A DNA stretch of 64,000 bases from Williamsia maris (GTDB lineage: Bacteria > Actinomycetota > Actinomycetes > Mycobacteriales > Mycobacteriaceae). Made by a program: the position numbers and the translations under genes. This document shows positions 1-64,000 of this stretch, one piece after another. The stretch is taken from NCBI RefSeq assembly GCF_024171815.1, contig NZ_JAMTCJ010000002.1, forward strand, positions 248,001 through 312,000, given 5' to 3'. The notes under the pieces were generated by a model. The model was not told the origin of the DNA. It saw nothing but the letters and a program-made list of their open reading frames with translations, and made no database searches. Numbering within the stretch: the first letter of the stretch is position 1; each line of letters opens with the position of its first letter.

Positions 1-10
1 GATACAGCAT

Positions 11-694
11 GTGAGCGGGGAGGATTCGACCACCACCACACGCGGGGTCGTGTTCACGATGGCCGTCCCGCTGGGCGCGGCGTTGGTGTTCACCGGTGTC
101 GTCATCGCCGCCCTGGGGTGGTGGCGACCGGTCCTGCGCGACGAACGACCGACGAGTCGGTGGGTGTGGGTGGTGCCTGCGCTGTTCGTGGTGGCCATCC
201 TGGTCGGCATCGACTATTCCGCGCTGGCCGAGAAGGGCCTCGGTTTCGTCCTGCTACTCCTGCTCGTCACCCAGTTCGTCGGATGGGGCGAGGAGGGGAT
301 GTTCCGCGGCGTCGGCGTGACCGTCCTCCGGGACCGTGGGCTGACCGAGGGGAAGGTCGCACTGTGGTCGAGCGTCATTTTCGGTGCGGTGCACCTGTCG
401 AACGCAATCGGCCACGGCGCGAGCGCGATCCCCCAGGCCATCGCGGTGAGTCTGGCCGGCTACTTCTTCTACCTCATCCGACGGGTGTCGCGGGGGAATG
501 CCCTGAACTCGATCATCCACGGACTCTTCGACTTCTCGATCCTGTCCGGTACGTCGATCCTCGTCGACCAGGACAGCTATCCGGGATCGCTGGCGCCGAT
601 CCTGCTTTATCCCGTCCTCGGGCTCGCCCTGTTCTTCGCCCGCCGACGCATCGAACCACCGGCTGGGCCGACTTCCTCTCCTCCCGCGACATGA
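11..694 (+). CDS. CPBP-family intramembrane glutamic protease
   Basis: Polytopic membrane protein of 227 residues with the CPBP (Abi/Rce1-like) hallmarks: the EExxxR motif (EEGMFRG, E94-E95 and R99), a histidine in FGAVHLSN (H128) and a third-motif His/Asp pair in IIHGLFDF (H170, D174). These residues form the active site in the membrane in this family. Substrates are unknown; bacterial members are linked to peptide maturation or self-immunity. The GTG start at 11 is uncertain because the frame stays open to the left edge, so the true start may lie outside the window. The gene ends in a strong bidirectional hairpin. Confidence 0.85.
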   Translation: MSGEDSTTTTRGVVFTMAVPLGAALVFTGVVIAALGWWRPVLRDERPTSRWVWVVPALFVVAILVGIDYSALAEKGLGFVLLLLLVTQFVGWGEEGMFRGVGVTVLRDRGLTEGKVALWSSVIFGAVHLSNAIGHGASAIPQAIAVSLAGYFFYLIRRVSRGNALNSIIHGLFDFSILSGTSILVDQDSYPGSLAPILLYPVLGLALFFARRRIEPPAGPTSSPPAT

Positions 695-695
695 T

Positions 696-733
696 TCGAC
701 TCCCGCGACAGTGATCTCCGTCGCGGGAGTCGA
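696..733. terminator. Bidirectional hairpin terminator between convergent genes
   Basis: Perfect 14-bp inverted repeat, TCGACTCCCGCGAC (696-709) and its complement (720-733), around a 10-base loop. It begins one base after the protease stop and lies 20 bases from the end of the opposing gene, so it can serve both. There is no clear U-tract, as is usual for terminators in high-GC actinobacteria. TCCCGCGAC also occurs once more just upstream (682-690). Confidence 0.75.
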
Positions 734-752
734 TCTGTGTCGTGGGAACGAC

Positions 753-1337
753 CTAGGCGACCTCGGCGAGCTCCTCGACGGCCACGCGGTCCGACGGCGC
801 CATGTGGGCCGCCCGCACTCGGGACACGTAGATGCGGGTGAACAGGATCGGCGTCATGAAGCAGGTCGCCGACGCGGCGACCGTCATCCACCCCGCCTGG
901 TTCATCAGGACGACGGTCAGCACGGCCGAGACGGTGAACGCACTCGCCCACGCCGCGGTGATCACCACGTTCAGGCGCCGGAACGCCGCGGAGTCCGCCA
1001 CCTCGGAAGAGACCTGCCTACGCGCGATCCCCATGGTGAAGGGCGTGCCGATCGCGATGCTCGCCCAGGCCACCACCGCCAGCCAGGCGATCGACATCGT
1101 CCCGCAGTACGCGGCGATGGCGGCGTGCGGTTGCGCGAACGCGATCGGGGTGAGGACCGCGAAGAAGGCGATCGACCCGACGGCCAGGATCTGGGTGTCC
1201 CACGACGCCCCCGCACGTCGGTCGGCGATGAGCATCGCCACGGCCAGTACCGCGGCGCCCACCGCGCCCCACTGCCACCCGAAGTGGGACAGGGTGATGA
1301 ATCCGATGAACGGGAGAAACCCTCGTAGGTACGACAT
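753..1337 (-). CDS. Unknown polytopic membrane protein
   Basis: 194-residue protein with about five to six hydrophobic segments (roughly residues 5-20, 22-38, 50-70, 80-100, 120-145 and 148-168) and a short charged tail. I do not recognise a family. The ATG at 1337 was chosen because GAAGGGAA lies 5-6 bases upstream; the 28 extra residues of a longer frame have no such site. It converges on the CPBP protease gene across a shared hairpin. No catalytic motif or binding residues are visible, so function stays open. Confidence 0.6.
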   Translation of the reverse strand: MSYLRGFLPFIGFITLSHFGWQWGAVGAAVLAVAMLIADRRAGASWDTQILAVGSIAFFAVLTPIAFAQPHAAIAAYCGTMSIAWLAVVAWASIAIGTPFTMGIARRQVSSEVADSAAFRRLNVVITAAWASAFTVSAVLTVVLMNQAGWMTVAASATCFMTPILFTRIYVSRVRAAHMAPSDRVAVEELAEVA

Positions 1338-1432
1338 CTCGATTCCCTTCTCGACGGGGACGTCCTTCGACGACCGATGGTTCCACTGTAGGAATCGCGC
1401 GCGGAGATGTCGTGGTCCCACGGGTGGAGTCC

Positions 1433-1454
1433 GGGTGGAGATGGCCGTCCACCC
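1433..1454 (-). terminator. Hairpin downstream of the sucrase/ferredoxin-like gene
   Basis: GGGTGGA (1433-1439) pairs with TCCACCC (1448-1454) across an 8-base loop, 31 bases past the stop of the three-gene minus-strand operon that ends at 1485. Position suggests it terminates that operon. The stem is short and lacks a U-tract, so this is moderate evidence only. Confidence 0.4.
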
Positions 1455-1484
1455 ACGGGCAGCCCGGTCCGGCGCCGAGACAGG

Positions 1485-2417
1485 TCAGGCCTGGTCGGCG
1501 AACTCCAGTGACTCCAGTTCGAACCGGCGGACGCTGCCGGGGATGCGTGCGTCGCATGTCGAGAGCAGGGGCGCGGACATGACGACTCGGAGCGAGACAG
1601 TGCACTGCGGGCCCTCCGCCACGGCCAGAACCACCCGCACACGGTCACCTGACTCCTCGACACCGAGCGTGGTGAACGCCTCGATGCGATCGTCACCCGT
1701 GGCTTCCCGGAGGTAGTGCTCGGCGGCCTGGACGGCATGCGAGACGCAAGTCCGTCCACGCAGGAACCTCTCGTCGACCCTGCCGTCGGCGTACCGGGTC
1801 AACAGATCGACGGGGTCGGCGGTGTCGATTCGTCCGTAGCTGAGCCCCTCGGGGAGCACCACCATCGTCGCAGCGAACCGGTCGCCGCCGAGATGTGAAC
1901 ACTCCCAGGTGTTCTCGGGATCGTGGGCCGTGAGGGCGGCGGCGGCACCCCGACCACGCACCGCGCAGCACCGGTCGTGTTTGCCGTGGGCGCAGACCGC
2001 CGTGAGCGGGCCGTCGACCCGAACGCCGGCCGATCCGTCCAGGGGGATGTCGAGGTAGTCCTGTGGTCCGGCCACCTCGCCCTGGTAGAGCACCGACCCT
2101 TCCGGGCGGCTCTGGGCGATGAACCATCGCCACCGCGGTGTCGCCGACCGACGACCGGGTCTGCGGATCGCGACGATCCGCATCGACGCGGCCTCGGCAC
2201 GTCGCACGATGGACCGCCCGAGGTCACGGTCGAGGATGCGCGGCGACTGCATGAAGGCCGAATGCCCCCAGGGCCCTTCCATTTCCAGCAGCAGCCAGGC
2301 GAATCCGAGCGACGCCGTCGCGAACAGCGGTTCGTCGCGGGCCAGGGACTGATCGCTGCACGGCGGCATCGGCCGATCGGTGGACAGGTGCGGCGCACCA
2401 TCGACGGGCAGGGTCAT
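1485..2417 (-). CDS. Sucrase/ferredoxin-like (thioredoxin-like ferredoxin) protein
   Basis: 310-residue protein matching the sucrase/ferredoxin-like family (PF06999 type): an N-terminal CSDQSL segment (C20), the cysteine cluster CAHGKHDRCC (C142, C150, C151) and WECSHLGGDRFA (C173, H175). In the family this C-terminal part resembles a thioredoxin-like [2Fe-2S] ferredoxin, so an electron-transfer role is likely; the old sucrase name has little support. Its ATG overlaps the stop of the JmjC/cupin oxygenase (ATGA at 2414-2417), so the two are translationally coupled. Inference: it could supply electrons to, or otherwise assist, the oxygenase, although JmjC enzymes normally use 2-oxoglutarate and need no ferredoxin. 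Confidence 0.85.
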   Translation of the reverse strand: MTLPVDGAPHLSTDRPMPPCSDQSLARDEPLFATASLGFAWLLLEMEGPWGHSAFMQSPRILDRDLGRSIVRRAEAASMRIVAIRRPGRRSATPRWRWFIAQSRPEGSVLYQGEVAGPQDYLDIPLDGSAGVRVDGPLTAVCAHGKHDRCCAVRGRGAAAALTAHDPENTWECSHLGGDRFAATMVVLPEGLSYGRIDTADPVDLLTRYADGRVDERFLRGRTCVSHAVQAAEHYLREATGDDRIEAFTTLGVEESGDRVRVVLAVAEGPQCTVSLRVVMSAPLLSTCDARIPGSVRRFELESLEFADQA

Positions 2418-3625
2418 GCGGTGGTCGGGACCACGATGGCCTCGCGAAGGAGCCGCCGGATCACCACCGCTCCGTCCGCCGCGTCGAGTCCGGGCAGGGA
2501 GTCTGCGGTCGCGTCGCGTCCGTCGCGCAGATGGCGAATGGCAGGAGCACAGATCGCCGGGAACTCGACGACGCGATCCGGGAGTCGCAGTCGTACGCGG
2601 TCACTGTCCTCGGTCACCGCGGTGATCAGTCCGTGTCGCCAGCGGACGCGTGCGGTGTCCGCGCCGGCCATCGCCTCCAGGGTCGCAAGCGGGCGCACCG
2701 CGGCGGGCCGCGTGCGGCCGGCGAAGGTACGGGTCAGATCGTCGGCGACCGCCGAGCCCCATTCCTGCGCGCGGTCACGGATCTGGTCGGCGAAGGCGAG
2801 TAGGACCTTCGTCGATTCCGCCTCCAGGGCGTCGTGATCGCCGGGGTCGATGCCGATCGGCATTGACGCACGCAGGTCGGCGACCGCGGACGCGACACGA
2901 TCGACCGCGGCGCGGGCCACGTCGGCCCGGGTCAACGCGGGTACGCCGATCGTCAGGTGGATCGCCGTCTCATCGGCGGAACGTGCGGAGTGCAGCCACC
3001 CGCGGGGCAGGTAGAGCGCATCACCCCGGTGCAGGTCGGTGTCGATCGCGGGTTCCTCGGTGACGCGATCGGCGATCGCGCCCCGGAAGTCGGTCCATGG
3101 GTGCGACTCGAGCGGGTTGGTGAAGACCGGTTCGTGCACGGTCCAGTGCTTCCGGCCGGCGATCTGCAGCACGAACACGTCGTGAACATCGTGGTGCGAG
3201 TCGAATCCCCGACTGCCCGGAGGGGTGATGTAGGCGTTCGCCTGAACCGGGTGCCCGAGGTCGTCGACGAGTTCGCGGACGAAATCGATAATCGGCGGCC
3301 ACAGACGATGAAGGCCCTGCAGCACTATCGAGGCACCGTCGGCGAACTGCGCCAAGGCTTTCGCCGAGTCGACCTGGTCGCCGATCTCGGCGCCGACGCC
3401 GGCCGGACCGAGGAATCGGGTGCGGTCGACGAGGGATCCGTTCTTTGCCAGACGGATGAACGGCGCGCGTACCCCGCGCTCGGCGAGCAACTCGTCGACA
3501 GCATGCGTCGAGAGGAGATCGCCGAAGTCGCGGGGCAGCGACGTCGCTCTGCTGAGCAACGGCGATCGACCCCAGTGTTCGCGCTGGAACGTCCCCGGGT
3601 CGACCGAGATGCAGCGGCTCAGCAT
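2414..3625 (-). CDS. JmjC/cupin-4 family 2-oxoglutarate-dependent protein hydroxylase
   Basis: 403 residues resembling ribosomal-oxygenase-type (RoxA/YcfD, MINA/NO66) JmjC enzymes. The iron site is readable: H144-x-D146 followed by DVFVLQIAGRKHW, and the distal histidine H212 in GDALYLPRGWLHS. Residues 1-130 and the region after 230 fit the N-terminal and the winged-helix/dimer parts of the family. Known members hydroxylate Arg or His side chains of proteins. The gene starts 12 bases after the stop of the repeat peptide; its Shine-Dalgarno (GAGAAG) overlaps that stop, and its end overlaps the next gene, so all three are one unit. The natural inference is that the repeat peptide, with one His per repeat, is its substrate; a ribosomal protein remains the alternative. 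Confidence 0.88.
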   Translation of the reverse strand: MLSRCISVDPGTFQREHWGRSPLLSRATSLPRDFGDLLSTHAVDELLAERGVRAPFIRLAKNGSLVDRTRFLGPAGVGAEIGDQVDSAKALAQFADGASIVLQGLHRLWPPIIDFVRELVDDLGHPVQANAYITPPGSRGFDSHHDVHDVFVLQIAGRKHWTVHEPVFTNPLESHPWTDFRGAIADRVTEEPAIDTDLHRGDALYLPRGWLHSARSADETAIHLTIGVPALTRADVARAAVDRVASAVADLRASMPIGIDPGDHDALEAESTKVLLAFADQIRDRAQEWGSAVADDLTRTFAGRTRPAAVRPLATLEAMAGADTARVRWRHGLITAVTEDSDRVRLRLPDRVVEFPAICAPAIRHLRDGRDATADSLPGLDAADGAVVIRRLLREAIVVPTTA

Positions 3626-3637
3626 CGAATCAACTTC

Positions 3638-3961
3638 TCAGGCCGAGCCGTCCGCGCCACCGTCGTGTCCGCCGGGGTTGGAGCCGCCGTCAGCCGGGCC
3701 TTCGCCTGCGCCGGCCGAGCCGTCCGCTCCGCCGTCGTGTCCATCCGGGTTCGAGCCGCCGTCAGCGGGGCCCTCGCCGCCGGCCGAGCCGTCCGCTCCG
3801 CCGTCGTGTCCGTTGGGGTTCGAGCCGCCGTCGGCAGGCCCTTCGCCTGCGCCGGCCGAGCCGTCTGCGCCGCCGTCGTGTCCGCCGGGGTTCGACCCGC
3901 CGTCAGCCGGGCCTTCGCCGCCGCCGCTGGTGGTCGTGATGTCGTCATCGTCGAGAGCCAT
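3638..3961 (-). CDS. Four-repeat Gly/Asp-rich peptide, candidate substrate of the adjacent JmjC oxygenase
   Basis: 107 residues: a 14-residue acidic leader (MALDDDD then ITTTSGG), then four near-identical units of 24, 23, 24 and 22 residues. Each begins GEGPADGG and ends GHDGGADGSA; one variable site before GHDGG is G, N, D, G in order. Each unit has exactly one His; there is no Cys, Lys or Arg, and no signal peptide. AAAGG lies 7 bases before the ATG, so the frame is translated by design rather than being a repeat artefact. It heads an operon with a JmjC hydroxylase and a ferredoxin-like protein. I do not recognise a family. It could be a multi-core modified peptide, a metal-binding acidic protein, or a structural repeat protein. 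Confidence 0.75.
   Translation of the reverse strand: MALDDDDITTTSGGGEGPADGGSNPGGHDGGADGSAGAGEGPADGGSNPNGHDGGADGSAGGEGPADGGSNPDGHDGGADGSAGAGEGPADGGSNPGGHDGGADGSA
3642..3922. repeat. Four in-frame tandem repeats of 72/69/72/~68 bp
   Basis: Units start at 3642, 3714, 3783 and 3855, each with the plus-strand phrase GCCGAGCCGTC. The period is a multiple of three and substitutions are largely synonymous or confined to one codon, so selection acts on the encoded peptide repeat. Unit 2 (3714-3782) is one codon shorter than the other full-length copies. Confidence 0.9.
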
Positions 3962-4011
3962 GATGTGCCTTTCGTCGCGTGGGCTGTGCAGTGATCCAAC
4001 AATTCCTGTCT

Positions 4012-4040
4012 ACCACCGCGGGGTGGGTCCCCGCGGTGGT
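4012..4040. promoter_or_regulatory. Strong hairpin in the leader of the repeat-peptide operon
   Basis: ACCACCGCGGGG (4012-4023) pairs perfectly with CCCCGCGGTGGT (4029-4040) over a 5-base loop. It lies 50 bases upstream of the minus-strand repeat-peptide start and 135 bases before the plus-strand oxidoreductase, i.e. between two divergent genes, where a normal terminator is not expected. No U-run follows on either strand. It may be an attenuator, an operator, or a hairpin stopping transcripts crossing between the two promoters. Confidence 0.6.
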
Positions 4041-4127
4041 TGGGGGCACAGCGATCTGGGTGACGGCAAGGCTGGTAGGCGCCCTCGATTCGCCTCCGAG
4101 GACCGTCGTTTCGAGCGGCCGGCAAGG

Positions 4128-4141
4128 TAGAACGTGTTCTA
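4128..4141. promoter_or_regulatory. KstR-type operator (TNNAACNNGTTNNA)
   Basis: TAGAACGTGTTCTA: 6-bp perfect arms around GT, an exact fit to the TNNAACNNGTTNNA motif known for KstR, the TetR repressor of cholesterol catabolism in mycobacteria and rhodococci. It ends 34 bases before the ATG of the F420-type oxidoreductase. KstR itself is not in the window, so regulation by it is inferred from the motif alone. Confidence 0.7.
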
Positions 4142-4175
4142 ATTGTGGGACGTTGTCCGAGCGAGGAGACCACCG

Positions 4176-5054
4176 ATGCGATTCACGTTTGCCGAGGCGA
4201 TGACCGACCCGCGGTTCTACCCGGACCTCGCGGTGGCGGCCGAGGAGGCCGGCTACGAGGGGTTCACCATCCCCGACTCGTTGGCCTACCCGGAGGAGTC
4301 CGACTCCACCTACCCCTACACCGAGGACGGCAACCGAGAGTTCCTCGACGGCAAGGCCTTCATCGAGACCTTCATCCAGGCCATGGCCATGGGTGCGGTC
4401 ACCAGCACGATCCGCTTCAACCCGTTCGTGCTGAAGCTGCCCGTGCGGCCGCCGGTGCTCGTCGCCAAGCAGGCGATGTCGGTGGCGTACATGACGAACA
4501 ACCGTCTCGCGCTCGGCGTCGGCACCAGCCCGTGGCCGGAGGACTACGACATCATGGGCGTCGACTTCAAGCGTCGCGGCAAGCGCATGAACGAGTGCAT
4601 GGACATCATCCGCGGTCTCTCGACCGGCGAGTACTTCGAGTTCCACGGCGAGTTCTACGACTTCCAGCGCATCAAGATGAGCCCCGCCCCCACCGAGCCG
4701 ATCCCGCTGCTCGTCGGCGGACACGCCGACCTCGCGCTCAAGCGCGCGGTGGTCCGCGGCGACGGCTGGATGCACGGCGGTGGCCAACCGGAGGAACTCG
4801 ATGCGCTGCTGGCCAAGCTGCACGACATCCGCAAGGGCGAGGGAAAGCTGAACGACCCCTTCGAGATCCACGTCATCTCCTACGACGCCTACACCCCGGA
4901 CGGCTGTAAGCGTCTGGAGGACAAGGGGATCACCGACGTGATCGTCGGCTTCCGGATCCCCTACATCAACGGCCCCGACACCGAGCCGCTGCAGCGCAAG
5001 CTCGACAACCTGCGGATGTTCGCCGACAACGTGATCAGCAAGGTCAACGGCTGA
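4176..5054 (+). CDS. Luciferase-like (LLM class) F420-dependent oxidoreductase
   Basis: 292-residue TIM-barrel protein of the luciferase-like monooxygenase superfamily, F420-dependent type: N-terminal MRFTFAEAMTDP, the LALGVGTSPWPEDY region and PIPLLVGGHADLALKRA near the cofactor phosphate site. The ATG at 4176 is preceded by GAGGAG at a spacing of 8, better than the upstream TTG that opens the frame. The KstR-type palindrome just upstream suggests control with steroid catabolism; a KstR-regulated luciferase-like oxidoreductase (Rv3520c) is known in M. tuberculosis, but I cannot test orthology here. Its end overlaps the convergent next gene by 11 bases. Confidence 0.85.
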   Translation: MRFTFAEAMTDPRFYPDLAVAAEEAGYEGFTIPDSLAYPEESDSTYPYTEDGNREFLDGKAFIETFIQAMAMGAVTSTIRFNPFVLKLPVRPPVLVAKQAMSVAYMTNNRLALGVGTSPWPEDYDIMGVDFKRRGKRMNECMDIIRGLSTGEYFEFHGEFYDFQRIKMSPAPTEPIPLLVGGHADLALKRAVVRGDGWMHGGGQPEELDALLAKLHDIRKGEGKLNDPFEIHVISYDAYTPDGCKRLEDKGITDVIVGFRIPYINGPDTEPLQRKLDNLRMFADNVISKVNG

Positions 5055-6075
5055 GGACCTGAGGCTTCACCTGCGTCCCGAGCAGTTCGATCGCCCGGAG
5101 CATCGTCGGGTGCGGCAGTTTGGTGTTGGTCATCTGCACGGTCAACCGGTCGAGGCCGCCGAGGTCGTCGGAGACCGATCCGATCTTGCGTGCCACGGTG
5201 TCCGGGGAACCGACGAACATCGCCCCGTGCGGACCGGCCAGCGCGTCGAACTCTGCGCGTCCCGGCATCGGGAACCCCCGCTCACGGGCGACGTTGCCGA
5301 ACAGGTCCTGCCATCCAGGGTAGGCGGCCTCCTCGGCGGCGGCGTCGGTGTCGGCGATCAGGCCGGGGACGTGGATCCCCACCTTGAGTTGCTCGGGCGC
5401 GAACCCGGAACGACGACCGGCGTCGCGGTAGAGCTCGATGAGCGGCAGGAAGCGGCGCGGCTCCCCACCGATGATCGCCACCATGAGCGGCAGTCCCAGC
5501 CGCCCGGCGCGGACGAAGGACTCCGGGCTGCCGCCGGCCCCGAGCCACACCGGGATCCGGTCCTGCACCGGCAGCGGATAGACACCCTGACCGGTCAGCG
5601 GCCTGCGATGGCGCCCCGACCAGGTCACCGACGACGGGTCCTCGCGGATGGTGAGGAGCAGGTCGAGCTTGTTGGCATAGAGCGAGTCGTAGTCCTCGAA
5701 ATCGAGCCCGAACAGAGGGAACGCCTCGGTGAACGAGCCACGGCCGACGACCATCTCCGCGCGCCCGCCGGAGATGAGGTCGATGGTGGCGAACTGCTGG
5801 AAGAGCCGCACCGGGTCCTCGGCCGAGAGCACCGACACCGCGCTGGTGAGCCGGATGTCGGTGGTGCGAGCCGCGGCTGCGGCCAGCAGCACCGTCGGTG
5901 CGGAGTCGTAGAAGTCGGCGCGGTGGTGCTCGCCGATGCCGTAGATGTCGACGCCGGAGCGGTCCGCGAGCTCGACCTCCTCGAGCAGGTCCGCGATGCG
6001 GGTCGGCGCATCGATCTCCCGACCCGTGTCGTATTCGACGACGTAGGAGACGAAGTTGTCGATGCCGATCTGCAT
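5044..6075 (-). CDS. Luciferase-like flavin-dependent oxidoreductase
   Basis: 343-residue LLM-class enzyme, distinct from its neighbour: GIGEHHRADFYDSAPTVLLAA and EMVVGRGSFTEAFPLFG are typical of FMN-dependent monooxygenase-like members, with the C-terminal GPHGAMFVGSPDTVARKI segment. It likely oxidises or reduces a small organic substrate with a reduced flavin. Substrate unknown. It starts 30 bases after the stop of the AidB-like gene on the same strand, so the two are probably co-transcribed. Confidence 0.82.
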   Translation of the reverse strand: MQIGIDNFVSYVVEYDTGREIDAPTRIADLLEEVELADRSGVDIYGIGEHHRADFYDSAPTVLLAAAAARTTDIRLTSAVSVLSAEDPVRLFQQFATIDLISGGRAEMVVGRGSFTEAFPLFGLDFEDYDSLYANKLDLLLTIREDPSSVTWSGRHRRPLTGQGVYPLPVQDRIPVWLGAGGSPESFVRAGRLGLPLMVAIIGGEPRRFLPLIELYRDAGRRSGFAPEQLKVGIHVPGLIADTDAAAEEAAYPGWQDLFGNVARERGFPMPGRAEFDALAGPHGAMFVGSPDTVARKIGSVSDDLGGLDRLTVQMTNTKLPHPTMLRAIELLGTQVKPQVLSR

Positions 6076-6105
6076 GCTGGTGGGTCCCTTTCGGACAGAC
6101 GTCCG

Positions 6106-7743
6106 CTACGACCCCATCTTGGGGGTCGCGCGGTCGATGATCGCGGCGGTGTCGACGCCGGTGGGCAGTGTCCCGAACACGCTGCCCCAATCCCCGGCGA
6201 GGCGACTCGCGCAGAAAGCGTCGGCGACCGACGGGTGACCGTAACGCACCAGCAGCGACCCCTGCAGAGCGAGCGCCATGTCGCCGACCACCCGACGCGC
6301 GCGGTGCTGCATCGTGTCGAAGTCGGAGAACTGGCCCTTGAGTGCAACCACCGCTGCGTCGAGCCGGGTGTCGGCGCCTGCAGCGGTGTCGAGCTCGTCG
6401 AAGAATATCTGCAGGGTCTCGGGTTGCTTGACCATGGCGCGCAGCGTGTCGAGCGCGGCGACGTTGCCCGAGCCCTCCCACACCGACAGCAGCGGCGCCT
6501 CGCGGTAGAGCCGCGGCATGCGTGATTCCTCGACATATCCGTTGCCGCCCAGGCACTCCAGGGCCTCGGCCGCGTGGATCGGCCCACGCTTGCACACGAA
6601 GTACTTGCTGACGGCCAACGAGATCCGGCGCAGACCGATGGAACGGTCGTCACCGGCGGTGGCGCGGTCGGTGAGTGCGGCCAGCCACATCGCGACGGTG
6701 CTCGACGCCTCGGCCTCGACGGCGAGGTCGGCGAGGACGTTGCGCATCAGCGGCTGGTCGACGAGAGCGGCGCCGAATGCGCTGCGGTGCACCGCGTGGT
6801 GGGTGGCCTGGTGGACGCCGGCGCGCATGCCGGTCGACGAGCCGATGATGCAGTCGAGGCGGGTCATGTTGACCATCTCGACGATGGTCGGGACACCGCG
6901 CCCCTCCTCGCCGACCAGCCACGCGGTCGCGTCGTCGTACTCGATCTCGCTGCTGGCGTTGGAGTGGTTGCCCAGCTTGTCCTTGAGGCGTTGCAGGAAC
7001 ATCCGATTGCGGGTGCCGTCGGGCAGCACACGCGGGAGGAAGAAACACGACAAGCCGCCGGGGGCCTGGGCCAGGACCAGGAACACGTCCGACATCGGCG
7101 CCGAGGTGAACCACTTGTGCCCGGTGATCAGGTAGCTGCCGTCGGCCTGCGGCACCGCGCGGGTGGTGCCGGAGCGGACGTCGGACCCGCCCTGCTTCTC
7201 GGTCATCGACATCCCGGCGATCAGACCCGGCTTGTCGAGCGGCACCGACAACGTCGGGTCGTAGATCCGGCTGGACAGCAGCGGCTCGTACTGCGCGGCC
7301 AGTTCGGCGTTGTGCCGCAACGCCGGGACGACGGCGTAGGTCATCGAGATCGGGCACTGGTGGCCCGCGTCGACCTGACCCCACACCGACAGCTTGGCGG
7401 CGCGGATGAGGTGGGCGTGCGGGTTGCTGTCCGCCCAGGGCGCGGCGTGCAACCCGAGATCGACAGCCTTCGTCATCATCTGGTGGTAGGCGGGGTCGTA
7501 GACGACCTCGTCGATGCGGTGTCCGTAGCGGTCGTGCGTGTGCAGGACCGGCGGGTGTTCCTCGGCGAGGTCTCCGAGACGCTGGGCCTCGGCACTTCCC
7601 GCCGCGCGGCCCACCTCGTGGATGGTCTCCAGCGCGTCGTCGGCACCTTCGCGGCTCAGGGCCTCGAGGATCGGGGCGTACTCAGCCGCATCGTAATCCT
7701 GCAGCGGCGGAACCTGATTGAAGACCTCGTGGGTGGTGTGCAT
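6106..7743 (-). CDS. aidB: AidB-like acyl-CoA dehydrogenase-family flavoprotein
   Basis: 545 residues, close to the length of E. coli AidB. The N-terminal HEVFNQVPPLQDY, the FAD-site motif GMSMTEKQGGSDVR, and the C-terminal ECLGGNGYVEESRMPRLYREA followed by SVWEGSGN are characteristic of the AidB branch. AidB binds DNA and flavin and is linked to protection from alkylation; many actinobacterial paralogues may act as true acyl-CoA dehydrogenases. The start overlaps the end of the upstream TetR gene by 62 bases, which I accept because the conserved N-terminus needs this ATG. An adjacent luciferase-like enzyme follows. Confidence 0.85.
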   Translation of the reverse strand: MHTTHEVFNQVPPLQDYDAAEYAPILEALSREGADDALETIHEVGRAAGSAEAQRLGDLAEEHPPVLHTHDRYGHRIDEVVYDPAYHQMMTKAVDLGLHAAPWADSNPHAHLIRAAKLSVWGQVDAGHQCPISMTYAVVPALRHNAELAAQYEPLLSSRIYDPTLSVPLDKPGLIAGMSMTEKQGGSDVRSGTTRAVPQADGSYLITGHKWFTSAPMSDVFLVLAQAPGGLSCFFLPRVLPDGTRNRMFLQRLKDKLGNHSNASSEIEYDDATAWLVGEEGRGVPTIVEMVNMTRLDCIIGSSTGMRAGVHQATHHAVHRSAFGAALVDQPLMRNVLADLAVEAEASSTVAMWLAALTDRATAGDDRSIGLRRISLAVSKYFVCKRGPIHAAEALECLGGNGYVEESRMPRLYREAPLLSVWEGSGNVAALDTLRAMVKQPETLQIFFDELDTAAGADTRLDAAVVALKGQFSDFDTMQHRARRVVGDMALALQGSLLVRYGHPSVADAFCASRLAGDWGSVFGTLPTGVDTAAIIDRATPKMGS

Positions 7744-8350
7744 CGGAGCTCCCTAGGGATCGGAGGGTGAAGGTGGTGATGGACGGGATGACGGAGGGGT
7801 CGGCGGCACCGCGCGCCAGGGGCAGGACCAGCGATTCGCCGATGGCACCGACGATGCAGGCCGCGGTGAAAGCGCTGTCCTGCGGAGGGATCTCGTCCGC
7901 GTCGATGGCGGCGTCGATGGCGATGGCGATCGCGTCCCGGAACGCCTCCCGGAATCGCAGTCGTTCGGTGTCGACCTGAGGGTCGACCGGCTCGGCGAGC
8001 AGGGCGTAGGCGAGGGTCGGTGCGCGGAGAGCGCGCTCGGCGAAGGTGCACACCGATGCGGTGACCGCCTCGACCCAGCGGCCGTCGCGGTCCCGGGCCC
8101 GTGCACCCGCGTCGGCCATGGCGTCGACCTCGTGGGTGCAGACGATGCGGAACACCTCGGTGAACAACTCGCCTTTGTTCGCGAAGTGTCGGTAGACGGT
8201 GCCGGTCCCGACGCCGGCGGCCGCGGCCACCGCGGAGATCGAGCAGCCCGCGTATCCGTACTCGGCCACCTGGGCGATCGCGGCGTCGACGAGCCGCGAC
8301 CTCAGGTCGTCGAGTCGCTGTTGAACCGCTGGAGTGCGGCGATACACCAT
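7682..8350 (-). CDS. TetR-family transcriptional regulator
   Basis: 222 residues with an N-terminal TetR HTH (about 20-65: DAAIAQVAEYGYAGCSISAV, then GVGTGTVYRHFANKGELF) and a divergent ligand-binding domain. The C-terminal ~20 residues are low-complexity and run into the aidB start on the same strand. Gene order suggests control of the aidB-luciferase-like pair and itself. No clear palindrome is visible in the 53 bases upstream. Confidence 0.88.
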   Translation of the reverse strand: MVYRRTPAVQQRLDDLRSRLVDAAIAQVAEYGYAGCSISAVAAAAGVGTGTVYRHFANKGELFTEVFRIVCTHEVDAMADAGARARDRDGRWVEAVTASVCTFAERALRAPTLAYALLAEPVDPQVDTERLRFREAFRDAIAIAIDAAIDADEIPPQDSAFTAACIVGAIGESLVLPLARGAADPSVIPSITTFTLRSLGSSDAHHPRGLQSGSAAAGLRCG

Positions 8351-8403
8351 ACCGAAAGAGTGAACACCGATTCCGTTCTTACGTCAACGGGTGGCCCCCA
8401 ACT

Positions 8404-9600
8404 TCAGCTGAACCGTGCTCGGAAGGAGTCGAGACCTTGAAGACAGTTGTTCGACAGCGGGACCGGATCGCTGACCTCGATGGTCGACACCCTGGCGATC
8501 AACACCTCGAGGAGCGTCTGCATCTCGAGCTTGGAGAGTTGCATGCCGACACAGGTGTGCATGCCGTGTCCCCACCCGAGATTGCTGCCGCGGCGGTGCA
8601 GCGAGAACGTCTCCGGATCGTCGAAATGTCGCTCGTCCATGTTGGCCGACGCGTAGAGCATCACCACCCGCTCACCGGCGTGCAGACGGACGTCACCGAT
8701 GTCGGTGTCGCGGGCGACGCTGCGGGTGAAACCCCGCACCGGCGAGGCCAGACGCACGGCCTCGACCACCGCGGTTGCGATGAGGTCGGGCTCGGCCCGC
8801 AACTGCGCATACAGCTGGGGATCTCGTCCGAGGCTCCACAGCAGCTGCCCGGTCGCCAGGATGGTGGTGTCGAGGCTGGGAGCGACGAAGTCGATCACCA
8901 TCGTCCGGGCTTCGGACTTGCTGATCTCTCCACGCTCGGCGGCGGCGAAGACACTGGCGGCCCATCCGTCGGGCGTCACCCGCGATCGACGCAACCGTGT
9001 CGTGTACAGGAACAGCCCCAACGCCGTCGGGGTCGCGTCCAGGGTACGACGATTCACCGGCCCGAGGATGTCGAAAGTGCCCGCACCCCAGGTCAGCAAC
9101 TGCTGCGGACCCACCCGCACCCCGACGAGATCGGCCACCGCGGCGACGGGGAGCCGGGAGGCGAAATCGGCGATTCCGTCGAACGAGTCGCGTTCCAGGA
9201 GTCGTCCGACGGTGGCCTCGGCCTCGTCGCGCAAGATGGGCAGTGACGGTCGGATGGCCCGAGACGTCAACGACTGCATCAGGATCCGACGTCGAATGGA
9301 GTGCCGATCGTCGTCGCTGTTCAGAACGGTCTTGCGGCCGAGGAGGTTGGCGACCGGGTTGGCGGCGACCCCGCTGCCGCTGCGGAAGGTGACGTCGTCG
9401 CGCAGCGCGGTACGAACGTCCTCGAAGCGGCCCATCGCCCACACCTTGTGCCTGGGCAGCCAGACCACCGGGCCGGCGTCACGGATCCGGCGATACACCG
9501 GTTGCGGGTCGACCAGCGCGGACGGGCCGTACAGGTCGACGTCGACGGTCGGGGCATCACGGCGGGCCGCTCGGCGCGATCGCACGCTCAGCGCGGTCAT
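8404..9600 (-). CDS. Cytochrome P450
   Basis: 398 residues. Heme-binding loop LGWGHGMHTCVG with thiolate C350, ExxR pair E280/R283, and I-helix region APSLDTT (240-246), where the usual A/G-G-x-D/E-T is changed to P-S-L-D-T. The phenylalanine that normally starts the heme loop is replaced by Leu-Gly-Trp. It is the last gene of a four-gene ATGA-coupled aromatic operon, so it likely hydroxylates or dealkylates an aromatic substrate or intermediate. No ferredoxin or reductase gene is adjacent, so redox partners must come from elsewhere. Confidence 0.92.
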   Translation of the reverse strand: MTALSVRSRRAARRDAPTVDVDLYGPSALVDPQPVYRRIRDAGPVVWLPRHKVWAMGRFEDVRTALRDDVTFRSGSGVAANPVANLLGRKTVLNSDDDRHSIRRRILMQSLTSRAIRPSLPILRDEAEATVGRLLERDSFDGIADFASRLPVAAVADLVGVRVGPQQLLTWGAGTFDILGPVNRRTLDATPTALGLFLYTTRLRRSRVTPDGWAASVFAAAERGEISKSEARTMVIDFVAPSLDTTILATGQLLWSLGRDPQLYAQLRAEPDLIATAVVEAVRLASPVRGFTRSVARDTDIGDVRLHAGERVVMLYASANMDERHFDDPETFSLHRRGSNLGWGHGMHTCVGMQLSKLEMQTLLEVLIARVSTIEVSDPVPLSNNCLQGLDSFRARFS

Positions 9601-11162
9601 CGGACCACCTGTGGTGTCCCGGCAGCGGTCCGGGGGTGTCGCAGGGCGACGAGGTCATCGACGTCGGCCGCGGTGCGGGCGGTCGCCCGGACCACCCGAT
9701 CGGGTCGGACCAGGACCGCGTACGCCCGGTGCTTGCGCAACAGCGCGGCGGGGGTCGGGTTCGTCGACGGGACACATCGCAACGCATCGGCATCGACGTG
9801 GTGCAGACCGGCCGCGTCGACTCGATCGGCGGTGTGGGGATCGAGCGGTCCCCGGGTGAGGAGGATGTATCCCGTACCGGTCACATCGTCGAGGCGGCGG
9901 GCGCCGTCGTCGGTGCGTACCCACGGTTGCGGAAAGATGCTGCCGTTCAACCGGTTGCGCAGACCACGCCGCTCGACGAGCGGGCCGCGGCCCAGAGGTG
10001 GGGTGCCCTCGGGAAGCGCATTGCCGATGCCGGGTATGTGACAGGCGGCGGCGACCACCGCTCGCCGCGCCGCCGCCAGGCCGTCCTGGCCTCCGGTCAG
10101 GGCCCATCCGACGGCCAGCGCCATCAGGACGATGCGGGTGGCATGCGGTTTGCGCTCGGGTTCGTAGGTGTCGAGGATCGTCTCGGGTGCCGTGCCGCCG
10201 AGGACGTCGGCGAGCTTCCAACTCAGATTCAACGCGTCACGCAGTCCGGATCCGAGGCCCTGACCCACGAACGGCGGGGTCTGATGGGCGGCGTCACCGG
10301 CCAGGAAGACGCGGTCCACGCGCCATGTTCGGGCCACCCGCGCTCGGAAGGTGTAGAACGCCTGCCGCATGACCTCGGACTCCTCGATCTCGGCGGGTGA
10401 CATCCACGGTGCCAACAGTTCTCGGAGTGCCTCCGGCGAGCGCAGAGACTCGAGATCCTCGCCGTCGAATACACGGAATTCCCACCGGTACCGGTTGCCG
10501 GTGACGGGCATGAACGTGGCGGCCCGCGCGGGGTCGCAGATCTGGTGGACCCCGTCCCACACGTCGAGACGCTTCGGGGTGCGAACGTCGATGACCAACC
10601 ACTGCTCGTCGAAATCGAAGTCGCGCATGGTGATCCCGAGTTGGTCGCGGACGAAGCTGTTGGCGCCGTCGCACGCGATGACTGCGGCAGCACGGATCGT
10701 CTCGCTCTGATCCTCTGTGTTCCGGAAGCAGACGGTGGGGCGACGACCCGCTGTCACCTCGGTGACCTCGCAGCCACGGCGCAGGTCGATCAGGTCCATG
10801 GCGTCGGCCCGCTCGAGCAGGATCCGCTCCAGATCGGGCTGGTCGAACATGCTGTCCGGCGGGTAGCCGTTGCGGCCGTCGGCGGTGTCCCGGGTGAACT
10901 CGGTCATCACCCGTCGACAACCGTTGATCAGCCGCATACCCGGCATGGGGCGGGTGTACGGCGCGAACTGCTCGGCGACACCGACCGCCTGCAGGATGCG
11001 GAACACCTCGTCGTCGAGGTGCACCGCACGGGGGAGCGCGTAGACCTCCCGATGTCGTTCGAGCACCACGCAGGGCACGCCGCGCCCGGCCAGGAGAAGG
11101 GCACACGCGATGCCGACCGGCCCCGCCCCCACGATGACGACGGGGTCGCGCGAAGAGGTCAT
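9597..11162 (-). CDS. MhpA-like FAD-dependent aromatic hydroxylase
   Basis: 521 residues of the para-hydroxybenzoate-hydroxylase fold: dinucleotide motif VIVGAGPVGIACALLLA at the N-terminus, DG motif CDGANSFVRDQLG, and GD motif FLAGDAAHQTPPFVGQG with SGLRDALNLSWKLADVL. It resembles 3-(3-hydroxyphenyl)propionate hydroxylases, which ortho-hydroxylate a phenol to a catechol using NAD(P)H and O2. The ATG at 11162 overlaps the FAH-gene stop (ATGA) and its own stop overlaps the P450 start. A longer open frame exists upstream but lies inside the FAH gene. The catechol product would feed the extradiol dioxygenase of the same operon. Confidence 0.87.
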   Translation of the reverse strand: MTSSRDPVVIVGAGPVGIACALLLAGRGVPCVVLERHREVYALPRAVHLDDEVFRILQAVGVAEQFAPYTRPMPGMRLINGCRRVMTEFTRDTADGRNGYPPDSMFDQPDLERILLERADAMDLIDLRRGCEVTEVTAGRRPTVCFRNTEDQSETIRAAAVIACDGANSFVRDQLGITMRDFDFDEQWLVIDVRTPKRLDVWDGVHQICDPARAATFMPVTGNRYRWEFRVFDGEDLESLRSPEALRELLAPWMSPAEIEESEVMRQAFYTFRARVARTWRVDRVFLAGDAAHQTPPFVGQGLGSGLRDALNLSWKLADVLGGTAPETILDTYEPERKPHATRIVLMALAVGWALTGGQDGLAAARRAVVAAACHIPGIGNALPEGTPPLGRGPLVERRGLRNRLNGSIFPQPWVRTDDGARRLDDVTGTGYILLTRGPLDPHTADRVDAAGLHHVDADALRCVPSTNPTPAALLRKHRAYAVLVRPDRVVRATARTAADVDDLVALRHPRTAAGTPQVVR

Positions 11163-12103
11163 GCGTATCTCACGTGGCAGCGTTGACGGCCCAGTTCGAT
11201 GACCCCGTCGTCGGTGGCGATGCGCACCTCGACGACATCGCCGTCGGCGAGGTAGTTCGGGTTCGACGCCTGACGTTTGAAGAACTGCTTCCACTTCACG
11301 TGCGGCGGGATGAGCGCCCCGATCATCTCGATCGGCTTCGGCGGCGCGGACAGTGCGGTGCCTCCGGGTGTGCCGGTGAGCAGCAGGTCGCCGGCGTCGA
11401 GACGCTGGAATCCGGTGAGCACGCTCAGCGCGCTGACCGGGTCGATGATCATGTCGCCGCCGACGCGCCCGTTCTGGCGGCGCTCGCCGTTGACCCACAG
11501 CTGCAGTCGCAGCTGGTCGAACCGACGCCATTCCTCGTGGCTCAGCAGGACCAGCGCGGGACCGACGGGGGTGAACGTCGGGTACGACTTCGACTCGTAG
11601 AACTGCGTTTTCGGCAGCTGGATGTCGCGGGCGCTGACGTCGTTGGTGACGACGACGCCCGCGAAGAACTCACCGAGCGTGTCGGCGGTGACGGTGGACC
11701 CCACCTCGAGCGTCGTCGCCGCGACCAGACCGATCTCGACCTCGTAGTCGAGAAGCGTGACGTGCGCCGGCTTCACGATCTCGCCGAACGGGCCCGTGAT
11801 CGACCCCGACGACTTGCGGAAGAACGTCGCCGACACCCGATCGGGATCGATGCCCGAATCCTCTGCGTGACTGCGGTAGTTGACCATCTGCGCGACGACC
11901 CGGCACGGGACCGTGACCGGTGAGAGCAGGTCGAGGTCGGCGACCGGGGTGGCGCCGGCGTCGTTGCCCGTCGCGGCGTCATCGATGGCGGCGCGGTCGC
12001 CGAGCAACTCACCGGTGGTGGTCGCGGCGGTACGGATCGGGTAGGCGGTCTCGAATCGCTGGACCCACCAGCCGGCGGCGGTACGGAGGACGGTCGTCGT
12101 CAT
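11159..12103 (-). CDS. Fumarylacetoacetate hydrolase (FAH) family protein
   Basis: 314 residues with FAH-fold metal-site features: LLDYEVEIGLVAA, VVTNDVSARDIQ, SKSYPTFTPVGPALVL and LLTGTPGGTAL. The family cleaves C-C bonds of 1,3-diketo acids or decarboxylates meta-cleavage products. In this operon it probably acts on a product derived from the extradiol ring opening. The ATG at 12103 overlaps the dioxygenase stop (ATGA) and matches the conserved start; the 57 extra residues of the longer frame are antisense to nothing known and are out-of-frame dioxygenase code. Confidence 0.87.
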   Translation of the reverse strand: MTTTVLRTAAGWWVQRFETAYPIRTAATTTGELLGDRAAIDDAATGNDAGATPVADLDLLSPVTVPCRVVAQMVNYRSHAEDSGIDPDRVSATFFRKSSGSITGPFGEIVKPAHVTLLDYEVEIGLVAATTLEVGSTVTADTLGEFFAGVVVTNDVSARDIQLPKTQFYESKSYPTFTPVGPALVLLSHEEWRRFDQLRLQLWVNGERRQNGRVGGDMIIDPVSALSVLTGFQRLDAGDLLLTGTPGGTALSAPPKPIEMIGALIPPHVKWKQFFKRQASNPNYLADGDVVEVRIATDDGVIELGRQRCHVRYA

Positions 12104-13224
12104 GAGCGGGCAACTTTCAGTAGACCGAGCAGTCGGTGGATGTCGAACTCGTTGTCGTTCTTCAGACCGGAGAGGAACCCCTTGACCAGCTCGGGATCGG
12201 GGTTGGCGCCGAGGAAGTCCCGGGTGACCGGTGGACCCCACTGGGCGAGACCGCTGGCGGTGAACGGCGCCCATCCCGCCTCGACGGTGCTGTCGAACAT
12301 GTCACCGTCGGCGAAGTGCTCGACCATGAACTTGTCGAGGTCACGCCAGTAGTCGAACAGTTGACTGCCCTGGATGTGCCTGCCGATGCCCCACGCGTGG
12401 TGGTATCCGCGGTCGGCCAGGTAGGCGCCCCCTGCGGCGACGGCGTCGAGATCGGCCACCTGATAGGCACTGTGGACGTATCGCGACATCGGGCCCAGCG
12501 TCATCGCCAGGGTGTGGTGATCGGCCATGTCGCTGCCGCGATCGCATCGGATGAACGCCATGGCAGGACCACGGCTGCGCTGTCCGGGGAAGAACAGGAA
12601 ATCGCTCACGATCATGCCGAGCATCTCCTGGTACCAGGCCAGGTTCTCGCGGAACCGCGGCGTCTCGATCACCACGTGACCCAGGCGTTGGACGCGGGCG
12701 GGCTCGCGCGGCGGGCGCTGGATCGCGTTGAATCGCTCGACCTTACCGCCGAAGTTGAACGTCAGCGGGTGCTGATCGGGCAGCGACGGGAGGTCGGTGA
12801 GGCCGGCCACGACCCGGACCGACATCCCCGAGGGATCGGTCAGGTCGATCGCGGAACCACCGAGATCGCCGAGCGGGTACACGCGACGGCCGGTCTCCCG
12901 CGACAGGCGCAGCAGGTCGTCGTGGCCGGCCGCGCGGAACGCCGGACCGACGAATCGTGACCGGTGCGAGCGGCGGATCAGGATGCACGGTGCACCCGAC
13001 CACGTGCCGCGCAGCGACAGCTCGTCGGCGGTCCGCGAGACCGTGGTGAAGCCGAAGTCGTGGGCGAACCGTTCGGCCTGTGCGATGTTCTGCTTCTCGA
13101 ATTCGAGCCACGCGATGTCGACGATCTTGATGACCGGCTGCGCGGCGCGGTCGTCCGGGTCGCCGGGGTGGGCGCCGAACTCGCTGTGGAGATCGGCGTG
13201 CGCGGTGTCCGCTGGGGTTGTCAT
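12100..13224 (-). CDS. Extradiol ring-cleavage dioxygenase (VOC superfamily)
   Basis: 374 residues made of two vicinal-oxygen-chelate domains. The C-terminal domain carries the likely iron triad: His in LGHVVIETP, His in DHHTLAMTLG and Glu in DKFMVEHFADGD, as in BphC/MhpB-type class I extradiol dioxygenases. It would cleave a catechol next to the hydroxyls. ATG 13224 was chosen over an in-frame start 45 bases upstream because a perfect AGGAGGT sits 5 bases before it. First gene of the coupled operon dioxygenase-FAH-hydroxylase-P450. Confidence 0.85.
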   Translation of the reverse strand: MTTPADTAHADLHSEFGAHPGDPDDRAAQPVIKIVDIAWLEFEKQNIAQAERFAHDFGFTTVSRTADELSLRGTWSGAPCILIRRSHRSRFVGPAFRAAGHDDLLRLSRETGRRVYPLGDLGGSAIDLTDPSGMSVRVVAGLTDLPSLPDQHPLTFNFGGKVERFNAIQRPPREPARVQRLGHVVIETPRFRENLAWYQEMLGMIVSDFLFFPGQRSRGPAMAFIRCDRGSDMADHHTLAMTLGPMSRYVHSAYQVADLDAVAAGGAYLADRGYHHAWGIGRHIQGSQLFDYWRDLDKFMVEHFADGDMFDSTVEAGWAPFTASGLAQWGPPVTRDFLGANPDPELVKGFLSGLKNDNEFDIHRLLGLLKVARS

Positions 13225-13319
13225 CGTTGACCTCCTGTCTTCTGAACAAATCGTCACTTCTGATGTCATTCATCGTCAAGAGGGTTCAGTTCTGGAATCG
13301 GATTCACTGATGAAGGCAC

Positions 13320-13325
13320 TACGCT
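13320..13325 (+). promoter_or_regulatory. Leaderless -10 box for the TetR gene
   Basis: TACGCT followed by 7 bases and then the GTG start, the spacing seen repeatedly in this window, so transcription likely begins at or next to the start codon. The 108-bp gap to the divergent dioxygenase also holds GAATC-G-GATTC (two 5-bp arms), a possible regulator site. Confidence 0.55.
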
Positions 13326-13332
13326 GACCCTC

Positions 13333-13971
13333 GTGTCCGAGACCTCAGGCGGTAACCGGCTCGATCGCCGCAAGGCGCGCACCCGCTCGGCGCTGGTCGA
13401 CGCCGCCTGCCAGCTGTTGGCCACCCCGAAGGGCACCGAGGCGTCCATCTCCGACATCACCGACCTCGCCGACGTCGGTCTGGGCTCCTTCTACAACCAC
13501 TTCACCAGCAAAGCCGAGCTCTTCGACGCCGCGATCGCGGAGATGCTGGAACTGCATGGTCGGCTCTTCGACGAGACGACGGCCGGTCTGGCCGATCCGG
13601 CGGAGGTCTTCGCCGCCGGGGTCCGGATGTCGGTGCGGCTGAGCGCAACCCATCCCCGGGTGGCCCAGACCATCAGTCAGGTCGGATTCCAGTATCTCGA
13701 CAGCGCCGACGGGCTCGCCCCGCGGGCCTATCGCGATCTCACGGAGGCCACGGAGTCCGGGCGCCTCGACATCGACGACCTCACCGCCGCGCTGTCCTAC
13801 ACAGCCGGGTCACTGCTCGGTTGTCTGCACATGCTGGCCCGCGATCCCTCGCTCGACGCCGACACCGCCGCAGATCATCTCGCGGCGAGCCTGCTGCGCA
13901 TGTTCGGTCTCTCCAAAAAGGAAGCCGGCGAGGTGTCGACCCGGCCGCTGGTGCAACCCACGCTGTCCTGA
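13333..13971 (+). CDS. TetR-family regulator of the aromatic cluster
   Basis: 212 residues: N-terminal HTH (about 15-60, with SISDITDLADVGLGSFYNHFTSKAELF split across the recognition helix) and a variable C-terminal effector domain. It is divergent from the dioxygenase operon and 21 bases upstream of the amidohydrolase on the same strand, the usual place for a pathway-specific repressor. The GTG start is supported by the leaderless -10 box. Confidence 0.88.
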   Translation: MSETSGGNRLDRRKARTRSALVDAACQLLATPKGTEASISDITDLADVGLGSFYNHFTSKAELFDAAIAEMLELHGRLFDETTAGLADPAEVFAAGVRMSVRLSATHPRVAQTISQVGFQYLDSADGLAPRAYRDLTEATESGRLDIDDLTAALSYTAGSLLGCLHMLARDPSLDADTAADHLAASLLRMFGLSKKEAGEVSTRPLVQPTLS

Positions 13972-13992
13972 CCGATCACTACCCTCGACGGC

Positions 13993-14946
13993 ATGACACG
14001 TGCGCGAGGCAGGTCCCTGGTCGATGTCCATGCGCATTTCCTGACCGACCGCTATGTCGCGGACGCCACCGCGGCGGGGATCTCCCAACCCGACGGGATG
14101 CCGGGCTGGCCGAGCTGGGATGTCGACGACCATCTGACCGCCATGGACGACAACGACATCGCGCGGTCGATCCTGTCGATCTCCTCACCCGGTGTGCACT
14201 TCGGTGACGACTCGGCCGCCGCCGACCTGGCGCGCCACGTCAACGAGCACGCCGCTGCGTTGACCGCAGAGCACCGGCCGCGGTTCGACTTCCTCGCCTC
14301 GCTCCCACTGCCGTGCGTCCAGGCCGCGACCGACGAGGCGGCGTACGCCATGGACACACTCGGCGCGCTCGGCGTCATCATGTTGAGCAACAACGGCTCC
14401 CGATATCTGGGCGACCCGTCTCTCGACCCGCTGTGGGAGGCTCTCGATCGGCGACGGGCCGTCGTGCTCGAGCATCCGACGTCTCCGCCCGACGCCGAGA
14501 GCGTGTCATCGGGCAGGCCGCGTCCCATGCTGGAGTTCATGTTCGAGACCACGAGAACCGTCACCGACCTCCTGTCGGCTCGCGTTCCGGAACGATTCCC
14601 GAACATCCGGTTCGTGATCCCGCACTGCGGCGCGGCGCTGCCGGTGCTGATGGATCGCATCGAACTGTTCCGCGAGATGGTGCCGAATCCCTCCGGGCGG
14701 GAGATGTCTCGCCTGACGACCCGTGAACAGCTGCAACGTCTCTCGTTCGATCTGGCCGGCGCGGCGTTTCCGGGTCACGCCGCCGCGCTCGTCGATGCGG
14801 TCGGCACCGATCGGGTCCTCTACGGCAGCGACTTCTGTTGGACTCCCGCCGCGCTGGTCCATCGACTCGTCGTGGCGATGGATGCACAGGAGACCGACTG
14901 GCGTGCACTCACCACCGACAACGCGGAGCGACTGCTGAGTCGCTGA
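13993..14946 (+). CDS. Amidohydrolase-2 family (ACMSD-like) decarboxylase/hydrolase
   Basis: 317 residues with the metal-site motifs of the ACMSD-like branch: DVHAHF (HxH near residue 15), a His in VVLEHPTSPP, IPHCGAALP and the terminal Asp in LYGSDFCWTP. Members decarboxylate aromatic or semialdehyde acids without O2. Its position behind the TetR and opposite the dioxygenase operon suggests it decarboxylates a substrate or ring-cleavage intermediate. A TACCCT box (13980-13985) ends 7 bases before the ATG, so it has its own leaderless promoter. Confidence 0.85.
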   Translation: MTRARGRSLVDVHAHFLTDRYVADATAAGISQPDGMPGWPSWDVDDHLTAMDDNDIARSILSISSPGVHFGDDSAAADLARHVNEHAAALTAEHRPRFDFLASLPLPCVQAATDEAAYAMDTLGALGVIMLSNNGSRYLGDPSLDPLWEALDRRRAVVLEHPTSPPDAESVSSGRPRPMLEFMFETTRTVTDLLSARVPERFPNIRFVIPHCGAALPVLMDRIELFREMVPNPSGREMSRLTTREQLQRLSFDLAGAAFPGHAAALVDAVGTDRVLYGSDFCWTPAALVHRLVVAMDAQETDWRALTTDNAERLLSR

Positions 14947-14949
14947 GAC

Positions 14950-16218
14950 TCAGGTCCGGCCGTCGGCCCGGTCGGTGTGACGGCCCGTCGCGACGCGTGC
15001 GGCCAGCGCCGCGGTGGTCAAGGCGATGATGCCGACTCCGACCACGCCCACGGCCGTGTCGTGGTGGGTGACGAGCAGGCAGAGGGCGAAACCGACTGCG
15101 AGAAGCGCACATCCCGCGGTGCCGGCGTCGTGCACCGTGGTGATGGTGAGGCTCTCCCACCGCAGGGTCGGGCGCGGCCGGGCCGGAAGCCTCTGCGCGA
15201 TGAAGGCGTAGATCGTGAGGACGATGGTGAACGCGATGTAGCCCAGCGCCGCCGCGGCCGGCATCATCTGGGTCTCGGTGTCCGCCTTCATCATGAGGTA
15301 GCCGATGTCGGAGGCGGCGGCACCCAGCAGTGCGGTCGCGAGCACCACCGAACCGACGACCCGGTACCCGCAGATCAACGGCGACAGCGCCATCAACGCG
15401 AGGGTCACGTCGCCGGTCGGATACAGCGCGGCGATCAGGATGAAACCGTCCACGGGCAGGTCGGCCAGGGTCAGGAGCAGGATCATCGCGGCGTAGGTCG
15501 CCGCGGCCATACAGACCAGCGACAGTGCGCGCTGCCACGGCCGGTAGGCCAGGGTCAGGCCGTAGTCTCCGCCGCGCATCCACATCGCGACACCGACACC
15601 GACCGGCATCAGCAGGAAGCCGACGTCGTGCAGGTGGCCCGACGGGATGGGCTGGTGGTCGAGGTTGCGGGCGACGAACCAGGCCACCTGACCCGCGGTC
15701 CAGGCCAGCGTCCCGGCGGCGAGCGCCGCGAAGAACGCGGTGGTCCGTCGCTCCCCGGCCGTGCGGGCCTGATGGGCGCGGCGGACGAACGCCGCGGTCG
15801 CGATCGCGGCGAAGACCGCCTGGACGAGATCGGTCACGAATGTCGTGTGGGCGACGTTGCGATCAACGGCCTGCATGACCGCGATGGCGACGCCTCCGGT
15901 GAGCAACAGACCGCACCACGCGACCAGGGTCGCCGTCGGCGCCTGGGTCCGCGGGATCGTGTCGACAGGCACCGGGCCGGACGCACCGTTCTGCGACCAG
16001 AGCCGCCGGGTGAGCGCGGCGTCCGCGTCGACGGCGACCCCCACTGCCGCGACCACCGGCCAGGACATCGTCGACACGGCGTCGGTGAACGCCTTCGCCA
16101 CGGTCGTGTGGCTGTAGTCCGTACGGGCGGCGATCGTTCGTAAACTCGGCGACCCGGCCGCTCGCCGAGCGTCCATCAGGTGCTCCAGAAGCGTGTGAAC
16201 TGAGTCACGTTCGGTCAT
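14950..16218 (-). CDS. HTH-fused polytopic membrane protein
   Basis: 422 residues. The N-terminus (about 1-75) is a helix-turn-helix of the type GSPSLRTIAARTDYSHTTVAKAF with the tail DADAALTRRLW, a module common in actinobacterial conflict and signalling proteins. Residues ~95-410 hold about ten hydrophobic segments with no recognised enzymatic motif. ATG 16218 has GAGAGG 6 bases upstream. Three copies of a GTGTAAACC-like sequence lie 32-84 bases upstream, a plausible binding site for its own HTH. It could be a membrane-tethered DNA-binding regulator; what it senses is unknown. Confidence 0.65.
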   Translation of the reverse strand: MTERDSVHTLLEHLMDARRAAGSPSLRTIAARTDYSHTTVAKAFTDAVSTMSWPVVAAVGVAVDADAALTRRLWSQNGASGPVPVDTIPRTQAPTATLVAWCGLLLTGGVAIAVMQAVDRNVAHTTFVTDLVQAVFAAIATAAFVRRAHQARTAGERRTTAFFAALAAGTLAWTAGQVAWFVARNLDHQPIPSGHLHDVGFLLMPVGVGVAMWMRGGDYGLTLAYRPWQRALSLVCMAAATYAAMILLLTLADLPVDGFILIAALYPTGDVTLALMALSPLICGYRVVGSVVLATALLGAAASDIGYLMMKADTETQMMPAAAALGYIAFTIVLTIYAFIAQRLPARPRPTLRWESLTITTVHDAGTAGCALLAVGFALCLLVTHHDTAVGVVGVGIIALTTAALAARVATGRHTDRADGRT

Positions 16219-16249
16219 GCGGCCCTCTCGTCGAACCCACGGGCAACGA

Positions 16250-16301
16250 GTGTAAACCACCTTCTAGCTGGTGTTTGTCCGTGTAAACCCCGGTGTAAGC
16301 C
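16250..16301. promoter_or_regulatory. Repeated GTGTAAACC sites in a divergent control region
   Basis: Two exact copies of GTGTAAACC (16250-16258, 16281-16289) and one variant GTGTAAGCC (16293-16301), all in the same orientation, 31 and 12 bases apart, between the HTH-membrane gene and the small-gene trio. The sequence stands out against the GC-rich surroundings. Likely operator iterons for both promoters. Confidence 0.55.
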
Positions 16302-16398
16302 GTTGCGTGACAACCGGGACCAGGAGTCTGCTGGAGCAGGTTCACAGGCCCGCACCGAAAACGCAACGGGCCCAACTCCGACCGACCGTGGAGACGAC

Positions 16399-16698
16399 AT
16401 GACGATCACCCCGCGCACGCGCGTCGACACCGGCACGGTGTGGGTCGTCGAGGTCGACAGCGGGTCGGACGGACGCCACGTACACGGCGTCTACGCGAGC
16501 GAGTCCCGCGCCCACGATGCCGTCGTCGAGCTGATGACGACCCACTTCGCCGGGTACTGGTCGGCATGCAGTGTCCGCATCCCGGCGCCCGCGGACTTCG
16601 ACAGCACCGGCGAGTGGCACCGGGCGGTCCTGGCCGCGTGGACCCTCGTCGCCGCACCCGACGTGACCATCGCGTGGGAGGACTGGCAACCGCAATGA
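16399..16698 (+). CDS. Small hypothetical protein
   Basis: 99 residues, soluble, Trp- and Asp-rich C-terminus; no family recognised. GGAG lies 6 bases before the ATG at 16399, preferred over a longer frame from 16303 that would run closer to the repeats. It is the first of three small genes divergent from the HTH-membrane protein, and its stop overlaps the next ATG (ATGA at 16695-16698). Confidence 0.6.
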   Translation: MTITPRTRVDTGTVWVVEVDSGSDGRHVHGVYASESRAHDAVVELMTTHFAGYWSACSVRIPAPADFDSTGEWHRAVLAAWTLVAAPDVTIAWEDWQPQ

Positions 16699-17132
16699 GC
16701 GAACTGCTTCGACTGGCCGACCCCGTTGTCATCACGGGGCTGGCGACGGTGTGTGTCGGCGGGCTCATCGCCGCCCTGCTCATCGCATCCGCACCATTCC
16801 ACGACACCGAACCAGAAGGGCACCGTCACATGCGCGTCTACAACCCGAACAGGGACGCCGTCATCGACGATCGAGGAGTCGACGCCGCGGTCGAGGCACT
16901 CGCCTTCGCCGTCCGTTGGGCGCCGTTCGGCGGCGCCGACCGCGACGAGATCTTCGTGACCTTCGGGCTGACGCCGGAACAGTTCGGCCAACGGTTGCGG
17001 CGGGCCGCCGATCACCCGGAGGCCCGGCATCGCCTCGACCTCTCCCCCACCGACCACGCCGCGCTGCTGGCCGAGGCGCAGCGGATGAGCACCTCCGCAT
17101 CGCCGGACGACACCACCCGCCAGGCATCCTGA
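16695..17132 (+). CDS. Small membrane-anchored protein with a DUF3263-like region
   Basis: 145 residues: a single N-terminal transmembrane segment (about 10-32) and a soluble part in which LAFAVRWAPFGGADRDEIFVTFGLTPEQFGQRL resembles, by eye, the small helical DUF3263 module (acidic helix, RDxF-G, then T-x-E/R-F). The similarity is weak and unverified. Translationally coupled to the gene before and 2 bases from the gene after. Confidence 0.55.
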   Translation: MSELLRLADPVVITGLATVCVGGLIAALLIASAPFHDTEPEGHRHMRVYNPNRDAVIDDRGVDAAVEALAFAVRWAPFGGADRDEIFVTFGLTPEQFGQRLRRAADHPEARHRLDLSPTDHAALLAEAQRMSTSASPDDTTRQAS

Positions 17133-17134
17133 CC

Positions 17135-17446
17135 GTGCCGAGCACCGACGGTGACGGCGCCCAGGACATCGACGGCACCACCGGACAGGACGATGCAGCG
17201 TGGGTCCCTGCCGTCGACGACGAGGTCGTCGTCCGTCCGGACACCGACACCGAGACCGAGACCACCGGACGGATCATCGACGACTTCGGCGAGTTCACCG
17301 CCGCGGCGGTAGAGGTCAACGAGACCACGATCTCGCCTGCGGCACGACGATGGGCGGTCCTCACCGCGGACGGAGACCTCGTCTTCGTCGACACAGACCA
17401 GATCCGGTCCGTCACACACCCTCGGATCGATACCGACGGCGACTAG
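17135..17446 (+). CDS. Small acidic hypothetical protein
   Basis: 103 residues starting at a GTG two bases after the preceding stop. Very acidic N-terminal half (Asp/Thr/Glu-rich), then a region with predicted short strands (GRIIDDFGEFTAAAV, WAVLTADGDLVFVDTD). No family recognised. It ends by overlapping the convergent SDR gene by 4 bases. Confidence 0.5.
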   Translation: MPSTDGDGAQDIDGTTGQDDAAWVPAVDDEVVVRPDTDTETETTGRIIDDFGEFTAAAVEVNETTISPAARRWAVLTADGDLVFVDTDQIRSVTHPRIDTDGD

Positions 17447-18261
17447 GACTCGGTCAGCGCCCGCTGGTACCGCTGCATCCCGGAGATCCACCGACCGTAG
17501 TCGGATCCCTTGTGCTGGTACATCTTCAGCACCTCGGGGTGCGGCAGGATCAGGAACCGTTCGTCACCCAGCGCCTCGATGACGACGTCGGCGACGTCGT
17601 CCGGCTCGAGTACGTTGCCCGCGCTCGTGACCGCGCTGGCGGCGACCGACGCCCCGTCACGATCGGTCTCGAATCCGGCGTTGAGCAGCTCGGTGTTGAC
17701 ACCCATCGGGCAGAGGCAACTGACCGCGATGCCCTTGTCGCCGTACGTGACCGACAGCCACTCGGCGAAGCCGACGGCCGCGTGCTTGCTCACCGAGTAG
17801 GTGACCGACCCGATCTGGGTGAGCAGACCGGCCGCCGATGCGGTGGACAGGAAGTATCCGCGTCCGCGCTCGACCCACCCCGGGACCAGCGCGCGGGCGG
17901 CGCGCACGTGGGCGAGGACGTTGACGTCGAGCGCGGTCTGCCACGCGGCGTCGTCGGAGTCGAGTCCCATGCCCGCGGTGGTGCCCGCGTTGGCGACGTA
18001 GAGGTCGACCGGTCCGAACTGTTCTTCCGCCGTCGCGATGATCCGGTCGATGACCGCGGGATCGGAGACGTCGCCCGCGACCGACGCCGCGACCGTGCTC
18101 GACGCGGAGCCGTTGATCGAGTCGGCCACCGCCGCGACGCGGTCCGCGTTGAGGTCGGCGACGACCACCGACCCGCCGTGGGCGACGATCGCCCTGGCAA
18201 TCGCGGCGCCGATGCCGGCGCCTCCTCCGGTGACCACTGCGACCGTGCCTGAAATCTCCAT
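17443..18261 (-). CDS. Short-chain dehydrogenase/reductase (SDR)
   Basis: 272 residues, classical SDR: cofactor motif TGGGAGIG (11-18), NAG (91-93), catalytic S140, Y155 and K159 (YSVSK). The Asp at about 36 (VVVADLN) favours NAD(H). Substrate unknown. A TAGCAT box on the minus strand (18268-18273) ends 6 bases before the ATG, indicating a leaderless promoter. Confidence 0.9.
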   Translation of the reverse strand: MEISGTVAVVTGGGAGIGAAIARAIVAHGGSVVVADLNADRVAAVADSINGSASSTVAASVAGDVSDPAVIDRIIATAEEQFGPVDLYVANAGTTAGMGLDSDDAAWQTALDVNVLAHVRAARALVPGWVERGRGYFLSTASAAGLLTQIGSVTYSVSKHAAVGFAEWLSVTYGDKGIAVSCLCPMGVNTELLNAGFETDRDGASVAASAVTSAGNVLEPDDVADVVIEALGDERFLILPHPEVLKMYQHKGSDYGRWISGMQRYQRALTES

Positions 18262-18277
18262 CAGGCGATGCTAACGA

Positions 18278-18778
18278 TCAGCCGATCTTGAAGATGACGA
18301 TCCGTTGGACGGCGAAGTTGATGACGGTCGCGGTGCCCTGGGCGATGACGTAGGCGAAGAGGCTGTACAGGATCTCCTCGGGCCACACGTGCGACAGCGC
18401 CGAGTAGATGCCGACCTGGACGGCGAAGGTCACGAGGTACAGCGCGATCACCGCGATGAAACGCGCGCGGCTGGGCTCGGCACGGAACGTCCACCGGCGG
18501 TTGATCAGATATGCCGTCGTGGTGCCCGCGATGAAACCGACCGTCTTGGCCAGCCAGTACGGCGCACCGATCACGTACTGCAGCAGCAACGTGATCCCGA
18601 AGTCGAGAACACCCGATCCCGCACCGGTGATGACGAAACGGACGAGCTGCGTCTTCAGGTCGACGTCGGTCGACGCCTCGGCATCGTCGAGTGGCAGCTC
18701 GATCGGCATCGGGGCGTGCGGAGTGCGGAACTCCTCGTGCGAGTGGTGTTCCCCGGGGGCGAGCTGGTCATCGGACAC
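18278..18778 (-). CDS. GtrA-family membrane protein
   Basis: 166 residues with four transmembrane helices and the GtrA signature: LVRFVITGAGSGVLDFGITLL, FIAGTTTAYLINRRWTF and a C-terminal FAVQRIVIF. GtrA-like proteins take part in moving lipid-linked sugars or cell-wall polysaccharide synthesis. The first 40 residues are a polar acidic extension. GTG start supported by TAGGCT (18786-18791, minus strand) ending 7 bases before it. Confidence 0.88.
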   Translation of the reverse strand: MSDDQLAPGEHHSHEEFRTPHAPMPIELPLDDAEASTDVDLKTQLVRFVITGAGSGVLDFGITLLLQYVIGAPYWLAKTVGFIAGTTTAYLINRRWTFRAEPSRARFIAVIALYLVTFAVQVGIYSALSHVWPEEILYSLFAYVIAQGTATVINFAVQRIVIFKIG

Positions 18779-18861
18779 GCCGATCAGCCTAAACCTCGCC
18801 CACGCGGGCGAATCATTTCGCCGTGCTTCGGATTCGTGCGTGGCGGTCGAGGGTGGGCCAC

Positions 18862-18867
18862 TAGGGT
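18862..18867 (+). promoter_or_regulatory. Leaderless -10 box for the first lipase gene
   Basis: TAGGGT, 7 bases before the GTG at 18875. It fixes the lipase start inside a much longer open frame and places the mRNA start at the start codon. Confidence 0.55.
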
Positions 18868-18874
18868 CAGCAGC

Positions 18875-20110
18875 GTGAGTGTCAGATCAGCTGTCGTCGG
18901 CAGCCTCATCGCCGTGTCCACCGTCGCCACCCTGCTCGTCGGGGGCGTCCCGGCCGGCGCCGCACCGCCGAGGCCCGCGGCCACCGAGACCCTGCCGCCG
19001 ACCGGGACACCGAACTGGTCCGGCCTCGACGCGCGCGATTACTCCGGCGAGATCCCCACGCGTGCAGGCACACTCGTCGGGCACACGACCCTCGCACCGG
19101 CGTTGTCGATCCCCGGTGCGGGACGCGCGTACCGGATCCTCTACTCGACCACCGACCAGCACGACCGCCGCGCGGTCAGCACCGGCGCGGTCTTCCTCCC
19201 ACGCGGTGCAGCACCCGCCGGCGGCTGGCCCGTGCTCGCCTGGGCGCACGGCACCGTCGGCATCGGCGACACGTGCACGCCGTCGGCCCAACCCCGCAGC
19301 ACCCGCGACAGCGACTACCTCTCGCACTGGCTGCGCCGCGGATACGCCGTGGTCGCCACCGACTACGCCGGGCTCGGCACCCCCGGTCTGATGAGCTACC
19401 TCAACGGGGTCGCCGAGGCGCATTCGATCGTGGACTCGGTCAAGGCGTTGACCCAGCTGGGCGAGCCGACCGCCCGCCGGTGGGCGATCCTCGGCCAGTC
19501 ACAGGGGGCCGGTGCGGCGATGAACGCCGCCCGTCGTGCCACCGAGTTCTCCCGCGGGTGGCCGCTGGACTACCGGGGCGTCGTCGCGACCGGCACACCC
19601 GCGAACATCGAGTCGGTCATCGTCCTGGGCGGACCGACCTTCCCGCCGGTGAAACTGCCGGTCGGACTCACGACGTACACGACCTACATACTCGCCGCGA
19701 TCCGTGAGGCACGCCCCGATCTCGACATCGACGGCATCCTCACCCCACGCGGACGCGCGGTCGCCGATCGCGCCGAGACGGTCTGCTACCCGGAACTGCG
19801 TACGGAGCTGGCGGGGTCAGATGTGCGGTCTTTCTTCCGCCGCCCGGTGAACTCGATCCCCGGCGCGTACGACGCGCTGCACCGCTTCATGGGAACGCCC
19901 GCCCAGGGGTACGACCGGCCGATCTTCCTCGGCCAGGGTCTGCTCGACACCGACGTACCCGCGCCGTCGGCGCTGTCGTTGGCCGCGCAGCTGACCGCGA
20001 ACCGCCAACCGGTGGAACTGCACGTCTACCCGACGTCGGATCACTCCGGCACGGTCTACGCCTCGCAACCGGATTCGACGCCGTTCCTGGCGCGGATACT
20101 GAAGCGATGA
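18875..20110 (+). CDS. Secreted LIP-family lipase/esterase, copy 1
   Basis: 411 residues with an N-terminal signal peptide (hydrophobic stretch ending near PAGAA) and an alpha/beta-hydrolase fold of the secretory lipase (LIP) family. Nucleophile in GQSQGAGAA; acidic residue likely in GLLDTDVPAP; catalytic His in SDHSG. The oxyanion region is WAHGTVGIG. Such enzymes release fatty acids from extracellular lipids. It is followed by a homologue of the same length whose ATG overlaps this stop (20107-20110), i.e. a tandem duplication translated as a pair. Confidence 0.87.
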   Translation: MSVRSAVVGSLIAVSTVATLLVGGVPAGAAPPRPAATETLPPTGTPNWSGLDARDYSGEIPTRAGTLVGHTTLAPALSIPGAGRAYRILYSTTDQHDRRAVSTGAVFLPRGAAPAGGWPVLAWAHGTVGIGDTCTPSAQPRSTRDSDYLSHWLRRGYAVVATDYAGLGTPGLMSYLNGVAEAHSIVDSVKALTQLGEPTARRWAILGQSQGAGAAMNAARRATEFSRGWPLDYRGVVATGTPANIESVIVLGGPTFPPVKLPVGLTTYTTYILAAIREARPDLDIDGILTPRGRAVADRAETVCYPELRTELAGSDVRSFFRRPVNSIPGAYDALHRFMGTPAQGYDRPIFLGQGLLDTDVPAPSALSLAAQLTANRQPVELHVYPTSDHSGTVYASQPDSTPFLARILKR

Positions 20111-21318
20111 CCACCCTCCGACGGCGATTCGCCGCCGCTGTCGTCGCCGTCATGTCCGCAACCGTGGTCGCGACGACGGTCCCCGCCGGTCCGGCATCGG
20201 CATTGACCCCCGAGCCCGCGCCGGACTGGTCCGGGCTCGACGTGCGGGACTACAGCGGCCCGATCCCGCAGCGGGCGGGCACGCTGATCACCACCCGGGC
20301 GATGGCGCCGAGCCTGTCGTTGCCGAACGCCGCGAGCGCGCACCGGATCCTGTACTCGACCACCAACCAGTTCGACCGACGTGCGGTGAGCACCGGCGCA
20401 GTCTTCATCCCACGCGGGACACCCCCGCGCGGCGGCTGGCCGATCATGGCGTGGGCGCACGGCACGGTCGGCATGGGTGACGACTGCGCGCCGTCGGCCC
20501 AGGTGCACGAGGCCGGCGAGGCCGCCTACCTCGGCCACTGGCTCGCCCGCGGCTATGCGGTCGTCGCGACCGACTACGTGGGACAGGGAACTCCGGGACT
20601 GCTGTCCTACCTCAACGGCGTCACCGCGGCCCATTCGGTGGCCGACTCGGTGGTGGCTGCGCGGCAGATGTCGCTGCCTCTCGCGCGGAAGTGGGTCGCG
20701 GTCGGGCACTCCCAGGGCGCGGGCGCGGCGCTGAGTACGGCGCGGTTCGCCGATCAGTTCACCGCCGGGTCGGGACTCGACTACCGCGGTGTGGTCGCCA
20801 CCGGCGCACCGGCCAACATCGAGTCGGTCCTGCAGCTCGCCGGGCCGCAGTTCCCGCCGGTGATGCTGCCGCGTGCGCTGAACGGCTACGCGCTCTACAT
20901 CCTCGCCGGGTTCCGCGACGCCCGCCCCGATCTGCCGGTGAACGCACTCCTCACACCGTTGGGTCGCCGGCTCACCGACATCGCCGGGACGACCTGCGGC
21001 AAGCAGCTGCGTCCGTTCGCCCGTGGGCTGGACCTGCGAAAGCTGTTCACCCGACCCATCGACACGATCCCCGGGATCTACGCCGCGCTGCGGGAGTACC
21101 TCGGCACCCCGGACAGCGGTTACACGCGACCGGTGTTGCTGGGACAGGGGTTGCTCGACGTCAACGTGCCCGCCCCGGCGGCGCTGTCGTTGGCGGCGCA
21201 GATGACGGCCAGCCGGCAACCACTGGAACTGCGCGTCTATCCCGGCGCCGACCATCCCGGTGTGTTGCGGGCGGTCCTGCCCGATGCCGATCGCTTTCTC
21301 GACCGGATCACCCGGTGA
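20107..21318 (+). CDS. Secreted LIP-family lipase/esterase, copy 2
   Basis: 403 residues, paralogue of the preceding gene throughout (DWSGLDVRDYSGPIP, WAHGTVGMG, GHSQGAGAA, GLLDVNVPAP, ADHPG). Signal peptide at the N-terminus ending near PASA. The nucleophile elbow is GHSQG rather than GQSQG, and the acidic-loop residue differs (DVN versus DTD), so specificity may have diverged. Coupled by ATGA to copy 1. Confidence 0.87.
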   Translation: MTTLRRRFAAAVVAVMSATVVATTVPAGPASALTPEPAPDWSGLDVRDYSGPIPQRAGTLITTRAMAPSLSLPNAASAHRILYSTTNQFDRRAVSTGAVFIPRGTPPRGGWPIMAWAHGTVGMGDDCAPSAQVHEAGEAAYLGHWLARGYAVVATDYVGQGTPGLLSYLNGVTAAHSVADSVVAARQMSLPLARKWVAVGHSQGAGAALSTARFADQFTAGSGLDYRGVVATGAPANIESVLQLAGPQFPPVMLPRALNGYALYILAGFRDARPDLPVNALLTPLGRRLTDIAGTTCGKQLRPFARGLDLRKLFTRPIDTIPGIYAALREYLGTPDSGYTRPVLLGQGLLDVNVPAPAALSLAAQMTASRQPLELRVYPGADHPGVLRAVLPDADRFLDRITR

Positions 21319-21331
21319 CCGCACGCTGACG

Positions 21332-21337
21332 TAGTTT
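21332..21337 (+). promoter_or_regulatory. Leaderless -10 box for the crotonase gene
   Basis: TAGTTT, 7 bases before the ATG at 21345; this argues against the in-frame TTG at 21336 as start. Confidence 0.5.
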
Positions 21338-21344
21338 GAGTTCC

Positions 21345-22232
21345 ATGCAACGTGAAACCGTGCGCTACGACGTCACCGACGGGGTGGCGGTCCTGACGCT
21401 GAGCCGCCCAGATCAGTTGAATGCGTTCACCGTACAGATGGCCGACGACCTCGTCGCTGCCTTCGACGAGGCCTCGGCCGACTCGACGGTCGGCGCCATC
21501 GTGGTCACCGGCGAGGGACGGGCGTTCTGCGCAGGCATGGATCTGAGCAGTGAGGGCAACGTGTTCGGGCTCGACGAGACCCTCGAGCCGACTCTCACCG
21601 ACCTCTACGAGCGATTCGACGACCCGGCGATCATCAGTGGCGTCCGCGACACCGGCGGCCGTGTCTCGCTCGCCATCTACCGCTGCCCGAAACCGGTCAT
21701 CGCGGCCATCAACGGTGCGGCCGTGGGCATCGGCGCGACGATGACCCTGCCGATGGACTTCCGGCTCGCGTCGGAGAAGGCCCGCATCGGTTTCGTGTTC
21801 GGCAAGCTCGGCATCGTGCCCGAGGCGGCGTCGAGCTGGTTCCTGCCCCGCGTCGTCGGGATGCAGAACGCGCTCGAACTCGTCTACTCCGCCGACATCA
21901 TCGACGCCGCGACCGCCAAGGACATGGGACTGGTCCGCTCGGTGCATCCGCCCGAGGAGCTGCTCGACGCCGCGCTCGCCCTCGCGCACCGTTTCGTCGA
22001 CGGGCGCTCGCCGGTGGCCACCGCGTTGGCGCGCCACATGCTCTACCGCAACAGCGCGTTCGCCTCGCCGGTCGATGCGCACCGCGTGGACTCGTTGGCG
22101 ATGTTCTACACCAGCGTCGGGGACGGCAAGGAGGGTGTCGCAGCCTTCCTGGAGAAGCGGCCCGCCGAGTTCACCTCGACCGTGCCCGCCGACCTGCCCG
22201 ACTTCCTCGACGAGACCGACGCCATCCGCTGA
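21345..22232 (+). CDS. Enoyl-CoA hydratase/isomerase (crotonase family)
   Basis: 295 residues. Crotonase core: GEGRAFCAGMDLSS (oxyanion-hole loop), NGAAVGIGATMTL (second oxyanion loop) and KLGIVPEAASSWFLPR with the usual catalytic Glu region. It hydrates or isomerises an enoyl-CoA in fatty-acid or steroid side-chain breakdown. The preceding lipases could supply fatty acids, but it has its own promoter. A strong hairpin follows the stop. Confidence 0.9.
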   Translation: MQRETVRYDVTDGVAVLTLSRPDQLNAFTVQMADDLVAAFDEASADSTVGAIVVTGEGRAFCAGMDLSSEGNVFGLDETLEPTLTDLYERFDDPAIISGVRDTGGRVSLAIYRCPKPVIAAINGAAVGIGATMTLPMDFRLASEKARIGFVFGKLGIVPEAASSWFLPRVVGMQNALELVYSADIIDAATAKDMGLVRSVHPPEELLDAALALAHRFVDGRSPVATALARHMLYRNSAFASPVDAHRVDSLAMFYTSVGDGKEGVAAFLEKRPAEFTSTVPADLPDFLDETDAIR

Positions 22233-22236
22233 CCGC

Positions 22237-22268
22237 CTCGCAGGTGTCGGTCAGCCGACGCCTGCGAG
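22237..22268. terminator. Hairpin terminator between crotonase and TetR genes
   Basis: CTCGCAGGTGTCGG (22237-22250) pairs with CCGACGCCTGCGAG (22255-22268), one G-T wobble, loop of 4. It starts 4 bases after the crotonase stop and overlaps the end of the convergent TetR gene, so it can serve both directions. Confidence 0.7.
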
Positions 22269-22826
22269 CCGAAGGGCCGCATCGCGCGCGCTGCCCCACG
22301 GATCGGAACCGATCCCGATGCCGTGTGCCACCAGGGCGCCCTCGTGAAGTGCCATCACGGCCTCGACCACGCTCTCGTCGGTCACCCCGCCGACGGCCAG
22401 GATCCGCCGGAAGAAGTCGAGGGTCTCGCGCTTCTGTTCGGCGATGAGCACCGCCACCGGGTGCGTCTCGTCGCTGAACTCGGCGTGTGCGTTGATCGAA
22501 CCGCACCCCTTTCCGCCGTCGGTGTCCGACCAGGTGGCCGACGCGTCGAACGCTGCCCGTAACCGCTCGGCGCACCCCGGACCCGCGGACTCGACCGCGG
22601 CGTCCCGACGGATGCGCCACCGCCGGTCGCGGTCCCGCAGATAGGTCGTGACGAGCCCGTCCTTCGACCCGAACCGCTCGTAGAGCGTCTTCTTGGTCAC
22701 CCCGGCGTCGTGCGCGATCGTGTCCACGCCCACGGCATGAATCCCCTGCTCGTAGAACAGCTTCGACGCGAACTCGAGGATGCGTTGCGCTTTCGGGGTC
22801 AGTTCGATGTCGGGGTCGGGGACCAT
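22251..22826 (-). CDS. TetR-family regulator, divergent from an EamA transporter
   Basis: 191 residues: HTH with AGVTKKTLYERFGSKDGLV and a C-terminal effector domain containing KGCGSINAHAEF, as in the TetR_C branch of many solute-exporter regulators. The minus-strand -10 TATACT (22840-22835) and the plus-strand -10 TATAGT both overlap a perfect palindrome, so it very probably represses itself and the transporter. Confidence 0.9.
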   Translation of the reverse strand: MVPDPDIELTPKAQRILEFASKLFYEQGIHAVGVDTIAHDAGVTKKTLYERFGSKDGLVTTYLRDRDRRWRIRRDAAVESAGPGCAERLRAAFDASATWSDTDGGKGCGSINAHAEFSDETHPVAVLIAEQKRETLDFFRRILAVGGVTDESVVEAVMALHEGALVAHGIGIGSDPWGSARDAALRLAGVG

Positions 22827-22836
22827 GGACGTTGAG

Positions 22837-22852
22837 TATACAGATCTGTATA
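22837..22852. promoter_or_regulatory. TetR operator between the regulator and EamA genes
   Basis: TATACAGATCTGTATA is a perfect 16-bp palindrome. The plus -10 (TATAGT, 22849-22854, 7 bases before the ATG) and the minus -10 (TATACT, 22835-22840) overlap its two ends. A second near half-site CAGATCGGTATA lies at 22871-22882 within the first codons of the transporter. Confidence 0.85.
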
Positions 22853-22861
22853 GTCGCGGCC

Positions 22862-23899
22862 ATGACTAAACAGATCGGTATACCCGTCGGCGTACGCGCA
22901 CACCCTGCCGTCACCGTCGGACTGTCCGCCCTGTTCGTCGCCTGTTGGAGCTCCGGGTTCATCGGCGCCAAGCTCGGTGCGGGCGACGCCGAGGTCACCA
23001 CGGTGTTGATGTGGCGGTTCCTGCCCCTGGCCCTGGTGTTGCTGCCGGTCGCCTGGTTCTCGGCCCGCCGGCGGGCGACGATGCCCACCTCGCGCACCCT
23101 GGCCCGGCAGGCGGTCATCGGGGTGCTGTCGCAGAGTGGTTACCTGCTCACCGTCTACTGGGCCATCGGGATCGGGGTGAACACGGGGACCACCGCACTC
23201 GTCGACGGCATCCAACCGCTGGTGGCCGCGGCCCTGCTCGGACCGCTGCTCGGCGTCGCCGTCTCCGGCCGTCAGTGGATCGGGCTGGTCCTCGGACTCG
23301 GTGGGGTCGCCATCGTCACGGCGGCCGATGCCGGGTCCGACTCCGCGGCCCCGTGGTGGTCGTACGCGATCCCGTTCGTCGGGATGCTCAGTCTGGTCGC
23401 GGCCACCTTCGTCGAACAGCGCTCCCCCGCAGCCGTCTCCCCGCTGCGGGGTCTGGCCATCCATTGTTCGACGAGCGCGATCGTGTTCACGATGCTGGCG
23501 CTGGCCGGCGGTCACGCCACGCCTCCCGGCGACATCGCCTTCTGGAGAGCCATGGTCTGGCTCGTGGTGCTGTCGACCTTCGGCGGCTACGGGCTCTACT
23601 GGATCCTGCTGCGAAGAGTCGGGGTCACCCGCGTCAACACCCTGATGTTCCTGATCGCCCCGGTGACCGCGGTCTGGGGCGCGGTGATGTTCGGTGAATC
23701 GTTCACCGTCGTCACCGCCCTGGGGCTGGCGGTGGGGATCGCCGCCGTCACGGTGGTGACGGCGGCGCCCGGGGTCGGGAGATCTAGGCCGAGTGGCGCG
23801 CAGCGCGGAGTCCGAGGACCTCGAGCAGCTGCGGGCGTCGCAGGATCATCGCGATCCACAGCGCCACACCGAAATACACCGCGAACAGCGTCGTGCTGA
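22862..23899 (+). CDS. EamA (DMT-superfamily) transporter
   Basis: 345 residues with ten hydrophobic segments in two EamA halves (ACWSSGFIGAKLG at the start; NTGTTALVDGIQPLVAAAL; a second-half GYGLYWILLRRVGVTRVNTLMFL). Probably exports a metabolite or drug down the proton gradient. The last ~45 residues, after VTAAPG, are Arg/Ser-rich and unconserved and overlap the convergent DoxX gene by 116 bases, so the stop may have been lost from a shorter ancestor. Regulated by the divergent TetR. Confidence 0.87.
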   Translation: MTKQIGIPVGVRAHPAVTVGLSALFVACWSSGFIGAKLGAGDAEVTTVLMWRFLPLALVLLPVAWFSARRRATMPTSRTLARQAVIGVLSQSGYLLTVYWAIGIGVNTGTTALVDGIQPLVAAALLGPLLGVAVSGRQWIGLVLGLGGVAIVTAADAGSDSAAPWWSYAIPFVGMLSLVAATFVEQRSPAAVSPLRGLAIHCSTSAIVFTMLALAGGHATPPGDIAFWRAMVWLVVLSTFGGYGLYWILLRRVGVTRVNTLMFLIAPVTAVWGAVMFGESFTVVTALGLAVGIAAVTVVTAAPGVGRSRPSGAQRGVRGPRAAAGVAGSSRSTAPHRNTPRTASC

Positions 23900-24224
23900 C
23901 AAGCGGTGCGTCGTTGTTCCAGTTCGCGGTCACGGCGCCACCGAGGTAGGCGGTGAGACCGATCGCGCCGAGGACTGCGGTCCGCGGGATGACCCACACG
24001 ATCACGCACACCGCGAGCACGATGGCCATCACCGTCGCCTGGGTCGTGGTGAACCCGAGCTTCTCGGTGCCCTCGACGACGCTCTCGGGTTGGAACAGCT
24101 TGCCGAGTATGTCGAAGACGAGGAAGGCGCCGATCAGGACGCTGAGGACCACTCCGGCGATGTGGGTGCGCGAGCGCGTGGCGGTCGAGGTGGATTCGGT
24201 CGAGGTCGCGACGGTGGTGGTCAT
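23784..24224 (-). CDS. DoxX-family membrane protein
   Basis: 146 residues, four transmembrane helices after a polar Ser/Thr N-terminus; GAFLVFDILGKLFQPESVVEGTEKLG and the later TAYLGGAVTANWN are DoxX-like. Function of these small proteins is poorly defined; some act in redox or thiosulfate metabolism. ATG 24224 has AGGAG 6 bases upstream; a longer frame continuing to 24818 overlaps the next gene and is rejected. Confidence 0.8.
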   Translation of the reverse strand: MTTTVATSTESTSTATRSRTHIAGVVLSVLIGAFLVFDILGKLFQPESVVEGTEKLGFTTTQATVMAIVLAVCVIVWVIPRTAVLGAIGLTAYLGGAVTANWNNDAPLVSTTLFAVYFGVALWIAMILRRPQLLEVLGLRAARHSA

Positions 24225-24301
24225 GGTGGCTCCTGGGGATGAGGTCCGGTGCGGCTGTCGTACGGATAGACACCGGCCACCGGGAAAACTCATCGCGACA
24301 C

Positions 24302-24706
24302 TCAGCCGGCGTCGAACTCCCGGCGGCGTCGCTCGATCTCCGCGGTCCGACGTTGCTGTTCGGCCCGTTCGCGGCACTGCCGCAGGAAGGCGGCGTCGGC
24401 GACGGGATCCGCGGGCACGAATCGGCCCTTGCGGTCGTATTCGGGGAAGGCCTCGATCACGCGGTCCGACCTGGTCGGGCGTGGCCGGCGCCGTCGGCGG
24501 CGGCCGATGATCAGCCAGGCCAGCAGTCCGACGCCCGGCAGTGCCACGACCACCAGGAACCACGCCCACTGCGGGAGTCCGCGGATGTGGACAGAGTCGC
24601 GCCCGAGCACATCGATGGCACCGATCAGCGCCAGCAGGATCAGCACCCCGGCGATCGCCGCCGAGTACGGCAGCATCGGCGAACCGATCATCATCACGTA
24701 GTCCAC
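24302..24706 (-). CDS. PLDc_N-domain membrane protein
   Basis: 134 residues: two transmembrane helices (about 14-32 and 46-68) matching the phospholipase-D N-terminal (PLDc_N) type small membrane module, with LPQWAWFLVVVALPGVGLLAWLI, then a cytoplasmic tail very rich in Arg and Glu. No catalytic HKD motif is present. GTG start is uncertain; the ATG at residue 5 or 6 is possible. Confidence 0.7.
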   Translation of the reverse strand: MDYVMMIGSPMLPYSAAIAGVLILLALIGAIDVLGRDSVHIRGLPQWAWFLVVVALPGVGLLAWLIIGRRRRRRPRPTRSDRVIEAFPEYDRKGRFVPADPVADAAFLRQCRERAEQQRRTAEIERRRREFDAG

Positions 24707-24842
24707 TACCCTGCCGACCCGCCTCTCTGCCCATGGCGTCGATCAGGATCGCACAGCCGACCGTCGGCGAATAGAGAGCTTTCAGCCGACAGCACACCGC
24801 GAGCGTCCGATCATTCATCGACCCCCGAGCGGGCCGTCGAGG

Positions 24843-26162
24843 TCATCGGACCCGGTGGTCGCACCCCATGTTCCGCAGGACGTCCGGGGTGAGCGATGCG
24901 ATGTCGGTGTGCCCGGACAGGCCGAGGGTGAGGTCGAGCTCGGCGATGATGTTCGCGACCGCGTCGCGCGCACCGTCGCGGCCGTTGATCGCCAGGCCGT
25001 ACATGTGTGGTCGTCCGATACAGACCGCATCGGCTCCCAGCGCCAGCGCCTTGAACGCGTCCGAGCCGGTGTAGATCCCGGAATCGATGAGCACCTTCGC
25101 CCGGCCGTCGACCGCCTCGACGACATCGGGAAGGGCGTCGAGCGACGAGATCGATCCGTCGACCTGCCGACCGCCGTGATTCGACACGATGATCCCGTCG
25201 ATACCGAGATCGACGGCGTGCCGTGCGTCGTCGGGATGCAGGATCCCCTTGAGGACGACCGGCAGGCTGGTCCGCTTCTGCAGTCCGGCGATGTCGTCCC
25301 AACTCAGCGACGGCCGGGAGTAGATGTCAAGGAAGGTCTGTACCGACTGCTTCGGGACCGGCGACCGCAGGTTCGACAGCAGCGATCCGGGGAGATGCCG
25401 GGCCATCGAGAACAGTGCCGACACCGCGGCCCGGGTGATCTCCACCTTCGGTCCGGCGTCGGCCGACGGGTTCGCGATCCGCTCGGCGACGATTTCCCGG
25501 AACCGCGGGTCCGAGGTGTACTGCGCGATGCCCTCGGCCCTGGCGAACGGAAGCGACCCGATGTTCAGGTCCTGTGGACGCCACCCCAGCATCGTGGTGT
25601 CGAGGGTGACGACGATTGCCTGGGCGCCCATCGTCTCGGCGCGTCGGACGAGGCTGTCGACCAGCGCGTCGTCGGTGGACCAGTAGAGCTGGAACCACCG
25701 CGGGGCGCCCGGGGTCACGGCCTCCATCGCGGCGGCGACGTCCTCCATCGGGTTGCACCCCTGGTTCGAGAAGATGTACGGGACACCCAGATCGGCTGCG
25801 GCGCGGCCGATGTGCAGATCGGAGTCGGGGTGGGCGAGTTCGCCGGCGCCCACCGGGGAGAAGAGGATCGGCGCCGGGAGCGTCGTCCCGAACAGGTCGA
25901 CCGACAGGTCGCGTCGCGACACGTCGCGCAGCACGCGGGGCACGATGGCCCAGCGGTCGAAGGCGGACCGGTTGGCCCGCATCGTCGCGCCCTCGCCGGC
26001 GCCGCCCGCGATGTAGGCCCACCCGCGTGGACCCATCGCCTTCTCGGCGCGACGTTCGAGTTCGGCGAAGTCGGCGGGCACCGACGGGTGATGGCCGAAC
26101 ACACCTGCGGAGTAGATGGCGTTCTGGCGTGCGCGACCGGGAGCGGCGGCGGGCTGGGTCAT
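24843..26162 (-). CDS. FMN-dependent alpha-hydroxy-acid oxidase, lactate 2-monooxygenase-like
   Basis: 439 residues. TIM-barrel FMN enzyme: YIAGGAGEG, substrate/FMN residues in LPVVLKGIL, catalytic His in VSNHGGRQVDG, and phosphate-binding IDSGIYTGSDAFKALALGADAV. Length and the NQGCNPMEDVAAAM segment fit the lactate 2-monooxygenase/LldD-like mycobacterial branch, which oxidises lactate to pyruvate or acetate plus CO2. The start overlaps the DinB-like stop (ATGA, 26159-26162). Confidence 0.85.
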   Translation of the reverse strand: MTQPAAAPGRARQNAIYSAGVFGHHPSVPADFAELERRAEKAMGPRGWAYIAGGAGEGATMRANRSAFDRWAIVPRVLRDVSRRDLSVDLFGTTLPAPILFSPVGAGELAHPDSDLHIGRAAADLGVPYIFSNQGCNPMEDVAAAMEAVTPGAPRWFQLYWSTDDALVDSLVRRAETMGAQAIVVTLDTTMLGWRPQDLNIGSLPFARAEGIAQYTSDPRFREIVAERIANPSADAGPKVEITRAAVSALFSMARHLPGSLLSNLRSPVPKQSVQTFLDIYSRPSLSWDDIAGLQKRTSLPVVLKGILHPDDARHAVDLGIDGIIVSNHGGRQVDGSISSLDALPDVVEAVDGRAKVLIDSGIYTGSDAFKALALGADAVCIGRPHMYGLAINGRDGARDAVANIIAELDLTLGLSGHTDIASLTPDVLRNMGCDHRVR

Positions 26163-26761
26163 CGGGGTCCTCTCACGGAATCTGCGACCTCCTGGAGCCT
26201 GGCGACGTAGTCGCGCAGCGCGGAGGCCTCGCTGTGGGCCATGTTGTCATTGGTCGCGTAGAGCCCCGCCGCGCCGTCGAGTGACTCGCGCAGGATGTCC
26301 ATCTGTCCGACGTGCCGCGCGGTCTCGCCGAGCATGTGGACGACGATCTTCCCGAGCGTCACGTCGCGACGATCGTCCGGCCACCAGGGCACGACACCCG
26401 GTGTCGTGAGGTCCGAGGCATCGAAGGTCGTCTGCGCATGGGCCCACGCCGCGCGATAGAGACCCACGATGTCGTCGACCGATTCGTCTGCGGTGGCCCA
26501 CATGTCGGCATTGTCGGACCACTCGCCCTCGAGCCACGGCGTGGGGATCTGCGGTGGACGACCGAAGGTGTCGCCGAAATAGCCGAACTCGACCACGGCG
26601 AGATGCTTGACCACGCCCAGCAGGTTCAGACCGGTGGGCGTGAGCGGACGACGCAGGTCGTGCGCGTCGACGCCGTCGACCTTCCAGAGCACTGCGTCCC
26701 GGTTGAACTGCAGGCGTACGAGAAGGAAGTCCTTGAGGTCCGCTCGGTCATCGGTGGCCAT
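26159..26761 (-). CDS. DinB-family protein
   Basis: 200 residues, four-helix DinB/YfiT-like fold. The putative metal-binding His residues sit in VVKHLAVVEFGYF and HMLGETARHVGQMDILRE. Members include thiol-transferases and, in actinobacteria, mycothiol-dependent enzymes, so a mycothiol-linked role is possible. TACGCT on the minus strand (26770-26775) ends 8 bases before the ATG. Coupled to the lactate-oxidase-like gene. Confidence 0.82.
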   Translation of the reverse strand: MATDDRADLKDFLLVRLQFNRDAVLWKVDGVDAHDLRRPLTPTGLNLLGVVKHLAVVEFGYFGDTFGRPPQIPTPWLEGEWSDNADMWATADESVDDIVGLYRAAWAHAQTTFDASDLTTPGVVPWWPDDRRDVTLGKIVVHMLGETARHVGQMDILRESLDGAAGLYATNDNMAHSEASALRDYVARLQEVADSVRGPR

Positions 26762-26793
26762 GGCATTCGAGCGTAGCCGCCTAGTCTGTCGTC

Positions 26794-27471
26794 GTGAGCC
26801 CGACTTCGCGCCCGTCCGCCATAGCGTTCGCAGGTCTCCTCGGCGCGGTGTCCGGGGCCGTCGACGTCCTGGTGTTCACCCGTCTCGGTGAGGTGTTCGC
26901 CAGTGTCATCACCGGCAACGTCGTGGTCGTCGGCGTAGCGATCGGGGGCGGTCGCCTCGGGGTGATGTCGCACGCCGCGATCGCGGTGGGGTGCTACGCG
27001 GTCGGGGTGGTCGTCGCGACCCTGATCACCCGTCGGGATGACGAGCATCCGGCACGTGGCGCCGCGACCCCGGTCATCGTGGTCTACGTGATCGAGTTCG
27101 CGCTGCTGTGTGGACTGGCCGCGATCTGGGTGGCCACCGACGGGCGTCCCGGCGGAACGGCGCAGTTCGTAGCGCTCGCGCTGACCGCCGCGGCGATGGG
27201 GATGCAGAGCAGGGCGTTCGCGATGTACCGGCTCCCCGGTGTCACCACCACCTACTTCACCGGCACGCTGACGAATCTGTTGACGGGACTCGTGACCGAT
27301 TCCACCGTCAACCGTGCGGCCGCCGTCGCGCTGATGTCGTTGCTGGCCGGCGCGGCCGCGTCGGGCGCGCTGGTGTCGGTGGTCCCGATCGCCGCGCCCG
27401 CGCTCCCGTTGGCCCTGCTGGCTGCGGCGCTGGTGATGATCGCCGTCCGTCGACGCCGGCACAGCACCTGA
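26794..27471 (+). CDS. YoaK-family (DUF1275) membrane protein
   Basis: 225 residues with six hydrophobic segments and the family signature DVLVFTRLGEVFASVITGNVV, plus MQSRAFAMYRLPGVTTTYFTGTLTNL. Role unknown; similar proteins are annotated as small transporters. GTG start has TAGTCT (26782-26787) 6 bases upstream. Divergent from the DinB-like gene. Confidence 0.85.
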   Translation: MSPTSRPSAIAFAGLLGAVSGAVDVLVFTRLGEVFASVITGNVVVVGVAIGGGRLGVMSHAAIAVGCYAVGVVVATLITRRDDEHPARGAATPVIVVYVIEFALLCGLAAIWVATDGRPGGTAQFVALALTAAAMGMQSRAFAMYRLPGVTTTYFTGTLTNLLTGLVTDSTVNRAAAVALMSLLAGAAASGALVSVVPIAAPALPLALLAAALVMIAVRRRRHST

Positions 27472-27487
27472 GCCCACCTCTGTGGTG

Positions 27488-28099
27488 TCAGAGGAGACCA
27501 CGTTCGTAGGCGACACGGACCGCCGCGGCGCGATCGCGCACGCCGAGCTTCGAATAGATGTGCAGCAGATGAGTCTTGACGGTGGCCTCGCTGATGACCA
27601 GCCCCTTCGCCACCGTGCGGTTGGTGCCACCCTCGGCGATCCGCGCGAGCACCTCGACCTCGCGGTCGGTCAGCTCGTCGAGCCGACGACGCGCCATCAG
27701 GCTCTGCGCCGCACTGGGAGCCAACACACTGCGCCCCGCCGCGACATCGACGACCGCCGCGATCAACTCCTCCCGGCTCAGCGCCTTCAGAAGGTATCCG
27801 TCGGCGCCGGCATCGATCGCCGACGCGATGTCCCGGTCGGCGTCGTAGGTGGTCAACACGAGAATCCTGGGCCGCAGCGGATCGCGTTGTCGGAGAGCCA
27901 CGATGGCCGGGACACCGTCGCCGTCGGGCATTCGCAGATCCATCAACACGACGTCGGGATCCAACCGCGCCACGATCGCCAGTGCCTCGGGTCCCGACGA
28001 TGCCTCGGCCACCACGTCCATCCGGTCGTCGGTGGCCAACATGCCCTTGACCCCATCGCGGACTATCGGATGGTCGTCCGCGATCACCACCGTGATCAC
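27488..28099 (-). CDS. NarL/LuxR-type response regulator
   Basis: 203 residues: receiver domain (acidic pocket D8-D9, phosphoacceptor D54 in VVLMDLRMP, switch Thr in LVLTTYD, Lys in YLLKALS) and a C-terminal LuxR HTH (LTDREVEVLARIAEGGTNRTVAKGL). GTG 28099 was chosen to begin the receiver domain and has GAGGG upstream; it lies 19 bases after the kinase stop. With the kinase and the ABC-2 exporter it forms one operon, so it probably responds to a membrane-active compound and controls the exporter. Confidence 0.9.
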   Translation of the reverse strand: MITVVIADDHPIVRDGVKGMLATDDRMDVVAEASSGPEALAIVARLDPDVVLMDLRMPDGDGVPAIVALRQRDPLRPRILVLTTYDADRDIASAIDAGADGYLLKALSREELIAAVVDVAAGRSVLAPSAAQSLMARRRLDELTDREVEVLARIAEGGTNRTVAKGLVISEATVKTHLLHIYSKLGVRDRAAAVRVAYERGLL

Positions 28100-28118
28100 G
28101 TCGCCGCCCTCGGGCCGC

Positions 28119-29369
28119 TCACGCCGGCACCACCGCACTGACCAGACAGCCCGCACCCGGCGTGGCCGAGATGTCCACCGTGCCACCGGACGACGAGACC
28201 CGCTCGCGCATGCCCCGTAGTCCGTTGCCCTCGTGAAGCCCCACCGGATCGAAGCCGTGGCCGTCGTCCTTGATGTCCAGCAGAACGCCTTCCTCCACGT
28301 AGGACAGGGAGACGTCCACCGACGTCGCGTGGGCATGCCGGGAGACGTTCGACAGCGCCTCCTGACAGATCCGAAGCAGGTTCTGGTCGTCGTCGGTGGG
28401 CACCGGATCGCCGTCGATGTCGATGCGGGCGCGCAGGTGATGCACTGTCGCCCAGGCGTTCACGAGTTCACTCAGGGCCAGCGGAAGGGGTTGCGAGTCC
28501 AGCATGGGCGACCGCAACGCGTAGACCGCGCGCCGGGCCTCCCCCAGACCGGAACGGGCCAGCGTCTTCGCGGTCTCGACACGGCCGACCCAGTCGGAGT
28601 CGCCGTCGATGGCCTCCAGTTGACTGACGATCGCGACGAGATCCTGGGCCACCGTGTCGTGGATCTCCCGGGAGAGCCGGGCGCGTTCCTCGAGCACCCC
28701 GCGCTCGCGTGCCCGTTCGAGAAGCTGTTCCTGCAGAACGGTATTGCGCTGCTGTGCCTCTTCGAGAGCCGTGACCGCGGCCTCGCGTTCGGCGACCTCA
28801 CGATCGCGCCGGGCCCCCACCCAACTGAACAACACCACCAGTCCGGTGTTGATACCGACGAGCACGATCATCGCCGGCCAGGCCTGGGGGATCTGCGGGA
28901 ACCCGCCGATCTGTGAGACCGCGGCCAGAACGGCGTTGGCGCTCATGGCCGTCCAGAGTGCGACGCCGGAGAACATCATCAACGCTGTCATGTATCCCAT
29001 GAAGGCGTAGATGCCGAAGAACGGGCTCGCCCAGATCAGGGCGGCGGTCACCGCGAACTGCGCGACGAAGATCAGACCGCGGGCGGGCATCGACAGCGTC
29101 GCGCGTCGGATCCACGTGCACTGCAGTGCGAACGCCACGACCGACACCGTGATGAGCAGGCCTGGTGACCACCCGGATGACGTCGTCCCGGTCAGCACGC
29201 TGATGAGCAGTGACGCCAGGAGCAGACCGCCGGGGATGACGACGAGCAGCACGGGCGCGATGTCGAAACGGTCCCAGTTCAGGGGCTGCGGCGGGTGTGC
29301 GTCGTGGTCACGCATGTGCTGATACTCCCACGGATCGTCGGTTCGTCGCGGCTTCGCCGTCGCGCTCAT
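28119..29369 (-). CDS. NarL-family sensor histidine kinase
   Basis: 416 residues: about six N-terminal transmembrane helices (40-185) with no large extracellular loop, a coiled-coil (188-228), the HisKA_3 box RLSREIHDTVAQD with H237, and an HATPase (EALSNVSRHAHA, DDGHGFDP, NGLRGMRERV). Lack of an extracytoplasmic domain suggests sensing within the membrane, or through the partner ABC exporter. ATG 29369 overlaps the permease stop (ATGA). Confidence 0.9.
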   Translation of the reverse strand: MSATAKPRRTDDPWEYQHMRDHDAHPPQPLNWDRFDIAPVLLVVIPGGLLLASLLISVLTGTTSSGWSPGLLITVSVVAFALQCTWIRRATLSMPARGLIFVAQFAVTAALIWASPFFGIYAFMGYMTALMMFSGVALWTAMSANAVLAAVSQIGGFPQIPQAWPAMIVLVGINTGLVVLFSWVGARRDREVAEREAAVTALEEAQQRNTVLQEQLLERARERGVLEERARLSREIHDTVAQDLVAIVSQLEAIDGDSDWVGRVETAKTLARSGLGEARRAVYALRSPMLDSQPLPLALSELVNAWATVHHLRARIDIDGDPVPTDDDQNLLRICQEALSNVSRHAHATSVDVSLSYVEEGVLLDIKDDGHGFDPVGLHEGNGLRGMRERVSSSGGTVDISATPGAGCLVSAVVPA

Positions 29370-30163
29370 TCCCATCGGAAGATGCGTACCGCGACCGCCG
29401 CGAGGACGACCATCCACGCTGCGAGCACCCCGAGGTGGAGCAGTTGTGGCCAGGCGCCGTCGACGGCGTCGGTCAGCGACCCGACCGCGGCGCCGGTGGG
29501 TGTGGCGTCGGAGATCCCGCGCAACCATCCCGGCATCGTGGCTCGCGGGATCCACAGTCCGGCGAAGAACTGCAATGCGAAGAACAGCACGGTGCCCACC
29601 GCACCTGCGACCTTGTTGCTACGGAATGCGCTCGCCAGGACCATCCCGATCGCGAGCATGGCGCCGGTGGAGAAGGCGAACGCGATCACGAAGCCCGTCA
29701 TGTTCCGGGGCAGCGGTGCGCCGAACGCTGCGGGCACGAACACCATCACCGCCGCGACCACCACCTCGACGACCACCGCGAGGATCACCTGGGCGGCGAG
29801 CAACGCCGACGGCGACGCCGGGGTGGTGCGCAGACGTTTGAGGATGCCCATCTCGCGGTAGCGGGTCAGGACGTCGGGCAGGATCTGCACGCTGAGCAGG
29901 ACCGCCGAGAACATGATGAGGATCGGTTGGTACACCGTGAACCAACTCGAGCCGTCCAGTCCGGCGCGCGGCTCCCTGGTCGCCGGCAGGGCGCCGAGGA
30001 CGATCGAGGCGATCACCGGGATCGCGGCGACCCATGCGATCAACGCCGGGTTGCGCAACATCAGTCGCGACTCGGAGACCAGCAGGCCGCGCAGCCCTCG
30101 GGGCATCGCGCTCCGCGACGTGCGCTTGTCGGGCGTGGTGGTCAGTGCTGTTGTGGTGCTCAT
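29366..30163 (-). CDS. ABC-2 type transporter permease
   Basis: 265 residues with six hydrophobic segments; ABC-2 features include SESRLMLRNPALIAWVAAIPV at the N-terminus and LPDVLTRYREMGILKRLRTTPASP. Pairs with the upstream ATPase as an exporter, probably of a lipid-like or antibiotic compound. Start and stop overlap both neighbours by ATGA. Confidence 0.9.
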   Translation of the reverse strand: MSTTTALTTTPDKRTSRSAMPRGLRGLLVSESRLMLRNPALIAWVAAIPVIASIVLGALPATREPRAGLDGSSWFTVYQPILIMFSAVLLSVQILPDVLTRYREMGILKRLRTTPASPSALLAAQVILAVVVEVVVAAVMVFVPAAFGAPLPRNMTGFVIAFAFSTGAMLAIGMVLASAFRSNKVAGAVGTVLFFALQFFAGLWIPRATMPGWLRGISDATPTGAAVGSLTDAVDGAWPQLLHLGVLAAWMVVLAAVAVRIFRWE

Positions 30164-31068
30164 CGATTCACCTTTCCGTCGGACACGAGTGACACGAATG
30201 CGTCATCGAGGGTGGGTCGGTCCACTCGCAGGTGCGCGGCGGCGACTCCCTGCGCACGGAGTTCGACGATGACCTCGGCGACGACGTCGTCACCGCCGCT
30301 GACATGGAGCTGCCCACCGCGCGCTTCGACACCGACGACCGAGGTGAGTGCCCGAAGGCGTTCGAGGTCGACCGGTGCCGACGGGGTGAAGACCATGACC
30401 TGACCCCCGGCCCGGTCCGCGAGGTCGTCCGGCGACCCGATCGCGGCGATCCGGCCGCCGTCGATCACCGCCACGCGGTCGCAGAGGCGCTGCGCTTCCT
30501 CCATGAAATGCGACACCAGCAGCAGGGTCACGCCGGTGGACCGTAGGTCTTCGAGGAGCCCCCACACGTCGCGGCGCGCCTGCGGGTCCAGGCCGGTCGT
30601 CAGCTCGTCCAGGATGGCGACGCGGGGCCTGCCGATCAGGGCGAGCGCCACCGACAGGCGTTGCTTCTGCCCGCCGGACAGTTTGCTGTACTGCATTCGC
30701 CCGTGCGGGGCGAGGCCCAGGCGCTCGGCCAGTTCGCCGGCGTCCGCCGGATCGTCGTGGAACGACCCGAACAGCGCCAGCGCCTCGTCGACCCGGATCT
30801 TGTCCGGCAGGGTCGACTCCTGCAGCTGGATCCCCAACACCTCTCGGAGACCGACAGGGTCGGCACCCGGATCGAATCCGGCGACGTCGATGACGCCCCC
30901 GTCGCGAGTCCGGAGCCCACCGATGCACTCGACCGTCGTGGTCTTGCCTGCCCCGTTGGGTCCGAGGATCCCGAAGATCTCGCCCTCGTCGACGGTGAAG
31001 CCGACATCGACGACTCCACGGCCGCCCGGATACGTCTTGCTCAACTGCTCGACTCGAATGATCGTCAT
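30160..31068 (-). CDS. ABC-2 transporter ATP-binding protein
   Basis: 302 residues, single ABC domain: Walker A GPNGAGKTTT, signature LSGGQKQR, Walker B VAILDELTTGLD, His switch LLLVSHFME. The Walker B glutamate is followed by L rather than the usual P (DELTTG). The C-terminal ~80 residues match the DUF4162-like tail of drug/lipid exporter ATPases. ATG 31068 is the family start. Confidence 0.92.
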   Translation of the reverse strand: MTIIRVEQLSKTYPGGRGVVDVGFTVDEGEIFGILGPNGAGKTTTVECIGGLRTRDGGVIDVAGFDPGADPVGLREVLGIQLQESTLPDKIRVDEALALFGSFHDDPADAGELAERLGLAPHGRMQYSKLSGGQKQRLSVALALIGRPRVAILDELTTGLDPQARRDVWGLLEDLRSTGVTLLLVSHFMEEAQRLCDRVAVIDGGRIAAIGSPDDLADRAGGQVMVFTPSAPVDLERLRALTSVVGVEARGGQLHVSGGDDVVAEVIVELRAQGVAAAHLRVDRPTLDDAFVSLVSDGKVNR

Positions 31069-31103
31069 GAGTCCACCGTCGTCGGATGCGCGGCCGACGA
31101 CAT

Positions 31104-31140
31104 CCACCGGTCGGTTACACCGCGATCAACCGATCGGTGG
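31104..31140. promoter_or_regulatory. Large inverted repeat upstream of the ABC/two-component operon
   Basis: CCACCGGTCGGTT (31104-31116) and AACCGATCGGTGG (31128-31140), one mismatch, 11-base spacer. It lies 36 bases before the ATPase ATG and 30 bases after the stop of the upstream same-strand gene. It could be the target of the operon's own response regulator or a terminator for the DUF4334 gene; position allows both. Confidence 0.55.
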
Positions 31141-31169
31141 ACCCGCCGGCGTCCTCCGACCGACGGTGG

Positions 31170-31637
31170 TCAGTCCCTGCGCAGGTAGAAGTAGTAATGG
31201 TGGTCGCGGACGAGGCTGCTCTTGCCGTTCATGATCCCCATGACGGTCTGCTCGTCCACCCGCTTGAAGTGGTCGATCACGGGCTGGCCGTCGTAGACCA
31301 TCGACGCGGTCACCTCGCCACGGAACTCGACCGGCCAGAGGCTCGCCTCGCCCTTGCCCAGGTCGACGTTCGAGAAGAGCTCGCCGGATTCGTCACGGCA
31401 GATGAGCGGCTTGACGTCGGTGACCGAGTTGAAGGTCTTGCCGTACCAGCGGGCCTTGTCGAGCGCCCCGTCCATCGCGTGACCGGACGGGAGCTCACCT
31501 CCCCGCCACGCCCCGAGCATCTCCTCGACCGCGACCGTCGGCAGCGGCGCCCAGATCTCGTCGAGCAGATCGGTGGTGCTCACCTCTCCGGACGCTGCGA
31601 TGGCGGTGAACTTCTCGACTGCGGCGGTGACGTCCAT
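31170..31637 (-). CDS. GXWXG/DUF4334-domain protein
   Basis: 155 residues. The N-terminal half contains the GxWxG signature (MLGAWRGGELPSGH) and the C-terminal half the DUF4334 core (ASMVYDGQPVIDHFKRVDEQTVMGIMN). Function unknown. TATCGT on the minus strand (31645-31650) ends 7 bases before the ATG at 31637, so the three-residue longer start is rejected. Confidence 0.85.
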   Translation of the reverse strand: MDVTAAVEKFTAIAASGEVSTTDLLDEIWAPLPTVAVEEMLGAWRGGELPSGHAMDGALDKARWYGKTFNSVTDVKPLICRDESGELFSNVDLGKGEASLWPVEFRGEVTASMVYDGQPVIDHFKRVDEQTVMGIMNGKSSLVRDHHYYFYLRRD

Positions 31638-31780
31638 GCCCCACACGATAGGACGTGCGTCACACCTCCGGAAGCCCCGGACGGCGTCCGCTCACGGCAG
31701 TCGCAAATATGTACACATTGCAGAACGTGAATTGAATTCGAAGCAGAAGATCAACAATTGTGCGAATACGCATCGCTATG

Positions 31781-31806
31781 TGGACACACCTGAAAAATAG
31801 TGTCCA
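31781..31806. promoter_or_regulatory. Inverted repeat in an AT-rich intergenic region
   Basis: TGGACAC (31781-31787) and GTGTCCA (31800-31806) around a 12-base A-rich spacer. The region 31690-31880 is visibly poorer in G+C than the surroundings and contains runs such as ACCTGAAAAATAG. It precedes the EAL-DICT gene and may hold its operator. Confidence 0.4.
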
Positions 31807-31902
31807 TTAATCGGACGTGGTGAGAAATCACAGGTCAGGCGTGACACGGAGCACTCATTTGCGAAATTCGGCGCCTCACCTGGCTTTTCCGATATCGGAG
31901 GG

Positions 31903-31908
31903 TATCGT
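31903..31908 (+). promoter_or_regulatory. -10 box for the EAL-DICT gene
   Basis: TATCGT, placing transcription start near 31915, about 5 bases before the GTG at 31920. This supports the long N-terminus over an internal ATG at 32088. Confidence 0.4.
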
Positions 31909-31919
31909 CGGCTTCAGCG

Positions 31920-33305
31920 GTGTCGGGGACCGCTCCAACGGGGGATATCGACTCGTCACCATCGTGTATTCGGGTCGATCAACAATTCATCGCACGAGTG
32001 ACGGACGTTCTTCTGCGCGCGCAGAAGGAGAAGACGGGTGGGGCCGAGTTGTCGTATACAGACGATCTCGCCGGGGGCGCGAACGGTATGGCGCAGATTC
32101 TCAACGACCCCTCCGGCGTGGTACCGGTGTTCCAGCCGGTGGTCGAACTGGGCGGACGCCGCATCATCGGGTTCGAGGCCCTGGCGCGCTGGCCCGAGTT
32201 CCCCGGGATCAACCCCGCCGACGCCTTCGACCTGGCTCGTCGTGAGGGCTCCCTGCCCGGACTCGACTGGTGGTGTCGCCGCCGTGCGGTGGAGCTCACC
32301 CGCGCCCACCGGATGGATCCGTCGCGGTACCTCTTCATCAATGTCGAGCCGCACTCGATGTCCACTCCCCCGCCGTGGGGATCGGCCGACGACCTGCTGC
32401 ACGAGGTCCTCGACGACGACACCCAGATCATCCTCGAACTGACCGAGCGAACCCTGTTGTCCGATCCACCCGCCATGCTCGCGACGGTGGCGTGGGCGCG
32501 CCGCAACTCGTTCGGCATCGCTCTCGACGACGTCGGCTCCCGTCCGGAGTGCGTCGCACTGCTCGACGTGATCGCGCCGGACGTGGTGAAACTCGACCGC
32601 GACATCACCCAGATGACCGACGTCTCGGTCGAGACCGCGACCGTGATCAGCGCGACCGCGGACTATGCGCGCCGCCACGGGGCCACCGTGCTCGCCGAGG
32701 GCATCGAGCAGGACTTCGATGCGGCCTGCGCTGATCGCATGGGTGCGACCCTGGGGCAGGGCTTCCTCTACGGGCGTCCCGGGCCCCTACCGGATCTCGC
32801 TCCGCTGACCGGTCCGCGTCCCGAACTGATCTCGCGCGAGCGCGGCAGCATCCGGCCGCTGGGCGCCATCCTCACCGATAGTCCGTCCACCGTCGGGCCG
32901 CTCGCCGACGTCATCGCGATGTGCGAGGTGGTGGAGAACAGCGCCGCCATCGAGTACGCGCCCGGATGCGTCGTCGCCGCGCTGCGGGGCCCACGACACG
33001 TCGGTGCCGAACTCGGTGCGCGCTACCGCGCCATGGCCCGCCGTCATCACCTGGTCGGTCTGTCCGGGGCCGGTCTGGGACAGCGTCCGATCCCCGGCGT
33101 CTACGGCCCGGCGACGCCGACCGACTCCGGCGACGGGGTGTTCGCGGTGGCCGCGATCGGCGCCGACTACGCGATCGCGGTCCTCGGCCGCGGCGTCGAC
33201 GCACCGGTCGACCCGACCGACAGCTACCGCTGGTCGGTCACCACCGACCGCGCCGTGGTCGCCGACACAGCGCGGTCGATCGCCGCCGATCTGTCGCGGG
33301 GCTGA
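31920..33305 (+). CDS. EAL-domain protein with C-terminal DICT-type sensor domain
   Basis: 461 residues. EAL domain from ~68 to 285: E86 in FEALARWP, N141, E173/E176 in LELTER, D203-D204, K224 in VKLDRD, E260 and Q280. All usual metal and catalytic positions are present, but loop 6, normally DFGTGYS, reads DVGSRPE, so activity as a cyclic-di-GMP phosphodiesterase is uncertain. Residues ~320-455 look like a DICT domain (PLADVIAMCEVVENSA ... GVFAVAAIGADYAIAVLGRG), often light- or redox-linked. The first 65 residues show no domain and start choice (31920, or ATG 32088) is open. Confidence 0.78.
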   Translation: MSGTAPTGDIDSSPSCIRVDQQFIARVTDVLLRAQKEKTGGAELSYTDDLAGGANGMAQILNDPSGVVPVFQPVVELGGRRIIGFEALARWPEFPGINPADAFDLARREGSLPGLDWWCRRRAVELTRAHRMDPSRYLFINVEPHSMSTPPPWGSADDLLHEVLDDDTQIILELTERTLLSDPPAMLATVAWARRNSFGIALDDVGSRPECVALLDVIAPDVVKLDRDITQMTDVSVETATVISATADYARRHGATVLAEGIEQDFDAACADRMGATLGQGFLYGRPGPLPDLAPLTGPRPELISRERGSIRPLGAILTDSPSTVGPLADVIAMCEVVENSAAIEYAPGCVVAALRGPRHVGAELGARYRAMARRHHLVGLSGAGLGQRPIPGVYGPATPTDSGDGVFAVAAIGADYAIAVLGRGVDAPVDPTDSYRWSVTTDRAVVADTARSIAADLSRG

Positions 33306-33926
33306 TCACCACACCGAGATGATCAGGCTCGCGCCGATGGTCACCATGATCGCCGCGACCAGCGCATCGAGGATCCGCCAGGCGCGGGGGCGGGCGAACA
33401 GGGGCGCGAGCTTGACCGCCGCGAGGGCGAGGGCCGCGAACCAGACGACGCTGGCGATCCCTGCCCCGACCGCGAACTCCCACTTGCCCTGCGGTCCATG
33501 GCTGTTCGCGATGGCGCCCAGAGTCAGCACCGTATCGAGGTAGACGTGCGGGTTCAGCCAGGTCAGCGCCATCGCCGTACCGATCGTCGCCCACCTGCCG
33601 CCGATGCCGCCGGAGGTGATCGTCATCGCCGATGGCGCGAGACTGCGTCGGGCCGCCAACAGCCCGAGCACGATGACGTAACCGCCACCGACCACGGTCG
33701 CGACCGTGACCGTGACCAGCGTCGGATGTCCCGACACCAACGCACCGAGACCCGCGACTCCGGCCGTGATCAGGATCAGGTCCGACACCGTGCAGACCGC
33801 CAGCACCGACACCACATGGCGTCGGGCCACGCCGGTGCGCAGGACGAGCACGTTCTGCGGCCCGATGGCGATGATCAGTGCGGCTCCGGTCATCAGACCG
33901 GCCCCGGCGGTGAGCAGTGCGTTCAT
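33306..33926 (-). CDS. lysE: LysE/ArgO-family amino-acid exporter
   Basis: 206 residues, six transmembrane helices with LysE signatures: IAIGPQNVLVLRTGVARRH, AVCTVSDLILITAGV and ALTWLNPHVYLDTVL. Exports basic amino acids in characterised relatives. ATG 33926 chosen because a minus-strand TACCGT (33934-33939) ends exactly 7 bases before it; the longer frame would cross the promoter. Divergent from a LysG-type regulator, the classical arrangement. Confidence 0.9.
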   Translation of the reverse strand: MNALLTAGAGLMTGAALIIAIGPQNVLVLRTGVARRHVVSVLAVCTVSDLILITAGVAGLGALVSGHPTLVTVTVATVVGGGYVIVLGLLAARRSLAPSAMTITSGGIGGRWATIGTAMALTWLNPHVYLDTVLTLGAIANSHGPQGKWEFAVGAGIASVVWFAALALAAVKLAPLFARPRAWRILDALVAAIMVTIGASLIISVW

Positions 33927-33960
33927 ATCGGCAACGGTAGGAGCGCTGCCTGGATGAATC

Positions 33961-33995
33961 CAGCGAATGTTTTTCACGAATCATTAGAATCGCTG
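33961..33995. promoter_or_regulatory. Dyad and promoters in the lysE-lysG gap
   Basis: CAGCGA (33961-33966) and TCGCTG (33990-33995) face each other over 23 bases of AT-rich sequence. The regulator's -10 (TAGAAT, 33985-33990, 8 bases before ATG) lies in the dyad. Plausible LysR-type regulator binding region. Confidence 0.45.
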
Positions 33996-33998
33996 TTC

Positions 33999-34907
33999 AT
34001 GACGATCAACAGCGACGGCCTGGCGACGTTGGCGGCGGTGGTCCGGGGCGGGACCTTCGAGGCCGCGGCGCGGTCGCTGCACATCACTCCGTCGGCGGTC
34101 AGTCAACGGATCAAGGCCCTGGAGACGTCGGTCGGTCGGGTGCTGGTCCAGCGCACCAAGCCGGCGGTCGCCACCGCCGATGGTGAGGTGTTGCTCCGCC
34201 TGGCCAAGCAGTGGGATCTGTTGACGACCAGCGCCTTCGCCGAGCTCACGGGCGAGGCCGACGGTGAGCACACGGACCCGCGCGACCGGCCGCGTGTCCA
34301 CCTCCCGATCGCGAGCAACGCGGATTCCCTCGCCATCTGGCTGCTGCCGGTCATCGTCGCAATGCAGGAGCGATTCGCCGTGGCGGTCGAGGTGCTCCGC
34401 GACGACGAGAGTCACAACACCGAATTCCTCCGAACAGGAACGGTGTTGGGCGCGTTGACCTCTGACCCGCACACGGTCCGCGGTTGCACGACCCGGCGCC
34501 TGGGGGCGACCCGGTATCTGGCCGTCGCCAACACCGAGTTCGCTGCGCACTGGTTCCCGGACGGCCTGCAGTCGCGTGACCTGGCCCGCGCGCCGATGGT
34601 CGCCTTCGATCGGAAGGACACCATCATGGCGGCACTGATCCGCCGCCACACCCGCGCCGCCATTGCACCGCCGACGACGTACATCCCCTCCTCGACGGAG
34701 TATCACCGCGCCGTCGAACTGGGCGCGGGGTGGGGCACCGTCCCACAGGCCCAGATCGCCGACGCCCTGGCGGCGGGCACGGTGACTCAGCTGTCCGAAC
34801 ACCACGTCGACATCGAATTGTATTGGCAGCACTGGACGTTGAACTCGCCGCTGATCGACGAGCTGACCGCACTCATCGTCGCCGCGGCCGCCGACTACCT
34901 GGTCTGA
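33999..34907 (+). CDS. lysG: LysG/ArgP-type LysR-family regulator
   Basis: 302 residues: N-terminal winged HTH (LATLAAVVRGGTFEAAARSLHITPSAVSQRIKAL in pieces, residues 6-40) and a periplasmic-binding-like effector domain. Sequence style (ITPSAVSQRIKALE, VLVQRTKP) is of the ArgP/LysG type that activates lysE with lysine or arginine. Divergent from lysE. Confidence 0.9.
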   Translation: MTINSDGLATLAAVVRGGTFEAAARSLHITPSAVSQRIKALETSVGRVLVQRTKPAVATADGEVLLRLAKQWDLLTTSAFAELTGEADGEHTDPRDRPRVHLPIASNADSLAIWLLPVIVAMQERFAVAVEVLRDDESHNTEFLRTGTVLGALTSDPHTVRGCTTRRLGATRYLAVANTEFAAHWFPDGLQSRDLARAPMVAFDRKDTIMAALIRRHTRAAIAPPTTYIPSSTEYHRAVELGAGWGTVPQAQIADALAAGTVTQLSEHHVDIELYWQHWTLNSPLIDELTALIVAAAADYLV

Positions 34908-36235
34908 GCCGCCAGTGGATCGGCCGCGGCGGTCTCGTTGCTCAGTGGGTTCGCGATCTCGTCCCGATGCAGTCGAGCCCAGGCAAAGGCGATCACGGCC
35001 AGCGGTACCGGCACGAGCCCGCCGATGAGGAAGGTCGCGGTCAGACCGATGCCGGCCGCGACGGGCGCGGCCACCGCCATGGAGATGGGCATGAACGCGA
35101 TCGAGACGAAGAAGTCGAGGCTCGCGACCCGGCCGAGCATCTCCGGTGGGACGCGACGCTGCAGCAACGTCCCCCAGATCACCATCGGACAGTCGAGCGC
35201 GAGGCCCATCACGAAACCGGCGACCGCGAAGGCGATGAGCCGGTCGCCGAACGCGAACACCACCATCGGCAGGCTGCTGACGCCCCAGATCGCGAACATC
35301 ACGCTGAGGTAGCGCCGCGGCATCGGCAGCGACGCCATCAGCAGTGATCCGATGGCGCCACCGAAACCGAACGCCGCCAACACCATCGCGTGCGATCCGG
35401 CGTCCCCGCCGAACCTGTCCCGCATCGCGAACGGCACCAGGACCTCGATGGGTCCCATCGTCATCATCACCAGGATCGAGGCAAACAACAGCGTCGAGAG
35501 CAACCACGGCGTGCGCCACATGTACGAGAACCCCGCGGCGATGTCGGACAGCGTGGACCGCACCGGGCGGGTGCCAGTGGGGTCGGGCTCGGCAACGCGG
35601 CGCGCGGGGACTCGCCGCATGAACACGTAGAGCACCGCTGATCCGGCACTGGCACAGGCGGATCCGATGATCGCCAACGCGGGAGACGAGACGGCGATCA
35701 GACCGCCGGCCATGGCCGGGCCGGCGGCACTGAGGATCACCGGACGGAGCGTGCCCTCGATCCCGTTGGCCGCCATGAGCTCGTTCGGCGGCACCAGCGC
35801 GGGCAGCAGTGCCGAGTATGCCGGGTAGTAGATACCGGTGGTGACGCCGCCGACCAGCGCCACCACCATCAGCATCGGCAGGTCGAGCGCACCGGCGGCT
35901 GCGAGCACACCCACCGCACCGATGGCCGTCAGCTTGATCAGCTCCAACGCGATCAGGATGGTGCGCTGCGACATCCGGTCGGCCAACACCCCACCGAACA
36001 GCGTGGATGCCACCATCCCGACCGCCGCGATGCCGGTGACGAACGACAGCTGGACCGGGCCACCGCCCAGGGCGATCACCTGCCACACGACGCCCACCGT
36101 CCAGATGCCGTCGGCGAACATGGCCAGTACGAGGCCCATCGCGAGGAAGCGGTACTGGGTGCGCGCGAACGGCGCCAGAGCCCGCGGGTAGCGCGTCGCC
36201 CTGGCGCTCGTCTTCTCCTCAGGCGGGGCGCTCAC
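34895..36235 (-). CDS. MFS transporter (EntS-like, MFS_3 type)
   Basis: 446 residues with twelve hydrophobic segments: FLAMGLVLAMFADGIWTVGVVWQVIAL, FGGVLADRMSQRTILI, and the helix-6/7 loop with an amphipathic stretch. It resembles enterobactin-exporter-like MFS proteins; a siderophore or drug efflux role is possible. Start is uncertain: GTG 36235 or GTG 36286, neither with a strong ribosome site. The end overlaps lysG by 13 bases. Confidence 0.83.
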   Translation of the reverse strand: MSAPPEEKTSARATRYPRALAPFARTQYRFLAMGLVLAMFADGIWTVGVVWQVIALGGGPVQLSFVTGIAAVGMVASTLFGGVLADRMSQRTILIALELIKLTAIGAVGVLAAAGALDLPMLMVVALVGGVTTGIYYPAYSALLPALVPPNELMAANGIEGTLRPVILSAAGPAMAGGLIAVSSPALAIIGSACASAGSAVLYVFMRRVPARRVAEPDPTGTRPVRSTLSDIAAGFSYMWRTPWLLSTLLFASILVMMTMGPIEVLVPFAMRDRFGGDAGSHAMVLAAFGFGGAIGSLLMASLPMPRRYLSVMFAIWGVSSLPMVVFAFGDRLIAFAVAGFVMGLALDCPMVIWGTLLQRRVPPEMLGRVASLDFFVSIAFMPISMAVAAPVAAGIGLTATFLIGGLVPVPLAVIAFAWARLHRDEIANPLSNETAAADPLAAQTR

Positions 36236-36307
36236 GGGTTCAGCATGCCCGAATCGGCGGGCGGTCAGCGACCCGATTTCTTCCACCGTCGCCGTCTGGA
36301 ATGGACG

Positions 36308-36313
36308 TACAGT
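36308..36313 (+). promoter_or_regulatory. Leaderless -10 box for the DUF2071 gene
   Basis: TACAGT, 6 bases before the ATG at 36320. Confidence 0.45.
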
Positions 36314-36319
36314 TTCGAC

Positions 36320-37027
36320 ATGCCGCTGTCACTGGGACGTATGAACGCAACGATCGAGCGTCGGATGCTGATCAACTACCGGGTCGACCCGGCGCTGGCG
36401 CAGACCTGGCTGCCCGACGGCTTCCGCGTGCAGGTCGTCGACGGGGTCGCGATCGCGGGGATCTGCATGATCCGCCTCGCCCGCATGGCTCCGGTCGGCG
36501 TACCCACGGTGCTGGGATGGGGCGGGGAGAACGCCGCCGAACGTGTTGCCGTCGAGTGGACATCGTCCGACGGCACGCCGTCCCGGGGAGTGTTCATCAC
36601 CCGCCGGTTCAGTGCGTCACGGACCGCGGTGGCGCTGGGCGGACGACTATTTCCCGGTGTACACACGAAGGCGGCCATCGCGAGCGACGAGTCGCCGGAA
36701 CGCATCGCGCTACGTATGACCACACCCACCGACACCGTCGATGCCGACGTCCGGTTGTCCACCACGTTGTCGAACAGTGTCCTCGGGAGCATCGACGAGG
36801 CATCGGAGTTCTTCCGCGCCGGCAGCACCGGATGGTCGCCCGCATCGAAGAAGGGTGATCTCGACGGGTTGCGGCTGGACACCGATGCGTGGCGGGTCGA
36901 GCCGACCACCCCGGTGAGTGTGCGTGCCTCGCTGTTCGACAACCTGCCCTCCGGTTCCGCCGAACTCGACAGCGTGCTCGTGATGCGCGATGTGCCCGCG
37001 GTCTGGAATCCGGTCAGAACCCGATAG
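36320..37027 (+). CDS. DUF2071-family protein
   Basis: 235 residues resembling DUF2071 (acetoacetate-decarboxylase-like fold): ERRMLINYRVDPALAQTWLPDGF, GICMIRLARMAPVGVP, FITRRFSASRTAVALGG. No enzymatic activity is established. Starts at ATG 36320 with a leaderless -10 box; a second ATG at 36341 is possible. Divergent from the MFS transporter. Confidence 0.75.
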   Translation: MPLSLGRMNATIERRMLINYRVDPALAQTWLPDGFRVQVVDGVAIAGICMIRLARMAPVGVPTVLGWGGENAAERVAVEWTSSDGTPSRGVFITRRFSASRTAVALGGRLFPGVHTKAAIASDESPERIALRMTTPTDTVDADVRLSTTLSNSVLGSIDEASEFFRAGSTGWSPASKKGDLDGLRLDTDAWRVEPTTPVSVRASLFDNLPSGSAELDSVLVMRDVPAVWNPVRTR

Positions 37028-37190
37028 CAGCGGGAACGACCCGTATTTCTCACCGGTCACGGTGGTCCGGGAGCCCGTCTCGAGCCGGGCACAGCTGACA
37101 TCGTCAGGCGACCGGTAACGGACTCGCCCGCGCCGACGATCTTTCGTATGGGCAACTACCTGGTTGTCTCGCTCACCCGTCACGAGAGGA

Positions 37191-37204
37191 CATGTTCGAA
37201 CATG
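37191..37204. promoter_or_regulatory. Perfect palindrome over a start codon
   Basis: CATGTTCGAACATG, a 14-bp perfect palindrome whose last three bases are in the ATG of the secreted protein. The arms are GTTCGAAC-centred, unlike the actinobacterial SOS box (GAACNNNNGTTC), so it is not a LexA site. Could be an operator or mRNA hairpin blocking translation. Confidence 0.4.
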
Positions 37205-37642
37205 ACCGCAGCACGAACCGCGACCACCATTGCCGGGACCTTCATCGCCATCGCGGCGACGGCCACGATCGGTACCGGAACGGCGTCGGCCGCCACCGGG
37301 ATCACCAGCACCACGGTGTACACGCTCGCGAGCCAGGGATTCTGCGCCGGCGAACTCGACGCCTCACTGGGCCACTACCCCGACCAGGTGGATCTGCAGG
37401 CCGGCGGTGTCCTGGTCGGTGTGGCACCGTGCTCACTCGACGTCGACTTCGTGTTCACCAGCCGCGCCGACGGCCACGTCACGACCTTCACGCGTCACCT
37501 GACCGGACCGGGTCCCGTGGGACTCCCGGGTCGCGACGTGGTCAGCCCCGGAAAGCCCGGTGTCTACGACGTGACGGTGAAGCCCAGGGCGCAGTTCGTC
37601 GGGGGGCAGAAGCTGACCATCGACACGGAGTACCGCGGCTGA
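37202..37642 (+). CDS. Small secreted protein
   Basis: 146 residues with a Sec-type signal peptide (Arg at residue 5 and 9-ish, hydrophobic core, cleavage probably after ASA near residue 30). The mature part has two Cys (FCAGELD; APCSLDVDF), likely disulfide-bonded, and predicted beta strands. It resembles in style small mycobacterial exported proteins but I recognise no family. Position of ATG 37202 is fixed by the signal peptide; a longer frame from 37148 is rejected. Confidence 0.65.
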   Translation: MTAARTATTIAGTFIAIAATATIGTGTASAATGITSTTVYTLASQGFCAGELDASLGHYPDQVDLQAGGVLVGVAPCSLDVDFVFTSRADGHVTTFTRHLTGPGPVGLPGRDVVSPGKPGVYDVTVKPRAQFVGGQKLTIDTEYRG

Positions 37643-39178
37643 TCAAGGCGTGCCGGACGTCGTCGACGGGTGCGCTCTGCGAAGCAGATTCGGGAGATCG
37701 ATCGGTTCGGGCTCCCGCATCGGATCGGTGCTCAGCAGGCGCAATCCGTCGGCGACGACCCAGATGCGTCCGCCCGAATCGGATGCCACGCGTGGGCCAC
37801 TCGTGAAGATCGGCGCGGCGCGGACCACCTCCATCGTGGTCGGATCCATCAGTTCGAGCAGCCAGTACTGCCTGGTGTCGCCTGCCGGGTCGGAGTGATC
37901 GGTGGGCCACCGACCGGTGCACCCGGTGCGACCACTGGGATGCGACACCGTCCACAGATGTCGGCCGGCGCTGCCACCGCCGAAATGCATGCGCGGCAGC
38001 CGCGCAGCGTCACCGACCAAGAGGTCGTCGTGCACCTTCGCGATGTCGGAGCCGGATATGACGTGCACCGGATCGCCACCCAGCAGTGGCCGGGCGTCCA
38101 TGTCCGGCAGGCTGTTCACCGGACCGATCTCGACGTCACCGGACGTGGTGACGCGGACCAGTCGATACTCCGTCTCCCGGTCGGCACCTCGGTGTCCGGT
38201 GATGACGAGCAAGAGGAAGTCATCTCCGAAACCCGTTGCCGCACTCACCGAACCGGGACAGTCCTCGACCGCGAGGGGTTCGCGGCCCGGGGTGTGCAGC
38301 CACCATCCGCTGTCGTGGGTGCACGTCAGCAACGTCTCGCCGACCACCGCGGCCACCGACACCGGTTCGCCCGCGACCAGCCGGGGTTGCGCATCCGGTG
38401 CGCAGCGGTACACACCATCGGTGCCGACCACCCAGCAACCGGTGGGCGTCGCGTGGACTCGGCGCGCGTGCGCACCGACGGCTCCGGGTAGAAGATGTTG
38501 CGACGCAGTGCCGCTCGAGTCCAGACGAACGACGAGCGGCAGCTGCGTGTCGACTGCCCACACGGTGTCGTCGGCGCAGGAGACGTCGCCGGGCACCACG
38601 TCCGGTCGCGGTGTCGGGGGCGGGACGTCGTCGAGATCCAGCTCGACCAGAACGCCCACCGGGACCTCGATGGTGGTCGAACGGTCAACCGGCTCGGTCC
38701 ACAGTGCCTGCCGGTCGAAGAATCGTGGCGCCGCAGCGACATCGTCGCCGACACGACATCCCGGTGTCGGCTCCCACCGCGGCGGGGTGTGATCACTCGC
38801 ACGATAGCGGTTGTTCAGCAACCGGATTCGCGTCACCCGACCCCGCACATCGGGTGATGACGACCCGATCTCGTAGAGACTGACGAACCGTCCGCTCAGT
38901 TCGACCTGGCCGACACGGGGCCGATCGCCCGACCAGCTCGCCGTCCATCCGTCGCCACGGAGCAGACCGCTCCAGCACAGATCATCGTCGCCGGCCCGCG
39001 GAGCCGTCCGTTGCGGTTCGAGTCGTGCGTGGATGACGGTTGTGCGGTCACCATCGGAAGGTTGCTCCGAGAACCGGAGCGGAAGTGAGCTGATCGAACC
39101 GACCCGAGGAGGCGGAATCGCTCCGTCTTCTATGAGCAGTTCGTCGACGAGCACCGTGAGGGTGCGAAGGCGCGTCAT
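37643..39178 (-). CDS. Unknown protein with propeller-like middle and C-terminal region
   Basis: 511 residues. Residues ~200-510 contain repeated short motifs of a beta-propeller type (DDTVWAVDTQLPLVVRLD, GCWVVGTDGVYRC, ETLLTCTHDSGWWLH, GRIWVVADGLRLL) about 40-55 residues apart. The N-terminal 190 residues (RVGQVELSGRFVSLYEIG, VTRIRLLNN) look beta-rich and unrelated. No signal peptide, no catalytic motif. AAAGG lies 5 bases before the ATG. Convergent, one base apart, with the small secreted gene. Confidence 0.6.
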   Translation of the reverse strand: MTRLRTLTVLVDELLIEDGAIPPPRVGSISSLPLRFSEQPSDGDRTTVIHARLEPQRTAPRAGDDDLCWSGLLRGDGWTASWSGDRPRVGQVELSGRFVSLYEIGSSSPDVRGRVTRIRLLNNRYRASDHTPPRWEPTPGCRVGDDVAAAPRFFDRQALWTEPVDRSTTIEVPVGVLVELDLDDVPPPTPRPDVVPGDVSCADDTVWAVDTQLPLVVRLDSSGTASQHLLPGAVGAHARRVHATPTGCWVVGTDGVYRCAPDAQPRLVAGEPVSVAAVVGETLLTCTHDSGWWLHTPGREPLAVEDCPGSVSAATGFGDDFLLLVITGHRGADRETEYRLVRVTTSGDVEIGPVNSLPDMDARPLLGGDPVHVISGSDIAKVHDDLLVGDAARLPRMHFGGGSAGRHLWTVSHPSGRTGCTGRWPTDHSDPAGDTRQYWLLELMDPTTMEVVRAAPIFTSGPRVASDSGGRIWVVADGLRLLSTDPMREPEPIDLPNLLRRAHPSTTSGTP

Positions 39179-39272
39179 GCGCCTTTCTGCAGAGTCATGT
39201 CAGCGAAGGTACGCCCGTGACGCCGACGACGGCAAGAGCGGTGTGCTCGCCACCGTGGTGCATTGTGTAGTC

Positions 39273-40061
39273 GTGGATCGAGCAACCAACCCTGCCGACA
39301 ACGTGTCCGTCAGCTATCGCACCGTCGGTGACGGACCGCCGATGGTGATGTTGCACGCGACTGCGCTGTCGCAGGCCATGTGGCGCGCATTCGGATACGT
39401 CGCCGCTCTGCGGGACTCACATCGGTTGCTGCTCATCGACTTCCGGGGGCACGGACGAAGCGACAAACCGCATTCGTCGAGCGCCTACGCGATGGATCTG
39501 TTGGTCGGTGATGTCCTCGCGGTTCTCGACGAGGAGGGAATCGACCGTGCCGACGTGTTCGGCTACTCGTTGGGCTCGCGGGTCGCGCTCTCGATGGCCA
39601 CCTCGGCGCCCGATCGGGTCCGGCGGCTGGTGCTCGGCGGCACCAGCAGTCGCGTCCAGGCGGGTGCGTTCGACGCGCTGTTCTTTCCCGGGTGCGCGGC
39701 GGTCCTGGCCGACGACGGGATGGACGCATTCATCGCGCGATGGGAAGAGCAGCGGGGCACACCGGTGGACCCGGCCACACGAATGGCGTTCTCGGTCAAC
39801 GACGCAACGGCCCTGGCCGCCTACATGCGTGAACTCGACCGCGACCCCGGCGTACCCGATGCCGCACTCGCTGCCCTACCCCATCCGACGCTCGCGTTCG
39901 TCGGCGCAGACGACGACACCCGACTCGCCGACACCGAGCACGTTGTCGAGACGATCCCCGACGCACGGATGCTCATCGTCCCCGGCCGCGACCATGCGTC
40001 GACCCCGGCCGCGTCCGAGGAGATATTGGCCGAGGTCGCGCCGTTCCTCAGCGTGAACTGA
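39273..40061 (+). CDS. Alpha/beta hydrolase
   Basis: 262 residues: oxyanion-region HATALSQAMW, IDFRGHGRSDKP, nucleophile elbow GYSLGSR (Ser), acidic residue in FVGADDDTR and catalytic His in PGRDHASTP. Substrate unknown; the set resembles 3-oxoadipate enol-lactonase/chloride-peroxidase-like hydrolases. GTG 39273 chosen at the start of the fold; upstream residues are out-of-frame code of the opposite gene. Ends overlap the convergent EthA-like gene by 14 bases. Confidence 0.83.
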   Translation: MDRATNPADNVSVSYRTVGDGPPMVMLHATALSQAMWRAFGYVAALRDSHRLLLIDFRGHGRSDKPHSSSAYAMDLLVGDVLAVLDEEGIDRADVFGYSLGSRVALSMATSAPDRVRRLVLGGTSSRVQAGAFDALFFPGCAAVLADDGMDAFIARWEEQRGTPVDPATRMAFSVNDATALAAYMRELDRDPGVPDAALAALPHPTLAFVGADDDTRLADTEHVVETIPDARMLIVPGRDHASTPAASEEILAEVAPFLSVN

Positions 40062-41553
40062 CGCCCGAGCCCACCTTCGCGGTACCGAACTGCATCGACT
40101 CGGTGATCTTGTCGCGGCGGGCGTCGATGTTGTCCAGCAACACGTTCTGCCGGAAGGTCCACGGCCGGGCCGTGGACGACTTCGGCAACTCGTCGATCGC
40201 ACGCTGGATGTAGCCCGACTGCAGATCGAGAGCCGGCACCTCGGGCAGCGTCTGTCCACCACGATCCGGGTAGGCGTGGGTGTAACCGTGCTTGTCCATG
40301 TAATGGATCAGCTCGGCCACCGACTTCGCGGTGACGTCGGCCCGCAGCGTCCACGAGGCGTTGGTGTAGCCCAGCGACCACGCGAAGTTCGGGACCTCCT
40401 CGAGCATGCGCCCGCGGTAGAGGAACTTCTCGTTCGGCTTGAGTTCTGCGCCGTCGATACTGAGATCGATGCCGCCGAACGCCAACACCTGCAGGCCGGT
40501 CGCGGTGACGACGATGTCGGCGTCGAGATGCTGACCGGACGTCAATGCGATTCCGGCAGAGTCGAAGTGGTCGATGTGGTCGGTGACGACGTCGGCCTTA
40601 CCGGACTTGATGGCACGGAACAGGTCGGCGTCCGGGATCACGCACAGACGCTGATCCCACGGGTTGTAGGTCGGGTTGAAGTGCTTGTCCACGTCGTAGC
40701 CCTCGGGGAGGATTCGGGTGGCCAGTCCGCGCAACAGCTTTCGCGCGCGGTCCGGGAAGCGTCGGCAGAAGAGATAGAACCCGAGCGCGACACCGGCGTT
40801 CTTCTGGCGAATCACCCGGTGGGCGAGTTTTGCGGGCAACACCTTCCGCAACCGCTGAGCGTTCTTGTCCACCAGCGGCAGCACCGTGATGTAGGTGGGC
40901 GAGCGCTGCAGCATCGTCACGTGCTCGGCGTCGCGAGACATGGTGGGGATGAGCGTGATGGCGGTCGCGCCACTGCCGATGACGACCACCTTCTTGCCCG
41001 TGTAGTCGAGGTTCTCCGGCCACTGCTGCGGGTGCACGACGGTGCCCGCGAAGTCGTCGATCCCGGGGAAGTCCGGGGTGTAGCCGCCGTCGTAGTCGTA
41101 GTACCCGGTGCACAGGTAGAGGAAGCGCGACGAGTAGGTGACCGGGGTGCCGTCGACCGTCGCGTCGACCGTCCACCGGTCCACGGTGCGGTCGAAGTCG
41201 GCGCGCAGCACGTGCACGCCGTGCCGGATGTTCTTGTCGATGCCGAACTCGCGAGCCGTGTCGACGAGGTACTGACGGATGTCACCGCCGTCGGCGATGC
41301 TGCGCTCGCCCTCCCACGGACGGTAGGGGTAGCTGAGCGTGTAGATGTCGCTGTCGGAGCGGACGCCGGGGTAGCGGAAGAGGTCCCAGGTACCGCCGAT
41401 GTTCTCGCGACGCTCGAGGATCGCGTAACTCAGACCGGGATTGCGTTCGTGGACGCGGTAGGCGGCGTTGATGCCGGACAGACCGGCTCCGATGATCAGG
41501 ACATCGCGGAACTCGACTGCGGAATCACTGCGCTGCTCAGATGCTTGCGTCAT
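40048..41553 (-). CDS. EthA-like flavin-containing (Baeyer-Villiger) monooxygenase
   Basis: 501 residues aligning by eye along its whole length with mycobacterial EthA: GAGLSGINAAYRV, NIGGTWDLFRYPGVRSDSDIYTL, the second nucleotide site VVVIGSGATAITLIPTMS, MLQRSPTYI, and LPEGYDVDKHFNPTYNPWDQRL. EthA-type enzymes insert O2 into ketones and sulfur groups and activate thioamide pro-drugs in M. tuberculosis. GAGAGGG lies 8 bases before the ATG. Two tandem 26-bp dyads upstream resemble a TetR-type operator but no EthR gene is next to it. Confidence 0.9.
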   Translation of the reverse strand: MTQASEQRSDSAVEFRDVLIIGAGLSGINAAYRVHERNPGLSYAILERRENIGGTWDLFRYPGVRSDSDIYTLSYPYRPWEGERSIADGGDIRQYLVDTAREFGIDKNIRHGVHVLRADFDRTVDRWTVDATVDGTPVTYSSRFLYLCTGYYDYDGGYTPDFPGIDDFAGTVVHPQQWPENLDYTGKKVVVIGSGATAITLIPTMSRDAEHVTMLQRSPTYITVLPLVDKNAQRLRKVLPAKLAHRVIRQKNAGVALGFYLFCRRFPDRARKLLRGLATRILPEGYDVDKHFNPTYNPWDQRLCVIPDADLFRAIKSGKADVVTDHIDHFDSAGIALTSGQHLDADIVVTATGLQVLAFGGIDLSIDGAELKPNEKFLYRGRMLEEVPNFAWSLGYTNASWTLRADVTAKSVAELIHYMDKHGYTHAYPDRGGQTLPEVPALDLQSGYIQRAIDELPKSSTARPWTFRQNVLLDNIDARRDKITESMQFGTAKVGSGVSSR

Positions 41554-41606
41554 TGCTCACCCTCTCGATGCGGCCGGTCCGGCGGGGCTGTCCACGGGTC
41601 GACCAG

Positions 41607-41655
41607 TTATTGACTTTCTGACAATAGCGCGCTTATTGACCAAATTTCAATAGCG
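41607..41655. promoter_or_regulatory. Tandem 26-bp dyads upstream of the EthA-like gene
   Basis: TTATTGAC (41607-41614) with CAATAGCG (41622-41629), repeated exactly 26 bases later as TTATTGAC (41633-41640) with CAATAGCG (41648-41655). Each unit is an inverted TATTG/CAATA dyad. A minus-strand -10 TATTGT (41621-41626) lies in the first unit. Looks like a cooperative TetR operator of the EthR kind. Confidence 0.7.
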
Positions 41656-41682
41656 TGACGCCTTCAATGGTACGTCGGTGTA

Positions 41683-44490
41683 TCACCCCAGTACGAGGGC
41701 TGCGGTGACGATCGCGACGATCCCCGCGATCACCGCCACGTCGAGCAGTCCGGGGCGTCGGTCGGGCCGCGACACCGAGCCGATGCCACCACGGTTGTCC
41801 ATCGACGCGGCGACCTCACGTGCGTTCTGCGCGGCCAGCGCACACGCGATCGGCATGCACGCCGACCACTGTTCGGCCCGGTCACGCACCGAACGCTGTC
41901 CGGGTGCCCGTCGCTGCGCCACCGTCTGCAGCAACACCCGGAAGTCACCGATCATGAACGGCAGCAGTCGCAGCGCGACGGTCACCGACACCGCCACCGA
42001 CTGCGCCGGGACGCCGATCTTCGCCGCGTATCCGACCAGTCGCTGCGAGAACGCGGGCACCTCGACCATCGGCGTCGTCCAGCAGAACAACAGCGACACG
42101 TAGAACGAGATGATGGTGATGGAGATCAGGATCGCCCACGTGCTCGCGCCGCCGAGACCCAGTTCGACCCCGGCTACCGTCACGAACGGCTTCCCACCCC
42201 CCATGGCGGTGACGAACCCACCGCCGAGCATGACCAGGAAGATCCACCACGGCAGCCGCGGGAGCGCGGCCACGGGTATGCGTCCGGCCGCCGTCCAGGC
42301 GACCGCGATGATCACCGCGGCGGCGACGCTCACCCACGTGGGGTTGATCCCGAACATCAGCGCGAGCGCGGCGATCGCGAAGACCTTGCTCCCCACCCAC
42401 AACCGCTTCGCCGGCGACGTCCCGGGCAGCACCCGCCCGACCACCCCGGCCAACGACGCCCTCGACGACCGCGCGAGCCGGACCGGGCCGGGCACGATCT
42501 GCGGGACCTCGAGGAGTCGGTCGGCGATCGGCGTGAGCTCGTCGACGTCGTGGGTGACGACGATCAACGTCGTGCCCGACGCCCGCACCCGGGCGAGTGC
42601 GGTCACCATGGCCACCCGGGACGGCTCGTCGAGACCGGCGAGCGGTTCGTCGAGCACGAGCACCCGCGGTCGCGCGGCGAGCAGACCGGCGAGCGCGACC
42701 CGTCGCTGCTGTCCCACGCTGAGGTTGTCGACGCGCTGGTCGGCGATCGACCGGTCGAGACCCATCTCGCGCAGGGATTCTGCGATCACCGGATTCGTCG
42801 ACGAGATGAGACCGGCGGCGTCGGCGATGTCGTCCCGCACGCGCGCCCGAACCAGCGACAGCCGTGCGTACTGATGCCCGAACAGGGCGCCGGTGCGGTT
42901 GTTCTGCACCGGGACGCCGTCGAGCAGGACGACTCCCTCGTCGGGCCGCTCGATACCGGCCAACAGGCGGGCCAGTGTCGACTTGCCCGCACCGTTCGCA
43001 CCGGTGATCAGGACCGTCTGACCCGCGGCGATGGTCAGATCCACCTGCGCGAGGACGTCGCGGTGCCAGGGGGTGCCGCTGTCGTGGGCGAAGCGCAGAC
43101 CGTGGACGTCGATGCGGCCGCCGCCCGCCGCCATCCGACCGCGCGCCGACGCCGGCGCCTCGTGGGTCGCGGTGTCACCGCCGGGAACGGCGATCGTGTG
43201 GTCGGACTTCTCGATCTCGTCGGCATCGTGGGTGATGTGGACGATGGTCGTGCCCGCGTCGGCCAGTCCGCGGTAGACGCCCATCAGCTCATCGCGACCG
43301 GACTTGTCGACCATCGCGGTGCTCTCGTCGCTGACCAGCAGCTGCGGGTCCCGGGCCAGAGCACCGGCGATCGCGAGGCGTTGCAGCTGTCCGCCGGACA
43401 GTCGCGCGGTCTCGGCGTCGAGGCCCACGTTCAGTCCCACCCGCTCGAGCAGACCGGTCGCCTGCTGCGGGGTGAGATGCGGGTCGCCCCAGGCGAGGTC
43501 GTCGCCCACCTGCAGTCCGAGGACGCTGGTCTCGGGTCGCTGACCGATGACCGCGGTGCCGCCGGGCGCACCGAGTCCGGGGTTGCCGCGACGGAACACG
43601 CTGCCCATCGTGGGTCTGCGGCCCGAGATGACGCCCGCGAGTGTGGACTTGCCCGCACCGTTGCGGCCGGTGACGCTGACGAGTCCGCCGACGCCGATGT
43701 CGGCGTTGATGCCGGAGATCGTCGGCGTGATCGCACCGGGATGGGTGACCGACACATCGCGCAGCGACACGGGCACCGGGGCGATGAGGCCCGTCTCCTC
43801 GCCGACGGAGTCGGTGACGGGCTCGCCCAGGCGCTTCATCAGCGAGACCACCGGCGCGCGGACCACCACCGCGGTCGCCATCGCGGCCAGCACCACTCCG
43901 AGCAGGGTGCCGACACTGATGGTGATCGGCCAGACCCGAAGTGCTGCGGTCACGGCGCGGTCGAGCGACTGCACGTCGGTGAACCCGGCGTTGGACAGGA
44001 TGCGGGCGGTACCGCCCACGCCGTTGCGGATCTGGTCGAACATGAACTCGCGGTAGGTGCTGAACACCGCCAGCAGGCCGGTGAAGAGCACCGCCGCCGG
44101 GATCCCCAGTGCGACGATCGAGACCCCGAACGTCGTCGGGGCCGACCAGCGACGCCGGATCGCGATGCCGCAGAAGATGCCCATCACCGCCGCGGAGCCC
44201 ACCATGTTCGCGGTGCCGTAGCCGCCGAACAGCAGGGCGACGATCCAGCCGGTGGCACCGGCGAGGAGACCCACGCGGAGTCGGCGGCGGGCTCCGAGCA
44301 ACGCGAACGGGATCGACGAGACCAGGATGGCGGCGCCCGCGATGGGCAGCACCCGGCTGAGCACGCAGATCGCGGCGGCGACATCGGCGAAGGCCGCGGC
44401 CTCGGCGGCCTCGATCGCGGTGATGGGGCGACGGATGCGCTTGCGCTGCGGTTCCTGCAGCACCCGATCGGAGTCCAGGACGGAACTCAT
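41683..44490 (-). CDS. Single-chain ECF transporter: S-like, two ATPase and T domains
   Basis: 935 residues: an N-terminal ~210-residue membrane part (six helices, S-component-like), ATPase 1 (Walker A GRNGAGKST, signature LSGGQLQR, Walker B LLVSDEST), ATPase 2 (GANGAGKST, LSVGQQRR, VLVLDEPLAGLD, VTHDVDE) and a C-terminal T component (EcfT-like, with the AQRRAPGQRS arm). ATPase 1 has Ser instead of Pro after the catalytic Glu. Mycobacterial Rv2325c/Rv2326c place A-A and T domains together; here the S-like part is also fused. Substrate unknown (vitamin or metal). ATG 44490 has GAGAGG at proper spacing. Confidence 0.85.
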   Translation of the reverse strand: MSSVLDSDRVLQEPQRKRIRRPITAIEAAEAAAFADVAAAICVLSRVLPIAGAAILVSSIPFALLGARRRLRVGLLAGATGWIVALLFGGYGTANMVGSAAVMGIFCGIAIRRRWSAPTTFGVSIVALGIPAAVLFTGLLAVFSTYREFMFDQIRNGVGGTARILSNAGFTDVQSLDRAVTAALRVWPITISVGTLLGVVLAAMATAVVVRAPVVSLMKRLGEPVTDSVGEETGLIAPVPVSLRDVSVTHPGAITPTISGINADIGVGGLVSVTGRNGAGKSTLAGVISGRRPTMGSVFRRGNPGLGAPGGTAVIGQRPETSVLGLQVGDDLAWGDPHLTPQQATGLLERVGLNVGLDAETARLSGGQLQRLAIAGALARDPQLLVSDESTAMVDKSGRDELMGVYRGLADAGTTIVHITHDADEIEKSDHTIAVPGGDTATHEAPASARGRMAAGGGRIDVHGLRFAHDSGTPWHRDVLAQVDLTIAAGQTVLITGANGAGKSTLARLLAGIERPDEGVVLLDGVPVQNNRTGALFGHQYARLSLVRARVRDDIADAAGLISSTNPVIAESLREMGLDRSIADQRVDNLSVGQQRRVALAGLLAARPRVLVLDEPLAGLDEPSRVAMVTALARVRASGTTLIVVTHDVDELTPIADRLLEVPQIVPGPVRLARSSRASLAGVVGRVLPGTSPAKRLWVGSKVFAIAALALMFGINPTWVSVAAAVIIAVAWTAAGRIPVAALPRLPWWIFLVMLGGGFVTAMGGGKPFVTVAGVELGLGGASTWAILISITIISFYVSLLFCWTTPMVEVPAFSQRLVGYAAKIGVPAQSVAVSVTVALRLLPFMIGDFRVLLQTVAQRRAPGQRSVRDRAEQWSACMPIACALAAQNAREVAASMDNRGGIGSVSRPDRRPGLLDVAVIAGIVAIVTAALVLG

Positions 44491-44773
44491 GGTCACCGTC
44501 CTCTCGATTCGGTACAGATGGTGTCCGTTCCAGGGTGCCAGAGCAGCGGTGTCCGGGTTCGCCGACGACGTGTCGTCTGAGGGTTTCGCCAGAATCCGCG
44601 AGGGATCGGGGATGTCCCGACCTCGTCCGGCACCTCGATTCTGAGGAAACGCTGCGAGTTCGCCCGGCGACCCCGTCGACGACGTGCGCGGGCCGGCGTC
44701 GGGAGGTACCTAGTCTGAGGTGGGCCGACCGCCGGTCCCGTTGCTCAGCGTGTCGAAGAATGAGGTGACGGCG

Positions 44774-45817
44774 ATGCTCTCCCGCCTGCCCGGACGGGTG
44801 CCGGTGTTCCTGGCCGTGGTGCTGGTGTCCGCGATCGTCGGCGGATCGGTCTTCGCCGCCGGTGCGCCGTCGCGGCCGATCACCGCCCCGCAGACCGCCG
44901 ACCCGCGCCCGGAGAAGGTCCAGTCCGCACGCGATTCGCTGTCTGAGGCCAAGCTCCTGTTCAGCTTCCTCACCGCGGCCGTCTCCGGCGGTACCGCCAC
45001 CATCACCACGCTGACGACGGGTGTCGGGCAGGTCTTCGACTCCGTCGACACCGCCCGCACCGGCGCCCAGCAGTTGGCCACCGCGCTGCAGCAGGCGCCG
45101 TCGCTGTCGGCCGCCGGGGACGACGTGTCCCGGGCGACCACCGCCGCCTCGAAGGCGTTGACGCAGGTGTCGTCGCTGTCGAGCGCGGTCGGTCCGCTGA
45201 GCGCGTTGATCGACCGGGTCGTCGCTGCGGTGCAGTCCAACGCCATCCCGGGGGCCCGCTCGAGTCTCCCGGCGCTGCGGTCGTTGCAGAGCGCGGCGCG
45301 CAGTCTCACCTCGGCGACCGGCGGGGTGGCCGGTCTGCAGGGTGCGCTCGCGGGGTTGGGTCCGTCGGCGCGGTCGGCGGCGGGCAGTGTCGACGGGGCC
45401 ATCGGTTCGGCCCGACGGTCGGCAACCCAGCTCAGCGACGGGTTCGGCACATTGTCGTCGGCCCGACCGCGAGCGGTCGAGGCAGCGGGCACGCTGTCGA
45501 AGTCGTTCGGACAGTTGACCACTGTCCTCAAGTCCATCGACGGCAACATCGCCGCGGCACAGGCCGACCTGGGACCGGAGGCCTCGCTCACCCCGCCCGC
45601 GTCGGTGGATGCGACCGACCGCCAGGTCGTCCTCGCCCGCGACAACGCCCCGCTGATCGCACGCTCCATCCTGTGGGCGGCGGTCGCCGGGCTGCTGACG
45701 TTGGTTGTCCTCGGGTGCGGGACGCTGATTCTCCGACACCGCGCGCGCCGAGGCGGGAAGATCGACGACGATCCCCCGGTGGACGACCCGACCGACGACG
45801 AAGGACTGCAGCGATGA
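44774..45817 (+). CDS. Membrane-anchored helical protein of unknown function
   Basis: 347 residues: N-terminal transmembrane/signal-anchor (about 8-30), a ~240-residue Ala/Ser/Leu-rich predicted alpha-helical region with heptad-like spacing (TAVSGGTATITTLTTGVGQV, QQAPSLSAAGDDVSRATTAASKA), and a C-terminal transmembrane helix (about 292-318) followed by a basic then acidic tail. No family recognised; the layout resembles a domain spanning the envelope with both ends anchored. ATG 44774 has GAGG 8 bases upstream. Coupled by ATGA to the following crotonase. Confidence 0.6.
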   Translation: MLSRLPGRVPVFLAVVLVSAIVGGSVFAAGAPSRPITAPQTADPRPEKVQSARDSLSEAKLLFSFLTAAVSGGTATITTLTTGVGQVFDSVDTARTGAQQLATALQQAPSLSAAGDDVSRATTAASKALTQVSSLSSAVGPLSALIDRVVAAVQSNAIPGARSSLPALRSLQSAARSLTSATGGVAGLQGALAGLGPSARSAAGSVDGAIGSARRSATQLSDGFGTLSSARPRAVEAAGTLSKSFGQLTTVLKSIDGNIAAAQADLGPEASLTPPASVDATDRQVVLARDNAPLIARSILWAAVAGLLTLVVLGCGTLILRHRARRGGKIDDDPPVDDPTDDEGLQR

Positions 45818-46833
45818 GCACCGACAGCGAGAAGACCGCGGCCGAGCGGCCGGCGGCGTGGCGCGAGGGCTGGGACGAGGGCATCGACTCGCTCTACGCG
45901 GCGACCCGCGACACTCCCCCGCCGGATTCACTGGAGTTCCCGACACTCACCTATGAGGTGACCGGGCGCATCGCTCGGATCACCTTCAACCGGCCCAGGC
46001 AGGGCAACGCGATCACCGCCGACACCCCGCTCGATCTCGTGGCGTCGGTCGAGCGCGCCGACCTCGATCCGCGCGTGCACGTCATCCTGTTGTCCGGTCG
46101 GGGCAAGGGGTTCTGCGGCGGCTACGACCTCGGAGCATTCGCCGAGCGGAGCCAACGGCCCGAGGGGGACGGCCCCGACCGCGTCCGCGACACCCCGTTG
46201 GACCCGAGAGTGCAAGCAGCGAACCATGATCCGAGCGGCGTCTGGGATCCGATGATCGACTACGCCATGATGAGTCGCTACAACCGCGGCTTCGCGAGCC
46301 TGATGCACGCCAACAAGCCCGTCGTCGTCAAGCTGCACGGCTTCTGCGTGGCCGGCGGCACCGACATCGCCCTGCACTGTGACCAGATCATCGCCGCCGA
46401 CGACACCAAGATCGGCTACCCACCCACCCGCGTGTGGGGTGTCCCGGCCACCGGGTTGTGGGCGCACCGCATCGGGGACCAGCGCGCCAAGCGGTTGCTG
46501 TTCACCGGCGACTGCATCACCGGAAAGCAGGCCCTGGACTGGGGACTCGCCGTCGACGCCGCCCCCGCCGAGGAACTCGATCAGCTCGTCGAAGACTACG
46601 TCGCCCGCATCGCCCAGATGCCGGTCAACCAGTTGATGATGATCAAGTTGGCCCTGAACTCCGCCCTGAACGCCCAGGGCATCGCCAATTCGGCGTTGAT
46701 CAGCACCGTCTTCGACGGGGTGTCGCGACACAGCCGTGAGGGGTACGCGTTCCAGACCCGTTCGGCCACAGTGGGCTTCCGCCAGGCCGTCCGCGAGCGC
46801 GACGAGGCGTTCGGGGATCAGAAGAAGTCCTGA
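45814..46833 (+). CDS. Crotonase-family enoyl-CoA hydratase, long form
   Basis: 339 residues, ~40 longer than the usual enoyl-CoA hydratase: extra N-terminal 50 residues and a loop around 110-140. The first oxyanion loop is GKGFCGGYDLG and the second KLHGFCVAGGTDIALHCD; the helix after is TRVWGVPATGLWAHRIG. The Glu pair normally needed for hydratase activity is not obvious, so it may act on a different enoyl or ring substrate. ATG overlaps the stop of the helical membrane protein. Confidence 0.83.
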   Translation: MSTDSEKTAAERPAAWREGWDEGIDSLYAATRDTPPPDSLEFPTLTYEVTGRIARITFNRPRQGNAITADTPLDLVASVERADLDPRVHVILLSGRGKGFCGGYDLGAFAERSQRPEGDGPDRVRDTPLDPRVQAANHDPSGVWDPMIDYAMMSRYNRGFASLMHANKPVVVKLHGFCVAGGTDIALHCDQIIAADDTKIGYPPTRVWGVPATGLWAHRIGDQRAKRLLFTGDCITGKQALDWGLAVDAAPAEELDQLVEDYVARIAQMPVNQLMMIKLALNSALNAQGIANSALISTVFDGVSRHSREGYAFQTRSATVGFRQAVRERDEAFGDQKKS

Positions 46834-46857
46834 CCGTCGGTCGGGTATACAACCAGG

Positions 46858-47478
46858 ATGAGCACCCGGAGCTACGGAGGCGAGACGCGCGTCGCGCGCG
46901 ACGACCGGCGACGGCGACAACTCCTGGATGCGGGACTCGAGATCTTCGGATCGGTGGGCTTCCGCGCGGCGACGGTGCGCGGGGTGTGCCGCGACGCCAA
47001 GGTGGCCGACCGCTACTTCTACGAGCAGTTCCCCACCCTGGAGGACCTGCTGCTCGCGGTGTACGCCGAGTGCGTCGAGACGATGATGTCGGCGGTGGTC
47101 ACCGAACTGTCGGCGCTGCCGCCCGATGCCGATCCGGCGACGCTCGCCCGCCACGGACTCGACGCGTTCTTCCGCGTCACCGAGGATCCCCTGGTGGCGC
47201 GGGTGGTCTGGCTCGAGGTCCTCGGCGTCAGCCGGCGGGTCGACCAGCTGTATCTCGAGACCCTCAACCGGTTCGGCGACCTGCTCGCTTCGCAGATCCG
47301 TGTCGATCCGTCCGTCACCGACCACGACGACGAACGCCGGGTGCTGATGACCTCGGCGGTGGGCGGCATCCGTCAGGTCGGTACCGCATGGCTGATCGAG
47401 GGGTACGCCACCGACCGCGCCGTGCTCGTCTCTGCCTCCACCCGGGTTCTGGTGGCCATCGCCGACTCCCTGCGCTGA
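46858..47478 (+). CDS. TetR-family regulator
   Basis: 206 residues. HTH with DAGLEIFGSVGFRAATVRGVCRDAKVADRYFYEQFPTLEDLL split across residues 23-64 (VADRYFYEQF replaces the usual V-x-x-x-xYxHF). Weak -10 TATACA (46846-46851) lies 6 bases before the ATG. It lies upstream of a ChoD-like oxidase with a perfect 26-bp dyad in between and most likely represses it. Confidence 0.88.
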   Translation: MSTRSYGGETRVARDDRRRRQLLDAGLEIFGSVGFRAATVRGVCRDAKVADRYFYEQFPTLEDLLLAVYAECVETMMSAVVTELSALPPDADPATLARHGLDAFFRVTEDPLVARVVWLEVLGVSRRVDQLYLETLNRFGDLLASQIRVDPSVTDHDDERRVLMTSAVGGIRQVGTAWLIEGYATDRAVLVSASTRVLVAIADSLR

Positions 47479-47494
47479 TCGAGACCACTGCGCT

Positions 47495-47520
47495 AATGTG
47501 ATGACGCTTGTCATCACATT
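47495..47520. promoter_or_regulatory. TetR operator upstream of the ChoD-like oxidase
   Basis: AATGTGATGAC (47495-47505) and GTCATCACATT (47510-47520): perfect 11-bp arms around GCTT. The -10 box TAATGT (47494-47499) is its left end, so binding would block RNA polymerase. It lies between the TetR gene stop and the oxidase start. Confidence 0.85.
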
Positions 47521-47536
47521 GAGGAGAATGCCTGCC

Positions 47537-49174
47537 GTGACGCAGTGTCAGGACGACTGGATCGTCGTCGGTTCCGGTTTCGGTGGGAGCGTCGCGGCGC
47601 TGCGTCTGGCCGAGAAGGGGTACGACGTCACCGTCGTCGAGAAGGGCCGCCGCTTCGCCGACGCCGACTTCGCGGCCAGCGCCTGGCAGGTGGGCAAACT
47701 GCTCTGGGCGCCCTTCGTGGGGCTGCACGGCATCATGGCCATGACCCCGTTCTCGCACGTGACGGTCATCAGCGGGGTCGGCGTCGGCGGTGGCTCCCTG
47801 GTCTATGGGAACACCCTCTACGTCCCGCACTCCGACGACTTCTACCGGCACCCGCAGTGGTCCGAGCTGGCCGATTGGCGGTCTGCGCTCGCCCCGCACT
47901 TCGACACCGCAAAACGCATGTTGGGCGTCACGACCTTCGCCGGCGACGGTCCGAGCGAGACCCTGATGCGCGCGATCGCCGACGACCTCGGCGTGGCGGA
48001 CCGATGCCATCCGACCGACGTGGGGGTCTTCCTCGGCGAGCCGGGCGTCCGCGTCGCCGACCCCTACTTCGGAGGCGACGGACCCGATCGCGCCGGCTGC
48101 ATCCGCTGCGGTCAGTGCATGCTCGGTTGCCGACACAACGCCAAGAACACCCTCGAGAAGAACTACCTATACCTGGCCGAGAAGCGTGGCGCACGAATCG
48201 AACCCGGTCGCACCGTCGTCGACATCACCCCGATCGGCGCGGCCGACGGATCCGACGGGTACACCGTCACGACCGTGCGATCCGGCGCAGTCCTGCGCCG
48301 CGATCGGCGCACTGTCACCACCCGTGGCGTGGTCATCGCGGGCGGCGCCCTGGGCACGAATCTCCTGCTGCGGAAACTGCGTGATCGGGGTTCGCTGCCG
48401 CGTCTGTCCGATCGGCTGGGACACCTCGTGCGGACAAACAGTGAGGCCATCGTCGCGGTGACAGCCGGCGACCGGGCCGCCGACCTGCGCAGCGACATTG
48501 CCATCACGACCAGCATCCATCCCACCGATCAGATCCACTTCACCAACAACACCTACGGTCTCGGCGGCGATGCGATGGGTCTCACGTTCGGGCCGCTCAC
48601 CGGAGGACGGATGCGCCTGGCGCAATTCGTCGTGGCCGTGTTGACACGTCCACTGCGTTGGCTCAGTCCGACCCGCATGTCGGGTTGGTCGAGGCGGTCG
48701 GTGGTGTTCACGATCATGCAGAGCACCGACACCGCGTTACGGCTACGACGCCGACATCGATTCGGCCGCATCAACACAACACTCGGTGACGGTCCAGCAC
48801 CCGAGGGCGATCTGCCGATCGCGCGGACCATCGCCGAGTCCGCGCTGCGCCACATCGGCGGGTACGGGTCGACGGCGATCACCGAATCACTGCTGGCCCG
48901 TCCGACCACAGCGCACATCCTGGGCGGCGCGGTGATCGCAGACGGGCCCGAACACGGTGTCGTCGACCGATACCGACGTGCCTTCGGCTATCGCGATCTC
49001 CTCATCACCGACGGGTCCACCGTTCCCGCCAACGCCGGCGTCAACCCGAGTCTCACCATCACCGCGATGGCGGAGGAGGCGATGGTCCACGTACCCGACA
49101 AGGGCGCCATGCCAACAGGACTCGATTCCGCCGCCGGCGAAAGTCGGCTCTCGGCGGGCCGGCATCGGCCATAG
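47537..49174 (+). CDS. ChoD-like GMC/FAD oxidoreductase
   Basis: 545 residues with an FAD-binding N-terminus GSGFGGSVAALRLAEKGYDVTVVEKG, FAD/substrate loop GVGVGGGSLVYGNTLYVP, a C-rich segment CIRCGQCMLGCRHNAKNTL and a C-terminal GSTVPANAGVNPSLTITAMAEEA. Similar to mycobacterial ChoD and other cholesterol-oxidase-type proteins, though whether it oxidises sterols is open. GTG 47537 was chosen because GAGGAG lies 10 bases upstream; ATG 47528, only one base from the same site, is the alternative. Under the dyad operator just before it. Confidence 0.85.
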   Translation: MTQCQDDWIVVGSGFGGSVAALRLAEKGYDVTVVEKGRRFADADFAASAWQVGKLLWAPFVGLHGIMAMTPFSHVTVISGVGVGGGSLVYGNTLYVPHSDDFYRHPQWSELADWRSALAPHFDTAKRMLGVTTFAGDGPSETLMRAIADDLGVADRCHPTDVGVFLGEPGVRVADPYFGGDGPDRAGCIRCGQCMLGCRHNAKNTLEKNYLYLAEKRGARIEPGRTVVDITPIGAADGSDGYTVTTVRSGAVLRRDRRTVTTRGVVIAGGALGTNLLLRKLRDRGSLPRLSDRLGHLVRTNSEAIVAVTAGDRAADLRSDIAITTSIHPTDQIHFTNNTYGLGGDAMGLTFGPLTGGRMRLAQFVVAVLTRPLRWLSPTRMSGWSRRSVVFTIMQSTDTALRLRRRHRFGRINTTLGDGPAPEGDLPIARTIAESALRHIGGYGSTAITESLLARPTTAHILGGAVIADGPEHGVVDRYRRAFGYRDLLITDGSTVPANAGVNPSLTITAMAEEAMVHVPDKGAMPTGLDSAAGESRLSAGRHRP

Positions 49175-49236
49175 GTCCATGCCGGAGCCGTGACCGCAGA
49201 GTTTCGCCGCCGAGCCGGTCGGGACAGCCCAGATCT

Positions 49237-50139
49237 CTACAGCAGATGTGTCCGCCGGTAGATCTTCTCGGCGGTGGGGGTCAGAAGTCCGACCTCGTCG
49301 AGGAACTGCATCAGGTGTACGCAGCCGCCCCGCAGCATCCGGTGTCGGTGCTCGTTGGAGAGCATCGCCCCGACCGCGCGGTGTTTGTCCAACCCCGCGT
49401 CGACGAACGCCTGCGGGCGAACGAGATTGAGCACGATCATCTCGGCGCCGAGCGCCACGAGCACGGCACTGGTCTCGCGTCGCAGGCGTCCGACGCCGGC
49501 CATCGACTCGCGCACCTGTTCACGCGCGAACCGCATGTGCCGGGACTCCTCGAGGACGTGGATCTCGTTGACCGTGTGGATCATCGGCAACACGGTGTCG
49601 TCGCCGATGGAACCGCGCTGCATGACGTCGAGGATCTCCTCGGCGATCAGGATCCCCGCGTACGCCACCTCGTTCTTGGCAGTGTTCATGAAGACCTTGC
49701 CCATCCGCGCCACACGGCGTGACGGGTGGTACGACGTCCCGACCATCTTCTGCGACGCGAGCGCGAACATCAGCGAGTGCCTGCACTCGTCGGCGACCTC
49801 GGTCATGGCGAACTGGAACTCCGGAGAGTGGTAGTCGGACGACCGCTGATCGCGGATGATCATCTCCTGCAGCATCATCTCGAACCAGATGCCGATGGTC
49901 ATGACCGACGCGAACTCGTGGCGGGTCAGCCGGACCCGCTGCTCGGTGGTCAGTTCGTCCCAGTACTCGGTCCCGTAGAGCGCCGACCACTCCGGGCGAC
50001 ACGCGTACAGCGACGGGTCCAGGGCCAGGTCCCAGTCGATCTCGGACATCGCGTTGCGCGACGATCGCGTCGACGACTCCACCAGACGACTCGAGATCTG
50101 GTCCATGCCCCGATCCAGCGAACTCTGCAGCACGGTCAC
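49237..50139 (-). CDS. AurF-like diiron oxygenase
   Basis: 300 residues of the AurF (p-aminobenzoate N-oxygenase) type: iron ligands in EMMLQE, EVADECRH, LIAEEILD and HVLEESRHMRF. Members oxidise amines or act on other small substrates. GTG 50139 has GGGAG 6 bases upstream. Minus-strand -10 TACAGT (50179-50184), overlapping the palindrome CAGTG-T-CACTG. Confidence 0.85.
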   Translation of the reverse strand: MTVLQSSLDRGMDQISSRLVESSTRSSRNAMSEIDWDLALDPSLYACRPEWSALYGTEYWDELTTEQRVRLTRHEFASVMTIGIWFEMMLQEMIIRDQRSSDYHSPEFQFAMTEVADECRHSLMFALASQKMVGTSYHPSRRVARMGKVFMNTAKNEVAYAGILIAEEILDVMQRGSIGDDTVLPMIHTVNEIHVLEESRHMRFAREQVRESMAGVGRLRRETSAVLVALGAEMIVLNLVRPQAFVDAGLDKHRAVGAMLSNEHRHRMLRGGCVHLMQFLDEVGLLTPTAEKIYRRTHLL

Positions 50140-50155
50140 GTGATACTCCCACCGT

Positions 50156-50184
50156 TGAATGTGCCATTCATCAGTGTCACTGTA
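50156..50184. promoter_or_regulatory. Palindromes and -10 box before the AurF-like gene
   Basis: TGAATG (50156-50161) with CATTCA (50165-50170), spacer TGC, and CAGTGTCACTG (50172-50182) overlapping the minus -10 TACAGT. Two dyads in this place suggest a regulator site, but no dedicated regulator is next to the gene. Confidence 0.5.
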
Positions 50185-50229
50185 TACGCGATCGTGAGAT
50201 CGGCAAGAGTCGAGCGATTCGAGAGGGTC

Positions 50230-51171
50230 TCAGCCGGCCTTGCGCTCGGCGGCCTTCTTCGCGGGGGCCTTCTTGGCGGTGGTCTTCTTCGCCGCCGCCT
50301 TCTTGGCCGGGGCCTTCTTCGCGGCCGCCTTCTTCGCGGGGGCCTTGGCGGCCGGCGCCTTCTTCTCCGAAGATTCCGACTCGTCGGAGCCACCGCGGTT
50401 CTTCACCGATGCCCGCAGCGCGGCGAGCAGGTCGGCGACCTCGGAGTCCTCGTCGTCGTCGGAATCGGACTTCTCCGGGGTCGGGAACGCCTCGGTGCCT
50501 TCGGCTTTCGCCTCGATCAGCTTCGAGAGCTCGAGCTGGTAGGTGTCCTCGTGTTCGGACGGGTCGAAGTCGCCGGCCATGCTGTCGATGAGCGACGCGG
50601 CCATCTCGAGTTCCTGCGGACGGATGGTCGGCTCCTCCTCGAGCGACGGGAAGTCGGCCTGCCGGACCTCGTCGGGCCAGAGCAGCGTCTGCAGGGTCAT
50701 CACGTTGCCGACGACCCGCAACGCGGCCAGCCGGGTGCGATTGCGCAGGGTGAACGTCACGACGGCCACGCGGTCGGTGTCGGCGAGGGCCTGACGAAGG
50801 AGCACGTAGGCCTTGGGCGACTTGGACGCCGGCTCGAGGTAGTACGGCTTGTCGTAGTAGATCGGGTCGATCTGCTCGCGCGGGACGAACCCGGTGATCG
50901 AGATCTCGGGGCTGCGTTGCACCGGCAGCTCGGCGAGGTCGGACTTGGTGAGGATGACCGTCTCGCCGCTGTCGCTCTCGTACGCGTTGGCGATGTCGGA
51001 GAACTGGATCTCGTCGTCGGTTCCCTCGCGGACCTTGCGGTACCGGATCCGGGTGCCGTCCTTGGAGTCGACCTGGTGCGAGCTGCGGTCGTGGCTCTCC
51101 GTCGCCGAATAGACCTTGACCGGTACGTTCACCAGGCCAAAGCTCAGATCGCCTTTCCAGATCGAGCGCAT
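50230..51171 (-). CDS. ku: Ku homodimer protein (non-homologous end joining)
   Basis: 313 residues: bacterial Ku core beginning MRSIWKGDLSFGLVNVPVKVY, with DPIYYDKPYYLEP and the family beta-barrel region up to ~ 250, then a Lys/Ala-rich basic C-terminal tail (KKAPAKKAAAKKA pattern) that binds DNA and recruits LigD in mycobacterial relatives. Two further Met codons (51177-51180) are possible starts. Ku binds double-strand ends. LigD is 8 kb away in this window. Confidence 0.95.
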   Translation of the reverse strand: MRSIWKGDLSFGLVNVPVKVYSATESHDRSSHQVDSKDGTRIRYRKVREGTDDEIQFSDIANAYESDSGETVILTKSDLAELPVQRSPEISITGFVPREQIDPIYYDKPYYLEPASKSPKAYVLLRQALADTDRVAVVTFTLRNRTRLAALRVVGNVMTLQTLLWPDEVRQADFPSLEEEPTIRPQELEMAASLIDSMAGDFDPSEHEDTYQLELSKLIEAKAEGTEAFPTPEKSDSDDDEDSEVADLLAALRASVKNRGGSDESESSEKKAPAAKAPAKKAAAKKAPAKKAAAKKTTAKKAPAKKAAERKAG

Positions 51172-51302
51172 GGACATCATTGTGCCGACACCGTGCTCCC
51201 GGCGCAGCCCCCTGTGTGCATTCCGTGACCTCCTGTTTGTCCCCGGCGCGCACGGGCATGTACGCCGGGGTCCTCAGGTCAGACCGTCACCGATGCCGAA
51301 AA

Positions 51303-51521
51303 TCATCGTCGGTCGGTGTCGACGATGCTCAACGCCAGGCGGGGGCAGGCCTTCACGGCGCGCTTGGCTCGCCCGTGCGCACCCGCGTCGATCCCCGGTT
51401 CTCGCTCTCCTCGAACGCTGACCGGGTAGCCCCACTCGTCGCGGTCGAAGGTCTCCGGCAGGAGTTCGACGCACAGCCCGCGGCCGTCGCATCGGGTCCA
51501 GTCCACGTGCATCCGACTCAT
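51303..51521 (-). CDS. Small ferredoxin, [3Fe-4S] type
   Basis: 72 residues with C11-x5-C17 and C59-P: three cysteines, as in single-cluster [3Fe-4S] ferredoxins that serve actinobacterial P450s and similar enzymes. Perfect AGGAGG before the ATG; the ATG overlaps the stop of the NuoF-like gene (ATGA). It closes the electron-transfer operon, so it probably accepts electrons from the NuoF-like protein. Confidence 0.85.
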   Translation of the reverse strand: MSRMHVDWTRCDGRGLCVELLPETFDRDEWGYPVSVRGEREPGIDAGAHGRAKRAVKACPRLALSIVDTDRR

Positions 51522-52768
51522 CGCCGTCCTCCTGGTGCACCGCAACGGCCGACAGCGTGGGCGGCGACGTCGTCGGCGAACACCGCGCACGCGGACCGCA
51601 CCATGCGGGCGGTGCCGTCGGGATGAGTGCAGGCGCCGCGCTTGTCGATGGTGTCGGCCAGGCGCGCCACACGTGCGGCGTTCTCCGCGCCGCCGCGCGC
51701 GAGCAACTCGGCCACGGCGTCGGCGAGAGCAGGCAGCCCGAACCGGCACGGTCCGCACTGCCCGGCGGTCTCGCTCGCGAGGTGGTCGACGATGGCCGAC
51801 GTGGCGGCCAGGCCGCACTCGTCACGACGCAGGTAGCGCAGCACCCCTGCGCCGGGACTCGCGCCGACGGAGCGCAGGGTCCGGGCCGACATCGACACCC
51901 GTCCGACATCGGCACGGTCGATCCAGGTTCCGTGGAACCCGCCGACCAGGACCGCACGCAGATCGCCGGGGGCGAGCGACGGAACGCTACGCAGGACTGC
52001 GCCCAACGGTGTTCCCATGTCGATCTCGAGCACCCCGTCGATCGCATCGGCGCCCGCGAGCGTGACCAGCATCGTGCCGGGTTCGTCAGCGGTGCCGCGC
52101 TCACGGAACCAGCGCGGCCCGCCACGTGCGATGAGGGCCAGGTGCGCCAGGGTCTCGACGTTGTGTACCAGGGTGGGCCGGCCGTTCACGCCGGACACGC
52201 TCGCACTGCGTCGTTGGTCCATCGGCCGTCCCGGTCCGCCCGAGACCAGGTCGATGAGCGCGGTCTTCTCCCCGTCGACGAATCGACCCGGTGTCGCGGT
52301 CACGGTGGTCGGGGTTGCGTCCCAACCCGATTCGCGTCGAGCGTCGATCACGGCTCGCAGATGCGCGACGCGGTGCGCCGGGACGCACAGGAAGGCGGTG
52401 TCGGCGCCGATCGCGGCGGCCGCCGCACGCAGACCGTCGAGGACGAGATGCGGTGACCGGTCGAGCAGTACCGCGTCCTTACGGCTCAACGGCTCCCCCT
52501 CCGCACCGTTGGCGATAATCACCGGGATGCCTGACGCGCGGTCGGTCGCGGCGAGTTTGCGTGCCGAGGGGAACGCGGCGCCACCGCGGCCCGTCAGCCC
52601 GGCGGCCTGCGCCATGGCGATCAGGTCGGCACCGCGGGAGGGCAACGCGCCGTGGATCTGTCGGTGTCGGTCGAGGTCGTCGCCGGCGCCGGTGAGCAGA
52701 CGCGGGGTACGGATCCCGGACGCGGTGTCGCCGAGCGTGTCGGGCAGCGGTGCTGTGGATGTCGTCAT
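51518..52768 (-). CDS. NuoF-like flavoprotein with 4Fe-4S region
   Basis: 416 residues of the NADH-dehydrogenase-F (51-kDa) fold: GLTGRGGAAFPSARKL (nucleotide loop), NGAEGEPLSRKD (FMN site), a SLBB-like part and the cluster motif GQCGPCRFG with a further Cys in GACTHPDG. NADH oxidation and transfer via FMN and an Fe-S centre is likely. It overlaps the membrane gene before it and the ferredoxin after it by ATGA. Confidence 0.85.
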   Translation of the reverse strand: MTTSTAPLPDTLGDTASGIRTPRLLTGAGDDLDRHRQIHGALPSRGADLIAMAQAAGLTGRGGAAFPSARKLAATDRASGIPVIIANGAEGEPLSRKDAVLLDRSPHLVLDGLRAAAAAIGADTAFLCVPAHRVAHLRAVIDARRESGWDATPTTVTATPGRFVDGEKTALIDLVSGGPGRPMDQRRSASVSGVNGRPTLVHNVETLAHLALIARGGPRWFRERGTADEPGTMLVTLAGADAIDGVLEIDMGTPLGAVLRSVPSLAPGDLRAVLVGGFHGTWIDRADVGRVSMSARTLRSVGASPGAGVLRYLRRDECGLAATSAIVDHLASETAGQCGPCRFGLPALADAVAELLARGGAENAARVARLADTIDKRGACTHPDGTARMVRSACAVFADDVAAHAVGRCGAPGGRR

Positions 52769-53325
52769 CGCAGGGACACCTTTCGGGTGCGGTGGAACTC
52801 GGTGAAATCGGCCCTCAATCGCAACGCAAGCGCCACGAGGACGGCCAGGACGGTGATGGCGACCAGGACGATCATCCAGGCGTCGCCGGTGTCGCTGCCG
52901 CTGCCCAGGCCGTGCGCGAGCGCCACCGGCCACATCGCGTAACTGATCCAGTGGACCGCGCGGAACACCCTGTGACCCAGTCGGTGTCGCAGCAGGCTGG
53001 TGACGACGACGACGATCGTCATGTCGAGCGTGAGAGTTCCCAGGCCGACCCAGAACCACTCGTATCCGCCGCCGAAAGGTACGACGACGTCGACGAGGTC
53101 GAGTTGGGCGTAGGGGTCGATCACCAGCGTGGTCACGTGCAGCGCGATCAGCAGGGTGGCCGACAACGATGCGAACTGGTGGACCGCGACCACCCCGAAC
53201 CGCGGCAGACCGAACACGCTTCGTCCGGAACGGCCCGCGATACCGAGCACGAGCGACACCGTGAGCATCAGCAGTGCGGTGATGCCGGTGCCGCGACCCA
53301 GCGCCCACAGCGCCTCGTCGGTCAT
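52765..53325 (-). CDS. Ferric-reductase-like heme b membrane protein
   Basis: 186 residues, about five transmembrane helices. Four conserved-type His residues in two pairs 13-14 residues apart (H49/H63 and H125/H138) can bind two hemes b across the membrane, as in ferric-reductase-like/YedZ proteins. It lacks the FAD/NADPH domain, so electrons must come from a partner, likely the NuoF-like gene product. ATGA overlaps on both sides. Confidence 0.8.
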   Translation of the reverse strand: MTDEALWALGRGTGITALLMLTVSLVLGIAGRSGRSVFGLPRFGVVAVHQFASLSATLLIALHVTTLVIDPYAQLDLVDVVVPFGGGYEWFWVGLGTLTLDMTIVVVVTSLLRHRLGHRVFRAVHWISYAMWPVALAHGLGSGSDTGDAWMIVLVAITVLAVLVALALRLRADFTEFHRTRKVSLR

Positions 53326-54251
53326 GCCGCGAGTTGGTCGGGGGCGGGCCAGCCGTTGCACCCGATGACGGAGCGGTCGGCGGCGATCAGGCGGGCCGGG
53401 AGTCCCGTCGCCGCAACCCAGTCCGCTCCGGCATCGCCCTTGACGATGCACGCGGTACTGACCGTGTTCGCGTCGACACAGCGTCGGGCGACCACGGTCA
53501 CCGTGCGCCATCGCACCTCGGCGGGCAGTCCGGTGGCGGGATCGATGATGTGGTGCATCGACGTGCCACGATGCCGCCACCGCCGGTGCAGGGTGCTCGA
53601 GGTGGCCACGGCGCAGTCGCCCTGCAGGGCGATCTGGGTACGCGGTTCACCGGGACCGTCGTCGACGGTCACCTGCCAGCCGCCGGTGGGTGTCTCACCA
53701 CGTGCTGCGATGTCGCCACCGAGGCTCACCATGACGCCGCAGCCGATCTCGTCGGCGATGACGTCGGCGGCGAGGTCCGCGGCAACCGCCTTTGCGGTGG
53801 CTCCGAGGTCGAGGGTGATGCCCTCCGGAACGGCGAGGGTGTCACCGTGCCTGCGGATCAAGGTGTGGTCGGCCGGTCGGATCCGGATGCGGGGCATGCC
53901 GTCTCCGCGGTCGGCCTGTGCCGGATCGGCCAGTACGGCCGCGAGATCACGGTCGTAACCGAGGGAGACCAATGCCTGACCCACGGTGGGATCCACCGCA
54001 CCGTCGGACGCGCGGGCGGCGTCGAGGGCCGCGTCGACGAGCGTGCGCAGCGCCGGCGAGATCCGCGTCGGACGTCCACGCCGGATCGACTTGCCGTAGA
54101 GCTCGGCGTCCGGACGGAACCGGCTGCACGCGCGGTCGACGTCGTCCAGGATCTTCTCGACGATCACCCGTGCGTCGCTCAGTCGCCGCGGATCGGTCAC
54201 GGTCAGCGACGCGTCGAGGCCCCAGATCTGCCAGGTGCATGCGGCGGTCAT
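53322..54251 (-). CDS. apbE: ApbE-type FAD:protein FMN transferase
   Basis: 309 residues with ApbE motifs: DGAVDPTVGQALVSLGYD, GITLDLGATAKAVAADLAAD, VSLGGDIAARGE, GTSMHHIIDPATGLPA and a Cys/Asp region VDANTVSTACIVKGDAG. ApbE attaches FMN to Thr/Ser of target proteins outside the cytoplasm. No signal peptide is visible, so export may use another route, or the enzyme may act in the cytoplasm. Start overlaps nothing: one base separates it from the secreted-peptide gene. Confidence 0.88.
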   Translation of the reverse strand: MTAACTWQIWGLDASLTVTDPRRLSDARVIVEKILDDVDRACSRFRPDAELYGKSIRRGRPTRISPALRTLVDAALDAARASDGAVDPTVGQALVSLGYDRDLAAVLADPAQADRGDGMPRIRIRPADHTLIRRHGDTLAVPEGITLDLGATAKAVAADLAADVIADEIGCGVMVSLGGDIAARGETPTGGWQVTVDDGPGEPRTQIALQGDCAVATSSTLHRRWRHRGTSMHHIIDPATGLPAEVRWRTVTVVARRCVDANTVSTACIVKGDAGADWVAATGLPARLIAADRSVIGCNGWPAPDQLAA

Positions 54252-54252
54252 C

Positions 54253-54558
54253 TCAGGACCCACTCGTCTGCGCGTGGCTGTCACCGGATCCGGCCGAGAC
54301 GCTCGGACTGTTCCCGAAGGTCGACGTCCCCGTCGAGGAGTCGGTCGTCGACGTGGAACTGTCGGTCGTCGACGTCGACCCGGTGTCGGTCGTGGCGGCG
54401 CCGTCGGTGCCGGTGGTCGTCGAGGTGTCCTGCACCGACGTCGACGTGGTGTCGGCGTAGGCGACACCGGTGGTGATGCCGACCGCGGCGAGTGCGCCCA
54501 TGGTCAACGCTGCGGCGGCGATGCGTACTCGCCGGATACCGCGCTCTGGAGTGATCAC
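54253..54558 (-). CDS. Secreted Thr/Ser/Asp-rich small protein leading the ApbE operon
   Basis: 101 residues: twin Arg near residues 9-10 and a signal peptide (12-35, cleavage likely after AYA), then 66 residues almost wholly T, S, D, G with no Cys, ending SHAQTSGS. A GTDGAATTDTGS stretch is reminiscent of ApbE flavinylation sites (D-G-x-S/T-G-A-S/T) but is not an exact match. GTG 54558 has GGGAG upstream. First gene of an operon with ApbE, heme protein, NuoF-like and ferredoxin. Confidence 0.65.
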   Translation of the reverse strand: MITPERGIRRVRIAAAALTMGALAAVGITTGVAYADTTSTSVQDTSTTTGTDGAATTDTGSTSTTDSSTSTTDSSTGTSTFGNSPSVSAGSGDSHAQTSGS

Positions 54559-54663
54559 GACACTCTCCCTTCTGCTGTGCGCTCCAGTGTCGGGATCGCG
54601 GCTGTGAGGTCGCTGGGTTGCGGCTGGGAGTTGTCCCCTGTGATGACCGGGCATCATGGGCGC

Positions 54664-55119
54664 GTGCCCGACACCTCCGCCACTGCCCCGGTCATCCGAG
54701 TGTCGGCGGTGGTCGTCACCGACACCGCCGGTCGGATCCTCACCGTCCGCAAACGCGGCACCAGCACGTTCATGCTCCCGGGCGGGAAGTTCGAGTCGGG
54801 TGAGTCGCCCGCCGACGCCGCCGTGCGGGAGAGCGCCGAGGAGGTCGGGCTGATTGTCGAGGCCGCCGCACTCGACTTGCTGGGACACTTCCGCGCCGAC
54901 GCCGCCAACGAGCCCGGTCACCTCGTCGACGCCCACGTCTACGTCGTCGCGGGGGAGTTCGACGCCGCCGTCGTCCTCGCCGGTGTGCCCGCGTCGGAGA
55001 TCGAGGAGGTCCGGTGGCTGGACCTGCGGCGCGCGGACGTCGGCGTCCCGCTCGCCCCCTTGCTCACCGACCGCGTGTGGCCCGCCCTCGCCGACCGGGC
55101 CGGCGACGTCCTCCTGTGA
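54664..55119 (+). CDS. Nudix hydrolase
   Basis: 151 residues with an exact Nudix box GKFESGESPADAAVRESAEEVGL. Hydrolyses a nucleoside diphosphate linked to another group; likely house-cleaning. GTG 54664 is the start at the fold; ATG 54643 with GGGAG upstream is the alternative. Divergent from the ApbE operon. Confidence 0.88.
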   Translation: MPDTSATAPVIRVSAVVVTDTAGRILTVRKRGTSTFMLPGGKFESGESPADAAVRESAEEVGLIVEAAALDLLGHFRADAANEPGHLVDAHVYVVAGEFDAAVVLAGVPASEIEEVRWLDLRRADVGVPLAPLLTDRVWPALADRAGDVLL

Positions 55120-55210
55120 GTCACCGCACCGACCGCGTGGCCGTGGAACAAAGTGCCACAAAGCAGTCGTTACGCGAAGCAAGAAGTACGGACACGCATG
55201 AAGGAGCGAG

Positions 55211-56242
55211 ATGACCAGCGAGCAGCAGACCACCCGACGGATCGTCCTGGCGGCACGACCGCACGGCGAACCGAAGGACTCCGACTTCCGATTCGAGGAG
55301 GCCGCCCTCCCCGAACTCGGTGACGGACAGGCGCTGCTCCAGACGCTGGACCTGTCGCTCGACCCGTACATGCGCGGACGGATGAGTTCGGCCAAGTCGT
55401 ACGCGGCGCCGGTCGAGATCGACCAGACCATGGTCGGCGCGACCGTCTCGCGCGTCCTGCAGTCCACCGACTCCTCCTTCGCGCCCGGCGACATCGTGCT
55501 GGGCTACGGCGGCTGGCAGACCCACTCGGTCGAGTCCACCTCCTACCTGCGCACGCTCGACACGAGCTCCGTCCCGGCGTCGACCGCGCTCGGGGTCCTC
55601 GGCATGCCCGGGTTCACCGCCTACTCCGGTCTGCTGACCATCGGGGCACCGAAAGAGGGCGAGACCGTCGTGGTCGCCGCGGCCACCGGACCGGTCGGCT
55701 CCGCCGTCGGACAGATCGCGAAGATCAAGGGCGCCCGTGCGGTCGGCATCGCCGGCGGTCCGGACAAGGTCGCCTACCTCACCGACGAGCTCGGTTTCGA
55801 TGCCGCGATCGACCACCGCGCCGACGACTTCGCCGACCAGCTCAAGGCCGCGGTTCCCGGTGGCATCGACGTCTACTTCGAGAACGTCGGCGGCAAGGTG
55901 TTCGACGCCGTCCTGCCGCGGATGAACACCTACGGCCGGATCCCCGTGTGCGGCCTCGTCGCCAACTACAACCTCACCGAACTGCCAGACGGGCCCGACC
56001 GCAGCGGGGCCCTGATGGGTCAGATCCTCTCCCGCAGCCTCACCGTGCGCGGGTTCATCCAGACCGAGTTCGCGAACGACCAGTTCGGCTCGTTCCTGCG
56101 CGACGCGTCGGGCTGGGTCGCCGATGGGTCGCTCAAGTACCGCGAGCACGTCGCCGAGGGATTCGACAACACCCTCGACGCGTTCCGCGGCATGCTGTCG
56201 GGCAAGAACTTCGGCAAGACGGTGGTGCGGATCGCCGAGTAG
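55211..56242 (+). CDS. Zinc-independent medium-chain NADP-dependent oxidoreductase (CurA/LTB4DH type)
   Basis: 343 residues: LSLDPYMRGRM, GVLGMPGFTAYSGLL, NADPH loop AATGPVGSAVGQIAKIKG and FENVGGKVFDAVLPRM. The subfamily reduces the C=C of alpha,beta-unsaturated carbonyls. AAGGAG lies 6 bases before the ATG. Confidence 0.9.
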   Translation: MTSEQQTTRRIVLAARPHGEPKDSDFRFEEAALPELGDGQALLQTLDLSLDPYMRGRMSSAKSYAAPVEIDQTMVGATVSRVLQSTDSSFAPGDIVLGYGGWQTHSVESTSYLRTLDTSSVPASTALGVLGMPGFTAYSGLLTIGAPKEGETVVVAAATGPVGSAVGQIAKIKGARAVGIAGGPDKVAYLTDELGFDAAIDHRADDFADQLKAAVPGGIDVYFENVGGKVFDAVLPRMNTYGRIPVCGLVANYNLTELPDGPDRSGALMGQILSRSLTVRGFIQTEFANDQFGSFLRDASGWVADGSLKYREHVAEGFDNTLDAFRGMLSGKNFGKTVVRIAE

Positions 56243-56260
56243 CGATCCGCCGGCCCGCGC

Positions 56261-57886
56261 TCAGCGTGTGAACACGCCGTTGCTCTCCTCGTCGTCGTAG
56301 TACTCGACGGTCATCGCCGGTCCGTCGAAGGTGACCTTCGAGATCGACCCGTCCTCGGCGTTCTCGTCGCGCATCGAATACGTGAACTCGTTGCCGCTCC
56401 AATGTGTGAGCGGATAGGTGGCACGTCCGTCGGGTCCGAGTGAGAGTTGCAGCCTGCCATCACGTTCGGACACCGTCGCGGGTCCGTAGTAGCCGTTGGT
56501 GTAGGTACCGGCGTAGGACGCCAACGGCTGCGTCGGTGTGGACGGGGCGGGTCGCGAGACCCCGACCAACGACCCGAACGGCTTGCTCTGGTCCTCGAAG
56601 GCGGGCCCGTACAGGTCGAACCAGTCCGTACGCCGTTCGCCGTACTGGACGAGATCGGCGAACTGCATCCCGAGCGACTCCGCCGCCCCCGTCGGTGCGG
56701 CGTTCGTCAACGTCACGATGGCGACGTCGGCCGACGGGATCGCCACGAAATTCGTTCCCGCACCGGAACTGAACGCCCCGGAATGCGAGTACATCGTGCG
56801 GCCGTCGGCGGTCACCGAGGAGTTGAACCCGTATCCGTAGAACCCGGTGCGATCGGCGGGACCGGCCGGCGGGTTCGACACGATCTCCGGCGAGATGGCG
56901 GGAACCATCGACTCCGGGCTGACGATCTGACGCCCCTGATAGGTGCCGTCGCCGAGCATCATCTCCAGCCAGTGCGACATGTCGTTGACCGACGAGCTGA
57001 CGCCGCCTGCGGGTGACTGCGCATCGGGCTCGCGCTGGAACGTGGTCGGAGCCCACTTGCCGTCGATCTTGATGTGTCCGATCGCGTGGTCGGGACGGGA
57101 GATGAAGTCGGAGTAGCGCGAACTCGTCGACGACATCCCCAGCGGGGTGTAGATGGTGTCGGCCGACAGTGTGGCCCAGTCTTTTCCGGATTTCGCGGCG
57201 ACCGATTCCGCCGCAGCGGTGAGTCCGAAGTTCGTGTAGTCGTACGTCGCGCGGAACGGCGACAGCGGGACACTGCGCATCCGGGCCAACACGTCCTGTT
57301 GCGAGTACCCGATCGACTCGAGCTTGTCACCCGCGTGTTCGGGCAGCCCCGAACGGTGCGAATACATGTCGGCGACGGTCACGTGCGTCGTGACCCACGG
57401 ATCCGACAGCGCGAACGACGGGAGATTGGCGACGATCGGGGTGTCCCAGGTGATGGCCTTCTTCGTGACCTCCGCGGCCACCACCGACGATCCGACCGAC
57501 TTCGACACCGAGGCCAACTGGAATACGGTGTCGGCGTCGACCTTGGCGCCGGTCGCCATGTTCGCGACCCCGAACCCCTTGGCGTAGACCTGCTTGCCGC
57601 CGTGCACGACGGCAACCGCCATGCCGGGTGTACCGGTTGTGCGCATGAGTTCATCGACCATGCCGTCGATCTGGCCGACCGCGTTGTCGATGGCGCCGGG
57701 GGCGATCGGGTTGGCGGCCGCAGCGTTGACGTCGGCGCCGTCGGACGCGCTCGACGCGGCCGGGCCCGATGACGACCCGGAGTCGCACGCGGCGCCGAGG
57801 GCACACACGGCAACCAGGGATATCGCGGTGGTCCACGCGCGCTTCTGTCGGTGTCCGTCTCGACGCATGTCCACAGATGCACGCAT
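56261..57886 (-). CDS. Beta-lactamase-fold serine hydrolase lipoprotein
   Basis: 541 residues. Lipobox LGAAC in the N-terminus, so lipid-anchored outside. Class C/esterase motifs: SVSK (SxxK), YTN in YDYTNFG, HSG in YSHSGAF. A C-terminal ~110-residue beta domain follows (LASYAGTYTNGYYGPATV). Likely peptidase or esterase; not necessarily a beta-lactamase. ATG 57886 has GGAG 6 bases upstream. Confidence 0.86.
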   Translation of the reverse strand: MRASVDMRRDGHRQKRAWTTAISLVAVCALGAACDSGSSSGPAASSASDGADVNAAAANPIAPGAIDNAVGQIDGMVDELMRTTGTPGMAVAVVHGGKQVYAKGFGVANMATGAKVDADTVFQLASVSKSVGSSVVAAEVTKKAITWDTPIVANLPSFALSDPWVTTHVTVADMYSHRSGLPEHAGDKLESIGYSQQDVLARMRSVPLSPFRATYDYTNFGLTAAAESVAAKSGKDWATLSADTIYTPLGMSSTSSRYSDFISRPDHAIGHIKIDGKWAPTTFQREPDAQSPAGGVSSSVNDMSHWLEMMLGDGTYQGRQIVSPESMVPAISPEIVSNPPAGPADRTGFYGYGFNSSVTADGRTMYSHSGAFSSGAGTNFVAIPSADVAIVTLTNAAPTGAAESLGMQFADLVQYGERRTDWFDLYGPAFEDQSKPFGSLVGVSRPAPSTPTQPLASYAGTYTNGYYGPATVSERDGRLQLSLGPDGRATYPLTHWSGNEFTYSMRDENAEDGSISKVTFDGPAMTVEYYDDEESNGVFTR

Positions 57887-58025
57887 GTTCGTCTCCGCTC
57901 GACGCGCCGCCGCTGCCGGCAGCTGTGCTGGTCGGAGCGTAAACCCGCCGGTCACCGTCACGGGGCGTCTAGGACATATGCGACATCGTTGATCAGCACT
58001 AGCGACCGCGGATCGCCTCTCGGGT

Positions 58026-58031
58026 TACGGT
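58026..58031 (+). promoter_or_regulatory. Leaderless -10 box for the SRPBCC gene
   Basis: TACGGT, 7 bases before the ATG at 58039; favours that start over the GTG at 58030. Confidence 0.5.
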
Positions 58032-58038
58032 GGCGACC

Positions 58039-58503
58039 ATGAGCAATCTGACGCATTCCGACTCGATCGTCATCGACGCGACGCCAGACGCGCTGTACGC
58101 CTTGGTCTCCGACGTCACCCGCACCGGGGAGTGGAGTCCGATCTGCGCGGCGTGCTGGTGGGACGAGGGGCAGGGTCCCGAGGTCGGCGCGTGGTTCACC
58201 GGACGCAACGAGACCCCCGATCGGACCTGGGAGACCCGATCGGAGGTCGTCGTGGCGACTCCCGGCGAGGAGTTCGCGTGGAAGGTCGGCGGCAAGTACA
58301 GCCGGTGGGGCTACACGATCGCCCCCGACGACGGTGGTACCCGACTCACCGAGTCATGGCACTTCACCGACGACGGCATCGCCTACTTCCACGAGAAGTA
58401 CGGCGACGAGGCGGACGCACAGATCCAGAACCGGATCGATGCCGCGCACAGCGGGATCCCCGAGACGCTCGCTCGCATCAAGGGGATCGCCGAGGGGAGC
58501 TGA
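58039..58503 (+). CDS. SRPBCC-family (START-like) protein
   Basis: 154 residues: START/Bet-v1-like fold (DSIVIDATPDALYALVSDVTRTGEWSPICAACWWDEG, then FTGRNETPDRTWETRSEVV). Binds hydrophobic ligands in a cavity; substrate unknown. It converges on the next gene. Confidence 0.8.
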   Translation: MSNLTHSDSIVIDATPDALYALVSDVTRTGEWSPICAACWWDEGQGPEVGAWFTGRNETPDRTWETRSEVVVATPGEEFAWKVGGKYSRWGYTIAPDDGGTRLTESWHFTDDGIAYFHEKYGDEADAQIQNRIDAAHSGIPETLARIKGIAEGS

Positions 58504-58504
58504 C

Positions 58505-59068
58505 TCAGCTCGCGACGCGACGCGCGAGGGTGCTCGCGAGTCCCGAGGCGATCTGCGTGGGACGCTGCTGCTCGCCCTGCTGTGCGCCGAGCACCACGAT
58601 GGTTCCGGTCAGCACCGGAAGGGCCCACTGGAGGTAGCGGAGCTGCTTCTGCGCATTGGCGACCTCGGGCGGCGTGGTGGGTGCGGGATCGGTGGCGCCG
58701 TGCACCGGCGAGCCGTCGCCCTCCGCTGTCTTCGCGCCCAGCACACCGCTGTAGGCGGTCGCGCCGAGCGCTGCGGCGGTCACGGCCAGCTTCGTGACGG
58801 TGTTGGCGCGGACACCGGACTGGTGCACCGCCCGACCGCGGTTGTCGTACAGCACGATCGCGCCGCCGACGACGTGCGCTGCGATCGCCGCGGCGTTGGC
58901 CGGCGACCACTTGGCCCACCCGACGGCAGCGACGCGGGCACGGTCCCTGGGGTCGCGGACGGCGGCAGCGGCGCCGTTGACGCCCAGGGCGCCCATCAGC
59001 GAACCGCCGAACCAGGCTGCGGCACCGAGATCGTGGAGTGAGCGGGCGGTGGTGATACGTACGGACAT
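58505..59068 (-). CDS. Hypothetical protein with hydrophobic helices
   Basis: 187 residues with several Ala/Gly-rich hydrophobic segments (residues ~12-40, 55-85, 95-115, 140-165) including LGAAAWFGGSLMGALGVNGAA. A GAGAGGA lies 7 bases before the ATG. The family is not one I can name with confidence; annotated relatives are common in Gordonia-like genomes as conserved hypothetical membrane proteins. Confidence 0.6.
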   Translation of the reverse strand: MSVRITTARSLHDLGAAAWFGGSLMGALGVNGAAAAVRDPRDRARVAAVGWAKWSPANAAAIAAHVVGGAIVLYDNRGRAVHQSGVRANTVTKLAVTAAALGATAYSGVLGAKTAEGDGSPVHGATDPAPTTPPEVANAQKQLRYLQWALPVLTGTIVVLGAQQGEQQRPTQIASGLASTLARRVAS

Positions 59069-59342
59069 GAGAGTCCTCTCGGGACATGCCGCGCGGCCGT
59101 CGGACGAGCCGACAGGCGGGCGACGAACACGACAACGTCGACCGCCAGGGGGCGGTGGGATGTGTTGTCGCGATGAGTGAATCCGCGACCGGTGATTTCC
59201 CGGAGCGGGTGGACGAACTGAGGTTCGGTCGACCCGGCTGACTTCAGGAGCAACTACTCCACCGTAGCCCGAAATCGTCCGCCGGGGGTGAAGCTCGTCG
59301 TGGGCCGTGACGCGCAGAGCTGCGGCTGGGACACTGGACGGC

Positions 59343-61703
59343 ATGGCCGGTGACTCGATCGACGTCGATGGACGGCACGTCGCCGTCACCCATCTCGACA
59401 AGGTCATCTATCCCGCGACCGGGACCCGCAAATACGAGGTCATCGACTACTACAACCGCGTCGCCGATGTGATGCTGCCGCATCTGTGGCGTCGCCCCAT
59501 CACCCGTAAGCGGTGGCCGGACGGGGTCGAGAAGCAACCGTTCTTCGAGAAGAACCTTCCCGACAGCGCGCCGAGTTGGATCGAGCGCCGGTCGATCGAG
59601 CACAGCGACCGGGAGGCGACCTATCCGGTGGCGGCGTCCCGCGCCGACCTGGTGTGGCTCGGACAGCAGGCGGCACTCGAACTACATGTGCCGCAATGGA
59701 CGTTCCCACCGGACACCACCGAGGTCACGATGGCCAAGGCGGACCGCCGCGCGAACCGACTGGTCCTCGACCTCGACCCGGGCCCCGACGTCGCGCTGTC
59801 GCAATGCGCGGAGATCGCCCTGCTGCTCCGCGATCTGTTGGCGAGCGCGGGTCTGGACTCGTACCCGGTGACCAGCGGCAGCAAGGGAATCCACGTCTAC
59901 GCGCCGTTGCCGAGGGCGGTGTCGTCCGACGGCGCGCGGACCGTCGCGAAGCAGATCGCAACCGCACTGGCGGCCGAGCGCCCCGATGACGTCACCGCAT
60001 CGATGAGCAAGGCGCTGCGCCCGGGCAAGGTGTTCATCGACTGGAGCCAGAACAGCGGTTCGAAGACGACGTTGTCGCCGTACTCGCTGCGCGGTCGGGA
60101 CCGTCCGTGGGCCGCGGCACCACGCTTCTGGGACGAGTTCACCGACACCGACATCCGCCAGCTCGACTTCACCGAGGTACTCGAGCGCATCGACACCCAC
60201 GGCGACATCCTCGCCGGACTCGACGACGCCATCGACGCCCCGGAGGCGCCACCGTCCGCCGACGCCGAGGGGGAACGGGAGGTCGTCGATCTGGGCGAGT
60301 ACCGCCGCAAGCGTGACGAGGCGAAGACCCCGGAACCGTTCGGCGACACCGCGCACACGGGTGCCGGGGACACCGGTGAACCCGGCGCGCCCATCTTCGT
60401 CATCCAGGAGCACCACGCCCGGCGCCTGCACTACGACTTCCGGCTCGAACGCGACGGCGTCCTGGTGTCGTGGGCGGTGCCCAAGAACCTGCCGCTCGAC
60501 GGCGACCAGAACCGTCTCGCGGTGCACACCGAGGACCACCCGTTGGACTACGCGACATTCGCGGGCGACATCCCGGCCGGCGAGTACGGCGGCGGGCACG
60601 TCGAGATCTGGGACCACGGCACCTACGAGACCGAGAAGTGGCGTGCCAACGAGGTCATCGTCCGACTACACGGCGAACGCATCCAGGGTCGCTACGCGCT
60701 GATCAAGACCGGCGACAAGAACTGGCTCGCCCATCTGATGTCGGACGAGCCGCGCCCGATCCTGCCCGACAGCCTGCGCGATCCCCGCCCGATGCTCGCC
60801 ACCGAGGACCCCGTCGAGAAGCTCGACGCCGGCAAGTGGGCGTTCGAGGGCAAGTGGGACGGCTACCGCATCCTGCTCGAGTACACCCGGGGCGAGCTCC
60901 GGCTGCGCAGCCGGTCCGGGATCGACATGACCAAGGACTTCCCGCAGCTGCACTCCGTCGCCGACGATCTCGGACTGATCGACGCGGTGCTCGACGGCGA
61001 GGTCGTGGCCGTCGACAGCAACGGCAAGACCAACTTCACGCTGTTGGCGAGTCGCGCGCACACCGACGAGAAGTTCGACATCAAACTGCTCCTGTTCGAC
61101 GTGCTCTACCTCAACGGGTCGTCGCTGATCCGGATGACGTGGGAGGACCGCCGCGCGCTGCTCGACGAACTCGCGCCGATCTTCGCGTCCAACCCTGCGA
61201 TCGAGGTGCCGCCGCTGCTCATCGGTTCCGGCGTCGAGGCAGTCGCCCAGAGTCGCGAGAAGGGGTGGGAAGGAGTCGTCGCCAAGCGTCGCGACTCGGT
61301 CTACCAGCAGGGACGGCGTTCGCAGACGTGGCTCAAGCAGAAGAACTGGAGCGACATCGAGGTAGTCGTCGGCGGGTGGCGTCCGGGAAAGGGCAACCGC
61401 GCCAACACCATCGGATCCCTGCTGGTCGGCCTCCCCGAGGAGACGGGGTTGCGCTACGTCGGGCGGGTCGGCACCGGGCTCACCGACAAACAACTGACCG
61501 CGCTGGCCGAGGAACTCCTACCCCTCAAGCGGAAGACGTCGCCGTTCGTCGATCGCCTCGATCGGCCCGTCGAGCACGACGCGGTGTGGGTGCTGCCAAA
61601 GGTGGTCGCCGAGGTGCGCTTCATGGACTGGACCAGCACCGGACACCTCCGACATCCGAGCTGGCGGGGCATCCGCAGGGACAAGTTGCCGGGGGATCTG
61701 TGA
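59343..61703 (+). CDS. ligD: LigD: NHEJ polymerase-nuclease-ATP-dependent DNA ligase
   Basis: 786 residues in the order polymerase (1-~290, catalytic LDLDPGP, D143/D145), phosphoesterase/nuclease (~350-520, HHARRLHYDFRLERDG, H357) and ligase (KWDG lysine K504 in FEGKWDGYRIL, later GEVVAVD, FDVLYL and the OB region). This order is that of mycobacterial LigD. It fills gaps and seals breaks recruited by Ku. ATG 59343 matches the polymerase domain start. The Ku gene is on the opposite strand 8 kb upstream. Confidence 0.95.
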   Translation: MAGDSIDVDGRHVAVTHLDKVIYPATGTRKYEVIDYYNRVADVMLPHLWRRPITRKRWPDGVEKQPFFEKNLPDSAPSWIERRSIEHSDREATYPVAASRADLVWLGQQAALELHVPQWTFPPDTTEVTMAKADRRANRLVLDLDPGPDVALSQCAEIALLLRDLLASAGLDSYPVTSGSKGIHVYAPLPRAVSSDGARTVAKQIATALAAERPDDVTASMSKALRPGKVFIDWSQNSGSKTTLSPYSLRGRDRPWAAAPRFWDEFTDTDIRQLDFTEVLERIDTHGDILAGLDDAIDAPEAPPSADAEGEREVVDLGEYRRKRDEAKTPEPFGDTAHTGAGDTGEPGAPIFVIQEHHARRLHYDFRLERDGVLVSWAVPKNLPLDGDQNRLAVHTEDHPLDYATFAGDIPAGEYGGGHVEIWDHGTYETEKWRANEVIVRLHGERIQGRYALIKTGDKNWLAHLMSDEPRPILPDSLRDPRPMLATEDPVEKLDAGKWAFEGKWDGYRILLEYTRGELRLRSRSGIDMTKDFPQLHSVADDLGLIDAVLDGEVVAVDSNGKTNFTLLASRAHTDEKFDIKLLLFDVLYLNGSSLIRMTWEDRRALLDELAPIFASNPAIEVPPLLIGSGVEAVAQSREKGWEGVVAKRRDSVYQQGRRSQTWLKQKNWSDIEVVVGGWRPGKGNRANTIGSLLVGLPEETGLRYVGRVGTGLTDKQLTALAEELLPLKRKTSPFVDRLDRPVEHDAVWVLPKVVAEVRFMDWTSTGHLRHPSWRGIRRDKLPGDL

Positions 61704-61762
61704 TCATTGATCTTCACGCAGGAGTCGGGGAGGTCTGAGTCGGTGCAGTTCGGAGCAGTGCG

Positions 61763-62503
61763 ATGCTGACCGTCGCGCACATCAGCGACCTCCACTTCGA
61801 CGGCAGCGAGCACAACCGCCGCCGGGTGAAGGCGGTCCTGGACTACCTGGCGGCGCGGTCGGAGTCGATCGATGCGCTGGTGGTCACCGGCGACATCGCC
61901 GACGACGGGACGCCCGCGCAGTACGAGGAGGCCGCGGCGACGCTGCAGTCGCCGATCCCGACGCTGATCATCCCGGGCAACCACGATCGGCGCGACGAAT
62001 TCGGCTACGGCCTGCTGGGCAGACACACCCACGACAACCCGATCAACCGGGCCGAGACCATCGCCGGCGCCCTGTTCCTGATGTGCGACAGCAGCGTTCC
62101 CGGCCGCAACGACGGTTACCTCAGCAACGCGACGCTGGCCTGGATGGATGAACAGATCACCGCGGTCGGGCCGCGGGTCCCCGTGTTCGTGTGCTTCCAC
62201 CACCCGCCGGTGATGCTGCTGATGCCGTTCATGGACAACATCCGTCAGCGTGGCGAGGAGCGGCTCGCTGCGGTCGCCGCCAGGCATCCCAACATCGTCG
62301 GGTTCCTCTGCGGCCACGCGCACACCGGCGCCGTCACCAGCTTCGCCGGCCGACCACTGTGCATCGCGCCCGGGGTGTCGTCGACGCTGAACCTGCCGTG
62401 CGAGGGCACCGACATCGTCAACGCCTCACAGCCGCCCGGACTCGCGTTCCACACCCTCGACGGGTGGCGGATGATCACGCATTTCCGGTCTGTCGTCGTC
62501 TGA
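61763..62503 (+). CDS. Metallophosphoesterase (CpdA-like)
   Basis: 246 residues with all five phosphoesterase motifs: DLHFD, VTGDIADDG, PGNHD, FHHPP and CGHAHT, which bind two metals. It resembles 3',5'-cyclic-nucleotide phosphodiesterases (Rv0805-type). Located 60 bases after ligD, same strand; GGAG lies 8 bases before the ATG. Confidence 0.88.
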   Translation: MLTVAHISDLHFDGSEHNRRRVKAVLDYLAARSESIDALVVTGDIADDGTPAQYEEAAATLQSPIPTLIIPGNHDRRDEFGYGLLGRHTHDNPINRAETIAGALFLMCDSSVPGRNDGYLSNATLAWMDEQITAVGPRVPVFVCFHHPPVMLLMPFMDNIRQRGEERLAAVAARHPNIVGFLCGHAHTGAVTSFAGRPLCIAPGVSSTLNLPCEGTDIVNASQPPGLAFHTLDGWRMITHFRSVVV

Positions 62504-62518
62504 GCCCGCGGGAGGACG

Positions 62519-63904
62519 TCAGATGGCGCCGGACGCGGCCGCGGCGAGGAAATCGGCGTAGTCGCGGTCGACCTGGTCGGCGTAGCCGATGGACCAGCGG
62601 GCGACGGCTCGATCGACACTGTCCTTCTTGCCGAGGTACCCCGCGATCTGACCGAACGCCGGACTCTGGCTGTGGGCCCGCGCGAGGAGACGAGCGCACA
62701 GCCGCCCGTACCGACGCAGTTCCCGCGCGCTGAGGTCGGTGGCATCTATCGAGCCCTTCATGTCGCGGAACTGCCGCCAGTAGAACGCGCCCTCCGACGT
62801 CGCCGTCCAGCCCAGGAACGGATCGGAGTTCGCCTGCAGCACATGCGCACTCGCGACGACCCGCACGGCGTCGCGAGCGAAGGCCGGGGTGTGCTCGGTC
62901 TCCGGGATGACGTCGGTCCGACCACCGCTGGTCTCCAGCACCGACGGGGCAGCCTGCTTGAGCTGCAACACCATCGGCTCCTTCGACGGACCCTCCAGCA
63001 GCACGATCAGCGCGATGTTCCCGATGGATCCGACACCGACGACCCGCCGCGCGACGTCGACGATCTCGAACTGCGACAGCAACAGGGCGACATCGGTACG
63101 GACGGACGCGAGGTAGTGGGTGAAGATCTCGTCCACCCGCTGCCCGGCGAGCTGCACCCGACTGGGGTCCTGCGCCGAGAGCGGCACGACGATCGGCGGA
63201 TCGGGGGTGATGCGACGCCGCCCGTCGACACCGACCTCGGTGATCTTGTCGACAATCGAGGCGGCAGTTCGTCTGCGCGCCTTGACCAATGCCTCCTCGA
63301 TGACGTCGGCGACCGATCCGCTTGCGGTGTCGGCGAGCTCCTCGGCGTCGACCGAGGTGTAGTACCGGTCGATCACCGACTCCGACGCCGCGCTGCGGAT
63401 CGCCGACCGGTATCCCTCGACGACCTCCTCGGCCAGCTCGCGTTGGTCGTCGAGATCGGCACCGTCGGCCCGGGCGCACAGCACGGCGCTGACAGCCAAC
63501 CGTTTGAGGTCCCACTCCCACGGACCGACCCCGGACTCGTCGAAGTCGTTCAGGTCGAACAGGATCCGACGCTCAGGACTGGCGTAGAAACCGAAGTTGC
63601 CCAGGTGCGCGTCACCGCTGATCACCACGTCGATACCGGTCACCGCCGACGCGGCGAGGTCGCCGGCCATGATGTCGGCCGTCGCGCGGTAGAACGCGAA
63701 CGGCGACTCACTCATCCGCGCGATCCGCAGCGGGATGAGCTCCGGGATCCGTCCCGCGTGTTGCGCCCGGACGAGTGACACCAGATCACGGTCGAACGCG
63801 GGCACATCGGCCAGCCCCGAACGGGGCAGCGCGTCTCGGACGGACTTTCCCATCGCGACGGCGGCGTCGTGGTCATGACGCTCGAGAAAGTGATGGAAAG
63901 GCAT
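62519..63904 (-). CDS. DUF2252 family protein
   Basis: 461 residues of DUF2252, kinase-like in fold: SGDAHLGNFGFYASPE, FDLNDFDESGVGPWEWDLKRL. Function unknown. Minus -10 TAGCAT (63911-63916) ends 6 bases before the ATG. It converges on the metallophosphoesterase gene. Confidence 0.88.
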   Translation of the reverse strand: MPFHHFLERHDHDAAVAMGKSVRDALPRSGLADVPAFDRDLVSLVRAQHAGRIPELIPLRIARMSESPFAFYRATADIMAGDLAASAVTGIDVVISGDAHLGNFGFYASPERRILFDLNDFDESGVGPWEWDLKRLAVSAVLCARADGADLDDQRELAEEVVEGYRSAIRSAASESVIDRYYTSVDAEELADTASGSVADVIEEALVKARRRTAASIVDKITEVGVDGRRRITPDPPIVVPLSAQDPSRVQLAGQRVDEIFTHYLASVRTDVALLLSQFEIVDVARRVVGVGSIGNIALIVLLEGPSKEPMVLQLKQAAPSVLETSGGRTDVIPETEHTPAFARDAVRVVASAHVLQANSDPFLGWTATSEGAFYWRQFRDMKGSIDATDLSARELRRYGRLCARLLARAHSQSPAFGQIAGYLGKKDSVDRAVARWSIGYADQVDRDYADFLAAAASGAI

Positions 63905-64000
63905 GCCTGGATGCTATCGGGGGCTGGATGCGCGTACTGTCGCGATCGCAGCTGGTCTGCCGTACGAGAGACGCCCAGGAGCCCCTGAGTCCGTCGTGCG

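Follow-up and report, generated by a model that had tools for sequence, protein, structure and literature searches.

The 64,000-nucleotide stretch of Williamsia maris DNA analysed here (the window) holds, on its minus strand, a gene for an acidic repeat peptide, followed 12 nt after its stop codon by a JmjC oxygenase gene, whose own stop is overlapped by 4 nt (ATGA) by the start of a Suc_Fer-like gene (Table 1). A first-pass annotation had described this operon of repeat peptide, JmjC enzyme and ferredoxin-like protein, and its ORFs, gap and overlap were all reproduced. The arrangement raises the question of whether the peptide is the substrate of the adjoining enzyme and, if so, which residue is modified. 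The reading we favour, with a probability of about one half (0.52), is that this compact operon makes a RiPP-like multi-core peptide, in which the JmjC protein would hydroxylate or otherwise oxidise the repeated Asp residues; the case is built from sequence comparison.

Table 1. Features of the operon, in window positions
Feature	Position	Strand	Basis
Acidic repeat peptide, precursor-like	3638..3961	(-)	107 aa ORF; purifying selection; composition
JmjC 2-oxoglutarate/Fe(II) oxygenase	2414..3625	(-)	403 aa; H144, D146, H212 iron site and K159; Pfam PF08007; invariance; NO66/MINA53/YcfD nearest solved relatives
Suc_Fer-like protein	1485..2417	(-)	310 aa; Pfam PF06999; C142, C150, C151, H175, C288 in 40/40 aligned homologues
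Leader MALDDDDITTTSGGG at peptide N-terminus, DDD-I-T-T motif	3917..3961	(-)	motif recurs in most relatives; missing in one clade
Core unit 1, residues 16-39	3845..3916	(-)	unit starts in peptide sequence
Core unit 2, residues 40-62	3776..3844	(-)	unit starts in peptide sequence
Core unit 3, residues 63-86	3704..3775	(-)	unit starts in peptide sequence
Core unit 4, residues 87-107	3641..3703	(-)	unit starts in peptide sequence; tandem repeat array 3641-3926
JmjC C-terminal domain, residues 327-403	2417..2647	(-)	candidate leader-binding domain; AlphaFold2 secondary structure: three strands, then helices
12-bp perfect hairpin, upstream of peptide gene	4012..4040	(-)	sequence; imperfect in relatives

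The window peptide is built of four near-identical units, EGPADGGSNPxGHDGGADGS, starting at residues 16, 40, 63 and 87; with 17 Asp, 4 Glu and 4 His it has a net charge of -21, and Lys, Arg, Cys, Phe, Tyr and Trp are absent. It is the sole reading frame in the 64-kb window with at least three DGG[AST] motifs. Comparison with the peptide gene of locus L004 (JmjC proteins 92% identical) gave 23 synonymous and 3 non-synonymous codon differences, with base differences distributed 1/2/24 over the three codon positions. Because of this synonymous bias, and of a GAAAGG 6 nt ahead of the ATG, the ORF behaves, as judged from its codons, as a real gene.

Relatives of the locus were sampled as 28 new loci, 40 retrieved by region (20 close and 20 lower-scoring) and then 20 more (L126-L145), with distinctness judged on the first 240 nt of JmjC; L001, a duplicate of the window locus, was left out, and L026, L027 and L028 were also left out of one locus set. 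An Asp-rich ORF lay directly upstream of JmjC in 88/89 close actinobacterial loci (>=370 bits) and 20/23 more distant ones (205-370 bits), these loci being mutually related and their counts not independent events, and in only 4/16 loci below 205 bits. The same criterion, fixed with the peptides already in view and with some peptide starts assigned by choice, was satisfied at 9/3910 random control points. In the single close-group miss, L003, the peptide region contains a stretch of Ns (L029 is from the same Williamsia MAG, likewise with Ns in the peptide), and the distant-group misses comprise a contig end (L138), a visible near miss (L141) and a locus with only a non-repeat Asp-bearing ORF (L103). 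Searching 61 relative genomes with the window peptide gave matches in 17, all belonging to the 25 that encode the enzyme and with the match lying next to it, and in 0 of the 36 without it (no enzyme match at E<=1e-20); 8/25 enzyme-bearing genomes were not matched by this query, which reaches similar peptides only, and one weak additional match was found in G010 (E=7.5e-4).

At the level of gene order, then, the repeat peptide and JmjC gene form a conserved pair and not a local oddity, a short precursor-like gene being kept beside a modifying-type enzyme gene across loci as in RiPP systems. The first-pass annotation had proposed looking for a repeat ORF upstream of JmjC homologues in other genomes, with a conserved His per unit, and had named its lack in nearly all genomes as a refutation; the ORF was there, homologues without one being the exception at both distances, and the per-unit His was not conserved (see below). 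That the pair, usually with the third gene, spans one large bacterial phylum suggests a family of enzyme-modified peptides.

Of the scored peptides, 82/106 (63/85 close and 19/21 more distant) begin with a leader motif that approximates D-[DES]-[DE]-[IMV]-x-T, a loose pattern set with the peptides already in view. Roughly one in four scored peptides of the close group lacks it (e.g. L023, L052, L085 and L096), among them a clade with L023, L052 and L085. The cores are fully different among relatives, ranging from GGADGGAD and DADGTDGDATDG to six ADGTDQG...YGPRDA-type units in L133, with between two and six units per peptide; the presence of Asp in every scored core is in part a product of selection, since the ORFs were chosen as Asp-rich. 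A conserved leader with a variable core, as in RiPP precursors, is thus found in most members only, and to that extent the plan of leader plus repeated cores proposed at first pass holds up. Among 45 loci (frames of at least 100 aa, flanks up to 4 kb), no conserved gene for a protease, a transporter or immunity was found next to the operon, and hence none of the leader-removal and export genes that are usual, if not obligatory, for RiPPs. Because no conserved exporter or protease was seen nearby, the product may act intracellularly or rely on general export and cleavage.

The JmjC protein matches Pfam JmjC_2 (PF08007, E=1.6e-24), and NO66, MINA53 and YcfD are nearest to it by sequence profile and fold, with NO66 first. 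The Lys of HxD...H enzymes in PF08007 serves in 2-oxoglutarate binding. In an alignment of 23 rows the iron ligands H144, D146 and H212 were invariant, and across 127 rows H144, D146 and K159 occurred in all and H212 in 126, with one gap, so that the iron triad and Lys of a PF08007 hydroxylase are intact. In NO66/MINA53 the substrate His is held by a Ser (Ser421) together with Tyr328, according to the available part of PMC9994133. Of this histidyl-oxygenase pair, the Tyr328 equivalent is conserved in 127/127 rows, and the Ser421 position is Gly in 110/111 rows at >=205 bits, the remaining row being gapped. Two loci with Gly at this place, L110 and L116, are also without a visible Asp peptide.

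In the AlphaFold2 model, the C-terminal domain of the enzyme comprises strands at residues 336-356 and helices at 357-367 and 382-394, the middle helix being only three residues long (pLDDT 72-97 for the block). A winged helix at the C-terminus is likewise found in ribosomal oxygenases and might resemble this fold, the comparison having been of the whole protein; we consider it plausible that this winged-helix/RRE-like domain binds the leader. The C-terminal fragment had no match in Pfam, and hhalign against 19 actinobacterial PqqD domains (19 of 20 places, one fragment left out) returned a probability of 4.4%, indicating no sequence relation.

The first-pass annotation had taken the His of each unit as the modified residue, which would amount to one hydroxyl added per unit, as by NO66 and MINA53 on His in ribosomal proteins. 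This fits with the first rank of NO66 in the profile and fold searches, with the one His in each of the window's four units and most Mycobacteriaceae-type units, and His may matter in the Mycobacteriaceae-type loci, where it is retained in nearly every unit. However, His is absent from 14/85 close-group and 17/21 distant-group scored peptides, whose enzymes keep an identical iron site, the pair of Microlunatus flavus (L052) being a His-free one; five loci below score stand outside these counts (L003, L040, L017, L071 and L133), with a peptide visible in each, that of L003 cut by Ns. Elsewhere the His place is taken by Gln, Ser, Thr or Ala in some relatives' units. At least two HDGG units were counted in 55/109. 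On a quick JmjC tree, whose outgroup was not recovered as one group (L119 was placed within the rest), this trait needs 13 or more changes, of which well-supported branches force 8; one change may stem from the Ns in L029, scored as fewer-His though its array is incomplete. With Gly in place of the His-holding Ser as well, we set His aside as the target and judge its hydroxylation distinctly improbable, Asp being the better candidate for modification. The Asp of the cores could also be retained for charge instead of as a target, and a point against Asp is that NO66, the closest solved relative, hydroxylates His.

Oxidation of the Asp cores might yield cross-links, rings, dehydro-residues or backbone cleavage in place of hydroxy-Asp; a 2025 title on 2OG-dioxygenase-catalysed RiPP macrocyclization, cited in the parts available of PMC12710340 and PMC12636437, speaks for this, and the near-regular Asp spacing of 3-4 residues would suit repeated linkage, but the nearest characterised relatives, NO66, MINA53 and YcfD, are hydroxylases (PMC4543633, available part) and no conserved cyclase-like partner was found among the 45 loci, making such products unlikely on balance. 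It is very unlikely that the enzyme is an ordinary ribosomal oxygenase with an unmodified companion peptide, such as a regulator, inhibitor or metal buffer: YcfD, NO66 and MINA53 do act on ribosomal proteins (PMC4543633, same part) and this is the only protein in the window genome to match PF08007, but the enzyme is missing in 36/61 relatives at E<=1e-20, unlike a housekeeping ribosome modifier, relatives G003, G008 and G015 have no PF08007 match, and the Ser421-type substrate contact is lost. We strongly disfavour, as scarcely credible, a functionless, slipping low-complexity DNA repeat, which would account for the variable unit number but not for the synonymous bias in codon changes, for a non-repetitive leader motif that recurs across several peptide classes, or for the constant place ahead of the enzyme.

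Under the favoured reading of Asp oxidation, the short leader (DDDITT-type in most members) would be bound by the enzyme, plausibly through its winged-helix/RRE-like domain, and the JmjC catalytic domain would oxidise the repeated core Asp with Fe(II), O2 and 2-oxoglutarate, most simply by beta-(C-3)-hydroxylation, repeat after repeat. Such a peptide, polyanionic and rich in beta-hydroxy-Asp, would be suited to metal-ion binding. Its widest form, phylum-wide ribosomal poly-beta-hydroxyaspartate peptides, acidic metal-binding polymers made by one leader-guided JmjC with a Suc_Fer redox partner, in which the core drifts while Asp stays spaced every few residues, is a tentative and rather doubtful extension. 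Against the Asp and leader reading stand the gaps in the leader motif within the close group, the lack of a PqqD relation and the 19/109 loci without a neighbouring Suc_Fer gene.

In the other 90/109 loci Suc_Fer follows JmjC, and among 11 searched genomes without the neighbouring gene, G012 and G050 had no PF06999 match at all. The window protein matches PF06999 at E=2e-13 (51.3 bits against a curated cut-off of 34.9), covering profile positions 97-191 of 191 only, and its model matched no solved fold in Foldseek at E<=0.001. Yeast Apd1, also Suc_Fer-like, binds a [2Fe-2S] cluster, and the conserved Cys and His residues are compatible with predicted [2Fe-2S] binding here; the protein probably assists the JmjC enzyme as a redox or thiol partner.

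In NCBIfam, none of the three proteins had a match at E<=1; PHROGs had no family for the peptide or the Suc_Fer protein and four function-unknown families matching the JmjC protein, which matched no phage record. The repeat strings of the peptide did not occur in the literature searched, and, as the first-pass annotation had supposed, we recognised no description of the trio among the literature matches listed, which is no proof of absence. A product related to the one proposed here is made by PesHI, which we take to be an MNIO-type enzyme. In the available part of PMC13060819, PesHI of the nitrilobacillin pathway forms beta-hydroxy-Asp in a RiPP precursor, at a single Asp and with a C-terminal nitrile as further chemistry, whereas the cores here repeat Asp.

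JmjC enzymes in RiPP contexts are already in print. In the biphenomycin pathways, as far as the available parts of PMC12707348 and PMC12257519 describe them, BipG (JmjC) and PbsQ (cupin-like) hydroxylate a precursor Orn; the likeness is a JmjC/cupin 2OG enzyme with a ribosomally made peptide, whose modification would be shared if our reading holds. There, hydroxylation is a single step in a larger set that includes an MNIO, an arginase-type enzyme, a B12-radical SAM enzyme, a transporter and a protease, whereas the conserved set here yielded no oxygenase other than JmjC and the cores are Asp repeats. PMC12710340, in its available part, describes PF08007 JmjC proteins from fish and algae that are fused to an RRE-like beta3-alpha3 fold and places the closest bacterial JmjC homologues (about 30% identity) in RiPP-like contexts; in that part neither a precursor nor a leader motif, a repeat core or a Suc_Fer partner is named. 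NO66, MINA53 and YcfD act on ribosomal proteins, hydroxylating His or Arg (PMC4543633, available part), and have the same iron-site residues as the window JmjC, but the enzyme studied here has a dedicated peptide gene next to it, and Gly in place of the Ser421-type contact. Judged by the literature matches listed, the peptide/JmjC/Suc_Fer family is apparently undescribed. Two- or three-gene operons of this kind pair an enzyme with putative substrate sequences across many actinobacterial families, so that a JmjC oxygenase's substrate may be readable straight from the genome, and what bacterial PF08007 enzymes do away from the ribosome, and what Suc_Fer proteins do, become experimentally tractable questions. 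If Asp is hydroxylated, the peptides would form a class with many oxidised acidic residues, hinting at metal handling more than at antibiotic action.

The operon proposed by the first-pass annotation, comprising a repeat peptide, a JmjC oxygenase and a Suc_Fer-like protein, has the gene order and spacing described for it. In this 4.93 Mb genome, the peptide carries four EGPADGGSNPxGHDGGADGS units, has a net charge of -21 and lacks Lys, Arg, Cys, Phe, Tyr and Trp altogether. Comparing its gene with that of a close relative, we found 23 synonymous and 3 non-synonymous codon differences, which point to a peptide that is translated and under purifying selection. The inverted repeat upstream of the gene is imperfect in close relatives, and the stretch that holds it has an RNA folding z of -3.09.

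Features of the Williamsia maris operon and its surroundings (positions in the window)
Feature	Position	Strand	Remark
Acidic repeat peptide	3638-3961	minus	ORF
JmjC oxygenase	2414-3625	minus	12-nt gap after peptide gene
Suc_Fer-like protein	1485-2417	minus	4-nt ATGA overlap with JmjC gene
Perfect 12-bp inverted repeat ACCACCGCGGGG / CCCCGCGGTGGT	4012-4040		upstream of peptide gene
Tandem repeat array	50247-50369		elsewhere in the window; periods 15 to 45 bases

Matches to the JmjC protein were detected in 25 of 61 related genomes (the window's own included) and at 25 named loci from Williamsia, Gordonia, Mycobacterium, Mycolicibacterium, Dietzia, Rhodococcus, Rhodococcoides, Antrihabitans and Microlunatus, and profile searches gave matches in 94/296 genomes of a class sample and, at E<=1e-30, in 42/296 of a phylum sample. 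The protein of one Williamsia MAG is 94% identical to that of the window; in G003, a genome of the same genus, neither peptide nor enzyme was found. In the first 49 loci, an Asp/Gly/Ala- or Asp-rich ORF lay immediately 5' of JmjC (broken by Ns in L003 and L029). Under a fixed criterion, an upstream Asp-rich ORF was present in 88 of 89 distinct loci scoring at least 370 bits (the close group), in 20 of 23 at 205-370 bits (the next group) and in 4 of the 16 that score less than 205 bits; the rate at randomly placed points in that DNA was 9 of 3910. The result runs against the refuting condition of homologous JmjC genes with no repeat ORF in nearly all genomes. A search with the peptide as query gave matches in 17 of the 61 relatives, every one also enzyme-bearing, and in 0/36 genomes without the enzyme; 8 further genomes have the enzyme but a different peptide, which this query did not reach. 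At one locus (L101, genome G328) the JmjC gene spans two overlapping frames, reflecting a frameshift or sequencing error, with peptide and Suc_Fer genes still beside it. The JmjC protein also matches the PHROG family phrog_8014 (E=1.5e-21), and a tblastn search of phage records gave no match at E<=1e-5.

The N-terminal motif of the peptide is DDDITT in the window; other families and classes have DEDIVTT, DEDIETV, DDDMTTV or DSDMKTT. A loose form of this leader pattern occurs in 63/85 scored close-group peptides and 19/21 of the next group. The part that follows differs completely among lineages: Mycobacteriaceae-type genomes have EGPADGGSNPxGHDGGADG units, L088 and L074 almost pure (GGAD)n, other classes of the phylum DADGTDGDATDG-like arrays, and L133, behind the leader DDDISSS, six units of the ADGTDQGVxGGTYGPRDA type. 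Unit number varies as well, from two in L035 and three in its close relative L034 to four in the window. As read from sequence, the layout is that of a leader plus multiple cores, and the first-pass description stands in this respect for most members; it fails for one clade (including L023, L052, L082, L084, L085 and L087), where the motif is missing and units begin almost at the peptide start, and for L095 and L096, where it is also missing. Upstream of JmjC in these last two loci lies a non-repeated acidic peptide with the conserved end GADLxEDQ...GPTxEPGA.

The His of each unit had been presumed to be the modified residue, and several lines of evidence argue against this. His is absent from 14 of 85 scored close-group peptides and 17 of 21 of the next group, and relatives have Gln, Ser, Thr or Ala in its position. 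Of 109 peptides, 55 carry at least two HDGG units; a deep clade of 24 rows, mostly from other classes, has none such among its 22 labelled rows. On a quick JmjC tree, this label changes at least 13 times, with 8 changes forced by well-supported branches. In NO66 and MINA53, the substrate His is hydrogen-bonded by Tyr328/Tyr167 and Ser421/Ser257 (excerpt of PMC9994133). Profile alignment with NO66, whose 93-residue Tyr328-Ser421 spacing agrees with the aligned columns, equates the Tyr with Y132, kept in 127/127 JmjC rows, and places G227 in the Ser column. At 205 bits or more, 110 of 111 rows have Gly in this column (the other row is gapped), as do 13 of 16 rows below. Ser or Thr occupies this column in L027, L119 and L106, none with a visible upstream Asp peptide; L110 and L116 have Gly there, yet no such peptide is visible either. 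In these small numbers, the direction of the Ser loss would fit a changed target. Given the absence and turnover of His, the Ser-to-Gly column and the abundance of Asp in scored cores (from ORFs that had been selected for Asp), we favour Asp as the modified residue; for a JmjC protein hydroxylase, the simplest reaction would be C-beta hydroxylation.

An AlphaFold2 model of the enzyme, built with 25 natural homologues, reached a mean pLDDT of 83, and Foldseek ranked NO66, MINA53 and the Rhodothermus and E. coli YcfD proteins ahead of YxbC. Whole-chain superposition was poor (rmsd about 20 for the first match, 12-14 for YxbC), which leaves the domain arrangement uncertain. The C-terminal 75 residues, with pLDDT 72-97, form three strands, a helix (357-367), a three-residue turn and a second helix (382-394), a predicted fold resembling RiPP recognition elements. 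RRE-like folds are carried by fish and algal PF08007 proteins, whose closest bacterial homologues occur in RiPP-like contexts (excerpt of PMC12710340). Profile comparison of this C-terminus with 19 actinobacterial PqqD domains indicated no relation (probability 4.4%). A winged helix also ends ribosomal oxygenases and, for these two reasons, leader binding by the C-terminal domain is offered here as a hypothesis.

Of the 109 distinct loci in which at least 600 nt could be inspected, 90 have Suc_Fer downstream. Comparing neighbours of 45 loci (frames of at least 100 aa, flanks up to 4 kb, the peptide being too short and simple to register), we found JmjC in all of them and Suc_Fer in 38; the remaining large clusters were, by position, overlapping frames of these two genes, and others occurred in at most 10 loci. 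A PF06999 search covering 14 genomes located the family elsewhere in 9 of 11 genomes without an adjoining copy, with no match in G012 and G050. The Suc_Fer protein exceeds the Pfam cut-off across half of the profile, and its C142, C150, C151, H175 and C288, kept in 40/40 homologues picked from these operons, would suit a metal or redox site. A search with its predicted structure (pLDDT 79) gave no solved structure at E<=0.001. From gene order, we would guess that it donates electrons to the oxygenase or takes part in its repair.

In the mechanism we propose, the leader-core peptide would be translated, as its sequence supports, and the JmjC protein may recognise the leader, as suggested by its conservation in most members and by the extra domain. 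Core Asp would then be oxidised repeatedly, presumably assisted by Suc_Fer. Hydroxy-Asp chelates metal and, given also the charge, one may speculate that the product binds metal inside or outside the cell.

JmjC hydroxylation and Asp hydroxylation in RiPPs are already known: as in our proposal, a JmjC/cupin enzyme hydroxylates a RiPP precursor in biphenomycin-type pathways (excerpts of PMC12707348 and PMC12257519), and Asp is hydroxylated within a RiPP in nitrilobacillins (excerpt of PMC13060819). The trio and the leader motif had no recognised description among the best matches in the searched literature, which left subscription journals mostly outside, and to this extent the claim of a previously undescribed trio holds. 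2OG-dependent macrocyclization in RiPPs has reportedly been described by Xia et al. in 2025.

Among relatives scoring less than 205 bits, a second JmjC group (L104, L105, L109, L111, L114, L115, L118) has upstream a near-identical 35-aa peptide of type MDPIEVEVEDLAEVTSRDITAGGDSDGTDSSSDFI with an Asp/Ser-rich end, and the flanks fetched for these loci showed no Suc_Fer. In this score range, L113 and L117 have another short Asp-bearing ORF in common, and those of L120 and L121 are of other kinds. On a Streptomyces clavuligerus megaplasmid (L146, 3772-5167), the annotated hypothetical protein WP_009999493.1, in which an Asp-bearing stretch occurs twice, directly precedes a cupin/JmjC gene whose product matches 55% of the window's enzyme at 33% identity. 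On a Pseudanabaena galeata plasmid (L148), a JmjC relative and a gene for a LanM lanthipeptide synthetase are about 2.8 kb apart.
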